IMG/VR virus record: IMGVR_UViG_3300046616_000470 | Span: 1 to 41,247 of that record | Reading direction: 5' to 3' (one strand) | DNA length: 41,247 bases | Origin: a virus | Notes under the pieces: generated by a model | Told to the model about the DNA's origin: nothing | Seen by the model: only the letters and a program-made list of their open reading frames with translations | Databases searched by the model: none | Shown here: in pieces, positions 1 to 41,247 of the stretch | How positions within the stretch are numbered: the first letter of the stretch is position 1 | Layout: every line of letters begins with the position of its first letter | Program-made: the position numbers and the translations under genes

Positions 1-66
1 AGAGTTGATTTATGCAAATCTGCACAGCGAGTAGAATGCCCCCTCACCTCGTAGCCAGTTGTGCCG

Positions 67-627
67 ATGAATATCCCTAATCTGATTACCGTTCTACGCG
101 TTCTGCTCATACCGATCTTCATTTTGCTGTTCTACCTGCCTTACCAGTGGAGCTTCATGGCCTCCGCCTCGGTCTTCGCGTTCGCTGCCGCGACCGACTG
201 GCTGGACGGGTACCTGGCCCGCCGCCTGGAACAAAGCACACCGTTCGGGGCTTTCCTCGATCCGGTTGCCGACAAGCTGATGGTTGCGGTTGCATTGGTC
301 CTGTTGGTGCAGGAACACGGAAACCTGTGGCTCACGCTGCCAGCCGCCGTGATCATCGGTCGCGAGATTGTCGTCTCGGCACTGCGTGAGTGGATGGCCG
401 AACTGGGCGCTCGTGCCCACGTTGCCGTATCGAACCTGGGCAAATGGAAAACCGCCGCGCAAATGCTGGCGCTGGTGATCCTGCTGGCCAATCCCAAGGA
501 TTTCAGTTTCTGGGTCTTGCTGGGCTACACCTTGCTGATGGTGTCGGCTGGCCTGACTTTGTGGTCGATGGTCCAGTACCTGCGGGCTGCCTGGCCGCAT
601 CTGAAGACCGACGTTGAAAAGAAATAA
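67..627 (+). CDS. pgsA: CDP-diacylglycerol--glycerol-3-phosphate 3-phosphatidyltransferase
   Basis: Inner-membrane enzyme that makes phosphatidylglycerol phosphate from CDP-diacylglycerol and glycerol 3-phosphate, the committed step to phosphatidylglycerol and cardiolipin. The complete CDP-alcohol phosphotransferase signature D-G-x2-A-R-x8-G-x3-D-x3-D is visible from about residue 46 (DGYLAR ... GAFLDPVAD). Several hydrophobic stretches fit a multi-pass membrane protein, and about 186 residues is normal for the family. The frame is open from a GTG at 61, but the ATG at 67 gives the usual N-terminus [11 protein letters not shown] and is preferred. In Pseudomonas this gene normally lies between uvrC and a tRNA-Gly/Cys/Leu cluster, as here, so it is host backbone DNA. 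Confidence 0.97.
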
Positions 628-647
628 AACTTTTTTGAATCAAAGGG

Positions 648-675
648 TTGACGGGGCTTCTGGATTCTATAGAAT
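648..675 (+). promoter_or_regulatory. Promoter of the tRNA-Gly/tRNA-Cys unit
   Basis: TTGACG (648-653) and TAGAAT (670-675) are 16 bp apart and end 15 bp before tRNA-Gly, a sigma-70 promoter placed as expected for a stable RNA gene. Read from the sequence; no start site has been measured. Confidence 0.6.
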
Positions 676-690
676 GCGCCACACCAAGAC

Positions 691-766
<76 letters not shown>

Positions 767-812
767 AGTTTGTACGCATTTGATGTCGCGCTACTGACAG
801 CAAATGTTTTGA

Positions 813-886
813 GGCCGAGTAGCAAAATGGTTATGCAGCGGATTGCAAATCCGCCTACGCCGGTTCGATTCCGACCTCGGCCTCCA
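813..886 (+). tRNA. tRNA-Cys (GCA)
   Basis: 74-nt cloverleaf, acceptor GGCCGAG/CTCGGCC, T-loop GGTTCGATTCC, encoded CCA (884-886), anticodon GCA at 845-847. It lies 46 bp after tRNA-Gly, probably on one transcript that ends at the hairpin at 896-930. Confidence 0.97.
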
Positions 887-895
887 CTAATAAAC

Positions 896-930
896 AAGCT
901 CCGTAGATCTATGATTTACGGAGCTTTTTT
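896..930 (+). terminator. Intrinsic terminator after tRNA-Cys
   Basis: Ten-base-pair stem (AAGCTCCGTA at 896-905 pairing with 917-926) followed by a T run. It separates the Gly/Cys tRNAs from the more distant tRNA-Leu. Confidence 0.85.
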
Positions 931-1081
931 ATTTGCAATAGCCTGCAAGATTTAGTCTTGAAAAGGGTATTTGCGAACTTGCTTCACCGGGGCGGGATGT
1001 ATATATTTCCACCTCTGCTGCACAAGCGTCAGATCTGCCAGATCGTTATCTGGCAAAACCTGGACGCTTCACCGCGCTACC

Positions 1082-1168
1082 GCCCGAATGGCGAAACTGG
1101 TAGACGCATGGGACTTAAAATCCCCCGCTCGTAAGGGCGTGCCGGTTCGATTCCGGCTTCGGGCACCA
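1082..1168 (+). tRNA. tRNA-Leu (TAA)
   Basis: 87-nt class II tRNA with a long variable arm, acceptor GCCCGAA/TTCGGGC, T-loop GGTTCGATTCC, encoded CCA (1166-1168) and anticodon TAA at 1116-1118. It is intact. The prophage integrase starts only 81 bp downstream and points toward it, so its 3' end is the likely attachment site. I found no second copy of that 3' end elsewhere in the window. Confidence 0.96.
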
Positions 1169-1175
1169 TATATAT

Positions 1176-1210
1176 CAAGGGTTTGCGAGCGAAAGCTGAG
1201 CAAACCCTTG
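1176..1210 (+). terminator. Hairpin downstream of tRNA-Leu
   Basis: A perfect 11-bp inverted repeat (CAAGGGTTTGC at 1176-1186, complement at 1200-1210) just after tRNA-Leu. It resembles a tRNA terminator, though the T tract is interrupted. The host/phage junction may lie on either side of it. Confidence 0.6.
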
Positions 1211-1217
1211 TTCGTTT

Positions 1218-1249
1218 CTGGTCCGCAATTATTGATCTGGTCCGCAATT
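1218..1249. repeat. Two direct copies of CTGGTCCGCAATT beside tRNA-Leu
   Basis: The 13-mer CTGGTCCGCAATT occurs at 1218-1230 and 1237-1249, a 19-bp period, between tRNA-Leu and the integrase. Direct repeats at this position fit integrase arm-binding sites of an attL region. That role is inferred from position only. The second copy touches the integrase stop codon. Confidence 0.45.
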
Positions 1250-2280
1250 CACTTCGTTGGAGAGACCTTTTTCCCCTTTCGATTGCGGATGTACTGCTCG
1301 GTCATTACGACGGTCGTATGCCCAAGTTGATCTCTAGCCTGCAAAATATCGCCGCTTGACTCCGCCTTGTCCGTGCCGGCTTTAGCGCGCAAATCGCGCA
1401 TCTGGAACTCGGATTTTGCAACCCCGGCTGCTTCTCTGGCCAAGTCAAACCTTCCCCGCAACATCGCCACCGACATTGGTGTGCCATCCTCGGTGACGAT
1501 CAGCCGCGTTGAGCGGACCTTGTGTTCTGACTTTCGGGACATGATTCGATCAATCAAAATCTTCAGCTCCCCAGTGATTTCGATTCGACGCTTAGCGTTT
1601 GTCTTGCCCTGCAGCACCCATATCTGACCCTCTCGGACGTCGCGCTCATCCATCAATCGAGTGTCGGTCACCCGTTGGCCAGTCAAATAGGCAAGGTCCA
1701 TCGCATCCCGTAGGCCGGCGTCCGCTTTCTCGTACACGCGCTTGAACAGTGCGTCCTCGATGTAGATGTCCCGCCCCGTCTCCTTGTTTCCCTTGATTCC
1801 TGCGCAAGGGTTGGCAAGCGCGGTATAGCCGATATCCCGGGCGAAGTTCCAGATTGCACTGAGCAGGGCCTTCTCCCTATTGGCGCGCACCGGCGCGGCC
1901 TTGCGCCAGGTCAAGTATTGGCGGACGTGGAGGGGCTGGATTGTTTCGAGCGGGGCCGGCGGGTCGTCGAAGAATGACATCAGGTTTTTCAACTCCCTGA
2001 CGTTGTCCTTTTGAGTTGCTGGTTTCTTTGATGGCACCACGTCGACCAAATACTTCTCGGCCACGTAACGGAAGGTGATCACCTTGGCCACCAAGTCGGT
2101 GGCGGTGCGATCTCGCTCGAGTTTCGCGTACTCCATGATCGCCAGACCGTAATCGCTGCCCAACGGAATTTCTTTGCGGTCCTTGCCGCCGGTGTCGTAG
2201 TAGTAGAAAACCCGGCCGCTGGCTTTCTTGCGCTCTCTCAGCCGGGCGATTGATCCGGGTTTGCTTGGTCGTCGTCCCAT
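1249..2280 (-). CDS. int: Prophage tyrosine recombinase (integrase) at the left end
   Basis: About 343-residue phage integrase of the tyrosine recombinase family, which would join phage and host att sites. The catalytic domain shows the first Arg in YLTGQRVTD, Lys in GKTNAKRR, the LGHTT box and the nucleophile in EQYIR. The second box reads MRDLRAKAG, with Arg where the classical HxxR His sits. An AP2/SAM-like core-binding segment precedes it. The frame is open from 2325, but ATG 2280 follows the stop of the upstream DUF4224 gene by one base and is the better start. It is transcribed toward tRNA-Leu, the usual geometry for a tRNA-integrating phage. A second recombinase lies at 11842. Confidence 0.9.
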   Translation of the reverse strand: MGRRPSKPGSIARLRERKKASGRVFYYYDTGGKDRKEIPLGSDYGLAIMEYAKLERDRTATDLVAKVITFRYVAEKYLVDVVPSKKPATQKDNVRELKNLMSFFDDPPAPLETIQPLHVRQYLTWRKAAPVRANREKALLSAIWNFARDIGYTALANPCAGIKGNKETGRDIYIEDALFKRVYEKADAGLRDAMDLAYLTGQRVTDTRLMDERDVREGQIWVLQGKTNAKRRIEITGELKILIDRIMSRKSEHKVRSTRLIVTEDGTPMSVAMLRGRFDLAREAAGVAKSEFQMRDLRAKAGTDKAESSGDILQARDQLGHTTVVMTEQYIRNRKGKKVSPTK

Positions 2281-2281
2281 G

Positions 2282-2488
2282 TCAGCTAGCCTTGCGTGGT
2301 GTCCATGCGGGTTTCTCTGGCTCAAACATACCGACCGCAGTCACGGCCATCGCCGTGACGCTTGGCCAGCCATTCACCTTGATGGTGTGCCTGATGCCGT
2401 TCTTCTTCAGGTTGAGGACCTGGCCTGCCTTGGTCCGCGCGCCAGTGAGCTCGCAAACCTCCTCGTGGGATAGAAACTGGATGCTCAT
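2282..2488 (-). CDS. DUF4224 family small phage protein
   Basis: 68 residues with the DUF4224 pattern: N-terminal SIQFLSHEEVCELTGA, a basic KKNGIRH and then VNGWP. Proteins of this family sit next to phage integrases in many Pseudomonas prophages, so an accessory or directionality role in recombination is plausible but not shown. Its stop is one base before the integrase start, indicating translational coupling. ATG 2488 has a weak GGAAA upstream; an in-frame ATG at 2500 has no visible ribosome site. Confidence 0.75.
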   Translation of the reverse strand: MSIQFLSHEEVCELTGARTKAGQVLNLKKNGIRHTIKVNGWPSVTAMAVTAVGMFEPEKPAWTPRKAS

Positions 2489-2524
2489 GAGCGTTTCCAT
2501 GCCGCGCGTGGCGGCAGTAGGTGG

Positions 2525-2770
2525 TTAGGATTTGCTGGCGACCCACTTGATCAGCTCTGCTTCGTCGTCCGGTGTGACCTTTAGCTGGCTCCAACGCAAT
2601 CCTCGAATGATCCCAAGAATTTCGCAGGCGGCCATACCGCCGCGCTCGGCAAGGCGCTGCAGAGATTGGCTGTGATTGCGTAGTGCCTGCTCTTCGTAAG
2701 GCATGAGCAAGCGCATGGGGATTGATTTGATGTTGGTGCACTTCATGACGGACATGTTTTCGAGAGGCAT
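2525..2770 (-). CDS. Small conserved phage protein, function unknown
   Basis: 81 residues from ATG 2770, which has a good ribosome site (GAGGAA) upstream. The frame stays open to an ATG at 2848, so a 107-residue form is possible. It has the Met-rich segment MRLLMPYEEQALRNHSQSL, then a helical part with LAERGGMAACEILGIIRGL and an acidic tail. It belongs to the leftward early operon upstream of DUF4224 and int. I recognise the sequence style from prophages but cannot assign a function. Confidence 0.6.
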   Translation of the reverse strand: MPLENMSVMKCTNIKSIPMRLLMPYEEQALRNHSQSLQRLAERGGMAACEILGIIRGLRWSQLKVTPDDEAELIKWVASKS

Positions 2771-2930
2771 GAGAGTTCCTCGCCCGCCGTTCACCGGCAG
2801 GCTGGTAGGTGGATTGTGGAAATCTGATGAAGGGCGTGAGTCACGCATTGAAGGTGAGCTACGGTTTATTGATTCACCTCGCCAGTTGCGTACACGCTCT
2901 CTCCCCTGAGGTGACTGGCGGGGTGGACCC

Positions 2931-3041
2931 TTACTTCAATGCCGTGGCTCCGTACCGGCGAAGATAGAAGCTGGGATGCAATATTTTGGCGTGTGAGATA
3001 ATGTCCAATAGTTCAACCCGCTGGGGGGGCGACGTTCGCAT
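2931..3041 (-). CDS. Possible 36-residue phage peptide
   Basis: Very short frame starting with ATG 3041, preceded by a strong AAGGGAG ribosome site, encoding MRTSPPQRVELLDIISHAKI and 16 more residues, then stop. The flanks contain two similar blocks (CACCCCGCC followed by an AGGGA-type site) near 2890-2925 and 3045-3085, which suggests duplicated translation-start modules of small early genes. No family recognised. The rest of 2771-3146 holds nothing else I can support. Confidence 0.35.
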   Translation of the reverse strand: MRTSPPQRVELLDIISHAKILHPSFYLRRYGATALK

Positions 3042-3146
3042 GCTGCTCCCTTCCCTCGGGCAACCGGCGGGGTGAACTCTTTCTTTCACCGTGGTCCCTT
3101 GTAGATGAGCCAGAGCATCTAGAGCGACGCTGCTATCGGTCAGAGA

Positions 3147-3807
3147 TCATGCGGCCACCTGTTGCTGTTCCTGGCGCAGCGCTTGCTGAACCGCTTCGAC
3201 AACGCGGCGCAGGTACGTGAATTTGTGGTTTGGTTCGTTGGCTTTGTCACTGAGTAAGTAGTGCCACTCATCACCGAATAGCTCGTTGAGGGTCTTGTCG
3301 TGGTGCCATGTCTCGTTGAGCGCCTCGATGCTGCGCAGAACATCGATGTCACGCCAAAGCTTATAGGCTTCACCCTTGCTCAGCTCGCCCAGTTCCCAAT
3401 CGTGGCGTCCGGTCTGTTGTCGACGGCGCTGGATGATGCACTTCTTGGCAAGGGCGGGGTGTGCAGCGCGTCACCGCTGAAGACGGTGGAATTGATATCA
3501 CGGTGCAAGCAGTTCAGCACGTAAAGTTCAGCACGTAATCCCAACCACAATCGGTGACGAACTCCGCGACTGTGCGCGGCCCCATGCCGTCCCAGTAAGC
3601 GTTTCAGCTCTTGTCCCAGCAGTTGATTGTGATCTTGCCCTGGGCGGTCTGGTAGTTCGGATTTGATTCGTTAGGGCAGTCGCGCCGGCCGAAGTCCTCG
3701 AGGAACACGGTGATCGGGTCCAGCCGTGGTGCGCCAGTGATCACCAGCTTCGTGACTGTCGAGCACTCAACCTTCAGCTGTTCGGTCGGTTTGTTTTCTG
3801 TGGGCAT
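3147..3807 (-). pseudogene. Broken leftward early gene with three lesions
   Basis: Joining three frames recovers one protein-like sequence of about 215 residues. It begins MPTENKPTEQLKVE, continues ITVFLEDFGRRDCPNESNP and INCWDKS, then NAYWDGMGPRTVAEFV, CLHRDINSTVFSGDALHT, and ends KCIIQRRRQQTGRHDWELG ... WHYLLSDKANEP ... FTYLRRVVEAVQQALRQ. Breaks: (1) an in-frame TGA at 3604-3606, probably from a Trp TGG; (2) a 14-bp tandem duplication at 3511-3537; (3) a further frame change near 3449-3462. The downstream coding sense is preserved on both sides of each lesion, so decay is recent. Function unknown. First of three loci starting with the MPTEN repeat. Confidence 0.8.
3511..3537. repeat. 14-bp tandem duplication inside the broken early gene
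   Basis: AGTTCAGCACGTA occurs at 3511-3523 and again at 3525-3537 with one base between. On the minus strand it doubles the codons for YVLN and shifts the frame. Confidence 0.85.
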
Positions 3808-3809
3808 GG
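3793..3809. repeat. 17-bp repeat GTTTTCTGTGGGCATGG, copy A
   Basis: Contains the minus-strand start codon and first codons (MPTEN) of the broken gene at 3147-3807. It is identical to copies at 4275 and 4570; copies A and C match for 19 bases. Each copy is followed on the plus strand by one small cargo gene. Confidence 0.8.
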
Positions 3810-3866
3810 GGTGTCCTTCGTCGGTGATCGGCTACAGTTGATAGGTCACTGATATGGAGATCGAAT

Positions 3867-4172
3867 ATGAAGTGCTTAATCTGTCAGGCTGCCGCCAGGA
3901 TTGTTCAAGCGCCTGGAGACTGGTCAGAGGTCAAATGTTCAGCTGGTTGTGGACACTTCAGGGTTTCAGCGAACCTTGTTGCGAAGATTAAGTTCAAGAA
4001 GGAATCCTTCGACATCGAACGCACAAGGCGATGGCTTGATATGTCCCGGAATGTGGAGCCTGTGCCATTGATATCAACCTACGATTACAACGTTTCCTTA
4101 CTGCGTCGGGATGCAGAAGAGAGATCTACCAGCCTGCGAATTCGTTCTAGAAAGTCGGTAACTTCAGACTAG
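3867..4172 (+). CDS. Zinc-ribbon-like small protein, cargo gene 1
   Basis: 101 residues with an N-terminal Cys pattern (KCLIC at residues 3-6 and KCSAGC at 24-28) that looks like a four-Cys zinc ribbon. A basic helical part (FKKESFDIERTRRWLDMS) and a basic tail follow. ATG 3867 has a GGAG ribosome site. It runs against the surrounding leftward genes and its stop overlaps the end of a broken minus-strand gene (4169-4289), so it looks like an inserted cargo gene. Composition is AT-richer than the structural genes. Function unknown. Confidence 0.6.
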   Translation: MKCLICQAAARIVQAPGDWSEVKCSAGCGHFRVSANLVAKIKFKKESFDIERTRRWLDMSRNVEPVPLISTYDYNVSLLRRDAEERSTSLRIRSRKSVTSD

Positions 4173-4289
4173 ATAGAAGTTCTTGCTTCGATCTGGCGAA
4201 GTGCATGCTGCACGGCGGTGATAACCGGCTTCATCACCGTCGTGCGCTCATCCTTTAGCGGCGCGACAGGTTTGGTTTTCTGTGGGCAT
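4169..4289 (-). pseudogene. Frameshifted short gene starting MPTEN
   Basis: The minus strand starts ATG CCC ACA GAA AAC as in the gene at 3807. One extra C in the following CAAACC run shifts the frame. Past it a clean frame reads VAPLKDERTTVMKPVITAVQ and ends HALRQIEARTSI before a stop. The total length is one base more than a multiple of three, as expected for one insertion. The intact protein would be about 39 residues. Function unknown. Confidence 0.65.
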
Positions 4290-4291
4290 GG
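4275..4291. repeat. 17-bp repeat GTTTTCTGTGGGCATGG, copy B
   Basis: Same 17 bases as 3793-3809 and 4570-4586. It covers the start codon of the frameshifted gene at 4169-4289 and precedes the plus-strand gene at 4361. Confidence 0.8.
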
Positions 4292-4360
4292 AACGTGTCT
4301 CAATGGTCATAGGAAAAATTAGCTAAGCTCATGGCGGTCGAAATCTCAGGGGTTACAGCC

Positions 4361-4546
4361 ATGACGAGAAAACTGATCTGCCAGAAATGCAACCAAGATA
4401 CGTCCGTAGAGCTTTCCTTTGACGAGGACATCGACGGTCAGGTCTTCAATTGCGAGCACTGTGGCGGGAGGCATGTTGAGGTTGAGACCAGCAAGCTGTC
4501 GGGATCCCCTGTCTTGAGCAGGTTCCGATTAGATGACGATGAGTGA
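4361..4546 (+). CDS. Small CxxC zinc-ribbon protein, cargo gene 2
   Basis: 61 residues with two CxxC knuckles (ICQKC at residues 6-10 and CEHC at 31-34) spaced as in a zinc ribbon, and an acidic C-terminus (RFRLDDDE). ATG 4361 follows an AGGGG ribosome site; an upstream in-frame ATG at 4331 lacks one. It lies just past repeat copy B, opposite to the leftward operon. Function unknown; a nucleic-acid or protein adaptor is possible. Confidence 0.6.
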   Translation: MTRKLICQKCNQDTSVELSFDEDIDGQVFNCEHCGGRHVEVETSKLSGSPVLSRFRLDDDE

Positions 4547-4554
4547 TCGTGCCG

Positions 4555-4584
4555 TCAACCAGACATGAGGTTTTCTGTGGGCAT
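4555..4584 (-). pseudogene. Nine-codon stub of a third MPTEN gene
   Basis: The minus strand reads MPTENLMSG then stop, starting within repeat copy C. Only the start region survives and no coding continuation could be found, so this looks like a truncated third member of the MPTEN series. Confidence 0.4.
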
Positions 4585-4586
4585 GG
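4570..4586. repeat. 17-bp repeat GTTTTCTGTGGGCATGG, copy C
   Basis: Third identical copy, 295 bp after copy B and 777 bp after copy A. It precedes the plus-strand PIN-like gene at 4714. Confidence 0.8.
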
Positions 4587-4713
4587 GGCGTCCTATGCTG
4601 GGTCATGCCCGGGCAGTGGAGGGAGAGAGTTATTTGCGTGTCGCCACGCTAGCGAGGCCTGCGGCTGGACTACGATGATGATGTCATTAAATGTTTGCCC
4701 AAGGAGTGAGCAC

Positions 4714-5259
4714 ATGAAGTACGTCTACATCGATAGCAATATTTTTGATTTCATCTATGAGAACGGAATCGACCTTTCGAAAGAGTTTCCGTCCGAACAG
4801 TTTGAGCTTCGTATCGTAGGCGAGCAGGTTTTAGAGAAGCGGGCGATTCCAGAAGGCAAGCAGTGGCTGAAAAAATTTATTGAGGATTCAATCGAGTCCT
4901 GGGGCATAAAAGTTGATCGTTTGTTTGGCTTCTACGATACACGTCACTCTTCCGAAGATCAGCGGGTTGGCGGTTATGGTGATGGCTTCGGCGGGGGTGG
5001 AAGATATACCAGCTTGGAAGAAAGTGAATTCATCAAAGAGCAGCGTAAGGAAGGCGAACTAGAAAAGCGCAAGTCAGGTTTGTATCCCGATGAAACCGAT
5101 ATTTCACTCGGCGCAAGAGCTATGGCAGGCTCAACCGTAATCACGCTTGATGCGAAAAGGGGTCCTCTGAGAACGGCGAGAGATATGGGGGCGCCTGTGG
5201 TGTTCCTTACCGACTTCATCGCTAGCGGGAAATCGTTGCGTGACTTCGTTTTCCAGTAG
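4714..5259 (+). CDS. PIN-like domain protein, cargo gene 3
   Basis: 181 residues. The N-terminus YVYIDSNIFDF (Asp7), a central EEKRAIPEG-like acidic part, DETDISLGARAMA (Asp126, Asp129) and VITLDAKRGPLRTARDMG (Asp146) match the order of acidic residues and the late strand of PIN-type metal-dependent RNases. A Gly-rich loop (residues 86-97) and a charged helix (100-121) are inserted in the middle. ATG 4714 has an AAGGAG ribosome site; the frame is open further upstream but without coding character. No partner antitoxin is adjacent. It may be a solitary toxin or an anti-phage nuclease; the family call rests on motif reading only. Confidence 0.55.
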   Translation: MKYVYIDSNIFDFIYENGIDLSKEFPSEQFELRIVGEQVLEKRAIPEGKQWLKKFIEDSIESWGIKVDRLFGFYDTRHSSEDQRVGGYGDGFGGGGRYTSLEESEFIKEQRKEGELEKRKSGLYPDETDISLGARAMAGSTVITLDAKRGPLRTARDMGAPVVFLTDFIASGKSLRDFVFQ

Positions 5260-5348
5260 TTGGCTCACTGACTCGCCGGCTGGCGTGATTCGTTGAAGTG
5301 AACTAATGGTTGATGACTTGGCACGAGGCCAGATCAAGGAGCTGCAAA

Positions 5349-5561
5349 ATGTTCGACACAGAAAACAAGCTGGTAGCCATCGAACAGGCAGTAGCGGCGC
5401 TGCTTTCGGAGGCCAAGGCGGCTGGTGTGGATCTGGCAAAACTGGCTGACTCTGCGAAAGCAGGGGTCATGGGCAACAAAATGTACACATTCGTTGGTAG
5501 CCCGGAGCGCAAAGTTGCTTCGTGCGAGGCGATTGATTACCTGCTGCGAAACGTCAAATAG
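5349..5561 (+). CDS. Small protein of unknown function, cargo gene 4
   Basis: 70 residues, MFDTENKLVAIEQAVAALLS with further Ala-rich helix and a C-terminal KVASCEAIDYLLRNVK. ATG 5349 has an AAGGAG ribosome site seven bases upstream, better than the upstream ATG at 5310. It follows the PIN-like gene on the same strand after 89 bp. No family recognised. Confidence 0.55.
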   Translation: MFDTENKLVAIEQAVAALLSEAKAAGVDLAKLADSAKAGVMGNKMYTFVGSPERKVASCEAIDYLLRNVK

Positions 5562-5710
5562 CCAAAAAACCAAGCGCCTCCTCGCCGTTCAGCGCTATAG
5601 GTGAGGGTGGGTCAGGCGCCGCCCTCCGTGACCGGAAGCGACAGGTGGAGATTCTAAGTTTTGGTGTTCAGCTATGCTTTCAGCACTTTGTTCAAGAAAT
5701 GGATTTCACT

Positions 5711-5957
5711 ATGAGCAGCGTAAAAAAAGCCGACACAGCGAGAAATCTCCGATGCCTTAGAGCTTAGCGAAAGCGAGGTAGCGTTGTACGTTGCAGACGT
5801 AGAGGAAAAGGCCGATGGGTCGGGGCACTGGATCTTTTTCAGTGTAGTAACGCCTAACGACGTACTGTTCTGGCTTAGGGTCGGTAACAACCTGAAGCTT
5901 GAAACAGATGCCATAAACCTCCTCTGGACAGAACAATCACCGAGTATCGCTCGGTAG
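5711..5957 (+). pseudogene. Gene frameshifted in an A7 tract
   Basis: ATG 5711 reads MSSVKKA and soon stops. Removing one A from the seven-A run at 5722-5728 opens a single frame: MSSVKKPTQREISDALELS, then ESEVALYVADVEEKADGSG, HWIFFSVVTPNDVLFWLRVG and a stop at 5957. The total length is one base over a multiple of three. The recovered protein (about 81 residues) has normal composition, so this is a real gene with a homopolymer indel, a slippage-controlled gene, or a sequencing error. Its end overlaps the stop of the minus-strand gene at 5937. Confidence 0.65.
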
Positions 5958-6146
5958 GTCTCCGGGGGCGCGCGCCATCTCGGTCAAGCTCTGCTGGTGA
6001 AATGACCGCGACACCTGTTCTGGAATCTCATAAGGTGTCGTGACACGGCGAATCATGCGCGCAGCGGTATCGAAGTCGGCGTTGATCAGGTTGATCAGCA
6101 GTCGCTGGTGAATGTCCTGCTGGTTGTTGATGCCGTGCTCTTTCAT
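5937..6146 (-). CDS. Small leftward early phage protein
   Basis: 69 residues from ATG 6146, which overlaps the previous gene's stop in a TGATG arrangement. The sequence is helical and polar (QQDIHQRLLINLINADFD then AARMIRRVTTPYEIPEQV). It is the last intact gene of a run of coupled small genes read from csrA leftward. No family recognised. Confidence 0.5.
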   Translation of the reverse strand: MKEHGINNQQDIHQRLLINLINADFDTAARMIRRVTTPYEIPEQVSRSFHQQSLTEMARAPGDLPSDTR

Positions 6147-6377
6147 CACTCGTCTGAGGTCCGGCTGAATACCCCGGCAACCTCAACCGTAAACTTCTCG
6201 ATGCCCAGCGCGGCGTTCCTGGCTGCATCCTTCTCCCGCTTTTTCTTCTGTTTGATGGCTTCCGCCATCGGCTCCTGCCGTTCTTCGGCCATGGCCTGCT
6301 TCTTCAATTCCGTGGGCCGGTAGATCCAGCCATGTCTGCCGTCGGCGCTGGCGCACCTGGTTGTTGATGCGCCTCAC
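6146..6377 (-). pseudogene. Small early gene with a frame change near its start
   Basis: A GTG at 6377, overlapping the upstream stop (GTGA), starts a frame RRINNQVR. About nine codons later, near 6350, the coding sense moves to another frame: ASADGRHGWIYRPTELKKQ, AMAEERQEPMAEAIKQKKKR, then NAALGIEKFTVEVAGVFSR to a stop at 6146-6148. That frame has no start codon of its own before Met at the AMAEERQ segment, so either the gene is frameshifted or only a shortened product starting there is made. Function unknown. Confidence 0.55.
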
Positions 6378-6835
6378 GCTGCCCTCTGCTGATTCCAGAC
6401 ACCCACGGCGTCGAACACCTGGGCGGCTTGCTCTTCAGTCAGCGATATTTCGGCGGGAATGGCGATCCAGCCCGAAGCGACCCGATGATTCGGATTGCTC
6501 TCGGCGACCAGGGCTTTGTAGGTGTCCTCGATCACGTCTTCGAGGTGCGCGGCCAGATAGTTGCCTTGGGGAGCAACCTCTACTGATTTAGTGTAGCGGT
6601 GCCCTTGTTGATCGCGACAATGGACGCTGACATAGATCGTCCAGCGGTGGGCAATGTCGCAGACTGCTTCTGCCATGCGCTGCCCTGGCGGGATGCTTTT
6701 GCAGCTCTTCCTGTTGATCATCCCTTGGCGTCCGCTGGGGTCGATATGGACCACCGCGACGTGATTGGCATTGAGCAGTGCCCGGCTCGCTCGCTCTATC
6801 CGGGTTCGCATGTTGTTGGGCTTTCGCTTTTTCAT
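6374..6835 (-). CDS. Leftward early phage protein, function unknown
   Basis: 153 residues. The basic N-terminus (MKKRKPNNMRTRIERASR) is followed by a mixed alpha/beta body with HIDPSGRQGMINRKSCKSIP and RWTIYVSVHCRDQQGHRYTK. ATG 6835 overlaps the preceding gene's stop by four bases (ATGA), so translation is coupled. It sits in the operon csrA - 7095 - 6835 - 6377 - 6146 read from the putative PL promoter. No family recognised. Confidence 0.65.
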   Translation of the reverse strand: MKKRKPNNMRTRIERASRALLNANHVAVVHIDPSGRQGMINRKSCKSIPPGQRMAEAVCDIAHRWTIYVSVHCRDQQGHRYTKSVEVAPQGNYLAAHLEDVIEDTYKALVAESNPNHRVASGWIAIPAEISLTEEQAAQVFDAVGVWNQQRAA

Positions 6836-7095
6836 AGTGCCACCGCAATTTGGCGATTGGCCTTTGCTTCAAACTGCATGGCGAGTTCGTGAGCGGCCTT
6901 GTAGTCGTCACGAAAGGCGCGAGTCTTGCCGGTGGTACGGTCTTTAATCTGGTACATGCCGACGCTTCTCCCGGCGACTTGGTAGCGCACCGGTTTGGCT
7001 GGCGCTGGTCGATTTATACGGCCGGCCCGGGTGGCATTAGTTTTCTGCAGTAGCACACCGAGTTCATCGAAGCGCTCTTGAAATGATGGATGCAT
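6832..7095 (-). CDS. Leftward early phage protein, function unknown
   Basis: 87 residues from ATG 7095, which has a GAGGGA ribosome site; the frame is open to 7134 but without such a site. Sequence: MHPSFQERFDELGVLLQKTN, basic middle, then MYQIKDRTTGKTRAFRDDYK resembling the DNA-binding face of an integrase arm-type or AP2-like domain, and a helical tail. Coupled by ATGA to the downstream gene. It may bind DNA; no family assigned. Confidence 0.6.
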   Translation of the reverse strand: MHPSFQERFDELGVLLQKTNATRAGRINRPAPAKPVRYQVAGRSVGMYQIKDRTTGKTRAFRDDYKAAHELAMQFEAKANRQIAVAL

Positions 7096-7158
7096 GCTGA
7101 TCCCTCGGAGTAGGTGATGTGTATTCGTCAGCACTCCGCCTACCTGCTGGTTGATTAA

Positions 7159-7338
7159 TTACCGGGGTTTGGACAGGCCCGCTTGAATGCGCTGGGTGAT
7201 CTCTTCTCGATGCACTGCGACTTCCTTGGGAGCGCTTGTCCCGATGCGTACTTGTTGGCCGCTGACACCCAGCACGGTGATCGTTATGTCTTTGCCTATG
7301 TTGATGCTTTCGCCTGCTTTACGAGTCAAAATCAGCAT
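7159..7338 (-). CDS. csrA: Phage-encoded CsrA/RsmA translational regulator
   Basis: 59 residues, the normal CsrA length: [20 protein letters not shown], then a clear match to host RsmA in [20 protein letters not shown]. Leu4 and Arg6 of beta-1 and Val42-His43-Arg44 of beta-5, the main RNA contacts of the family, are present. CsrA proteins bind GGA motifs in mRNA leaders and repress or stabilise messages. In Pseudomonas they sit below GacS/GacA and are titrated by RsmY/RsmZ. ATG 7338 follows an AAGGAA site; the frame is open to 7482 but that part looks non-coding. It is the first gene of the leftward early operon, so it should be expressed on induction and could act on host or phage mRNAs. Confidence 0.92.
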
Positions 7339-7610
7339 TGTCCATTTCCTTGCGTGAGTTGGTTTACATCCCGATGCACCCTGTCGCCAAGGTGCAGCAG
7401 TGATGCTGTCCATCCAATTGCCGCCGGAGGGGCGGGGCGCATTGCTTGCCGGGTCATTCACACGGTTAAGGCGTTTCACCATCGAGCAACCGTCCAGGTT
7501 GATCCTGTCGTTGGCAGGCTTTCGGGCCTGTCTGCTCGCCGGTCGCCGGTAGAGGCAATGCGATCTGTTGTTTATTGCGCTGACTGTTAAAGAGCGGCGG
7601 GCGGGTCCCG

Positions 7611-7685
7611 TATTGCCGCTACGATTTGCTGCGGCAATTAAGTATTGCCGCCGGGGATATTATAAGTCAATGCCGCCGGAGATAA
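7611..7685 (-). promoter_or_regulatory. Left operator cluster (OL-like) and candidate PL promoter
   Basis: Part of the 397-bp gap 7339-7735. It holds TATTGCCGCTACGAT (7611), a perfect dyad GCGGCAAT-N5-ATTGCCGC (7631-7651), ATTGCCGCCGGGGATA (7644) and AATGCCGCCGGAGATA (7669). The same TGCCGCCGG core recurs at the repressor/cro promoter. TTGACT and TATAAT-like hexamers lie among the sites on the minus strand, reading toward csrA. Inferred role: repressor operators controlling the leftward early promoter. The remainder, 7339-7600, is a leader with one small hairpin (7513-7533). Confidence 0.65.
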
Positions 7686-7701
7686 AAAAATTCCGAAGTA
7701 T

Positions 7702-7727
7702 AAAAAAACCCGCGCTGGGCGGGCTTG
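7702..7727 (-). terminator. Terminator after the DUF1654 gene
   Basis: On the minus strand GCCCGC pairs with GCGGGT around a short loop and is followed by seven T. It ends the repressor/DUF1654 transcript before the left operator cluster. Confidence 0.85.
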
Positions 7728-7735
7728 TTTAAGGG

Positions 7736-7984
7736 TTAGATATTTGCCGGGAGATCCCAGGAGACGCGGGCGCTGCCGTCTTTTTCGCGGCTCACCATTA
7801 CGTGCTCGGTATCGGCAATTTCCTCAAGGAGTCGCCTCCAATCCCTTGGGCATTCATCTGAAATTTTACAAATGACAGCCGTTTTTCGTTTCTGGGCGGT
7901 AGGGGAGCTGATGATTTTTTGGATGCGGAGTCCAAGAAGCTCAAACGAATTTGGCGGTGATGGTTTGTTTTTTGGCTTTGCCAT
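7736..7984 (-). CDS. DUF1654 family protein in the immunity region
   Basis: 82 residues. PNSFELLGLRIQKIISSPTA, then KTAVICKISDECPRDWRRLL and EEIADTEHVMVSRE match my knowledge of Pseudomonas DUF1654 proteins, which have no settled function and often lie near LexA-type or SOS-linked genes. ATG 7984 has a GGAG site. It lies downstream of the repressor, same strand, after 153 bp, inside the interval bounded by the two operator clusters, so it is probably made in the lysogen or controlled by the repressor. Confidence 0.7.
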   Translation of the reverse strand: MAKPKNKPSPPNSFELLGLRIQKIISSPTAQKRKTAVICKISDECPRDWRRLLEEIADTEHVMVSREKDGSARVSWDLPANI

Positions 7985-8137
7985 TGCACTGCTCCATTTT
8001 TTGTATGGATATAGAGTGAATGGCTCGCGACATAAGAGCTAAAGATTAACGATCAAAAACAATTATTTAGCGGGGAGAATGTCCGTAAAGGCGGGCTTTC
8101 AGAGGGCGGTGTTTATGGCCAATTTACATGCATAAAT

Positions 8138-8860
8138 CTAGATTCGGCCCAACACTTTGCTGGGAGCAAGGATTGCACCTACGTAATGAATTTTCTCGAT
8201 ATCAACCCGAGAGATTGTCAGTCGCTCACCGTACGCAGTGTTGATCGACATAAGGCTAATCTCTTCCTCGGTTTCAAAGAGAAGTTCTTTAACCATGCTT
8301 TGCCCATCAATGGTGGTGACCATCACATACTCACCTGGCACTAGGCGGTGATTGGGCTCGCAGACCGCGACCCAGCCGCTACGGATAGCTGGAGCCATTG
8401 AGTCTCCCTTCAATCTGAGCGCGTAGGCGTTCTCATCCCTGGAATAGGTCTCAACCCAGCCAGCTGCCTGGTCAAGGCTCGTCCAATATCCCTCACTGCC
8501 AAGTTGGGCGGTGCCTTCGATATTGATTCTGCGAGGTGAGGAATAGATTGGGGGACCAGCCTCGACATTGGATTCGAAGCTGGACTGAGCCATTTTCGCA
8601 ATTTCCTCAGCCAGTCGAGGGCTGAATGATTCCACGGGTTTGGAAATCAATCCGGCAATTGCACTAGCGACTTTCGCATTCAGTGCGTTGTAGCCGTTCA
8701 GGTACGAGCTGACGGATCCCTGATTGATACCCAAGGAGTCTGCGATTTTCCCCTGGGTCAGCGAATCACGCCGCGACTTACCTGCGTTGAAAGCGTCCAC
8801 GGCCGCTTTGAGCGCCAAGCACTCCTCTTTTTCCCAATCTTCGAGTTCGCGTTTTTTCAT
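8138..8860 (-). CDS. Prophage repressor, HTH plus S24 (LexA/CI-like) domain
   Basis: 240 residues. An N-terminal helix-turn-helix at about 34-62 (LTQGKIADSLGINQGSVSSY) is followed by a linker and a C-terminal S24 peptidase fold. The catalytic Ser is in KGDSMAP (Ser154) and the general-base Lys in SMVKELL (Lys191). An Ala-Gly pair at 101-102 lies in the linker where RecA-stimulated self-cleavage would be expected, but GTAQLG at 116-121 also resembles the hinge of PrtR-type repressors, so the cleavage point is uncertain. Divergent from the cro-like gene at 8967. The candidate promoter places the RNA start at or next to the ATG, as for lambda cI. Confidence 0.9.
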   Translation of the reverse strand: MKKRELEDWEKEECLALKAAVDAFNAGKSRRDSLTQGKIADSLGINQGSVSSYLNGYNALNAKVASAIAGLISKPVESFSPRLAEEIAKMAQSSFESNVEAGPPIYSSPRRINIEGTAQLGSEGYWTSLDQAAGWVETYSRDENAYALRLKGDSMAPAIRSGWVAVCEPNHRLVPGEYVMVTTIDGQSMVKELLFETEEEISLMSINTAYGERLTISRVDIEKIHYVGAILAPSKVLGRI

Positions 8861-8950
8861 TTCGCAATTATTCCTTGCGGCGATATTTAATCAAGTGCCG
8901 CCGGGCTTGATTAAATAAATGCCGCCGGAGATACTTGAGAGGTATTTAAC
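8861..8950. promoter_or_regulatory. Divergent repressor/cro promoters with operator sites (OR-like)
   Basis: A perfect 11-bp inverted repeat (8885-8895 and 8906-8916) places the two -35 boxes, TTGATT on each strand, back to back around a TGCCGCCGGG core. Rightward: TTGATT (8907-8912), 17 bp, GATACT (8930-8935). Leftward: TTGATT (8894-8889), about 16 bp, AATAAT (8872-8867), predicting a start about 8860, the repressor ATG itself. Further core copies sit at 8874-8885 (inverted) and 8917-8933, covering both -10 regions. Repression of both promoters by the repressor or Cro is inferred. Confidence 0.7.
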
Positions 8951-8966
8951 GATGGAGGTCGGCGCG

Positions 8967-9188
8967 ATGAGCCGAAAAAGTCTTCAAGAATTTGCTCAAG
9001 TACGCGGGCAAACCAATGCAGCTGGGCTGCTGGGTATGAGCCAAGGGGCGCTCAACAAGGCCCTTCAGGCCGGCCGTGACGTATTTGTTACTGAGCACAG
9101 AGATGGCTCTTTCACCGCGGAGGAACGTAGACCATTCCCGGTCTTAAGCGCGAAAAGGACGCGTCGCCGGATGCAGCCCATCCAATGA
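8967..9188 (+). CDS. Cro-like regulator
   Basis: 73 residues from ATG 8967, chosen because GGAGG lies eight bases upstream; in-frame starts at 8919 and 8952 would overlap the promoter. SRKSLQEFAQVRGQTNAAGL then MSQGALNKALQAGRDV has the Cro-type helix-turn-helix spacing (Gln/Ala ... Leu-Gly ... Gln-Gly-Ala-Leu-Asn-Lys-Ala), then FVTEHRDGSFTAEERRPFP and a basic tail. Divergent from the S24 repressor across shared operators, the classical cI/cro switch position. Confidence 0.8.
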   Translation: MSRKSLQEFAQVRGQTNAAGLLGMSQGALNKALQAGRDVFVTEHRDGSFTAEERRPFPVLSAKRTRRRMQPIQ

Positions 9189-9228
9189 GCCAACTTTGAG
9201 CGCAACTGCGCAGAGAGAAAACTAGACG

Positions 9229-9726
9229 ATGAAATCGCCAGTGCTAGACACCCGTCGCAAAGCAGTCATTGCCTCTGCCAATGCATTCCCTGGCGGACTT
9301 GCATACGCCTCTGACTTTCTTGGCGAGGAGAATCTCAAGCGTTTCAAGAACCGGATTTACGAGTCGGCAGGCGTCAAGCCCCTCACCGACGATGAGGTCT
9401 GCACGCTTGAGACAGAAGCCAAAACCACCTTCTTGCCGGACTACATCTGCGCGATGTACAGCGGCGTATTTGTTCGCCTGCCTGAGGTTGGCGATCTGGA
9501 CAACGTAGACATGCACCAGCGCTCGTTGCGTACTTCTGTGAAGCGCGGTCGGGTTGACCAGTTTCTTGCCCTGGCGCTGGAGGACGGCGAAATCACTGCA
9601 GCGGAAGCTGCAGAAATTCTGGCCTTGCACGCGAAGCACTTGGCTGCCCGGCACGAGGAGGTGACCGCACTGATTGAGTTGCACAAATCGAAACGCCCAG
9701 CCCCACCGCTAAGCGGGAAGGGTTGA
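9229..9726 (+). CDS. CII/YmfL-like phage regulatory protein
   Basis: 165 residues. The N-terminal part (TRRKAVIASANAFPGGLAYA then FLGEENLKRFKNRIYESAG) looks like the YmfL/CII-type regulators that follow cro in Pseudomonas prophages. Later come VDMHQRSLRTSVKRGRVDQF and a long C-terminal helix. It lies 40 bp after cro and one base before the replication initiator, so it belongs to the rightward early operon. Target sites are not evident. Confidence 0.6.
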   Translation: MKSPVLDTRRKAVIASANAFPGGLAYASDFLGEENLKRFKNRIYESAGVKPLTDDEVCTLETEAKTTFLPDYICAMYSGVFVRLPEVGDLDNVDMHQRSLRTSVKRGRVDQFLALALEDGEITAAEAAEILALHAKHLAARHEEVTALIELHKSKRPAPPLSGKG

Positions 9727-9727
9727 T

Positions 9728-10579
9728 ATGCAGTTCACGATCACGATCAACCAAGTGAAAGCGCTGGAGTGGGGGCTGAACTCCCAGCAGGCGCTGCTGT
9801 TTTCCTTTGTCTACGAGTGCCCTAGCTGGGCAAGGCCAATCAAGACCGATAACGGGATTTTCTTTGCCTTGAGCAAGGCAAAGATCGTGGAGGAATTGCC
9901 CTTGCTCACCGACAAACCAGATACAGCGTACCGACTTCTCAAAGGGCTCGAGACTGCCGGGCTGATCGAGCTATCCCACACTTCCAACATCAGTTTGTTT
10001 CGTTTGACCGAAAAGGCCAAAGAGTGGAATCGCAAGTTGGACGGGTCGGAAAAATATCCGACCTCTGAGGCGTTTGAGGGGCGGAAAAAAATCCGATCTA
10101 CCTCGGAAAAATCTCCGAGCAAGGTCGGAAAAATCTCCGAACAGGGTCGGAAGAAAATCCGAGGAGGGTCGGAAAAATTTCCGACAAATCAAGGTACCAG
10201 TAATCAGGGTACCAATCAGGTAACCAGTAATCAGGAAAATCAGGGCGCTAACGCGCCAGGCAAATCGTCAAAATTCGACCCGCTGACCGCCAAGCCGGAA
10301 AACGTTAGCGTCGAGGTTTGGGGCGATTGGTGCCAGCACCGCAAGGAAATCCACAAACCCCTCACCGCCAAGAGCTGCGAACAACAGGCCAAGGCCTTGG
10401 CGAACCATCCAGCCCCCGATTCCGTTCTGTCCCTTTCGATCAGCAACGGATGGACGGGGATCTTCCCCGACAAAGCAGTCATCCCCGCACCACTTCCGAC
10501 CAGTCGTCATTCCGGCTTTGACACTCGCGATTACAAGGCCGGCACCAAGGAGAACGCCAATGGCACCTTCCGTCTCTAA
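9728..10579 (+). CDS. Phage replication initiator (O-like) with winged-helix N-terminus
   Basis: 283 residues. Residues 1-100 contain a winged-helix-type domain (INQVKALEWGLNSQQALLF ... KIVEELPLLTDKPDTAYRLL then KGLETAGLIELSH), as in lambda O-like initiators and DnaT/DnaD-type proteins. Residues 106-153 are encoded by iterons and are low-complexity (repeated GSEK, GRKKIR, SEKFP). After an Asn/Gln/Thr-rich linker, a C-terminal module (VWGDWCQHRKEIHKPLTAKS ... LSISNGWTGIFPDK) resembles the domain that contacts the helicase loader. It overlaps the DnaC-like gene by 20 bp. Confidence 0.75.
   Translation: MQFTITINQVKALEWGLNSQQALLFSFVYECPSWARPIKTDNGIFFALSKAKIVEELPLLTDKPDTAYRLLKGLETAGLIELSHTSNISLFRLTEKAKEWNRKLDGSEKYPTSEAFEGRKKIRSTSEKSPSKVGKISEQGRKKIRGGSEKFPTNQGTSNQGTNQVTSNQENQGANAPGKSSKFDPLTAKPENVSVEVWGDWCQHRKEIHKPLTAKSCEQQAKALANHPAPDSVLSLSISNGWTGIFPDKAVIPAPLPTSRHSGFDTRDYKAGTKENANGTFRL
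10045..10185 (+). repeat. Iteron array, putative phage replication origin inside the O-like gene
   Basis: Six copies of the dyad GTCGGAAAAATNTCCGAC or close variants start at 10045, 10080, 10102, 10124, 10146 and 10168. The last five have an exact 22-bp period, two helical turns. Because 22 is not a multiple of three, successive copies are read in different frames, so the repeat is kept for DNA reasons rather than protein reasons. As in lambda, ori lies within O. Initiator binding is inferred. Confidence 0.85.
10194..10245 (+). repeat. Second repeat block beside the iterons
   Basis: GTACCAGTAATCAGG (10194-10208), GTACCAATCAGG (10209-10220), TAACCAGTAATCAGG (10221-10235) and a partial AAAATCAGG follow the iterons directly. 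Its period is 12-15 bp. It may be a second binding site or an unwinding region next to the iterons; it encodes the Asn/Gln/Thr-rich linker. Confidence 0.65.
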
Positions 10580-11342
10580 CTTCGGCGCTCACATGGACCG
10601 CAAATTCGGCGTCATCGGCCGTCAGCCAGCGAGATGCTTCGATCATGGCGAATACTCGGCGGTCATCCTCAAGGGTGGCAACCTGTCCGGGTGTCCCATC
10701 TGCGCGAGCAACAAGCGCGACATGCAAGAGCTCGAGCGCAAGCGCTGTCAGTTTCGGATAGTTCAACAATCAATCGCCCGGATTCCGAAGCGTTTCGCGG
10801 AAAAGACATTCGTCGATTTCGTCGTGTCGAATCCGGCCCAGCAGATTGCCCTGGATGCGTGCACCGACTACGTCGACAACTTTTCGAAGCATCGCCGGGA
10901 AGGTCGCTGCATGTTGCTGTTGGGGAAGGTCGGCACGGGCAAGACCCACCTGGCCATTGCCTCGGCCAACCACCTGATCAACGAATGCATGGTCAAGGCG
11001 ATTTACCGCACGGTGGGCACGCTCATCGGCGAGATCCGGGCGACGTTCAATGATCGCTCAGGCGAGTCCGAGGCGCACATCTTGCGTGAAGTGATCGGCG
11101 CGGACCTACTGGTGCTCGATGAAGTCGGCGCGACCAAGCAGAGCGAGTTCGAGCTGGCCACCCTGTTCAGCATCATCAACGGTCGTTACGAGCAATGCCG
11201 TCCGACGATCATCGTCAGCAACCTGTCTCCCGCCGAACTGAACGACGCCATTGGTGCGCGCTGTGTCGATCGCATCCGCGAGAACGGCTGCATTGGCGTG
11301 CCATTCGAGTGGGAATCTCAACGCGGTAAGGAGGGCTTCTGA
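10560..11342 (+). CDS. DnaC-like helicase loader ATPase
   Basis: 260 residues from ATG 10560 (AAGGAG site). N-terminal Cys26 and CPIC (45-48) may bind zinc. AAA+ core with Walker A GKVGTGKT (122-129) and Walker B LLVLDE (183-188), sensor segment TIIVSNLSPAELNDAIGARC and an Arg-finger region DRIRENG. Phage DnaC/P-type proteins load the host DnaB helicase onto the phage origin. Translationally tied to the upstream initiator (20-bp overlap) and downstream gene (TGATG). Confidence 0.9.
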   Translation: MAPSVSNFGAHMDRKFGVIGRQPARCFDHGEYSAVILKGGNLSGCPICASNKRDMQELERKRCQFRIVQQSIARIPKRFAEKTFVDFVVSNPAQQIALDACTDYVDNFSKHRREGRCMLLLGKVGTGKTHLAIASANHLINECMVKAIYRTVGTLIGEIRATFNDRSGESEAHILREVIGADLLVLDEVGATKQSEFELATLFSIINGRYEQCRPTIIVSNLSPAELNDAIGARCVDRIRENGCIGVPFEWESQRGKEGF

Positions 11343-11842
11343 TGAACGCCGCCAAGCAACAAAGCGTGCTCGCCGGGCAATCGTCGCTCGCCCGCAAAGT
11401 GTTCCGGGTCGTGCCAATCCAGGAGCGCTGGAGTGCCCACGATATTTTCAATTCTCTGTTGGTTGCCGAAGCCACGGGGGCCCAGTTCCCGGCTGTCCGT
11501 CGCGGCCTGGGCGAGTTGAAGGAGGCAGGTCTCATTCGCGAACCCGTTAACGGTCATTTCCAGCGTACCGCCATCACCATCAAGCCTCAGAGAGAGCAGA
11601 GCATGTCGAAAGAAACCAATCCGGCCATCGTTGCTATCAAGAAAGCCGAGGTCAGTGCTCTGGATACATTGGCGGTGCTGTCCGGTGAGGTAATCAGTTT
11701 TTCCGAGGAGGTCGGTCAGCGAATGAAAAAGCTCGCGGCGCGTATCGAAGAAGTGGCTCTTTCCGTCGAGACAGAGCGCGAGGCCAACGCTGAAGCACTC
11801 GACAAATTCAAGCTGCTGCAATCTCTGCTGAAGGGGGGCTAA
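11342..11842 (+). CDS. Helical early protein with possible winged helix, function unknown
   Basis: 166 residues. The N-terminal third (RWSAHDIFNSLLVAEATGAQ then PAVRRGLGELKEAGLIREP) has the layout of a winged-helix domain. The C-terminal half is a long coiled coil (ISFSEEVGQRMKKLAARIEE then ALSVETEREANAEALDKFK). The start overlaps the DnaC stop (TGATG) and the stop overlaps the recombinase start (TAATG), so all three are co-translated. An adaptor for replication or recombination is possible but not supported directly. Confidence 0.6.
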   Translation: MNAAKQQSVLAGQSSLARKVFRVVPIQERWSAHDIFNSLLVAEATGAQFPAVRRGLGELKEAGLIREPVNGHFQRTAITIKPQREQSMSKETNPAIVAIKKAEVSALDTLAVLSGEVISFSEEVGQRMKKLAARIEEVALSVETEREANAEALDKFKLLQSLLKGG

Positions 11843-13182
11843 TGGGCAATCGGACGGCCGTGGTGAAAACCCTGACGGTGAAGCTGTCGGACGCCGAGAT
11901 CGAGCGGAACGCCAAAAAATTGCATGTCCGTGATCTGCGTGATGCGAGTCATCCGGCGTTGCATTTTCGCTTCGCAAAGAATCGTTCTCGTGGCTCTTGG
12001 TACTTACTCAGCAAGCGCGCCTGGCATCGTATTGGTGGATTCCCGGATCTGAGCACCAAGCAGGTGGTTACGGCGCTGCCGACTGTCCGCCTGCGGGTTG
12101 CTGCCGAAGAAGGTTCGACCGTTTCCAAGTGGGTCATGACCGGTGAGCTGATTGAGTGGTACGCCGAGCGCATGGCGCGTGATCGCAACTTGTCCGGGAA
12201 GCGCAAGAAAACCGGTGCCTCTATGATCAAATGCCATCTGATGCCGCGTCTCGGCGATCTACCGTTGACCGGTATCGACAAGGCAGCCCTCGATAGCCAG
12301 CTCATGTGGCCTTTGCAGGAAAGCATTTCCATCGATTACGTGCGTTCGGTGTTCCAGCTGTTGGCCCTGGCATTCCGGCAGGCGTTCAAGTTGGGCCTGA
12401 TTTCGTCCAACCCGATGGCGAGCATCAAGTTCAACGACTTCTCCAAAGCCAAGGTCGGGATCAAGCCTTCCCGGTTGCGTGGTACCCAACTCCAAGGCCT
12501 GATGAGTCGCTTGCTCGGCGCCATGGCGAACAACCCTGCGGACTGCCTGTTGGCTCTGATGATGCTCTGCCATGGCACCCGCATCGGCGAAACCCGGCAG
12601 GCACGCTGGTCGCACATCAGTCTGGCTGAGCGTGAGTGGTTCATTCCGGCCGAACACACCAAGACCGGAGTCGAGCATCACCTGCCGTTGACCGACCAGG
12701 TGCGCAAGGTGCTCATCAGCTATCGCGAGATCCAGCGGGCCAAAGGGTATGACGGTCAGTTCCTGTTCCCGTCCCGTAACGGAAAGGCACTCAGCGAAGG
12801 GCAGGCGAGTGCCGTGTTCGTGCGGCTGGGGCAGGGTGAGTGGACCAGTCACGATCTGCGCAAGGTAGCTCGTACCGGCTGGGCAGACCTCGGCATCGAT
12901 CACTTGATTGGCGAACTGCTGATCAACCACGCGATGGGGCACAACGTGAAGGTGTACATCCAGTCGGATGTGATGGGTCGCAAGCGCGATGCCCTGGAGC
13001 AGTGGCATGCGCTTTTAGATACGAAGGGTTTTGACCAGATTCATATGTTGACCGGCGTTAGATTCGGAGATTCCGGTAATTCGCTGGAAGCCGCACAGGA
13101 CAAGGGCTGCAAGGCTATTCAAGAATCAACCATAGGCGAGGATTCAAAACATGAAAAAAGCCCAGGCCCATGGCTTTCGTAA
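11842..13182 (+). CDS. Second tyrosine recombinase, in the replication operon
   Basis: 446 residues with an N-terminal arm-binding-like part, a core-binding part (about 95-200) and a complete catalytic set: Arg247 (CHGTRIGE), Lys274 (HTKTG), His337/Arg340 (SHDLRKVART), His367 (AMGHN) and Tyr372 (VYIQS). It has the canonical HxxR box, which the left-end integrase lacks. Its position between the helicase loader and Q is far from any att site, so roles in dimer or concatemer resolution, or in excision at another time, are possible. It overlaps the next gene by 32 bp. The 60 residues after the Tyr region are an unusual polar tail. Confidence 0.85.
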   Translation: MGNRTAVVKTLTVKLSDAEIERNAKKLHVRDLRDASHPALHFRFAKNRSRGSWYLLSKRAWHRIGGFPDLSTKQVVTALPTVRLRVAAEEGSTVSKWVMTGELIEWYAERMARDRNLSGKRKKTGASMIKCHLMPRLGDLPLTGIDKAALDSQLMWPLQESISIDYVRSVFQLLALAFRQAFKLGLISSNPMASIKFNDFSKAKVGIKPSRLRGTQLQGLMSRLLGAMANNPADCLLALMMLCHGTRIGETRQARWSHISLAEREWFIPAEHTKTGVEHHLPLTDQVRKVLISYREIQRAKGYDGQFLFPSRNGKALSEGQASAVFVRLGQGEWTSHDLRKVARTGWADLGIDHLIGELLINHAMGHNVKVYIQSDVMGRKRDALEQWHALLDTKGFDQIHMLTGVRFGDSGNSLEAAQDKGCKAIQESTIGEDSKHEKSPGPWLS

Positions 13183-13471
13183 GGCACAGATCGAGCTGGA
13201 GCACTGCTTGACCTGCAAGGGAAAAGCCGTGGTGCAAGGGGTGTTTCATGAGTTGGTTTGCATCGATTGCAACGGATCAGGTTGGGTTATGGCGGGGAGT
13301 CGGTTGGTGCTTTCTACAGACGAATTGGTGACACAACTCAGCCTCAGATTGCAGCAGGCTCAGCGTGAAATTGAAGTATTGCAGCAAGGCCCGTCGGCAT
13401 CTGCCCCGGCTGGGTACTACCAACAGAACAACCGTCGCGGTGCTGGCGGATCGAATTTCACCGGGGATTGA
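13151..13471 (+). CDS. DnaJ-type zinc-finger phage protein
   Basis: 106 residues with two CxxCxGxG-like knuckles (CLTCKGKA and CIDCNGSGW), one complete DnaJ zinc-finger pair, then a helical segment (LVTQLSLRLQQAQREIEVLQ) and a Gly/Asn-rich tail. ATG 13151 follows GAGGA and lies inside the recombinase gene. It sits immediately before antiterminator Q, where phages often place a small zinc protein. A role in DNA processing or antitermination is inferred from position. Confidence 0.7.
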   Translation: MKKAQAHGFRKAQIELEHCLTCKGKAVVQGVFHELVCIDCNGSGWVMAGSRLVLSTDELVTQLSLRLQQAQREIEVLQQGPSASAPAGYYQQNNRRGAGGSNFTGD

Positions 13472-13483
13472 GGGGTACAACAC

Positions 13484-13990
13484 ATGATGGTTCGAAAACC
13501 AGCGTTACACCCGTTAGGTGATACGGAATACCTTTTAGAGCAATGGGGATGGTGGCGTATGGATGGAAGGGGAATCCCCAGTTATGCGTCGCCCATGTTG
13601 GCACTGATGCGCGATGCAATGCCGTCGCCTGGCAAGCCGTACTGCATCACCGACGAGCTTGCCTGTGTCGTGGATGCCGCATTGGCTCGCCTTTGCAAAC
13701 GTGATCAGCAGATGGGGGATATTGTCTGGCTGTACTTCGGGGCGAAATGGCCGGCAATTCGCGTCGGTCGATATCACCAGGTAAGCGAAGGGAAAGCTCG
13801 GGAGCTGATGAAGGCCGGGGTGGCATGGATTGATTGCGTTCTCGAAAGCATCAAGGATGGGGGCTGGACAGGATATTCGGAAAACCATTCCGATAGCCCA
13901 CTCTTAGGGATTGTCGAAATCACAGCTGGTAATTGCACAGACTTGCCCCCCAATTGCATACCGCCTGACCAGGTATTGCATCAGTATTGA
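13484..13990 (+). CDS. Antitermination protein Q-like regulator of late genes
   Basis: 168 residues. HPLGDTEYLLEQWGWWRMDG, YASPMLALMRDAM, ITDELACVVDAALARL, RDQQMGDIVWLYFGAKWPA and the helix-turn-helix-like VSEGKARELMKAGVAWIDC match phage antitermination Q of the Pseudomonas/lambdoid type. Such proteins join RNA polymerase at the late promoter and let it read through terminators. It is the last early gene and is followed by the rloAB insertion, not directly by lysis genes. The repeated late-gene hairpins downstream fit Q-dependent readthrough. Confidence 0.85.
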   Translation: MMVRKPALHPLGDTEYLLEQWGWWRMDGRGIPSYASPMLALMRDAMPSPGKPYCITDELACVVDAALARLCKRDQQMGDIVWLYFGAKWPAIRVGRYHQVSEGKARELMKAGVAWIDCVLESIKDGGWTGYSENHSDSPLLGIVEITAGNCTDLPPNCIPPDQVLHQY

Positions 13991-14321
13991 CTACTTTTTT
14001 CGAGAGCTTGAGTGGCCAAGTCCCAGTGACAAACGGCCGCTTTTGACGATAGCTGCGTGTCGGATAAAAGGCCTCAAACCGGTGACGCAGGTCTAGGTAG
14101 ACAGGGTAGGCGCGAATTTTTTCAGGGATATCCAGTGGGCGGAAAAGTCTTTCCGGTTAGGTGAAAAGTTTTTCCGATAAGCTCGGTTCGTAACGCGTCA
14201 TCTCGGTGGTATCGGAGGATGCGTGTTACGGGCCATTCGCACGCATGCAGTCCTTTGCAATGCATTACGGCCCAGATGCCTGAACCCGCTTAATCGATGC
14301 CTATCGGAAAACTAGTTTTAC
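13991..14321. other. Non-coding gap after Q, with GGAAA-type dyads and a structured segment
   Basis: No credible gene. It contains CGGAAAAGTCTTTCCG (14140-14155), then a 23-bp arm at 14157-14179 whose imperfect complement lies at 14302-14325, overlapping the rloB stop. The ~120 bp between the arms can fold: GTAACGCG near 14190 against CGTGTTAC near 14220, and GGGCC near 14230 against GGCCC near 14270. A late promoter and antiterminator loading site would be expected around here. The arms may instead mark the edge of the rloAB insertion. Confidence 0.45.
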
Positions 14322-14993
14322 CTAAGCTTCTGAGAATTTTAAAAGCTGTTCCACAAGCATATGAACGTGGGTCGATGGATTGTCTTGGCCTGTCGCATTC
14401 ATGTCCTCAATAGCACGTTGAGAATGGGATATAGCATCCGTTTGCTTGGTTTTTAACGATGCATACAATCCTTTCACGCCTTTGGTATAGCCCTTGATGT
14501 GTGTTTGAACCTGTTTACAGACACTTCCGGCAACACTAGTGTTGCCTTTTCCTTGAAATGGAGCTCGGTAATATTGAAAGTGCAACAATAGCCAGTATTC
14601 AAAGCATGGGATTGAGAAAACGGCAGTGATAGGTATTTTTTCTTTTTTTGATTTTTCGATCAGGGCGCAAGCTCTAAAGAAACTCTCGTGATTATCTTTG
14701 TCAAAAACACAAAAGATTTCCTCAACCGTTTCTCCATCTTTTATCATGTCTTTATAAAGCTGCAAGGCATGCTCGACAACGGATATTGGTGCGGAACCGC
14801 ATTCGCCGCAGACCTTTACTGTAATGCTGGCTAGGCGCTCATAGTTTCTTAAGTCGTTAAAATATTCTGGTTCGGTCTTTTTCCCTTCGCATACTATCAA
14901 GTAAGTAGGGGTGGTGTCTTTCACTGCCCCTCTTCTTGATAGGGATCTTGTGCTTTTTCCTTTTCTTCTATGGAACAAGTCTTCAGATCCCAT
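14322..14993 (-). CDS. rloB: RloB-like protein, TOPRIM-type putative nuclease
   Basis: 223 residues. A basic N-terminus (about 1-28) precedes YLIVCEGKKTEPEYF (Glu36), then FCVFDKDNHESF (Asp98, Asp100) and SIPCFEYWLLLHF (Glu132). This acidic set and order fit the TOPRIM-like fold of the RloB family. RloA/RloB genes were first named as R-linked ORFs inside restriction-modification loci. By analogy with OLD/Gabija and PARIS, an ATPase partner probably senses a phage and licenses a TOPRIM nuclease; that is inference. It overlaps rloA by 11 bp. Visibly AT-richer than its neighbours and on the opposite strand to the late operon, so it is inserted cargo. Confidence 0.8.
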   Translation of the reverse strand: MGSEDLFHRRKGKSTRSLSRRGAVKDTTPTYLIVCEGKKTEPEYFNDLRNYERLASITVKVCGECGSAPISVVEHALQLYKDMIKDGETVEEIFCVFDKDNHESFFRACALIEKSKKEKIPITAVFSIPCFEYWLLLHFQYYRAPFQGKGNTSVAGSVCKQVQTHIKGYTKGVKGLYASLKTKQTDAISHSQRAIEDMNATGQDNPSTHVHMLVEQLLKFSEA

Positions 14994-16257
14994 TGAAGTT
15001 CATATCCTTAATAAATGGAACTGCGCCGTAGCGACCCGACAAATAGCCCTTCTCAATCGCTTCGCCGTCGCGAATTTTATAATCAGACAAGGGGTAAAGC
15101 TCCGAGGCATGAAATTTGTTCTTTTTAAGAAGCCACACTTGATCCCTGCGGAGGATTTTTTGCGAAAGAATTGTAGTGTCGTGCGTAGTGAAAATGATCT
15201 GTGCGTTAGATCCTGATTTGTGAAGAATGTCAACCAAATGGTGCACAATCAGGGGGTGAAGGCTGCTGTCGAGTTCGTCGACAAAAAGTACCAGGTTATT
15301 ACTGATGACGTCGATCCAAGGGCCCGCGAAATTAAATAAGCCCTGAGTTCCTTTAGACTCTTCAGCTAATTTAAACCTAACGGCCTCACCAGCATCATCC
15401 GTCCTGACAAAACTAACTTCGTGGTACTCTTTATCTTTCAGTGATTTGGTAATTTCTTCTTTGAAAACAGTTGGGATATGATCCGGGAATTTCATATCCA
15501 TGTATTTTAGCGTTTCTACTTCGATGTTTGATAATGGGATGTCAGCGCTACTGATGAATTCAAGAACACTCTTTTTAAACTCACTATCGAGGCAGGATTC
15601 TGCCGTGAATTCCGATGAGAGGCCATCAGGGCGAAGTGTTGCCAGTCTGCGGAAGAACCAATTGTATACTGGAGTAAGTTGTTCGTTATTCAACTGGATC
15701 GCAGTAGATAGGTAGGAAGCGTTCTGGCGGGTTTGTTTTTGCCACCCACCGCGCATGCGTCCCCCCTCAAAGTATTTCGAGTACTTATAAGCATATGCAG
15801 CTGTTTCTGGGTCGTAAATCCTATGGAACCACTTTTGCGGTACTCCCTTAGGAAAGGCAATCAACCATTCTTCTGTTACACGTTCTTTAGTTGCACATAA
15901 GCCGTATTCGTAGCGGACACCGTCTTCAATAAAGATGATCTCAAAGTTTGAAGATTTGTTTCTGGTATCTTTCGACAAACGGAACGGTGTAACGTCAATT
16001 TCCTCGCCTGCCTGGGATTTTGGCGCGGAATTTAAAACAAACGACTCCACAAACTTCATCGCTTCGAGGAGAGTAGTTTTACCAGCGCCGTTTGGGCCAT
16101 ATATCACTACGGATTTGAGTAAGCGTGGGCAATCTGCAATGCCTGTCTCAAATGTATTTTCTTGTTCATTTTCTTTGTAATACCGAGACGCAACCATGCT
16201 TAGCTCGCAGACATCCTTGACTGATCGATAATTTTCGACACTGAACTGCACGAGCAT
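14983..16257 (-). CDS. rloA: RloA-like AAA15-type ATPase
   Basis: 424 residues. The N-terminus FSVENYRSVKD is typical of ABC/SMC-like AAA15 ATPases. Walker A GPNGAGKTT (54-62), signature-like ESKGTQGLFNF (300-310), Walker B NLVLFVDELDSSLHP (321-335) and H/D-loop IIFTTHD (354-360) are all present. The centre is a variable helical part that would form the partner or sensing region. ATG 16257 has an AAGGAA site. It is read first, with rloB translated from its last codons, so the two products should be made in fixed ratio. Two inverted repeats lie upstream. Best reading: ATPase sensor of a two-gene defence pair carried by the prophage. Confidence 0.85.
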   Translation of the reverse strand: MLVQFSVENYRSVKDVCELSMVASRYYKENEQENTFETGIADCPRLLKSVVIYGPNGAGKTTLLEAMKFVESFVLNSAPKSQAGEEIDVTPFRLSKDTRNKSSNFEIIFIEDGVRYEYGLCATKERVTEEWLIAFPKGVPQKWFHRIYDPETAAYAYKYSKYFEGGRMRGGWQKQTRQNASYLSTAIQLNNEQLTPVYNWFFRRLATLRPDGLSSEFTAESCLDSEFKKSVLEFISSADIPLSNIEVETLKYMDMKFPDHIPTVFKEEITKSLKDKEYHEVSFVRTDDAGEAVRFKLAEESKGTQGLFNFAGPWIDVISNNLVLFVDELDSSLHPLIVHHLVDILHKSGSNAQIIFTTHDTTILSQKILRRDQVWLLKKNKFHASELYPLSDYKIRDGEAIEKGYLSGRYGAVPFIKDMNFNGI

Positions 16258-16298
16258 ATTGTCTTTCCTTGGTTTTTTTTGCGGATTTTCTGCAAAAA

Positions 16299-16339
16299 AT
16301 GGTACGAAATTCGAGTCTAGCCTTGATGCTTCGTACCAT
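16299..16339. promoter_or_regulatory. Inverted repeat upstream of rloA, possible operator
   Basis: ATGGTACGAA (16299-16308) and its exact complement TTCGTACCAT (16330-16339) are separated by 21 bp, starting 42 bp before the rloA start. Symmetric arms about two helical turns apart suggest a dimeric repressor site or an RNA hairpin in the rloA leader. Confidence 0.5.
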
Positions 16340-16458
16340 CAACACCTACATACAAGTTTTTCGAGGCTGGCGAGGTGGGCAGCGCTACTGCTTGGCATTA
16401 ATTTTCAGCGAGGAGACCCGCATCGGCGAAAAGCCGCTCGGGGGAGCGATCAAAATAC

Positions 16459-16501
16459 CTATAAAAACAGTTGTCCATATGGAATAGCTCTGTTTTTATA
16501 G
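16459..16501. promoter_or_regulatory. 12-bp perfect inverted repeat between rloA and the late genes
   Basis: CTATAAAAACAG (16459-16470) and CTGTTTTTATAG (16490-16501), 19 bp apart. The gap 16258-16676 has no convincing gene. This repeat lies midway between the divergent rloA and holin genes and could be a terminator-like hairpin, an operator or part of a late promoter. It does not match the CTGT-N8-ACAG LexA consensus. Confidence 0.45.
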
Positions 16502-16538
16502 CAACGTGTTCAGCTGTACAGCGCGACACCACAGAGGA

Positions 16539-16605
16539 GCTCGGCCATTGTGCCGGGCTTTTTATTTGCTACGCCAAAGCCTCGCCATTGTGCGGGGCTT
16601 CTTTG
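16539..16605 (+). terminator. Two tandem hairpin terminators before the holin
   Basis: GCTCGGC/GCCGGGC (16539-16558) followed by TTTTTATTT, and GCCTCGC/GCGGGGC (16579-16598) followed by TTCTTTG. The same hairpin style recurs before several late genes. Here it would stop leaky transcription into lysis genes unless Q-modified polymerase reads through. Confidence 0.65.
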
Positions 16606-16676
16606 TTTTTGGGATTCCCATCAGCGGAGAACACGACCTTTTGAAACCTCAATTCCCTTGTCGGGAACGTACTGAG

Positions 16677-17012
16677 ATGTTGCCCATGCCGGAAAAACCA
16701 GATACTTGGGCCATCATTTTCCTGTGGCTGAGTCAGCATTCGCAGACCATTTGGGCGGTATTTCTGTCGCTGTGCATGACCGTGCTGCGTGTGTTTTACA
16801 CCGGTGGCACTTGGAAGGATGCACTGATCGAAGGCCCTATGTGCGTCCTGCTCTCCTTGAGCATTATCTGGGGCTTTGAGCTGATGGGGTTATCGTTGTC
16901 GCTTGCCCAGCCGGTTGGCATCTGGGTGGGCTTCCTCGGGGTGAAGAAGGTCGCTTACTGGGCAGATCGGATTGCAGAAAGCAAGTTTCCTAAATCGGAT
17001 TCGGCGCAGTGA
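16677..17012 (+). CDS. Lambda S-like holin
   Basis: 111 residues beginning MLPMPEKPDTW, close to the lambda S start with its MPEK segment; LRVFYTGGTWKDALIEGPMC matches the lambda region around its second transmembrane segment. Three hydrophobic segments are visible (about 10-35, 52-70, 75-92), then a charged tail (ADRIAESKFPKSD), the class I holin layout. Two Met codons three apart (16677, 16686) could give a dual start, as in lambda holin/antiholin. The frame is open to 16506 but without coding character. Holins form the inner-membrane lesion that times lysis. Unusually, no endolysin gene follows. Confidence 0.85.
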   Translation: MLPMPEKPDTWAIIFLWLSQHSQTIWAVFLSLCMTVLRVFYTGGTWKDALIEGPMCVLLSLSIIWGFELMGLSLSLAQPVGIWVGFLGVKKVAYWADRIAESKFPKSDSAQ

Positions 17013-17137
17013 AGCATCCTCCTTGGATGCTAGCTCTTGTGCTCTTTCTGGCCTATGTCGTTACGGGCCACATCCATTGTGGTGAGTCGCCTGCAAGGCA
17101 GCCACTCACCACTCAATCATTCAATCGTGAGGTTTAG
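17009..17137 (+). CDS. 42-residue membrane peptide coupled to the holin
   Basis: GTG 17009 overlaps the holin stop (GTGA), giving MKHPPWMLALVLFLAYVV, then GHIHCGES and a polar tail to a TAG three bases before the next start. One N-terminal transmembrane segment with a short periplasmic part resembles a small spanin or holin accessory, but there is no lipobox. Position and coupling are the main support. Confidence 0.5.
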   Translation: MKHPPWMLALVLFLAYVVTGHIHCGESPARQPLTTQSFNREV

Positions 17138-17140
17138 ATA

Positions 17141-17587
17141 ATGGCATACACCCAATATGACACTGTCGTCGCCAATACTCCCGGGGAACTGGTGGCCAAG
17201 CTGGCACAGGCTATTGCCGATGGCTGGCAGCCTTACGGAAGTCCTGTCTCCATCACAGAAGGCTTTCAAGTGCTCCAGGCTGTGGTGAAGGGATCGAGCA
17301 ATGCGGTCGGCACGCCAGGAGACATCACTTCGGACAACATCGCGGACGCCTCGGATGTCGGCAAGGCGGTGCTGGTCAGTGCCGACGCTGCCGCTGCTCG
17401 TACCGCTATTGGCAGTGGGACTTCGGACTTCTCGGGTAGCTACAACGACCTGAGCGACAAGCCAGTCATTCCATCCGAGGGGGATGCCGCGATGCTGGAA
17501 GCCGGCACTGACCTCATTGCGCATACCTGGTCAGCCAAGTTGATTCATGACGAGGTTGCTCGCCAGATTGCAGCGTTACCTGCATGA
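17141..17587 (+). CDS. DUF1737 plus fibre-repeat protein, probable virion decoration
   Basis: 148 residues. Residues 1-45 (YDTVVANTPGELVAKLAQAI then DGWQPYGSPVS) match the DUF1737 pattern. Residues 70-108 carry the phage fibre repeat style ASDVGKAVLVSADAAAARTA and GSYNDLSDKPVIP, seen in head-fibre and tail-fibre proteins. A helical C-terminus follows. Situated between the holin and terminase genes, so probably a minor virion or decoration protein; not certain. Stop and next small frame overlap (ATGA). Confidence 0.6.
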   Translation: MAYTQYDTVVANTPGELVAKLAQAIADGWQPYGSPVSITEGFQVLQAVVKGSSNAVGTPGDITSDNIADASDVGKAVLVSADAAAARTAIGSGTSDFSGSYNDLSDKPVIPSEGDAAMLEAGTDLIAHTWSAKLIHDEVARQIAALPA

Positions 17588-17727
17588 GTCACAAACAAAC
17601 GATCTCGACTGCCTCCGTTTCAAACGCGGTCATCAACCAGCGCGGGATCTTCGAGGCTGCCAAATCCACCGGGGACCCTGGCAACTTCCAAGGAACACGG
17701 GGCATAAGACTCGCACAAACGCGTTAG
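17584..17727 (+). CDS. Possible 47-residue protein after the fibre-repeat gene
   Basis: ATG 17584 overlaps the preceding stop by four bases and reads MSHKQTISTASVSNAVINQR then GIFEAAKSTGDPGNFQGT. The coupling and sensible composition suggest it is real, perhaps the remnant of a longer gene truncated by the GTTAAC block that follows. No family recognised. Confidence 0.4.
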   Translation: MSHKQTISTASVSNAVINQRGIFEAAKSTGDPGNFQGTRGIRLAQTR

Positions 17728-17746
17728 CGGCACCCCTCCAAAGTTA

Positions 17747-18055
17747 GTTAACTGGTTAACTCCCTTGGTTAACTGAGCTGAAAGCCTTATGGGCTGTGGC
17801 TTACAGAGCGGTTAACTTAGGAGTTAACCAGGTTAACTCGGTAAACTCTCGATTCGTCTGTAAGCCAAGCGGGCCGTGGCTTGCAAAGCGGTTAACTAAG
17901 GAGTTAACCGAGTAAAACAGTTGGTTAACTCCCCCGGCAGCTTCAAAAACACCTGAAAGCCAAGCAGGCCATGGCGTGCACAGCGGTTAACCCAGAGTTA
18001 ACCGAGTAAATTAGTTGGTTAATTCTTGGTTAACTCACGGCTCCGTCGAGTTAAC
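17747..18055. repeat. Array of 13 GTTAAC palindromes upstream of terminase, putative cos/terminase-binding region
   Basis: GTTAAC occurs at 17747, 17755, 17768, 17811, 17823, 17832, 17891, 17903, 17924, 17986, 17997, 18029 and 18050, usually as GGTTAACT or GAGTTAACC. Three longer, diverged units begin CTGAAAGCC-like at about 17778, 17858 and 17953 and carry the same order of sites. The block fills the 342-bp gap before the terminase small subunit. In lambda-type phages the small subunit binds repeated sites (cosB) next to cos, so this is probably the packaging start. Inferred from position and repetition. Confidence 0.75.
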
Positions 18056-18069
18056 CGAAAGGCATGGAC

Positions 18070-18669
18070 ATGACATCACTCACCAAAGCGGAGTTCGCCA
18101 CGCGCCAAGGCTGGTCGAAACCCTATGTGTCGAAGTTGGCCAAGAGCGGTCGTTTGGTTCTGATGGCGGACGGCATGGTGGATGTCGAGGCCACGGACCG
18201 GCTCCTGTTCAGCACTGCGGATCCGAGCAAAGCCAATGTGGCGGCGCGACATGAGCGCGAACGGATACAGCGCAGGCCAGAAGGCAATACCCCGGGCCCC
18301 CAGATCGAATACGAGCCTTCAGCCGTTCTTTCGCACCATGCTCCATTGGCCGGCGAGGGCATCCCGGACTTTCAGGAGTCGCGCGCCTATCGCGAGTTTT
18401 ATGAGTCACGCCTGACCGAGAGCGAGTTTCACAAAAATCGCGGCGCCCACGTCGAGTTGGAGGCTGTTAAAACGGCGGCGTACACGACCGGGCGGATGTT
18501 GCGCGATCTGTTGCTGGGCATGCCGCCCCAGTTGGCGCCCGAACTGGCCGCCATGAGTGATCACTGGCAAATCGAGAAGCACCTCACTGCCGCCTTGCGC
18601 CGGGTGTTGGACGATGCCGAGCGGATGTCCTCGACGGACCTCATCCATTCTTTGACTGCAGCGAGCTAA
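18070..18669 (+). CDS. Terminase small subunit (Nu1-like)
   Basis: 199 residues. The N-terminal winged-helix type DNA-binding segment (LTKAEFATRQGWSKPYVSKL then AKSGRLVLMADGMVD) has the Nu1 pattern, and a long helical C-terminus would contact the large subunit. ATG 18070 has an AAAGG site seven bases upstream; ATG 18064 is the alternative. It would recognise the phage packaging site, probably the GTTAAC array directly upstream. Confidence 0.8.
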   Translation: MTSLTKAEFATRQGWSKPYVSKLAKSGRLVLMADGMVDVEATDRLLFSTADPSKANVAARHERERIQRRPEGNTPGPQIEYEPSAVLSHHAPLAGEGIPDFQESRAYREFYESRLTESEFHKNRGAHVELEAVKTAAYTTGRMLRDLLLGMPPQLAPELAAMSDHWQIEKHLTAALRRVLDDAERMSSTDLIHSLTAAS

Positions 18670-18672
18670 TCC

Positions 18673-20682
18673 ATGTCAGCGGAAATGCCCGACGGTGCAG
18701 CGGTGTACCGGGAGGCTTATTTCCGCGGGCTGCGACCAGAGCCGGATGTCTGGATCGATCAGTGGGCTGACGAGTTCATGCGCATCCCGCGGGATGCCGG
18801 GGCTGCCGAGCCAGGACAGTACCGCACAGCGCGAACACCGTATGCCCGCGAGCCCATGCGCTGCCTGTCACCGGCCCACCCGTGCAAGCGCGTGGTGACC
18901 ATGGTGGCCTCGCAGTTGATGAAAACTCAGATCGCCTTGAACTGGATTGGCGGCCTGATCCATATGGCACCGTCGAATATTCTCACGCTGTTACCCAGCC
19001 TGGGGCTGGCCAAACGAGTCTCGTCGCGCATCGGCAAGACCATCAAAGCCACCCCGGTGCTACGTGAACGCGTGGCGGCGAACCGTTCGCGGGATGCGCG
19101 CAACACCATGGACACCAAAGAGTTCGAAGGTGGTTCGTTGTATGTCACCACCGCGGGCTCAGCGGCGAACCTGTCGGAATTGTCGGCCCGGTACATCTAC
19201 GGTGATGAGGTGGATCGCTGGGTGGTGGACGTGGGCGAGGAGGGCGATCCGATTGAGCTGGCTGAAACCCGGGGCAGTACGTTTGGCCGTAACGCCAAGT
19301 TTTACTTTTCCAGTTCGCCAACGATCAGGGGTGCCTCGCGCATTGCCGATCTGTTCGAGACCAGCGACCAGCGTTTTTATTATGTGCCCTGTCCGAATTG
19401 CGGGCACATGCAAGTCTTGGAATGGGAGCGCCTGCATTACTCGGCGGATTGTCAACAGGCGCACTACGAGTGCGCCGGGCCTGACTGTGATGTGCTGATC
19501 GAAGAACATCACAAGGGCGAAATGTTGGCCAAGGGTGAGTGGCGCGCCCATGCCCAGGGCGATGGCGAAACCGTCGGCTTCAACCTCAATGCGTTGTACT
19601 CGCCACCCGGTTGGACAGGGTGGGCGGCGCTGGCCAAGCAGTTCGAGAAGGCCAAGACAGCCATGTCCCGCGGCGATCTCGAACCGATGCAGGTGTTCTA
19701 CAACACCCGTCTCGCCAAGGTTTGGGACAGCGCCCAAGAGCAAACCAAAGCGGATGTGTTGATGGCTCGGGCCCGCCTAGAAACCTATGGTCTGGGTTCG
19801 ATGCCGTTCGCCGTGCTGATGCTCACGGCCTCGGTCGACGTCCAAGCCAACCGGCTGGAGTTCATGGTTGTCGGGTGGGGTGCCGGCATGGAGCGCTGGA
19901 TCATCGACTATCAGGTGATCTGGGGTGACCCCTCCGACGACCGCACCTGGTCGGTGCTGGATGACAAACTCAAGGCGCGTTACCCGCATCCGTGTGGCGC
20001 AGAACTGACGATCCGGGCCGCCGGCATCGACTCCGGCGGTAACCACACCGACGAGGTGTACCAGTTCTGCCGACTGCGACGCTGGCGCAACATCTTCGCG
20101 GTAAAGGGCGCGAGCAAGCCGGGTCGTCCGGTAATTGCACAGCGGCCATCAATGATGGATGTCACCTGGAAAGGCCTGACCGAGCGCAAGGGTGTCGAGC
20201 TGTGGTTCGTCGGTACCGATACCGCCAAAGACTGGATTTACAACCGCTATCCGGTGGAGGACGGTCCTGGTGCGCTGCACTTTGCCAACGACCTGCCGGA
20301 CGATTTTTTCGCTCAGTGCGTCGCCGAGCGCAAGGTGACTCGCTACGTCAAAGGCTACAAAAAAATCGAGTGGGTCAAGGGCAAGGCTGAGCGCAACGAA
20401 GCCCTCGACTTGATGGTGTACAGCTTGGCGATGGCGCATTACCTGGGGCTGAACCGCTACAAGGAGCACGACTGGGAGCGGGTGAGAAATGCCCTGATTC
20501 AGGCGGCGCCTCCGGGCGAGAAAGCCGTGTCGGCCGAGCGTATCAGCAACCTCGCGACCCCCCAGCAGCAACCGGCTGATCCAGTACCACCACCGGCCAA
20601 GCCGGCAGTAGCACCGCTGCCAATTGCACGGCCCCCACAGCGTCGAAGTTCCAGCAGCGGCTACCTCAAAAAACGACGCTGA
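18673..20682 (+). CDS. Terminase large subunit, GpA family
   Basis: 669 residues, the usual length for lambda gpA-type terminases. The ATPase half has a deviant Walker A, VASQLMKTQIALN (78-90), with Met where the family usually has Gly before Lys84-Thr85, and Walker B RYIYGDEVDR (173-182). CPNCG and CAGPDC in the centre form a zinc knuckle. The nuclease half shows ASVDVQANRLEFMVVGWG and AAGIDSGGNHTDEVYQF with the expected acidic residues. The C-terminus is Pro/Ala-rich with a basic end. It cuts concatemers at cos and pumps DNA into proheads. Confidence 0.95.
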   Translation: MSAEMPDGAAVYREAYFRGLRPEPDVWIDQWADEFMRIPRDAGAAEPGQYRTARTPYAREPMRCLSPAHPCKRVVTMVASQLMKTQIALNWIGGLIHMAPSNILTLLPSLGLAKRVSSRIGKTIKATPVLRERVAANRSRDARNTMDTKEFEGGSLYVTTAGSAANLSELSARYIYGDEVDRWVVDVGEEGDPIELAETRGSTFGRNAKFYFSSSPTIRGASRIADLFETSDQRFYYVPCPNCGHMQVLEWERLHYSADCQQAHYECAGPDCDVLIEEHHKGEMLAKGEWRAHAQGDGETVGFNLNALYSPPGWTGWAALAKQFEKAKTAMSRGDLEPMQVFYNTRLAKVWDSAQEQTKADVLMARARLETYGLGSMPFAVLMLTASVDVQANRLEFMVVGWGAGMERWIIDYQVIWGDPSDDRTWSVLDDKLKARYPHPCGAELTIRAAGIDSGGNHTDEVYQFCRLRRWRNIFAVKGASKPGRPVIAQRPSMMDVTWKGLTERKGVELWFVGTDTAKDWIYNRYPVEDGPGALHFANDLPDDFFAQCVAERKVTRYVKGYKKIEWVKGKAERNEALDLMVYSLAMAHYLGLNRYKEHDWERVRNALIQAAPPGEKAVSAERISNLATPQQQPADPVPPPAKPAVAPLPIARPPQRRSSSSGYLKKRR

Positions 20683-20734
20683 GTGAAAACGCGCAGCTGC
20701 TATCCACATTGTCTTTTTACTTTAGAGCGATCCC

Positions 20735-20941
20735 ATGGCCTTTACCCAACAGCAACTCGATGCGGTCGAGAAGGCAATCGCGCGCGGCGAAAAGATAGTG
20801 CGCTACGCGGATCGCAACGTCGAGTACCGCGACATCGACGAACTGCTCAGGGCGCGCGACGAAATTCGTAGCTCGCTAATCGCGGCGGCCGGTCCTCGGT
20901 CGCGCATCGTACGGCTCTATCATGGAGGCAAGGGACTGTAA
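20735..20941 (+). CDS. gpW-like head-tail joining protein
   Basis: 68 residues, identical in length to lambda gpW. FTQQQLDAVEKAIARGEKIV then YADRNVEYRDIDELLRARDE show the helix-hairpin-helix arrangement of the family. It plugs the portal after packaging so that the tail can join. TAATG overlap with the portal gene; same position (A-W-B) as in lambda. Confidence 0.85.
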   Translation: MAFTQQQLDAVEKAIARGEKIVRYADRNVEYRDIDELLRARDEIRSSLIAAAGPRSRIVRLYHGGKGL

Positions 20942-22425
20942 TGGCTCGTCAGTTTCCAACCTTGGGCCGCAGCGGTTTCCTGATCCCGTCGAACATCAAG
21001 GCCAGCTATGAAGGGGCTGCCGAAGGGCGCCGCTCTGCCAGTTGGGATGCGCCCGACGCCGGCTTCAACAGCATTGCCATTCCGGCGTTACGCAACCTGC
21101 GCTCACGCTCACGGGCGGCAGTGCGCAACGACCCCTATGCCTTCAACATCATCGACAAACGGGTCAGCAACCTGATCGGTACCGGCGTCACGCCGCGGCC
21201 GAAAACCCAGGACGATGACCTTCGACATCTGTTGCAGGAGCTCTGGGCCGACTGGACTGAAGAGTCCGATGCCGATGGCCTGACCGACTTCTACGGGCAG
21301 CAAGCACTGATCGCTCGGACGGTGGAAACGGCCGGCGAATGTTTTATCCGCCTGCGCCCGCGCAACCTCGACGAAGGGTTGGTGGTGCCGCTGCAACTTC
21401 AGGTGCTGGCGCCGGAATTTGTCCCGCACGACAAATTCGAGATCGCACGTAACGGCAACATCATTCGCGCCGGCATTGAGTTCAGTCCGGACAGTCGCCG
21501 GGTCGCGTATTGGATGTACCGCTCGCATCCCGGTGATGCCTCGTCGTTGAACAGTGGCTACAACCAACTGGTGCGCGTACCGGCCAGCCAGGTGTTGCAC
21601 ATTTTTGAGCCGGTCGAACCGGGTCAGTTGCGCGGTCTGCCGCGTTTATCGCCGGTGCTCAAACGCTTGCGGAGCTTGGACAACTACGACGATGCGGTGT
21701 TGTTCCGCCAAGAGGTGGCCAACCTGTTCGCCGGCTTCATCAAGAAGCCTTCACCGGATGACATCCAGACCCCGGTAGACCCGGTGACCGGTGCGCCGCT
21801 GAACCTCGCCTCGGATGGTTTCACGCCCATGGTGGCGTTGGAGCCCGGGACCATGCAGGAGTTGTTGCCAGGGGAGGAGGTCGAGTTTTCCACGCCGCCG
21901 GATGCCGGCAACAACTATCCCGACTTCATGCGCCAACAATTAATGGCAGCGGCGGCCGGCGCCGGGATGCCGTACGAAATCCTCACCGGCGACATGCGCG
22001 AAGTGAACGATCGAGCGCTGCGGGTGGTGCTCACTGAGTTCCGGCGTCGTCTGGAGCAGCTGCAATTTGGTGTGTATGTGCACCAATTGTGTCGCCCGGT
22101 GCGGGCCGCGTGGATGGACATGGCAGTGCTCAGCGGCGCCGTGTTGTTGCCGGACTACGCCCAGCGCCGCCGTGAGTACCTGCGCACACGCTGGGTACCA
22201 CAGGGCTGGGCTTATATCCATCCGGTTCAGGATGTTCAGTCGCGCACGATGGAAGTTAACGCGGGCTTTGCCTCGCGCAGCGAGATGGTCCTGCGCACCG
22301 GCTACGACGCCGAAACGGTGGACGAAGAAAACGCCGCCGATGCCGAGCGGGCTCGGGGTAAAGGTCTTAATTACAGCACGCTCGTCGAACTGCTTCAGGC
22401 GTTCGACGATAAGGAGCAAGCATGA
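20941..22425 (+). CDS. Portal protein, lambda family
   Basis: 494 residues. FNSIAIPALRNLRSRSRAAV, NDPYAFNIIDKRVSNLIGTG and the conserved FMRQQLMAAAAGAGMPYEIL with GDMREVNDRALRVVLTEFRR are typical of lambda gpB-like portals. It forms the dodecameric ring at the head vertex through which DNA is packaged. Start overlaps gpW; stop overlaps the protease start (ATGA). Confidence 0.95.
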   Translation: MARQFPTLGRSGFLIPSNIKASYEGAAEGRRSASWDAPDAGFNSIAIPALRNLRSRSRAAVRNDPYAFNIIDKRVSNLIGTGVTPRPKTQDDDLRHLLQELWADWTEESDADGLTDFYGQQALIARTVETAGECFIRLRPRNLDEGLVVPLQLQVLAPEFVPHDKFEIARNGNIIRAGIEFSPDSRRVAYWMYRSHPGDASSLNSGYNQLVRVPASQVLHIFEPVEPGQLRGLPRLSPVLKRLRSLDNYDDAVLFRQEVANLFAGFIKKPSPDDIQTPVDPVTGAPLNLASDGFTPMVALEPGTMQELLPGEEVEFSTPPDAGNNYPDFMRQQLMAAAAGAGMPYEILTGDMREVNDRALRVVLTEFRRRLEQLQFGVYVHQLCRPVRAAWMDMAVLSGAVLLPDYAQRRREYLRTRWVPQGWAYIHPVQDVQSRTMEVNAGFASRSEMVLRTGYDAETVDEENAADAERARGKGLNYSTLVELLQAFDDKEQA

Positions 22426-23567
22426 GTAAGAAAACGCCGCCGCGTATTTACAACAAGGCCGGCCAGCAAGTGCCGGTGCAGGATAAAAGTTGGTACGCCG
22501 TGCACGCCAGCGGCGAAGCCACCGAGCGTGTTATTGAAGTCTTTGTGTACGGCGAGATCGGCACCTGGGGCATTACCGCCAGTCAGTTTATGCAGGATCT
22601 GCGCGCCGTGGATGATGGGGTGTCGCCGGTGATCGCGGCGTTCAACAGCATCGGTGGCGACCTGTTCGACGGGTTGGCCATGCACAACACGTTGTCACGG
22701 CTGGGCGAGCGTTGCACGGCACGCATCGATGCCTTGGCCGCGAGCGCGGCCAGTGTCGCGGTGTGCGGTGCGCACAAGGTGGTGATCGCGTCGAATGCCA
22801 TGCTGATGATCCACAACCCATGGACCTATGCGGCCGGCGATGCCGACAGCTTTCGCAAGGTGGCCGATGTCCTCGACCAAACCATGGAGGCGATCATCGC
22901 GGCCTACAAGGCCAAGGCACCGGACATCGATGAGGCGGAGTTACGAGGTTTGGTGGCCGCCGAAACCTGGTTGACCGCCAGTGAGGCGGTGGCTCTGGGG
23001 CTGGCCGATGAGGTGGGCGATGGGGTACAGGTCAAAGCCTGTCTGGGGCAGGGCGGGGTAATGCAGCGTTACCAGCACACCCCAGCTGAATTGTTGGCCC
23101 AGCTCGATGAGGCGCCCGAGCCGGCTCCGGAGTTTGAGACGCCTGCACCCGCGCCCGTGGCCGACTCGGCCAAGCTCGCGTTGTTGATCACTCAGCGTTG
23201 TGCCGAGTCAGGGATCAGTAACCTTGTCGCGCCGCTGCTCAGCTCGACCCAGCTTGAAAGCGAAGCGATCGTCCAGGCGGGGCTGACTCGGGCCAAGGCG
23301 GTGCATGACCTGTGTGTCGCGGCACGATTGCCAGAACTCAGCGCCGAGTACGTGACAGCGGGACTGGACGCACCTGCGGTACGCGCGCGGCTGTTCGACA
23401 AGATCGTCAGCAGCGGCAACGGTTTCGAAATCGACAACAGCGTGCCGCTCAATGATGACCCAGCACCGAAGGTGCAGGCGAAACAACCGGATCCGCCCTC
23501 GATCTGGGCAGCCCGTCAGGCCGCCCATGCGGGGCAATCCAACAGTGCAAAAGGAGCACGAGCATGA
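22422..23567 (+). CDS. ClpP-like head maturation protease (gpC-type), possibly with scaffold domain
   Basis: 381 residues. Residues 35-200 have the ClpP/S49 fold: FVYGEIGTWGI, FNSIGGDLFDGLAMHN, the nucleophile segment DALAASAASVAVCG (Ser108 most likely) and His131 in MLMIHNPW. The C-terminal third is acidic and Ala/Pro-rich then helical, as in gpC, where this part acts as scaffold (Nu3-like) and may be made alone from an internal start. ATGA overlaps at both ends show tight coupling. Confidence 0.9.
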   Translation: MSKKTPPRIYNKAGQQVPVQDKSWYAVHASGEATERVIEVFVYGEIGTWGITASQFMQDLRAVDDGVSPVIAAFNSIGGDLFDGLAMHNTLSRLGERCTARIDALAASAASVAVCGAHKVVIASNAMLMIHNPWTYAAGDADSFRKVADVLDQTMEAIIAAYKAKAPDIDEAELRGLVAAETWLTASEAVALGLADEVGDGVQVKACLGQGGVMQRYQHTPAELLAQLDEAPEPAPEFETPAPAPVADSAKLALLITQRCAESGISNLVAPLLSSTQLESEAIVQAGLTRAKAVHDLCVAARLPELSAEYVTAGLDAPAVRARLFDKIVSSGNGFEIDNSVPLNDDPAPKVQAKQPDPPSIWAARQAAHAGQSNSAKGARA

Positions 23568-23908
23568 CCGTAAAGTACGAAACGCTACACGCTGGCGAGT
23601 TTCTGCTCTCCGAAGGGGCCGGGAAGATCTCTCGTGAATCCATTCTGGTGGCCGCTGGCCCCGCATTGAATGCCGGCCAGGTACTGGGGCTGGTCACCGC
23701 GACCAATGAGTTTGCGCCTTACGATCCCGCCGCCACCGACGGCTCCGAAGTGGCGGCCTGCATCCTCTACGGACCGCTGGGCGAGTCGACCGAGGAGCGT
23801 CGCGCCAGTGCCGTGGTGCGGCTGGCCGAGGTCAGCGAGGTGCATTTGACCGGTTTCGACGCTGACGCTGAAGCCGCCTTGGCGGCTCAATTTGTGATTG
23901 CCCGCTAA
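23564..23908 (+). CDS. Head decoration protein (gpD-like)
   Basis: 114 residues, similar to lambda gpD (110). HAGEFLLSEGAGKISRESI, AAGPALNAGQVLGLVT and the C-terminal EAALAAQFVIAR match the family. It trimerises on the expanded capsid and stabilises the head. Followed by a terminator-like hairpin at 23930. Confidence 0.92.
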   Translation: MTVKYETLHAGEFLLSEGAGKISRESILVAAGPALNAGQVLGLVTATNEFAPYDPAATDGSEVAACILYGPLGESTEERRASAVVRLAEVSEVHLTGFDADAEAALAAQFVIAR

Positions 23909-23929
23909 GTCAGCCCCCTTTTATCCCAA

Positions 23930-23950
23930 CCCCGCCCTGTGCGGGGTTTT
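23930..23950 (+). terminator. Hairpin between decoration and capsid genes
   Basis: CCCCGC-N5-GCGGGG then TTTT, followed closely by a TCTGGAG ribosome site and the capsid ATG. It may trim or attenuate late mRNA; one of a series of similar hairpin-RBS junctions. Confidence 0.75.
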
Positions 23951-23971
23951 GCTTTTCTGGAGAGTCCCTTC

Positions 23972-24967
23972 ATGGCCGACATTGGCATTTTTACCGACGA
24001 TGTTTTTTCCGTGTCTTCGCTGACCGCAGCGATCAATGAGCAGGAATACCTGCCGGGGCGCATCAGCAGCCTGGGCCTGTTTCGCGAGGAAGGCATCAGC
24101 ACCCTGACCGTGCAGATCGAAAAGGACGGCAACACCCTGGCCTTGGTGCCGGCAGGTGAGCGCGGTACCTCGGGTCTGGTCGTGGGTGCAAGCAAGCGTC
24201 AGATGATCCCATTCAATACCGTGCACCTGCCGCAGCGTTTCACCATCAAGGCCGACGAGATTCAGGGCATTCGCGCCTTTGGTACGACCACCGAGTTGCA
24301 GGCCGTGCAGGGCGTAGTGAACACGCGCCTGAGCAAGGCCAAGCGTCAGCTCGACGCCACCCATGAATTTCAACGCATGGGCGCGCTGAACGGCCTGGTG
24401 CTGGACGCGGATGGCTCGACGGTCCTGCTGAACATCTATCAGGCGTTCGGTGTGGAGCAACAAAGTTTGTCCATGGGCCTGAACGACTCGGCTACCAAGG
24501 TTCGGGTCAAGTGCGCCGAAGCGCTGGACATGCAGGACGATGAACTGGGCAGCGTCACCAGCTCGGGCGCGCGGGCCTTCTGTGGCAAGAATTTCTGGAA
24601 CAAGCTGGTCACGCACAAATCGGTTGAGGAAACCTACCTCAATACGATCCAGGCAGCCGAGTTGCGTGGTGATGCGCGGGACAGCTTCGAGCTCGGTGGC
24701 ATCGTCTGGGAGCGCTACCGCGGGCGCATCGCTGGCGTGTCGTTTATTCATGACGATACAGCCCTGTTGATTCCCGAAGGCGTGCCGGAGCTGTACATCT
24801 CCTGTTTTGCTCCGGCGGACTACATGGAAACGGCCAACACCCAAGGCCTGCCGTATTACAGCAAGCTGGAACCACTGCCGTTCAACAAGGGCATGGCCGG
24901 TGAAGCCCAATCCAACCCCTTGCACCTGTGCACGCGGCCACGGGCACAGATCCTGCTGACGCTCTGA
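23972..24967 (+). CDS. Major capsid protein, lambda gpE family
   Basis: 331 residues (lambda gpE 341). FTDDVFSVSSLTAAINEQEY, PGRISSLGLFREEGISTLTV, the KRQMIPFNTVHLPQ segment and the C-terminal PYYSKLEPLPFNKGMAGEAQ with HLCTRPRAQILLTL are diagnostic. ATG 23972 has a GGAG site; the open frame to 23939 covers the hairpin and is not coding. It forms the HK97-fold shell. Confidence 0.95.
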   Translation: MADIGIFTDDVFSVSSLTAAINEQEYLPGRISSLGLFREEGISTLTVQIEKDGNTLALVPAGERGTSGLVVGASKRQMIPFNTVHLPQRFTIKADEIQGIRAFGTTTELQAVQGVVNTRLSKAKRQLDATHEFQRMGALNGLVLDADGSTVLLNIYQAFGVEQQSLSMGLNDSATKVRVKCAEALDMQDDELGSVTSSGARAFCGKNFWNKLVTHKSVEETYLNTIQAAELRGDARDSFELGGIVWERYRGRIAGVSFIHDDTALLIPEGVPELYISCFAPADYMETANTQGLPYYSKLEPLPFNKGMAGEAQSNPLHLCTRPRAQILLTL

Positions 24968-24969
24968 CC

Positions 24970-25284
24970 ATGGCCTTTCGAGACCTGGTCGCTGAGATTG
25001 ACGGCGTGGTGTTCGACACTCTGGCCGATGTTGGCTTCATTGAAGGTCGGCGCGTGCTGGGCATGTTCTCGGCGCCTTGGTTGCAACCCAAGGTCGGCCG
25101 CTTGAACACCGGTCTACGCGAGCCGTGCTTTCATATTCGCGTGGCCGATGCCGGGGGCGTAGAAAAAGCGCAGACAGTGCTCATCGACTTACCTGTCCTG
25201 GACGGTGGTGGCGAGTACACCCTGACTCACCTGGAACCGGCGGGTGATGGTCTGGTGGCCTTGTCGTTGAGGTTAAAAGCATGA
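24970..25284 (+). CDS. Head-tail joining protein (gpFII-like)
   Basis: 104 residues from ATG 24970, two bases after the capsid stop. VFDTLADVGFIEGRRVLGMF and LDLPVLDGG-like IDLPVLDGGGEYTLTHLEPA are beta-rich, consistent with gpFII-type connectors that bind gpW and the tail tube. The position after the capsid gene matches lambda order. Similarity is modest, so the call partly rests on synteny. Confidence 0.6.
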   Translation: MAFRDLVAEIDGVVFDTLADVGFIEGRRVLGMFSAPWLQPKVGRLNTGLREPCFHIRVADAGGVEKAQTVLIDLPVLDGGGEYTLTHLEPAGDGLVALSLRLKA

Positions 25285-25916
25285 GCGCCGTGCCGGTTTC
25301 TCTGCAGTTTTCTGCAGACGATATGCAGGCTTTTAAACAGCTGGCCAAGGTGATGCCCAAGGCCGCTGCTGCGGCTCAACGGCGAGCGATCAACAAAACG
25401 TTGGGTTGGCTGGCCACGCACATGGCGCGGGATGTCAGCAAACAGGAACGGATTGCCGTTCGGGCAGTGCGTCAGCGCTTACGTAGTTATCCCATCAAAG
25501 GCCAGGGCCAGTTAGGCAAACTCTGGTTCGGCACCAACCCAATGGAGGCCAGCCGGGTAGGGAATCCCCGTCAGGGCAAGGCAGGTGTTTCGGTGGCGGG
25601 ACGGCGTTACCAGGGCGCCTTTTACAAGCGTGTGTATGGCAACAAGGCGGATATCTGGATTCGTACCTCCAGCAAACATTTCAACCCGGATGATTATCCC
25701 GGCAGCAGCGCGTCCGCGGGTGGAGGCACAAGTTCGGGCTGGATCGCGGAAAACGACAACCGCTTTCCGCTGGCCAAGGGCAAGGTCTCGCTCGAAGACG
25801 TTGAAGGTCCGTTTTACACCTGGGCCAACAAGTCCGACGAGCGTCTATTGGTCGTGTTCAAACAAGAGATGAACTTTGAACTACACAAATACCTGAAGGG
25901 GAGCGCCCGTGTCTGA
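25281..25916 (+). CDS. gpZ-like minor tail/connector protein
   Basis: 211 residues. AAAAAQRRAINKTLGWLATH, SKQERIAVRAVRQRL, then AGVSVAGRRYQGAFYKRVYG and PFYTWANKSDERLLVVFKQE follow the gpZ pattern (helical, basic N-terminus; beta C-terminus). Starts inside the preceding stop (ATGA). Last gene of lambda-type ancestry; P2-type tail genes begin right after it. Confidence 0.75.
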   Translation: MSAVPVSLQFSADDMQAFKQLAKVMPKAAAAAQRRAINKTLGWLATHMARDVSKQERIAVRAVRQRLRSYPIKGQGQLGKLWFGTNPMEASRVGNPRQGKAGVSVAGRRYQGAFYKRVYGNKADIWIRTSSKHFNPDDYPGSSASAGGGTSSGWIAENDNRFPLAKGKVSLEDVEGPFYTWANKSDERLLVVFKQEMNFELHKYLKGSARV

Positions 25917-26472
25917 TCCTGCCTTTTCGCTGGATGCGTTGTACGCCGCCATCGAGGACCACATCCGCCAGGCACTGCCCTCGGTGCGGTTTGTGGCGAC
26001 CTGTCCGGACATTCAGGACCGGATAGCGTTGCCGGCGGTATTTCTCGAGCCGGTTGAGTTTGAGCCCGGGCCCGACATCGGCACCGGTGAAACCGTGCTG
26101 ATCCAGCGCTTTGAAGCGCGGGTCATTGTCGCGCCCGAGTTGGCCCGTCATCAGCAACTCGGCGCCCAGTTGGCCGCACAACTTGCCATTCTGTTGCGGG
26201 CACAAACCTGGGGGCTGGATAACGTCGAACAGGCGCAGTTCGTCGCCTCGCGTCAGGACTGGACCAAACCCGAACTGGATGGCTACACCGTGTGGACGGT
26301 GGAATGGACCCAGCAGATCTACCTCGGCGAGGTTGAGTGGCTGTGGCCTGTGGAGCCCCCGGGCACGCTGTACCTGAATGTCGATGGCTGCACCGGTGCC
26401 GGCAATGAAGATCATTACTTTCAGCCGGAGGATCTGGCATGGGATACGCAAGCGCCGAACACGACCGGATGA
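25909..26472 (+). CDS. Phage protein at the head/tail module junction, tail-completion-like
   Basis: 187 residues with a GTG start that overlaps the gpZ-like stop by eight bases. LDALYAAIEDHIRQALPSVR, LPAVFLEPVEFEPGPD, then ARVIVAPELARHQQLGAQLA and YTVWTVEWTQQIYLGEVEWL form an alpha-beta layout like tail-terminator/completion proteins (gpU/gp37 type). It sits exactly where the lambda head block meets the P2 tail block, a good place for an adaptor. Family not certain. Confidence 0.55.
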   Translation: MSDPAFSLDALYAAIEDHIRQALPSVRFVATCPDIQDRIALPAVFLEPVEFEPGPDIGTGETVLIQRFEARVIVAPELARHQQLGAQLAAQLAILLRAQTWGLDNVEQAQFVASRQDWTKPELDGYTVWTVEWTQQIYLGEVEWLWPVEPPGTLYLNVDGCTGAGNEDHYFQPEDLAWDTQAPNTTG

Positions 26473-26999
26473 TTGCCGCGATGCTGATGCCCTGCGTGGT
26501 GGTCGGCGTCGATCTAAGTGCCGGCCGGGTGCGGGTCAAGGCCGGTACCTGGGTCAGTGCCTGGGTGCGCTGGCATAGCCTGGCCGCCGGCAAGGCACGT
26601 CATTGGCGTGTGCCGAGCACGGGGGAGCAGGGCGTGCTGTTCAGCCCCAGCGGTGATCCGGCCATGGGCACCTTTATCCCGGGGCTATATGGCAACGCCG
26701 GGGCGGCGCCGGACAACCGCGATCACGTCGAGGCCTGGTACTTCGACGATGGCGGATCGCTGGTCTACGACTGGAGCGCCGGCAGCTACAGCATCGCGTT
26801 ACCCGACGGCAGCTGCGCGACCATCACGGTCGGTGGCTCGCAGTTTGACGTGACGCCGGAGCAAATCCGGGTGACTGCCAGCCAGATCACGCTGGTGGGT
26901 GAGGTGAGCATCGACGGTGCGTTGAGTGTGTCCGGCGACATCACCGGCGCCGGCACGATCATGGATGCCGGGGGCAACAGCAGCAACCACTCGCATTGA
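26439..26999 (+). CDS. Baseplate spike protein gpV
   Basis: 186 residues from ATG 26439 (GGAGG site), overlapping the upstream gene by 34 bp. The N-terminal OB-fold part (CVVVGVDLSAGRVRVKAGTW ... WRVPSTGEQGVLFSPSGDPA, MGTFIPGLYGNAGAAPDN) leads to a beta-helical spike (ITVGGSQFDVTPEQIRVTAS, ITLVGEVSIDGALSVSGDI). The tail ends in SSNHSH, an HxH motif that binds the iron at the tip in P2 gpV-type spikes. It punctures the outer membrane. Confidence 0.92.
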   Translation: MGYASAEHDRMIAAMLMPCVVVGVDLSAGRVRVKAGTWVSAWVRWHSLAAGKARHWRVPSTGEQGVLFSPSGDPAMGTFIPGLYGNAGAAPDNRDHVEAWYFDDGGSLVYDWSAGSYSIALPDGSCATITVGGSQFDVTPEQIRVTASQITLVGEVSIDGALSVSGDITGAGTIMDAGGNSSNHSH

Positions 27000-27016
27000 G
27001 TGAAACATTCACCTTC

Positions 27017-27040
27017 AACCCGCCGCGTGCGGGTTTTTTT
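27017..27040 (+). terminator. Hairpin after gpV
   Basis: AACCCGC-N5-GCGGGTT followed by seven T, 19 bp before the next ATG and its CTGGAG site. Strong intrinsic terminator shape inside the late operon. Confidence 0.8.
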
Positions 27041-27058
27041 ATACCTGGAGTAAATCCC

Positions 27059-27280
27059 ATGACAAGCAAAACCAAGGAAGTCCCGGCTTCCAGTGAGGCG
27101 CCCGCGCCGGCCACGCTGAGCATCTTTCGCGACACGCTATACACCTCGCGGGTGCTGATCCTGCTGGACGCCGAGCGCACCTTGAAAGTGGATAAGGGCC
27201 AGGTCGCGGTGGCCTCGGATGACACGGTGGCGATCGAGTATTTGCATGGTCGCAAGGATTTTGTCGCGGTCGAGGGCTGA
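27059..27280 (+). CDS. Small protein between gpV and gpW of the baseplate module
   Basis: 73 residues from ATG 27059 (CTGGAG site). Lys/Pro-rich start (SKTKEVPASSEAPAPA), then FRDTLYTSRVLILLDAERTL and VAIEYLHGRKDFVAVEG, mostly beta. It occurs in the place P2 has no gene; likely a minor baseplate or assembly protein. No family assigned. Confidence 0.6.
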   Translation: MTSKTKEVPASSEAPAPATLSIFRDTLYTSRVLILLDAERTLKVDKGQVAVASDDTVAIEYLHGRKDFVAVEG

Positions 27281-27284
27281 TCCA

Positions 27285-27620
27285 ATGATCGGGATGATCG
27301 GACTGGACCGCCGCACCGGTCAGCTGATTTCCGGCCTTGATCACCTGCGTCAGTCCATCGAGGACATTTTGTCGACGCCGCTGGGCAGCCGACGCATGCG
27401 CCCGGAGTACGGCAGCAAGCTGCGGCGCTTTGTCGACCTGCCGGTGAATGACGGCTGGAAAAGTGCCGTGCAGGCGGAAGTGGCCAGCACGCTAGGGCGT
27501 TGGGAGCCTCGCCTGAAACTGGGCCGGGTGCGCGCCGTGGCCATTCTCGACGGTCGTATCACCTTTGAGCTGACCGGGCAGTACCTGGGCAGCGACGTGA
27601 CTTTGGAGGTGTCCGCATGA
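27285..27620 (+). CDS. Baseplate wedge protein gpW (gp25-like)
   Basis: 111 residues. GLDRRTGQLISGLDHLRQSI, EDILSTPLGSRRMRPEYGSK and the GLxxRRMxPxYG-type core match the GPW/gp25 family, a lysozyme-like baseplate wedge component that initiates sheath assembly. ATG 27285; stop overlaps gpJ (ATGA). Confidence 0.92.
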   Translation: MIGMIGLDRRTGQLISGLDHLRQSIEDILSTPLGSRRMRPEYGSKLRRFVDLPVNDGWKSAVQAEVASTLGRWEPRLKLGRVRAVAILDGRITFELTGQYLGSDVTLEVSA

Positions 27621-28495
27621 CCATGGAACTGGCGGCACTGCCGCCGCCGCAAGTGCTGGAGGACCTCGACTTTGAAGCGGTCTACCAAGAGAAGCTGGAA
27701 GCCTTCCGTCTGAGCATGGGCGACAACTGGAGCGCGGAGCTGGAAAGCGACCCGGTGCTCAAGCTGATCGAACAGGCCGCTTATGGCGCCTTGCAGAACC
27801 GGGCGCGGGTCAACGACGCGGGCAAGGCCTTGCTGTTGGCCCATGCTGAGCGGGCCGACCTCGATCACCTGGCCGCCAACGTCAACCTGCAACGCCTGGT
27901 GATTCAGGCGGGAGATCCGAGCACGGTGCCGCCGACGCCGCAGGTGCTTGAGGAAGACGATGCCCTGCGCGAGCGGGTTCAGCTGTCGTATGAGGGCCTG
28001 ACCACGGCGGGGCCGCGTAACAGCTACATCCTGCATGCGCGAAATGCCTCGGGCCTGGTGGCCGATGCCACGGCGGAAAGCCCGTCACCGGCCGTGGTGG
28101 TGGTCACCGTGCTGAGCCTGGAAGGCAGCGGCGCCGCCTCGCCGGAATTGCTGGAACAGGTCCGGCTGCACCTGAATGACGAAGACGTGCGGCCGGTGGC
28201 CGATCGGCTCACGGTGCAGAGCGCTGTGGTCATCGACTACCGCATTGAAGCGGTGCTGTACCCGCAGGCACCCGGCCCCGAAAACGAAGCCTACCTGGCC
28301 GAAAGCCAGAAACGCCTGAGCGAGTGGATCAACCCGCGCCGCCGCCTGGGACTGGAAGTGGCGCGCTCGGGGATCGATGCGCAATTGCACGTTCCCGGCA
28401 TCGCCCGTGTCGAGCTGCTGGGCTGGACTGACATCAAACCGAGCAAGGCCGAGGCTGCGTATTGCACGGGCTACAGCGTGATCCTGGGGGCCTGA
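27617..28495 (+). CDS. Baseplate assembly protein gpJ
   Basis: 292 residues. VYQEKLEAFRLSMGDNW, VLKLIEQAAYGALQNRARVN, LLLAHAERADLDHLAANVNL and AGPRNSYILHARNASGLV match gpJ (T4 gp6-like). It forms the wedge ring that clamps the sheath and tube. Lies between gpW and gpI as in P2. Confidence 0.93.
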   Translation: MTMELAALPPPQVLEDLDFEAVYQEKLEAFRLSMGDNWSAELESDPVLKLIEQAAYGALQNRARVNDAGKALLLAHAERADLDHLAANVNLQRLVIQAGDPSTVPPTPQVLEEDDALRERVQLSYEGLTTAGPRNSYILHARNASGLVADATAESPSPAVVVVTVLSLEGSGAASPELLEQVRLHLNDEDVRPVADRLTVQSAVVIDYRIEAVLYPQAPGPENEAYLAESQKRLSEWINPRRRLGLEVARSGIDAQLHVPGIARVELLGWTDIKPSKAEAAYCTGYSVILGA

Positions 28496-28496
28496 C

Positions 28497-29108
28497 ATGA
28501 GTACTCAGCTGCCGCTCAACAGCACGCCGCTGGAGCTGGCTGTGGAAGCGGCCAACTACGAAAACACACTGATTCCGCTGCGCAGTTTGTACAACGCCGA
28601 TACCTGCCCTGAACACCTGTTGCCGTATCTGGCGTCGGCCTGGTCGGTGGACCGCTGGAACAACAACTGGACCCAGGAAGCCAAGCGCACGGCGATCCGT
28701 TCGGCGTACGACGTGCATGCGCGCAAAGGCACCATCGGGTCGTTGCGGCGGGTGGTCGAGCCCTTGGGCTACCTGATCGATGTCGTGGAATGGTTCGACA
28801 CCGTGCCGGAAGGCGTGCCCGGTACGTTCGCTCTGGAGGTTGGGCTGAATGACGCCGGCATCACCGAGGAACTGTACGAGGAACTGGCGTGGTTGATCGA
28901 CGACGCCCGTCCGGTCAGCCGGCACATGACCAATCTGGCGCTCAGCCTGCAGACCGAGGGGGTGTTGGGCATTGCCGTGTGCGTGCAAGAGGGCGAAGAG
29001 ATCGACGTGTACCCGCCGGCCCCGAAAGACATCGACGTGACCGGCACTTTTGGCCCGGCGCTCTGCGTCGATGAAACCGATACTTTGGACGTTTATCCCT
29101 ATGATTGA
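28497..29108 (+). CDS. Baseplate/tail protein gpI
   Basis: 203 residues. RSLYNADTCPEHLLPYLASA, WSVDRWNNNWTQEAKRTAIR and HARKGTIGSLRRVVEPLGYL are diagnostic for gpI (T4 gp53-region wedge). The C-terminus carries an acidic near-repeat (EGEEIDVYPPAPKDIDVTG, then DETDTLDVYPYD). Overlaps the fibre gene by eight bases. Confidence 0.92.
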   Translation: MSTQLPLNSTPLELAVEAANYENTLIPLRSLYNADTCPEHLLPYLASAWSVDRWNNNWTQEAKRTAIRSAYDVHARKGTIGSLRRVVEPLGYLIDVVEWFDTVPEGVPGTFALEVGLNDAGITEELYEELAWLIDDARPVSRHMTNLALSLQTEGVLGIAVCVQEGEEIDVYPPAPKDIDVTGTFGPALCVDETDTLDVYPYD

Positions 29109-31410
29109 TAAAACCAGTCAGTTTTTTGCCATTCTCACGGCGGTCGGTGAAGCCAAGCACGCCAATGCCATCGCCATGGGCCTGGACTGGATGTTCACCG
29201 AGATGGGCTTGGGCGATGCCAACGGCACCGACCCGATTCCCGATCGCCTGCAGACCCAACTGATCCACGAATGGCGTCGGGCGCCGATCAACCAGATCCG
29301 CGTCGATGCGGCCAACCCCAACACCGTGATCACCGAGCAGATCATTCCGCCGGAAGTCGGCGGTGAATGGATTCGCGAGATCGGCCTGTACGACGTCGAC
29401 GGCGACCTGGTGGCGGTGGCCAACTGCGCGCCCAGCTATAAACCGTTGCTGGACCAAGGCAGTGGCAAGACCCAGGTCGTGCGGATGAACTTCATCGTCA
29501 GCAGCTCGGCGAACATCGTGCTGAAGATTGACCCGGCGGTGGTGCTGGCCACGCGTGAATACGTCGACCTGGCTATCAGTGAGGCACTGGCCAAGCTGGA
29601 TCACAAACAGTCAGCGCGGGTGGCGGCCACAGTCCCCATCACCCTGAGCAATCTGCAGACCATCGATGACGTGGCCGTGGCCGCCGGTGATCGCGTGCTG
29701 GTGACCGCCCAGGCAGAGGCCCAGAACAACGGTGTCTATGTCGTCAGCGCCGAAGGCTGGACGCGGGCCGCCGATGCCGACAACAGCCTGGAAGTGACAC
29801 CGGGGTTGTTTATCCACGTCGAGCAGGGCACGACCAACGGCGACAGCCTCTGGCAGTTGGTCACCGACGCGCCGATCACCCTCGGCACCACCGGCTTGCA
29901 GTTTGAAATGATCGCGGGCGGCAGTGGGGGCGGTGTGGGCACGTTTCGCAGTGTCACCGTCGATGCCCTTGGGCGTGTGATCGCTGGCACCAATCCGTCC
30001 ACCCTGGCCGGCTACGGCATTACCGATGCCATGGCAGTCAGCGAAAATCTGGGCGATGTTGCGGATGTGGGCGAGGCTAGGAATAACCTTGGGCTGGGCA
30101 CCGCCGCGACTGCTGTTGTGCAGGTCTATCTGCACGATGAAACGCCTGATGCGCTGATGAAGGTCGGAGCGTTCGGCTGGGGCGGGGCCGCCTATGCGGT
30201 CAGTGACGTCGACATTGGCGGCCTGAACGCAGTGACGGCCCTCTATTTCGCCACTAATTGCACGGGAGGGCCAGGTGGCGCGCCCTATGAGGGTTGGGTT
30301 CGCGTTTCGGCGATTACACCAGGTCAATACGCCTTTCAGGAGATCTATGGGAATGCCGACCACACCCTAAACCGCCGTGCCATGACTGCCGGCGTTTGGG
30401 GTGAATGGGAAAGTACCTGGGACTCAACCGATCTGGTTAAACAAACCTCTCCCCAAGATGACACACCCGGCCGTGTATTGCTCACGGGTGCTTATGGCTG
30501 GGGGCACGGGGGGATTGTTCTTCCCGAAGGCACCGATTTAGACACAATCACCAACGCAGGCATTTACCGGGTGAACCCCGGCCCGAACGTTCCAGAGGGC
30601 GGTCAATTCTCCCCCATGCTGGTTGCGGTCAGTCAAGACACCCTCTGGCAACAAATCATCGGCTATAACACCGGTACAAGTCTTACTCGTGGCGGTGTTC
30701 GGACCCCAGAGGGATTCGTATTCAGTGAGTGGGTAACGGGTTGGGACACTAGTAACTTTGACCCTGCTGCGTACCAGGCGGCACTGGGTTTCACTCCCGT
30801 GCAGCAAGGCGGTGGTGCGGGTCAGGCGTCGAACAAGGTCTACATTGGTTATCGACCCGCCTCGAGCGACGTGGGTTTACAGGTTGATGCATCCGACTTC
30901 GGGAAGATCTGGACCGAAAGCAATTTTGATCCTACTTCCATATTTGCCGTCCCTGTCGGCGTGCCGTTTCCATGGCCAACCGCTACGCCACCCGACAAAT
31001 GCGTTTTGATGGGGGGGCAGCCGTTCAATGTCGAGTGGTACCCGGCATTGGCAGCCGTGTATCCCAGCGGCTTCCTGCCAGACATGCGCGCCGAGTCGAT
31101 TCGTGGTCTGGATGGCGGGCGCGGAATCGACCCCGACTCTGGGCGCGCCGTGTTGAGCCTTCAACTCGACACGCTACAAAACATGACGGGTGAACTCAGG
31201 CTACAGGACGATGATTCGATGTTGCTGGTGAATACCGCGACCGGCGTATTTACGGCTACTGGTTACATGACGGGTGATATACCCGCTGCACCACGAGTCA
31301 GTACAACGGGCAACATGTCTGTAACTTTCAATCCATCGGCTGTCGCCCGTGTGAGTACGGAAACCCGTATGCGTAACGTGGCGTACAACTACATCTGCAG
31401 GATGTATTGA
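29101..31410 (+). CDS. Tail fibre protein gpH, receptor-binding
   Basis: 769 residues from ATG 29101. Residues 1-150 (DKTSQFFAILTAVGEAKHAN, IHEWRRAPINQIRVDAANPN, EVGGEWIREIGLYDVDGDLV) are the conserved P2 gpH baseplate-attachment domain. Residues 190-280 contain VPITLSNLQTIDDVAVAAGD and QNNGVYVVSAEGWTRAADAD, a shaft module shared by many fibres. The distal part carries the GYGITDAM hinge and repeated GAFGWGG/GAYGWGH blocks. The C-terminal collar/receptor part includes LPDMRAESIRGLDGGRGIDP. Host range should lie in the distal third, which differs in base composition from the rest. Confidence 0.92.
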   Translation: MIDKTSQFFAILTAVGEAKHANAIAMGLDWMFTEMGLGDANGTDPIPDRLQTQLIHEWRRAPINQIRVDAANPNTVITEQIIPPEVGGEWIREIGLYDVDGDLVAVANCAPSYKPLLDQGSGKTQVVRMNFIVSSSANIVLKIDPAVVLATREYVDLAISEALAKLDHKQSARVAATVPITLSNLQTIDDVAVAAGDRVLVTAQAEAQNNGVYVVSAEGWTRAADADNSLEVTPGLFIHVEQGTTNGDSLWQLVTDAPITLGTTGLQFEMIAGGSGGGVGTFRSVTVDALGRVIAGTNPSTLAGYGITDAMAVSENLGDVADVGEARNNLGLGTAATAVVQVYLHDETPDALMKVGAFGWGGAAYAVSDVDIGGLNAVTALYFATNCTGGPGGAPYEGWVRVSAITPGQYAFQEIYGNADHTLNRRAMTAGVWGEWESTWDSTDLVKQTSPQDDTPGRVLLTGAYGWGHGGIVLPEGTDLDTITNAGIYRVNPGPNVPEGGQFSPMLVAVSQDTLWQQIIGYNTGTSLTRGGVRTPEGFVFSEWVTGWDTSNFDPAAYQAALGFTPVQQGGGAGQASNKVYIGYRPASSDVGLQVDASDFGKIWTESNFDPTSIFAVPVGVPFPWPTATPPDKCVLMGGQPFNVEWYPALAAVYPSGFLPDMRAESIRGLDGGRGIDPDSGRAVLSLQLDTLQNMTGELRLQDDDSMLLVNTATGVFTATGYMTGDIPAAPRVSTTGNMSVTFNPSAVARVSTETRMRNVAYNYICRMY

Positions 31411-31997
31411 TGACTACTTTAGTGAATGGTTTTTTTGATGAGAGCGGTTGGATCGACGTTTACACGTTCAGTGAAATCACCACCGAATACCTCGGCCAAC
31501 ACGAAACCTATGTCAGCTGTGGCTGCGGTCTGCCAGCGGGCGCCACGTTGGAGGAACCGCCCGAAGCCGGGGACGGGGAGGTGGTGGTCTGGAGGGATGG
31601 CACGTGGCTGGTGGTGCCCGACTACCGAGGCGTGGCTTACCGCACCACCGATGGTGCCGAGGTGACACATTCGATGCCTGGCGAGTTACCGGCCGAGCTG
31701 ACGAATTTGCCGCGACCGAGTGCGGCCTATCTCTGGGATGGTCTCGTTTGGGTGCTGGATGCCGCGCGCGATCTGGCGCTACAAAGCCAGCGAGAACGAT
31801 CGTGGATCGAAAATGAACTGCACTGGGCTGGCCGAGAGATCGACAAGCATCTGGATGCTGACCCGGCTGCGCTGAACACCGAACTCGCCTGGCGCACCTA
31901 CCGCAATGAACTGCGGGCCTGGCCAAATTCGCCAGACTTTCCAGCCAGTGATAAACGGCCACTAAAGCCGGACGGGCAGACCCGCACCGCATCCTGA
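31410..31997 (+). CDS. Tail fibre assembly chaperone (Tfa/gpG-like)
   Basis: 195 residues from ATG 31410 overlapping the fibre stop (TGATG). The N-terminus is fibre-specific (GFFDESGWIDVYTFSEITTE). The C-terminus contains AAYLWDGLVWVLDAARDL, RSWIENELHWAGREIDKHLD and WRTYRNELRAWPNSPDFP, the Tfa family end. It binds and trims the tip of its cognate fibre, so it usually co-varies with the fibre's distal part. Confidence 0.85.
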   Translation: MTTLVNGFFDESGWIDVYTFSEITTEYLGQHETYVSCGCGLPAGATLEEPPEAGDGEVVVWRDGTWLVVPDYRGVAYRTTDGAEVTHSMPGELPAELTNLPRPSAAYLWDGLVWVLDAARDLALQSQRERSWIENELHWAGREIDKHLDADPAALNTELAWRTYRNELRAWPNSPDFPASDKRPLKPDGQTRTAS

Positions 31998-32080
31998 CGC
32001 CCCGCATTGCCGGGGCGTTTTCTTTTCCATGCTGCACGTCACCGCATATCCCCACGGCCTCGCTTATGCGGGGCTTTTTC
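31998..32080 (+). terminator. Two tandem hairpins before the sheath gene
   Basis: ACGCCCCG/CGGGGCGT (31998-32018) with TTTTCTTTT, and GCCTCGC/GCGGGGC (32057-32074) with TTTTTC, followed by TCTGGAG and the sheath ATG. Together they fill the gap and match the hairpin style found before the holin. Confidence 0.75.
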
Positions 32081-32099
32081 GTTTCTGGAGCATCACTCT

Positions 32100-33263
32100 A
32101 TGAGTTTTTTTCACGGCGTCACCGTGACCCTGGTGGACACCGGCGCCCGGCATATCGCCACCCCGTCCGCGTCGATCATCGGCCTGTGCAACACCTTTAC
32201 CGTCGCGCCGCCGGCGACCGCGGCGGCCAACGAATTGCTGCTGATCACCCGCGAAAGCGAAGCGGTCGCCGCTTGGGGGCCGGATGCGGCGATCACCCAG
32301 GACTGCAAGGCCATTTTCAAACGGTCCAAGGCGGTGATTGTCGCCGTCGGCGTGCCGCTGCTGGACGACCCGGCCGAGCAGCTGTCCGCGATCATCGGTG
32401 GCGTTTGGGCCGACGGCAGCCGTACCGGCATGCAGGCGTTGCTCAACGGTAAAAGCAAGTTCAACGCGCAGCCACGGTTGTTGGTGACTCCGGGGTACTC
32501 GGCGACGCTGGCGGTGGCCACCGAGCTGGTGGCGTTGGGCGACAAGATGCGGGCGATGGCCATCCTCGACGGGCCGAACACCACCGACGAAGCCGCGATC
32601 GCGTATGCCGAAAATTTCGGCAGCAAACACGCCTACATGGTCGACCCTGGCGTGCAGTTCTGGGATACCGGAACCAGTGCCACCGTCAACGCACCGGCTT
32701 CGGCTTGGACCGCTGGCCTGTTTGCCTGGACCGATGCCACCTACGGTTTCTGGGCCTCGCCGTCGAACAAGGAGTTTGTCGGCGTCACCGGCACCACGCG
32801 GCCGATCGAGTTTCTCGACGGCGATGCGTCCTGCCGGGCCAACGTGCTGAACAACGCGAACATCACCACGATCATTCGTGATGACGGCTACCGGCTGTGG
32901 GGCAACCGCACACTGTCCAGTGACCCGAAATGGAAATTCGTCACCCGCGTGCGCACACTGGACATCGTCATGGACGCCATCCTCTATGCGCACAAATGGG
33001 CCGTCGACCGCTCGATCACCGCGACCTACGTCAAGGACGTGACCGAAGGCCTGCAGGCGTTCATGCGCGACCTGAAAAATCAGGGCGCGATCATCAACTT
33101 CGAAGTCTATGCCGACGAAGAGCTGAACACCTCCAGCGAACTCAGCGACGGCAAGGTGTACTGGAACATTCGTTTCACCGACGTGCCGCCGGCTGAAAAC
33201 CCGAACTTCCGCGTGGAGGTGACCGATCAGTGGATCACTGAAGTGCTGGACACCGCCGCCTAA
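32100..33263 (+). CDS. Contractile tail sheath protein FI
   Basis: 387 residues (P2 FI 396). SFFHGVTVTLVDTGARHIAT, SIIGLCNTFTVAP, then YTGFWASPSNKEF-like TYGFWASPSNKEFVGVTGTT and RTLDIVMDAILYAHKWAVDR are typical. ATG 32100 with GGAG site; the open frame upstream runs through the hairpins. It contracts to drive the tube through the envelope. Confidence 0.96.
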   Translation: MSFFHGVTVTLVDTGARHIATPSASIIGLCNTFTVAPPATAAANELLLITRESEAVAAWGPDAAITQDCKAIFKRSKAVIVAVGVPLLDDPAEQLSAIIGGVWADGSRTGMQALLNGKSKFNAQPRLLVTPGYSATLAVATELVALGDKMRAMAILDGPNTTDEAAIAYAENFGSKHAYMVDPGVQFWDTGTSATVNAPASAWTAGLFAWTDATYGFWASPSNKEFVGVTGTTRPIEFLDGDASCRANVLNNANITTIIRDDGYRLWGNRTLSSDPKWKFVTRVRTLDIVMDAILYAHKWAVDRSITATYVKDVTEGLQAFMRDLKNQGAIINFEVYADEELNTSSELSDGKVYWNIRFTDVPPAENPNFRVEVTDQWITEVLDTAA

Positions 33264-33275
33264 GGAGGCCGCTTT

Positions 33276-33779
33276 ATGATTCCGGAAGTGCTCTACAACA
33301 CCAACCTGTTCGTGGATGGCATCAGCCTGCAAGGCGACGTGCCGAGCTTGACCCTGCCCAAGTTGACCCTCAAAACCGACGAGTACCGCGCCGGCGGCAT
33401 GGACGCGCCGGTCGAGATCGACATGGGCACCGAAAAGCTGGAAGCCAGCTTCATCACCAATGGAGTGCGCCGCGAGGTGCTGAAGTTCTTCGGTCAGGCC
33501 GACCTGACCGGGTTCAACGCTTCGTTTCGGGGTGCCTTCAAAGGCCAGAAAGGTTCGGTCAAGGCGGTGGTCGCCACCCTGCGTGGCAGCCTCAAGGAAG
33601 TCGATCCGGGGGACTGGAAACCGGGTGAAAAAGGCGAGTTCAAGTACGCCGTCGCGGTGACCTATTACAAGCTGGAAATCGACGGCAGCGTGATGTTTGA
33701 ACTCGATCCCCTCAACTCGATCCGCGTCGTTGACGGCGTCGACCAATTGGCCGCTGTGCGGTCTGCCCTGGGCATGTAA
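33276..33779 (+). CDS. Tail tube protein FII
   Basis: 167 residues (P2 FII 172). PEVLYNTNLFVDGISLQGDV, LTLKTDEYRAGGMDAPVEID and GTEKLEASFITNGVRREVLK match the family. Strong AAGGAGG site fits a highly made structural protein. Forms the inner tube. Confidence 0.95.
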   Translation: MIPEVLYNTNLFVDGISLQGDVPSLTLPKLTLKTDEYRAGGMDAPVEIDMGTEKLEASFITNGVRREVLKFFGQADLTGFNASFRGAFKGQKGSVKAVVATLRGSLKEVDPGDWKPGEKGEFKYAVAVTYYKLEIDGSVMFELDPLNSIRVVDGVDQLAAVRSALGM

Positions 33780-33790
33780 GGAGCAACACC

Positions 33791-34096
33791 ATGAGCAACG
33801 CAAAAGACATCCTGCCCAAGTGGCTGCAACTGGGTGATGGTATCGCCACCGTGGCCTTGTCCCGGGCGAGCCAGGCCAATGGCATTCAGGTTGACAAACT
33901 GACCCTGCGCGAACCGACGGTGCGTGAGATGCGCGCCGCCACCCTGCAGGGCGGGAGCAACGAAGAAGAGCAGGAGATGGTCTTGTTCTGCAGCCTGGCG
34001 AGCATCGGCCGTGCGGATCTGGAGGGGCTGCTGATGCGCGATTACCGTCGTTTGCAGACCGCCTATTTTCGTCTGGGAGCAGACGACGGGGTTTAA
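33791..34096 (+). CDS. Tail assembly chaperone E (short form)
   Basis: 101 residues. KLTLREPTVREMRAATLQG, EEQEMVLFCSLASIGRADLE and LLMRDYRRLQTAYFRLG follow the P2 gpE pattern. AAGGAG site. It ends GAC GGG GTT TAA. The sequence after the stop keeps coding sense in the +1 frame, giving the longer E' form (33791-34208). E and E' chaperone the tape measure during tube assembly. Confidence 0.88.
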   Translation: MSNAKDILPKWLQLGDGIATVALSRASQANGIQVDKLTLREPTVREMRAATLQGGSNEEEQEMVLFCSLASIGRADLEGLLMRDYRRLQTAYFRLGADDGV

Positions 34097-34208
34097 CCCC
34101 CGGTTGCAAAAGGCTTTGGCCAAACGCTTGGCCGTCGAGCTGAATTTTTCGGCGGCTGAGATTCAGGGCCTGTCGTTTTCCGAGATGGTCTGGTGGCTCA
34201 CGGACTGA
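33791..34208 (+). CDS. Tail chaperone E+E' made by a candidate programmed frameshift
   Basis: From 34092 the +1 frame reads FNPRLQKALAKRLAVELNFS and continues AAEIQGLSFSEMVWWLTD to TGA 34206-34208, a typical E' tail with no start codon of its own. The shift must occur at or just before GTT TAA (34091-34096). A peptidyl-tRNA on GTT could re-pair with TTT, as in release-factor-2 style +1 shifting, or -2 slipping on the GGGG run could reach the same frame. The P2-type T-TTT-TTG site is absent. The tape measure gene follows 31 bp later. Confidence 0.75.
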
Positions 34209-34239
34209 GCCCATCCCCCTTTGCACACAGGTACCCTGC

Positions 34240-36582
34240 ATGGCGAACAAACTCTCGCTCGGGCTGGTGATCGGCGGCGCCGTGGATTCATCCCTCGGCG
34301 CCGCCTTCAAAAACGTCAGCGGCGAAATGAAAAAGCTCGAGGCGCAGACCACCCGCGCCAAAGGCTTGCAGAAAGTCATTGGCGAGACCATGCGTCTGCG
34401 CGATGAATGGAAAAAAGCCCACGACAGTGGCGCGGCCAATGCGGACGCCTTGCTACGCAAACTGGAAACCAACACCAACAGCTTGCGTAAGCAGGGTGTC
34501 GAAGTCGGGCGCCTACGTCAGGAGTACCTGGCGCTGGGCAAGGTGGTGCGCAGTGCCGAGTTCAAAGCCAAGGGCATGGGGCAGGTCGAATTGGGGCGGG
34601 AGAGCCTGCGCAGCGGGTTTGGCACGGCGGTGGCCGGTACCACGTTGGCCGCGGTACCGACCAAGGTCAGCGCGGATTTTCAGGCGATCATTCGCGACAT
34701 CGCAATCAAGTCCGGTACCGCCAACACCCAACAGGAAATGGACACCGCCCGCGACATCGTCCAGACCTCAAAAGATACTGGCATGGCCAACACCCAGGTG
34801 GCCGACCTGGTGAACCAGTTGGTCGGCGGCGGCATGGAGTTGGCCGAGGCGCTGAAGTATGCCCCGGTGGCTGCCAAGTTTGCGGTCGGGCAGGGCGCGT
34901 CGGGTACCGACACGGCGAAGATGATTCTGGCGATGCAGAACAACGCCAAGATCACCGACCCCAAAAAAATGGAACAGGCACTGGCGTCGGTTGCCCTGCT
35001 GGGTCAGCAAGGCAGCTTCGAGGCGGCCGACATGGCCAAGTGGTTTCCGGAACTGTTGGCGCAGATGGCCAGCAGCGGCATCACCGGTCAGGACGCCGTG
35101 ACCCAACTGGGTGCCATGCTGCAGGTGCAGATCAAGAGCGCCGGCAGCGCCGATGAGGCGGCGAATAACCTGAAAAACTGGATTGCGAAAATCGGTTCAG
35201 GGGAGACGGTCAAAGGTTATGCCGATGCCGGGATTGACTATCAGGGCTCGATGAACGCCGCCATCGGCAAGGGCCTGTCGACCTTTGAAGCCAGTTTTGA
35301 ACTGGCTCGCCGGTATGTGGAAAAGACCAACCCGAAAAAGGCTAAACAGCTGGATCAGGGCCTGACCCAGATCAGCCAGGAGACGGACCCGGCCAAGGCG
35401 CAAGCCATGGCCGATGCCTTGGCCGCCACTTTGCGTACCGGCGATCTGTTTGCCGACATGCAGGTCAAGACGGCCCTGATGGCGTACACCCAGAACAAAA
35501 AACTCTACGCGGACCTGAAAAAAGGCGCCTCGGACCCCAACGGCGAGCGCAAGGTCATTCTCGACAAGAACCTGAGCGAGCGCCGTGAAACGTCTGCGCA
35601 ACGCTGGGCTGAAACCGGTCAGGCGTTCAACGATTCGCTGCGCGCCATCGGTGATGCCCTGCGGCCGGCGACGGATGCGCTGGCCAGCGGTATCGGTGCG
35701 ACGGCCCGTGGCTTGACCGCCTTGTCCGAGGAGACGCCCAAGGTAGTGCTGGGCCTGGCGGCGTTGAGTGCCGGAGCGTTGCTGGCGGGCAAGGCCTGGG
35801 CCGCGCTGAAGATCGGTCGGGGGCTGGTGAACATCGCGCGCGGTTCGGCCGGCGACCGGTCCAATATCGTGCAGCGGGTGTTCGTGACCAACGCGAATGA
35901 CGGCGATGACGACGGGCTGGATTACGATTCAGGTCGAAAGAGAAAAGGCCCTGTAAGTCGGCCGTCCCGTGGCATGAAAGTGGGCGGGGCGCTGGCGGCG
36001 GTCGGTGCCGGCGTTCAGGTGTTGGACACTTACCAGAACGCGACCACCCGTGATGAAAAGGCCGAAGGCTACGGCGAGGCGGCGGGTGGGTTTGCCGGTG
36101 GATTGGCTGGCGCCGCCGCCGGTGCCGCCATCGGTTCGGTCATACCGTTGTTGGGCACCGCAGTGGGCGGAATGATCGGTGCCTGGCTCGGGGCGTGGGG
36201 CGGCGGCGACGTGGGCGCGACCATGGGCAAGGCTTTATTTGGTGGGCCGGACACGCCAATCGTACCCAAAGCACCGCTCGGCATCTTTCCCATGGCCGCC
36301 GGCCAGGGGGTTGGCGCGGTCGTGCGCTCGATGGAAAACGCCCCCACCGCGCCGGTCACGGCGGCGGCATTGATGTCGAGCACCGCGGCTAAGACACCCG
36401 AATGGCCGAAGGTCGATCAGCAATTCACCTTCGCCCCGGCCCCGGTTTTTCAGGTGCACGGCGATGTGAAAGACCCGGCGCAGTTCGTTCAGGAAATGAT
36501 GCCGTACCTGCGCCGTCAGTTTGAAGACTTCGCCCGGGAGGCGCGCGCCCGGCAGTTGTTTGATGCACCCCACGTGGGTTGA
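34240..36582 (+). CDS. Tape measure protein gpT
   Basis: 780 residues; length sets the tail length. The N-terminal coiled coil (FKNVSGEMKKLEAQTTRAKG) leads to the conserved TP901/P2-type core (ADFQAIIRDIAIKSGTANTQ, ELAEALKYAPVAAKFAVG, GITGQDAVTQLGAMLQ). A Gly/Ala-rich membrane-like stretch (about 610-665, AAGGFAGGLAGAAAGAAIG) could insert into the host membrane during DNA ejection, and the amphipathic C-terminus meets the baseplate. Confidence 0.93.
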   Translation: MANKLSLGLVIGGAVDSSLGAAFKNVSGEMKKLEAQTTRAKGLQKVIGETMRLRDEWKKAHDSGAANADALLRKLETNTNSLRKQGVEVGRLRQEYLALGKVVRSAEFKAKGMGQVELGRESLRSGFGTAVAGTTLAAVPTKVSADFQAIIRDIAIKSGTANTQQEMDTARDIVQTSKDTGMANTQVADLVNQLVGGGMELAEALKYAPVAAKFAVGQGASGTDTAKMILAMQNNAKITDPKKMEQALASVALLGQQGSFEAADMAKWFPELLAQMASSGITGQDAVTQLGAMLQVQIKSAGSADEAANNLKNWIAKIGSGETVKGYADAGIDYQGSMNAAIGKGLSTFEASFELARRYVEKTNPKKAKQLDQGLTQISQETDPAKAQAMADALAATLRTGDLFADMQVKTALMAYTQNKKLYADLKKGASDPNGERKVILDKNLSERRETSAQRWAETGQAFNDSLRAIGDALRPATDALASGIGATARGLTALSEETPKVVLGLAALSAGALLAGKAWAALKIGRGLVNIARGSAGDRSNIVQRVFVTNANDGDDDGLDYDSGRKRKGPVSRPSRGMKVGGALAAVGAGVQVLDTYQNATTRDEKAEGYGEAAGGFAGGLAGAAAGAAIGSVIPLLGTAVGGMIGAWLGAWGGGDVGATMGKALFGGPDTPIVPKAPLGIFPMAAGQGVGAVVRSMENAPTAPVTAAALMSSTAAKTPEWPKVDQQFTFAPAPVFQVHGDVKDPAQFVQEMMPYLRRQFEDFAREARARQLFDAPHVG

Positions 36583-36591
36583 GGACGTGAA

Positions 36592-37449
36592 ATGACGGAT
36601 GAAAAAACTTACCTGCAGCACCTGCAGGGCGGGCTGAAGTACATGGTCGATGCCGGTGAAGCCGGCCGCACTGACCTCGAGTCGATGACCGGTCCCATGA
36701 ATGGCGCGCTCAACGAAATCAGTGGGGCGGCCGATGCGCTGGAAGGTTTGCCCTTTATCAGCGAGGACCTGAGCGACAAGACCCGGCGTCTGCAAAGTGC
36801 AATCAACTCGGCGCAGGCCAAGATCGGCAAAGTCGCCAGCTTCTACAACCAGACCCAGCGCGCGTTGTCACAGTTTGATGAGCACTTTTCCGCGCTCACC
36901 GAACAGATCGGCCGCTTTGGCGCGGCGTTCAACAAGGTCGCTGGCAAGGCCAATGCCGCGTTGGGCAACATCTTCCCCACCGAATGGTTTGCCGGCGACA
37001 TGACGCCGATTCCCGACGCGGTGAAGCCGTTCCCGCACCTGCTGATCCTCTATCCGCTCAAGGCCAATGAGCGACCGTATTACTTCAACCTGGACACCGC
37101 CGCGTTTGACGAACTACGGCGGCAGACGTCGTTTCGCTGGGCCGCGCAGGAACGCCTGACGCGGCGCCCGGCACAGCAGGCGGTGGGTCTGGGTGAGGAA
37201 AAAATCACTATCAAGGGCGCGATCTACCCGAGCTTCAAAGGCGGGCTGAAGCAGCTGGATACGCTGCGCAGCATCGGCGCCAAGTTGCTGCCACTGAACC
37301 TGACTACCGGTTATGGCGAGGTGTTGGGCAACTGGTGTTTGACCAATATTGAAGAAGAGCAAAGCGCCTTGCTGCCAGGGGCGATCCCGCGCAAGCAGGG
37401 CTTTTCATTGGAGTTTGTCCGCTATGGCGATGACTTGCAGAACAGCTGA
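36592..37449 (+). CDS. gpU-like tail protein with an extended N-terminus
   Basis: 285 residues, much longer than P2 gpU (159). The C-terminal ~130 residues (HLLILYPLKANERPYYFNLD, TSFRWAAQERLTRRPAQQAV, IKGAIYPSFKGGLKQLDTLR) are the GpU domain. The N-terminal ~150 residues are a separate helical domain (GALNEISGAADALEG, LSDKTRRLQSAINSAQAKIG, RALSQFDEHFSALTEQIGRF). It acts at the tail/baseplate hub. GAGG site before ATG 36592. Confidence 0.88.
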   Translation: MTDEKTYLQHLQGGLKYMVDAGEAGRTDLESMTGPMNGALNEISGAADALEGLPFISEDLSDKTRRLQSAINSAQAKIGKVASFYNQTQRALSQFDEHFSALTEQIGRFGAAFNKVAGKANAALGNIFPTEWFAGDMTPIPDAVKPFPHLLILYPLKANERPYYFNLDTAAFDELRRQTSFRWAAQERLTRRPAQQAVGLGEEKITIKGAIYPSFKGGLKQLDTLRSIGAKLLPLNLTTGYGEVLGNWCLTNIEEEQSALLPGAIPRKQGFSLEFVRYGDDLQNS

Positions 37450-37630
37450 CGGGGATCTGCTCGACACCCTGTGCCACCACTATTACGGCCACTTGAACCG
37501 CAGCGTCGAGGCGGTGCTGGCCGCCAATCAGGGCCTGGCCGATGAACCGCAGCCATTCCGGGCCGGCGTGCTGATCACACTGCCAGAGCTGGTGGTGGAG
37601 ACTGACAGCGTGATCTCGCTATGGGATTAA
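37424..37630 (+). CDS. Tail protein gpX, LysM-like
   Basis: 68 residues from ATG 37424 (GGAG site), or 66 from ATG 37430, overlapping gpU by about 20 bp. TADGDLLDTLCHHYYGHLNR, VEAVLAANQGLADEPQPFRA and GVLITLPEL form the LysM-type fold of gpX, which links tube and spike. Confidence 0.9.
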   Translation: MAMTCRTADGDLLDTLCHHYYGHLNRSVEAVLAANQGLADEPQPFRAGVLITLPELVVETDSVISLWD

Positions 37631-37641
37631 TCCCGTTACCC

Positions 37642-37664
37642 AGCCCGCCGCGTGCGGGCTTTTT
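37642..37664 (+). terminator. Hairpin between gpX and gpD
   Basis: AGCCCGC-N5-GCGGGCT then TTTT, followed by a TCTGAGG site and the gpD ATG. Same design as the hairpins before the capsid, 27059 and sheath genes. Confidence 0.8.
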
Positions 37665-37682
37665 CTTGTCTGAGGTACCGTC

Positions 37683-38717
37683 ATGCAACCACTTTTCCGC
37701 ATCGTCGCCGATGGCGCCGACATCACCACCTTGATCAATGATCGGCTAGTGTCGCTGCAGCTCTCCGATCGGCCCGGGATGGCCTCCGATTCGTTTGAGC
37801 TGCGCATTGATGACCGTGACGGCGCGGTGTCGCTGCCCGTCCGTGGCGCGAGCATCGAGGTCTACCTGGGGTATGCCGGCGCCGACCTGACGCGCATGGG
37901 CCGCTACACCGTGGACGAGGTGGCGGTTTCCGGCCCGCCGGACACGCTGGTGATCAGCGGCAAAGCCAGCGACATGCGTGGCAGCGGCAAGACCACGCGC
38001 AGCGGCAGTTGGGAGGACGTCAGCCTGGCGCAGATTGTGGGCGACGTTGCCGCGCGCAATGGCTGGCAGCCGTCGTGCCCGGTCGATACCCGGGTGCCAC
38101 GCATGGACCAGCTCAATGAATCCGACTTCAACTTCATCACCCGGGTGGCCAAGAAGCACGACTGCACGGCCAAGGTGGCCGATGGCAAGCTGCTGGTCCT
38201 GCCGCGACAGGGCGGGCAAAGCGCCAGTGGCAAGGACTTGGGTGTGATCACCTTGCAACGCAATGACGTGACCCGCTGGCAATTTCGCTTGAGCGACCGC
38301 AGCGCCCATCAGGGCGTCAGCACCCAGTACCAGGACCCGGTCAGCGGCGAGCTGCTGATCTCGCACCTGGACAATCCCAACGTGCCCGAGGGCATGCCGC
38401 CGGTGCACACCGATCGCCATATCTACCCGGACCGCACGGCGGCCGACGAGGCGGCGAAGGCACGTCTGGCCGCGTTCAACCGATCCACCGCCTCGGTGCG
38501 CCTCGACCTGCCCGGGCGTACGGACCTGTTTGCCGAAATCATGATCAAGGCGCAGGGCTTCAAGCGTGGGCTCGATGGTGAGTATTTGGCGGAGTCGGTG
38601 GATCACACTTTTACCCCGTCCGGGTGGACGGTGTCGGTGGAGTGCAACGGCGGAAAGGAGGGCAAGGCCAAGGCGTCAGGGAAACCGCAGAAGGTCGTAC
38701 TCGAAGTGCCGGATTGA
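37683..38717 (+). CDS. Tail hub protein gpD
   Basis: 344 residues. PLFRIVADGADITTLINDRL, SLQLSDRPGMASDSFELRID, then VPRMDQLNESDFNFITRVAK (hub signature) and FAEIMIKAQGFKRGLDGEYL match gpD (T4 gp27-like). It forms the trimeric hub carrying the spike. Last structural gene; in related prophages lysis genes usually come next, but none is found here. Confidence 0.92.
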   Translation: MQPLFRIVADGADITTLINDRLVSLQLSDRPGMASDSFELRIDDRDGAVSLPVRGASIEVYLGYAGADLTRMGRYTVDEVAVSGPPDTLVISGKASDMRGSGKTTRSGSWEDVSLAQIVGDVAARNGWQPSCPVDTRVPRMDQLNESDFNFITRVAKKHDCTAKVADGKLLVLPRQGGQSASGKDLGVITLQRNDVTRWQFRLSDRSAHQGVSTQYQDPVSGELLISHLDNPNVPEGMPPVHTDRHIYPDRTAADEAAKARLAAFNRSTASVRLDLPGRTDLFAEIMIKAQGFKRGLDGEYLAESVDHTFTPSGWTVSVECNGGKEGKAKASGKPQKVVLEVPD

Positions 38718-38729
38718 TTGCCCGGGCGC

Positions 38730-38882
38730 ATGAGTCGGCCCGAGTCAGAAGTTTCAAAAATCAAAGTAAAAGGAGCGGCCAGTCTAGATGCGTCAACATC
38801 CAGCCTGGCCACCGTCCCCGCAGATTGTCCCTGCAAGTCCCGCCAAGGCTCCTGCTCTGTGCACAAAGCAGAGCGAGCCTAG
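38730..38882 (+). CDS. Doubtful 50-residue frame between gpD and the methylase
   Basis: ATG 38730, in the same frame as gpD and four codons after its stop, reads MSRPESEVSKIKVKGAASLD with a Cys-containing end (DCPCKSRQGSCSVHKAERA). No clear ribosome site. It may be the scar of a deleted lysis or Com-like gene. Confidence 0.25.
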   Translation: MSRPESEVSKIKVKGAASLDASTSSLATVPADCPCKSRQGSCSVHKAERA

Positions 38883-38918
38883 CACCTGTTTATTTATACA
38901 GTAAAGGTCTTGCTATTC

Positions 38919-39713
38919 ATGTCTTCACCTATCATCCCTTGGATGGGCGGCAAACGCCGCCTGGCCGATCGCCTTATTCCGCTGTTTCCAACTCACGAAT
39001 GCTATGTTGAAGTCTTTGCCGGAGGGGCCGCGCTGTATTTCATGCGGCCCCAGGCGGCGCCCGTCGAGGTGCTCAATGACATCAACGGCGATCTGGTGAC
39101 GCTCTATCGCGTGGTGCAGAACCACCTCGAAGAGTTTGTGCGCCAGTTCAAATGGGCGCTCAGCTCGCGCCAGGTGTTCGAGTGGCAGAAGATGACCCGC
39201 CCGGAAACCCTTACCGACATCCAGCGAGCCGCGCGATTCTTTTACCTGCAACACCATGCCTTTGCCGGCAAGGTCTCCGGGCAGACCTTCGGTACCGCCA
39301 CCACTGGCCCGGCCATCAACCTGCTGCGCATCGAAGAAAACCTTTCGGCCGCCTGGCAACGTTTGTCGGGTACCTACGTGGAAAATTTGCCTTGGCTCGA
39401 CTGTGCCGAACGCTACGACCGTGCCCACACCTTCCACTACATGGACCCGCCGTACTGGCAGACCGCCGGCTATGGGGTGGACTTTCCATTTGAAAATTAC
39501 GAGCGGATGGCCGATTTCATGCGCCGCTGCAAGGGCAGGGTGATGGTCAGCATCAACGACCACCCGGACATCCGTCGAGTGTTCGAAGGCTTTCATTTTG
39601 AGACGCTGGACATCCGCTACACCACGACTAACCAGCGGCAGGGCAAGGCCGAGGTCAGTGGCGAACTGGTGATCATGAACTGGGAACCCGCTGCATTGGG
39701 AGGATTGTTTTGA
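38919..39713 (+). CDS. D12-class adenine-N6 DNA methyltransferase (Dam-like)
   Basis: 264 residues from ATG 38919 (AAAGG upstream; a TTG at 38910 is possible). IIPWMGGKRRLADRLIPLFP and EVFAGGAALYF (motif I, 33-36) bind S-adenosylmethionine; HYMDPPYW (176-179) is the catalytic motif IV. The order of motifs is that of alpha-group (D12) enzymes. It probably marks phage DNA against host restriction or alters late gene control. Solo methylase at the right end of the late operon, before the boundary terminator. Confidence 0.9.
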   Translation: MSSPIIPWMGGKRRLADRLIPLFPTHECYVEVFAGGAALYFMRPQAAPVEVLNDINGDLVTLYRVVQNHLEEFVRQFKWALSSRQVFEWQKMTRPETLTDIQRAARFFYLQHHAFAGKVSGQTFGTATTGPAINLLRIEENLSAAWQRLSGTYVENLPWLDCAERYDRAHTFHYMDPPYWQTAGYGVDFPFENYERMADFMRRCKGRVMVSINDHPDIRRVFEGFHFETLDIRYTTTNQRQGKAEVSGELVIMNWEPAALGGLF

Positions 39714-39725
39714 CGTGACAGCTAT

Positions 39726-39758
39726 CCAAAAGGAGACTCTCAGAGGCGTCTCCTTTGG
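39726..39758. terminator. Two-way terminator at the right edge of the prophage
   Basis: CCAAAAGGAGAC (39726-39737) pairs with GTCTCCTTTGG (39748-39758). A-rich and T-rich sides allow stopping of both the methylase and the converging TauD-type gene. The prophage-host boundary is probably close to here. Confidence 0.7.
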
Positions 39759-39768
39759 ACCGTTTTAC

Positions 39769-40629
39769 TTATCTGTAGGGTTTGTCGCCGATAATGGCCG
39801 CGCGCTCCATCTTGCGATGGCAAGGCGGATAGTCCATCACTGCATAGTGCTGGGTGCAGCGGTTGTCCCAAATCGCCACGCTGTTTTTCTTCCAGCGCCA
39901 ACGGACTTGATACTCGGGGTTGTAGGCCTGGCTAATCAAGTACTTCAGCAGGTCAACGCCTTTTTGGTTGTAGTCCTGACCGACACGGACACGTCCCTGG
40001 CTGTGGTAGTTCACGAAATGCGTAGCGTAGGCATTGACGAACAGCACCTTCTCGCCAGTTTCGGGATGGGTACGCACGACTGGATGTTCCGCATCCGGGT
40101 ATTGCGCCTTCATCGCCAGGCGCCTCTCCTTTGGCATGGCGGCGGCAAAGGAGGAATTGAAGCTGTGGTTGGCGATCAGGCTGTCGATTTCCTGCTTCAC
40201 ATCTATGGGCAGATTGTCATACGCCAGCACCATGTTGGCCCACATGGTGTCGCCACCGGTCGGTGGACATTCGATGCAACGCAGTACAGCACCCATCGGA
40301 GGCGATTCCCGCCAGGTGGCATCGCAGTGCCAGGCATTCTCGTAGCGATCCGCCGGATTCTCCGGGGTCTTGTAGATTTGCACCAGACCGGGGGCCTCCG
40401 GATGGCTGGGGAGCATCGGGTGGGTTTCAAGCTGGCCGAGACGCATGGCAAATGCTTCGTGGTCCTTGCGTGAGAGTTTGTCCAGATCCTGGTCGCGCAG
40501 GAATAGCACCTTGTATTTCAATAGCGCTGCATAAATTTCGTTGAACAACCCGTCATCGCGCACTGCGTCGCCAAGATTCACATTGTGCAGTTCCGCGCCG
40601 ATGGCACAGGTCAGTTGTTCGACTCGCAT
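39769..40629 (-). CDS. TauD/TfdA-family Fe(II)/2-oxoglutarate dioxygenase
   Basis: 286 residues. The iron-binding facial triad is visible as AWHCDATW (His101, Asp103) and CTQHYAVMDY (His261); the 2-oxoglutarate-binding Arg is in HRKMERAAI (272 or 276). Such enzymes oxidise taurine, alkylsulfates, aromatic ethers or related small molecules to release sulfite or sulfate. The substrate cannot be told from the sequence. GGAG site before ATG 40629. It belongs to host DNA rather than phage, reads toward the prophage, and shares its strand with the AraC regulator upstream. Confidence 0.9.
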   Translation of the reverse strand: MRVEQLTCAIGAELHNVNLGDAVRDDGLFNEIYAALLKYKVLFLRDQDLDKLSRKDHEAFAMRLGQLETHPMLPSHPEAPGLVQIYKTPENPADRYENAWHCDATWRESPPMGAVLRCIECPPTGGDTMWANMVLAYDNLPIDVKQEIDSLIANHSFNSSFAAAMPKERRLAMKAQYPDAEHPVVRTHPETGEKVLFVNAYATHFVNYHSQGRVRVGQDYNQKGVDLLKYLISQAYNPEYQVRWRWKKNSVAIWDNRCTQHYAVMDYPPCHRKMERAAIIGDKPYR

Positions 40630-40965
40630 GGCGTCTCCATTTCGATGGTTCTTGGCCGGACCGTAGGCGGGGCAGGTGACATCGTGCCTTGATGTACGGC
40701 GGCGCTTGTTATTGTTGATCCAAACTGTTCGGGTGCGCAGGGGGGATTCGTGTATCCGAAGATCTTGCTAGCCCTATCAGCAGAGCGGGGGCCGCAATCG
40801 ATATTAACTGGACCGAGAGCGATAACCTTTGCATTGCAGGACAATTTGTTGGCGTATTGGGACGCTGCAAGTGCGTTGCGGCGCAATGGGTAACGTCAGA
40901 TACGTCGAAGATAAGATGCCCGGCCAGCAGGCTAGTGAGTCGGCCAACCTTACCTCTCGTTCTAT
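40630..40965. other. Intergenic region upstream of the dioxygenase
   Basis: 336 bp between the AraC stop and the dioxygenase start, both on the minus strand. It should hold the dioxygenase promoter and perhaps AraC sites, but I see no confident promoter, repeat or gene. It contains no copy of the tRNA-Leu end. Confidence 0.5.
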
Positions 40966-41247
40966 TTATTCAGGCGATAAGGGCTCGGACGTCGCCTTGC
41001 TCTCTCTGTAGGAGGCGGCCCAAGCCGAAGGTGTCTTGCCGAACTGGCTGCGGAACCACCGTGAAAAATCACCGGCCGTGGAAAAGCCGAGCAGTTCGGC
41101 CACCTCATAAAATCGGCGTTTGCTGTTGGCCAAATACTCTTCGGCGAGTTCAGCCCGTACAGCGTTGATGATCGTTGTGACACTCTCACCCTCAGTTGCC
41201 AGGTGGCGGTTAAGGGTGCGTCGATGCATGCCAAGATGCTGGGCAAC
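40966..41247 (-). CDS. AraC-family regulator, C-terminal part (cut by window edge)
   Basis: 93 codons in the window; the gene continues past 41247. VAQHLGMHRRTLNRHLATEG is the first helix-turn-helix and YEVAELLGFSTAGDFSRWFR then QFGKTPSAWAASY the second, with the AraC signature. The N-terminal sensing domain is outside. Same strand as the dioxygenase downstream, so it may regulate it; that is inference. Confidence 0.88.
   Translation of the reverse strand, partial: VAQHLGMHRRTLNRHLATEGESVTTIINAVRAELAEEYLANSKRRFYEVAELLGFSTAGDFSRWFRSQFGKTPSAWAASYRESKATSEPLSPE

What the first reader, a model, noticed from the sequence alone, without database searches (positions are those of the whole stretch)
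14322..16257. RloA-RloB ATPase/TOPRIM pair carried as cargo between antiterminator Q and the holin
Two overlapping, AT-rich minus-strand genes interrupt the late operon of a GC-rich prophage. One has all motifs of an AAA15 ATPase; the other has the acidic residues of a TOPRIM-like nuclease. The architecture parallels OLD/Gabija and PARIS defences, but RloA/RloB are known mainly as R-linked ORFs with little mechanism. A prophage late-region slot suggests a superinfection-exclusion hotspot where different prophages may carry different systems.
Basis: partly seen in the sequence, partly recalled or inferred. Interest (0 to 1): 0.85.

Follow-up and report, generated by a model that had tools for sequence, protein, structure and literature searches.

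The report
AbiL defence cassette in prophage hotspot
A Pseudomonas prophage carries a two-gene anti-phage module of the known AbiL family, slotted just after its late-gene regulator at a spot where sister prophages carry other defence genes; the module is ordinary in kind, but the slot looks like an undescribed reservoir of prophage-borne immunity.

Summary
In detail: two intact, overlapping, AT-rich minus-strand genes (14322-14993, 14983-16257) lie between antiterminator Q and the holin of a complete Pseudomonas prophage. They are not orphans: they match the PADLOC models of AbiLi (3.8e-91) and AbiLii (6.8e-29) and Pfam RloB (2.1e-40), and profiles of their relatives recognise both genes of an annotated lactococcal abortive-infection pair. 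RloA is a Rad50/PtuA-like ABC ATPase. RloB has the conserved Glu and DxD motifs of a TOPRIM nuclease, though no fold or profile search confirmed that fold. Most likely RloA holds RloB inactive until infection, then RloB cleaves nucleic acid, probably RNA. That mechanism is inferred.

The pair does not interrupt the late operon. In 12 relatives a conserved promoter-terminator element starts 7-9 bases after the Q stop; here it starts 2,481 bases after it, about 200 bases before the holin. Sister prophages hold other cargo in this gap: Detocs-like genes, a Cas3-less type I-C Cascade, PDC-S49 ATPases, a TIR-SIR2 protein, a RelA/SpoT pair. A 92%-identical RloA with similar upstream DNA sits in an unrelated phage. 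The pair is a new member of a known kind; the slot is the more interesting part.

The parts
13484..13990 (+). late antiterminator Q; C-terminus about 40 aa longer than in PseuP_224, because the usual stop is replaced by DNA shared with L008/L014/L107
   Evidence: PF06530 7.1e-9; alignment with PseuP_224
13860..14047 (+). left flank of the slot, shared by sister prophages L107, L014 and (first ~149 nt) L008 at 80-86%; homology then stops
   Evidence: blastn
14322..14993 (-). RloB/AbiLii, predicted TOPRIM-type nuclease effector (toxin), 223 aa; conserved E36, D98, D100, E132
   Evidence: PF13707 2.1e-40; PADLOC AbiLii 6.8e-29; invariants; model pLDDT 87.5
14983..16257 (-). RloA/AbiLi, ABC-type ATPase (predicted sensor and keeper), 424 aa; K60, D327, E328, H359 invariant
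   Evidence: PADLOC AbiLi 3.8e-91; invariants; model pLDDT 89.1 matches Rad50/SMC/PtuA
16275..16299 (-). inverted repeat TTTTTTGCAGAAAATCCGCAAAAAA just before the rloA start; possible operator; identical in L002/L137
16314..16342 (-). promoter-like TTGATG-N17-TAGACT of the pair; conserved as TTGAAG-N17-TAGACT in L137
   Evidence: inference, not found by the stricter consensus scan
16471..16563 (+). conserved late-leader element: TTGTCC, GGAATAGCTCTGTTTTTATAGC, then terminator GCTCGGCCATTGTGCCGGGCTTTTT; presumed Q-dependent late promoter and tR'
   Evidence: conserved in 18 phages including this one; 7-9 nt after the Q stop in empty phages
16577..16600 (+). second terminator-like hairpin before the holin
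16676..17012 (+). lambda-type holin; the mechanical ORF starts at 16506, but the Pfam match begins at residue 63, so the ATG at 16676 is the likelier start
   Evidence: PF05106 1e-21, residues 63-159; sequence

Best explanation
This is an AbiL-family abortive-infection cassette carried as lysogenic-conversion cargo. RloA (AbiLi), an ABC-type ATPase, is made together with RloB (AbiLii) from their own promoter in the lysogen and keeps RloB inactive. When an incoming phage produces a trigger (unknown), RloA's ATPase cycle releases or activates RloB. RloB, a Glu/DxD TOPRIM-type metal nuclease, then cleaves nucleic acid, most likely RNA such as tRNA as in PARIS AriB, and stops translation and phage growth. 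The cassette sits in an exchangeable slot between the Q stop and the Q-dependent late promoter, where it disturbs neither early nor late transcription; related prophages hold other, mostly defence-like, cargo in the same slot. Shown here: family, motifs, slot, exchange, purifying selection. Shown elsewhere for relatives: toxicity, neutralisation in one relative, phage resistance of lactococcal AbiL. Inferred: keeper role here, RNA as target, trigger, expression in the lysogen, and that the leader is the Q-dependent promoter.
For: PADLOC AbiLi 3.8e-91 and AbiLii 6.8e-29; RloB PF13707. Profiles of viral relatives find both proteins of the Lactococcus prophage proPhi7 pair annotated 'abortive phage resistance protein' (4e-73, 5e-21), with Glu and DxD conserved. 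RloA fold = Rad50/SMC/PtuA head. Catalytic residues invariant. RloB model has a Glu after strand 1 and DxD after strand 3. RloA beside RloB in 22 of 22 Pseudomonas loci. dN/dS about 0.03 for both genes. Cassette plus upstream DNA also in an unrelated phage backbone, 81% DNA identity. Slot occupied by other defence genes in relatives; 15 of 33 slot ORFs match PADLOC, against a minority of 100 non-slot ORFs. Literature: RloB is OLD_TOPRIM-like and a C. algidicarnis pair was tested as a neutralised toxin pair (PMC10440598); F. nucleatum AbiLii is toxic in E. coli (PMC3985639); AriB, an ATPase-partnered TOPRIM effector, cleaves tRNA (PMC12409363).
Against: L. lactis AbiLii was not toxic in E. coli, and F. 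nucleatum AbiLi did not neutralise its AbiLii (PMC3985639). Foldseek of the RloB model found no TOPRIM structure (best PDB hit E 0.036; in the viral library only another RloB is significant), and hhalign with OLD and DUF4435 profiles gave under 1% probability, though aligned at the correct EG motif. No sequence evidence names the target or the trigger. Expression from the lysogen is not shown.
Confidence: 0.65

Rival explanations
1. Direct DNA defence: RloA and RloB together form an OLD/Gabija-like DNA nuclease that cuts phage DNA instead of killing or arresting the cell.
For: HHpred links RloB to OLD_TOPRIM (PMC10440598); RloA folds like Rad50 and PtuA, which work on DNA.
Against: Two-gene architecture with a separate TOPRIM protein as in PARIS, whose AriB is a tRNase; AbiLii homologues are toxic to uninfected E. 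coli; no helicase partner gene beside the pair.
Confidence: 0.22
2. Toxin-antitoxin addiction module that stabilises the prophage, with little or no anti-phage role.
For: A relative behaves as a toxin-antitoxin pair; overlapping genes and a possible operator before rloA.
Against: Lactococcal AbiL gives phage resistance (Deng 1999, cited in PMC10440598); the slot is filled by other anti-phage systems in sister prophages, which addiction alone does not explain.
Confidence: 0.1
3. Essential or regulatory phage genes of the late switch.
For: Position between Q and the holin.
Against: Absent from every related phage examined, including those 80-93% identical in a flanking gene; opposite strand, different GC, present in unrelated phages, plasmids and chromosomes.
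Confidence: 0.02
4. Decaying passenger DNA without function.
For: AT-rich foreign DNA.
Against: Both genes full length with all catalytic residues; dN/dS about 0.03 against L137 although synonymous sites are saturated.
Confidence: 0.01

Closest known systems
AbiL (AbiLi + AbiLii), Lactococcus lactis plasmid abortive-infection system, and the PADLOC AbiL models
   Same: Same two-gene ABC ATPase + RloB/TOPRIM-like order; both proteins match the PADLOC models and, through profiles, the annotated lactococcal prophage pair.
   Different: Gram-negative branch, about 26% identical in RloA to the lactococcal prophage protein; prophage Q-holin slot instead of a plasmid; phage resistance untested.
RloA/RloB (R-linked ORFs of type I restriction operons)
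   Same: Same Pfam RloB family.
   Different: No restriction-modification genes beside this pair; neighbours are Q and the holin.
PARIS (AriA + AriB)
   Same: ABC ATPase plus separate TOPRIM-type effector; collinear EG...DxD motifs; RloA matches an AriA model.
   Different: Effector is PF13707, not DUF4435; trigger and tRNA target are not shown for AbiL.
OLD / Gabija GajA / Septu PtuA / retron Ec78 and Ec83 PtuA
   Same: RloA ATPase head fold and partial sequence matches.
   Different: Nuclease is a separate small protein, neither fused TOPRIM nor HNH; no UvrD-like or reverse-transcriptase partner.
P2/P4 prophage defence hotspots (Rousset et al. 2022, PMC9122126)
   Same: Variable prophage slot with interchangeable defence cargo.
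   Different: That paper describes P2, P4, Vibrio cI-integrase and Bacillus slots; this one lies between Q and the late promoter of lambda-like Pseudomonas prophages.

Membership tests
AbiL | AbiLi-type ABC ATPase | tested here: met
   PADLOC 3.8e-91; profile match to proPhi7 ORF55, 4e-73
AbiL | AbiLii/RloB protein encoded next to it in one operon | tested here: met
   PADLOC 6.8e-29, PF13707; 11-nt overlap; proPhi7 ORF56, 5e-21
AbiL | abortive infection / phage resistance | not testable with these tools
   needs phage challenge
AbiL | AbiLii toxicity, silenced by AbiLi | not testable with these tools
   toxicity in relatives: PMC3985639, PMC10440598; silencing reported for a C. algidicarnis pair, not for F. 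nucleatum
TOPRIM nuclease | Glu after strand 1 and DxD after strand 3 | tested here: met
   E36, D98, D100 at those places in the model
TOPRIM nuclease | fold or profile match to a known TOPRIM protein | tested here: inconclusive
   Foldseek and hhalign not significant; published HHpred positive
PARIS | AriB-type effector (DUF4435) | tested here: not met
   RloB hits PF13707 only
OLD/Gabija | ATPase and TOPRIM fused in one protein | tested here: not met
   two separate genes
R-linked ORFs | location inside a type I restriction operon | tested here: not met
   flanked by Q and holin
prophage defence hotspot | conserved flanks with interchangeable cargo, mostly defence genes | tested here: met
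   Q-holin interval 0.16-7.9 kb; cargo types differ

The most novel reading that the evidence does not exclude
The gap between the Q stop and the Q-dependent late promoter of lambda-like Pseudomonas prophages is an undescribed defence hotspot that swaps whole modules (AbiL, Detocs-like, Cas3-less type I-C Cascade, PDC-S49, TIR-SIR2, RelA/SpoT + NA37), and the uncharacterised genes in it (for example L011 442 aa, L063 403 aa, L013 326 aa, L047 HNH) include new anti-phage systems.
Probability: 0.55. Interest if true: 0.62.

Novelty: new member of a known kind. Interest (0 to 1): 0.45.

Why it matters
The pair adds a complete prophage-borne member to AbiL, whose target and trigger are still unknown, with clear residues to mutate (E36, D98, K60, E328). 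The surrounding slot has a simple signature (Q, then a conserved 100-bp promoter-terminator element before the holin), so it can be mined for prophage defence genes, much as the P2 and P4 slots were.

Tried and rejected
Essential phage gene: rejected, since no related phage has the pair in this place. Site-specific integration of the cassette by the tyrosine recombinase just upstream (11842-13182): no matching direct repeats at the two edges of the variable segment, so exchange by recombination in the conserved flanks is simpler. Promoter and terminator consensus scan: no more sites than in shuffles, so the promoter rests on conservation. PDB sequence search with RloB: nothing beyond chance. 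Foldseek of RloB: no significant PDB hit. hhalign of RloB with OLD and DUF4435: not significant. E. coli genomes: no DNA match. Spacer of the L012 mini-array: no target in fetched loci or exact match in IMG/VR. Literature search for a Q-holin defence slot: nothing that described it; most subscription journals are missing from that library, so absence is weak evidence.

Full report
What is there. Two minus-strand ORFs lie at 14322-14993 (223 aa) and 14983-16257 (424 aa), overlapping by 11 nt, in a 41-45% GC patch within 52-62% GC surroundings. Upstream is a Q-type antiterminator (PF06530) and downstream a lambda-type holin (PF05106), followed by a gpA-type terminase. The window looks like a whole prophage: integrase beside a tRNA-Gly/Cys/Leu cluster, CI-like repressor, O-like replication gene, portal, protease, capsid, tape measure and tail genes. 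The record is an IMG/VR virus contig.

Family. The 424-aa protein is AbiLi by PADLOC (3.8e-91), with weaker matches to AriA and PtuA models. The 223-aa protein is RloB by Pfam (2.1e-40) and AbiLii by PADLOC (6.8e-29). Profiles made from 25 RloA and 26 RloB sequences (the window and viral contigs) recognise both proteins of the Lactococcus prophage proPhi7 pair annotated 'abortive phage resistance protein' (4e-73 and 5e-21). In 399 Pseudomonas species genomes, 21 have an RloB, and in all 22 places RloA is its neighbour.

Active sites. RloA: Walker A 54-61, signature 300-306, D327-E328, H359; K60, D327, E328 and H359 are invariant. RloB: E36, G37, K39, E41, D98, F131, E132 and H138 are invariant, D100 nearly so. 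The RloA model (pLDDT 89) matches Rad50, SMC and PtuA heads. The RloB model (pLDDT 87.5) places E36 after strand 1 and D98/D100 at the end of strand 3, the TOPRIM arrangement. Foldseek finds no solved TOPRIM relative, and hhalign with OLD and DUF4435 families aligns the correct EG motif but without significance. Published HHpred work does place RloB with OLD_TOPRIM (PMC10440598). So the TOPRIM reading is likely but not proven here.

Where it sits. In 18 phages, this one included, a strongly conserved element reads TTGTCC-ATATGGAATAGCTCTGTTTTYATAGC...terminator. I take it to be the Q-dependent late promoter and its terminator; this is inference from position and form. In 12 relatives it begins 7-9 nt after the Q stop. 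In the window, L008, L107 and L014 it begins 2481, 4465, 2114 and 7583 nt after the Q stop, always 205-217 nt before the holin match. The pair therefore lies before the late transcription unit, on the opposite strand, and does not interrupt it. A second Q subtype (64-67% identical) has a diverged leader that is likewise displaced towards the holin when cargo is present (L058, L009, L010, L011, L063) and close to Q when it is not (L015). Among 10 Pseudomonas species genomes with the exact element, nine have it directly after a Q match (one of these Q matches is weak) and one, the P. jessenii genome of L008, has it displaced. Variable DNA starts near 14048, after 188 bp shared with L107 and L014, and ends near 16452.

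Exchange. The Q-holin interval (or Q-terminase, where no holin was recognised) ranges from 0.16 to 7.9 kb. Cargo seen in it: Detocs-like PDC-M60A/B/C with a response-regulator/phosphorylase protein (L058); type I-C Cas5-Cas8-Cas7 without Cas3 (L012); PDC-S49 KAP-type ATPases (L010, L054, L086); a TIR-SIR2 protein (L014); RelA/SpoT with NA37 (L009); a type II methyltransferase with an ORC-like ATPase (L008); an HNH protein (L047); a 2OG-oxygenase set (L107); and unknown genes (L011, L013, L063, L110). That PDC-M60 corresponds to Detocs is my reading of the domains (RR + PNP_UDP_1), from general knowledge. Of 33 slot ORFs of 150 aa or more in 13 loci, 15 match PADLOC at 1e-5, a lower bound because not all were scanned. 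Among 100 ORFs from outside the slot in the same loci, the matches were mainly repressor-like HTH models, plus one type II methyltransferase, one type IV restriction enzyme, one PD-Lambda-5 and a DrmD-type model. The tool does not give the exact number of control proteins hit, so the enrichment is qualitative.

Mobility of the cassette. Locus L002/L137 carries a 92%/87% identical pair next to tail genes of a different phage type. The upstream 105 bp is 84% identical, with the 65 bp before the start nearly identical, including an inverted repeat and a conserved promoter-like pair of hexamers. DNA downstream is not shared. dN/dS is about 0.03 in both genes, with synonymous sites saturated. Other relatives sit beside P2-type portal genes, at tail ends or near integrases, and on plasmids.

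Mechanism. Evidence from others: lactococcal AbiL is a phage abortive-infection system (Deng 1999, as cited in PMC10440598); a C. algidicarnis RloB-type toxin with its ATPase was tested as a neutralised pair (PMC10440598); F. nucleatum AbiLii is toxic in E. coli, but its AbiLi did not neutralise it, and lactococcal AbiLii was not toxic there (PMC3985639); PARIS AriB is a TOPRIM tRNase held by an ATPase hexamer (PMC12409363). From this I infer an ATPase keeper and a TOPRIM effector, with RNA the likelier target. AbiL is already reported as 14% prophage-encoded in the P. syringae complex (PMC13182921), so a prophage AbiL as such is not new.

Verdict. The pair is a new member of a known family. 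The slot is the better find: an interchangeable defence site between Q and the late promoter, not described in the papers I could search, though that library is incomplete.

Noticed in passing
L012:12614-15959 and 16329-16426: Type I-C Cas7-Cas8-Cas5 with no Cas3, Cas1 or Cas2 in the slot, plus a two-repeat, one-spacer mini-array with a degenerate repeat; could be a Cascade used as a repressor or as DNA-binding interference.
   Followed up: partly
L058:12188-17317: Detocs-like three-gene set (PDC-M60A/B/C; response regulator fused to a phosphorylase domain) in the same Q-holin slot.
   Followed up: partly
L014:6157-7518: Single protein with an N-terminal TIR and a C-terminal SIR2-like domain, in the slot.
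   Followed up: partly
window 11842-13182: A second tyrosine recombinase (besides the integrase at 1249-2325) sits just upstream of Q and is conserved there in relatives; its role is unclear.
   Followed up: partly
L011:12105-13433, L063:4079-5290, L013:12573-13553, L110:11519-12436: Slot genes with no match in the Pfam, PADLOC or NCBIfam searches they were put through; candidates for unknown defence systems.
   Followed up: partly
L014:5921-6133 and 11149-11388: An ORF-bearing segment appears twice in opposite orientation around part of the cargo, hinting at how modules were added.
   Followed up: no
window 14170-14182 and 14299-14311: Imperfect inverted repeat (13 nt, 116 nt apart) between Q and rloB, of unknown meaning.
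   Followed up: no
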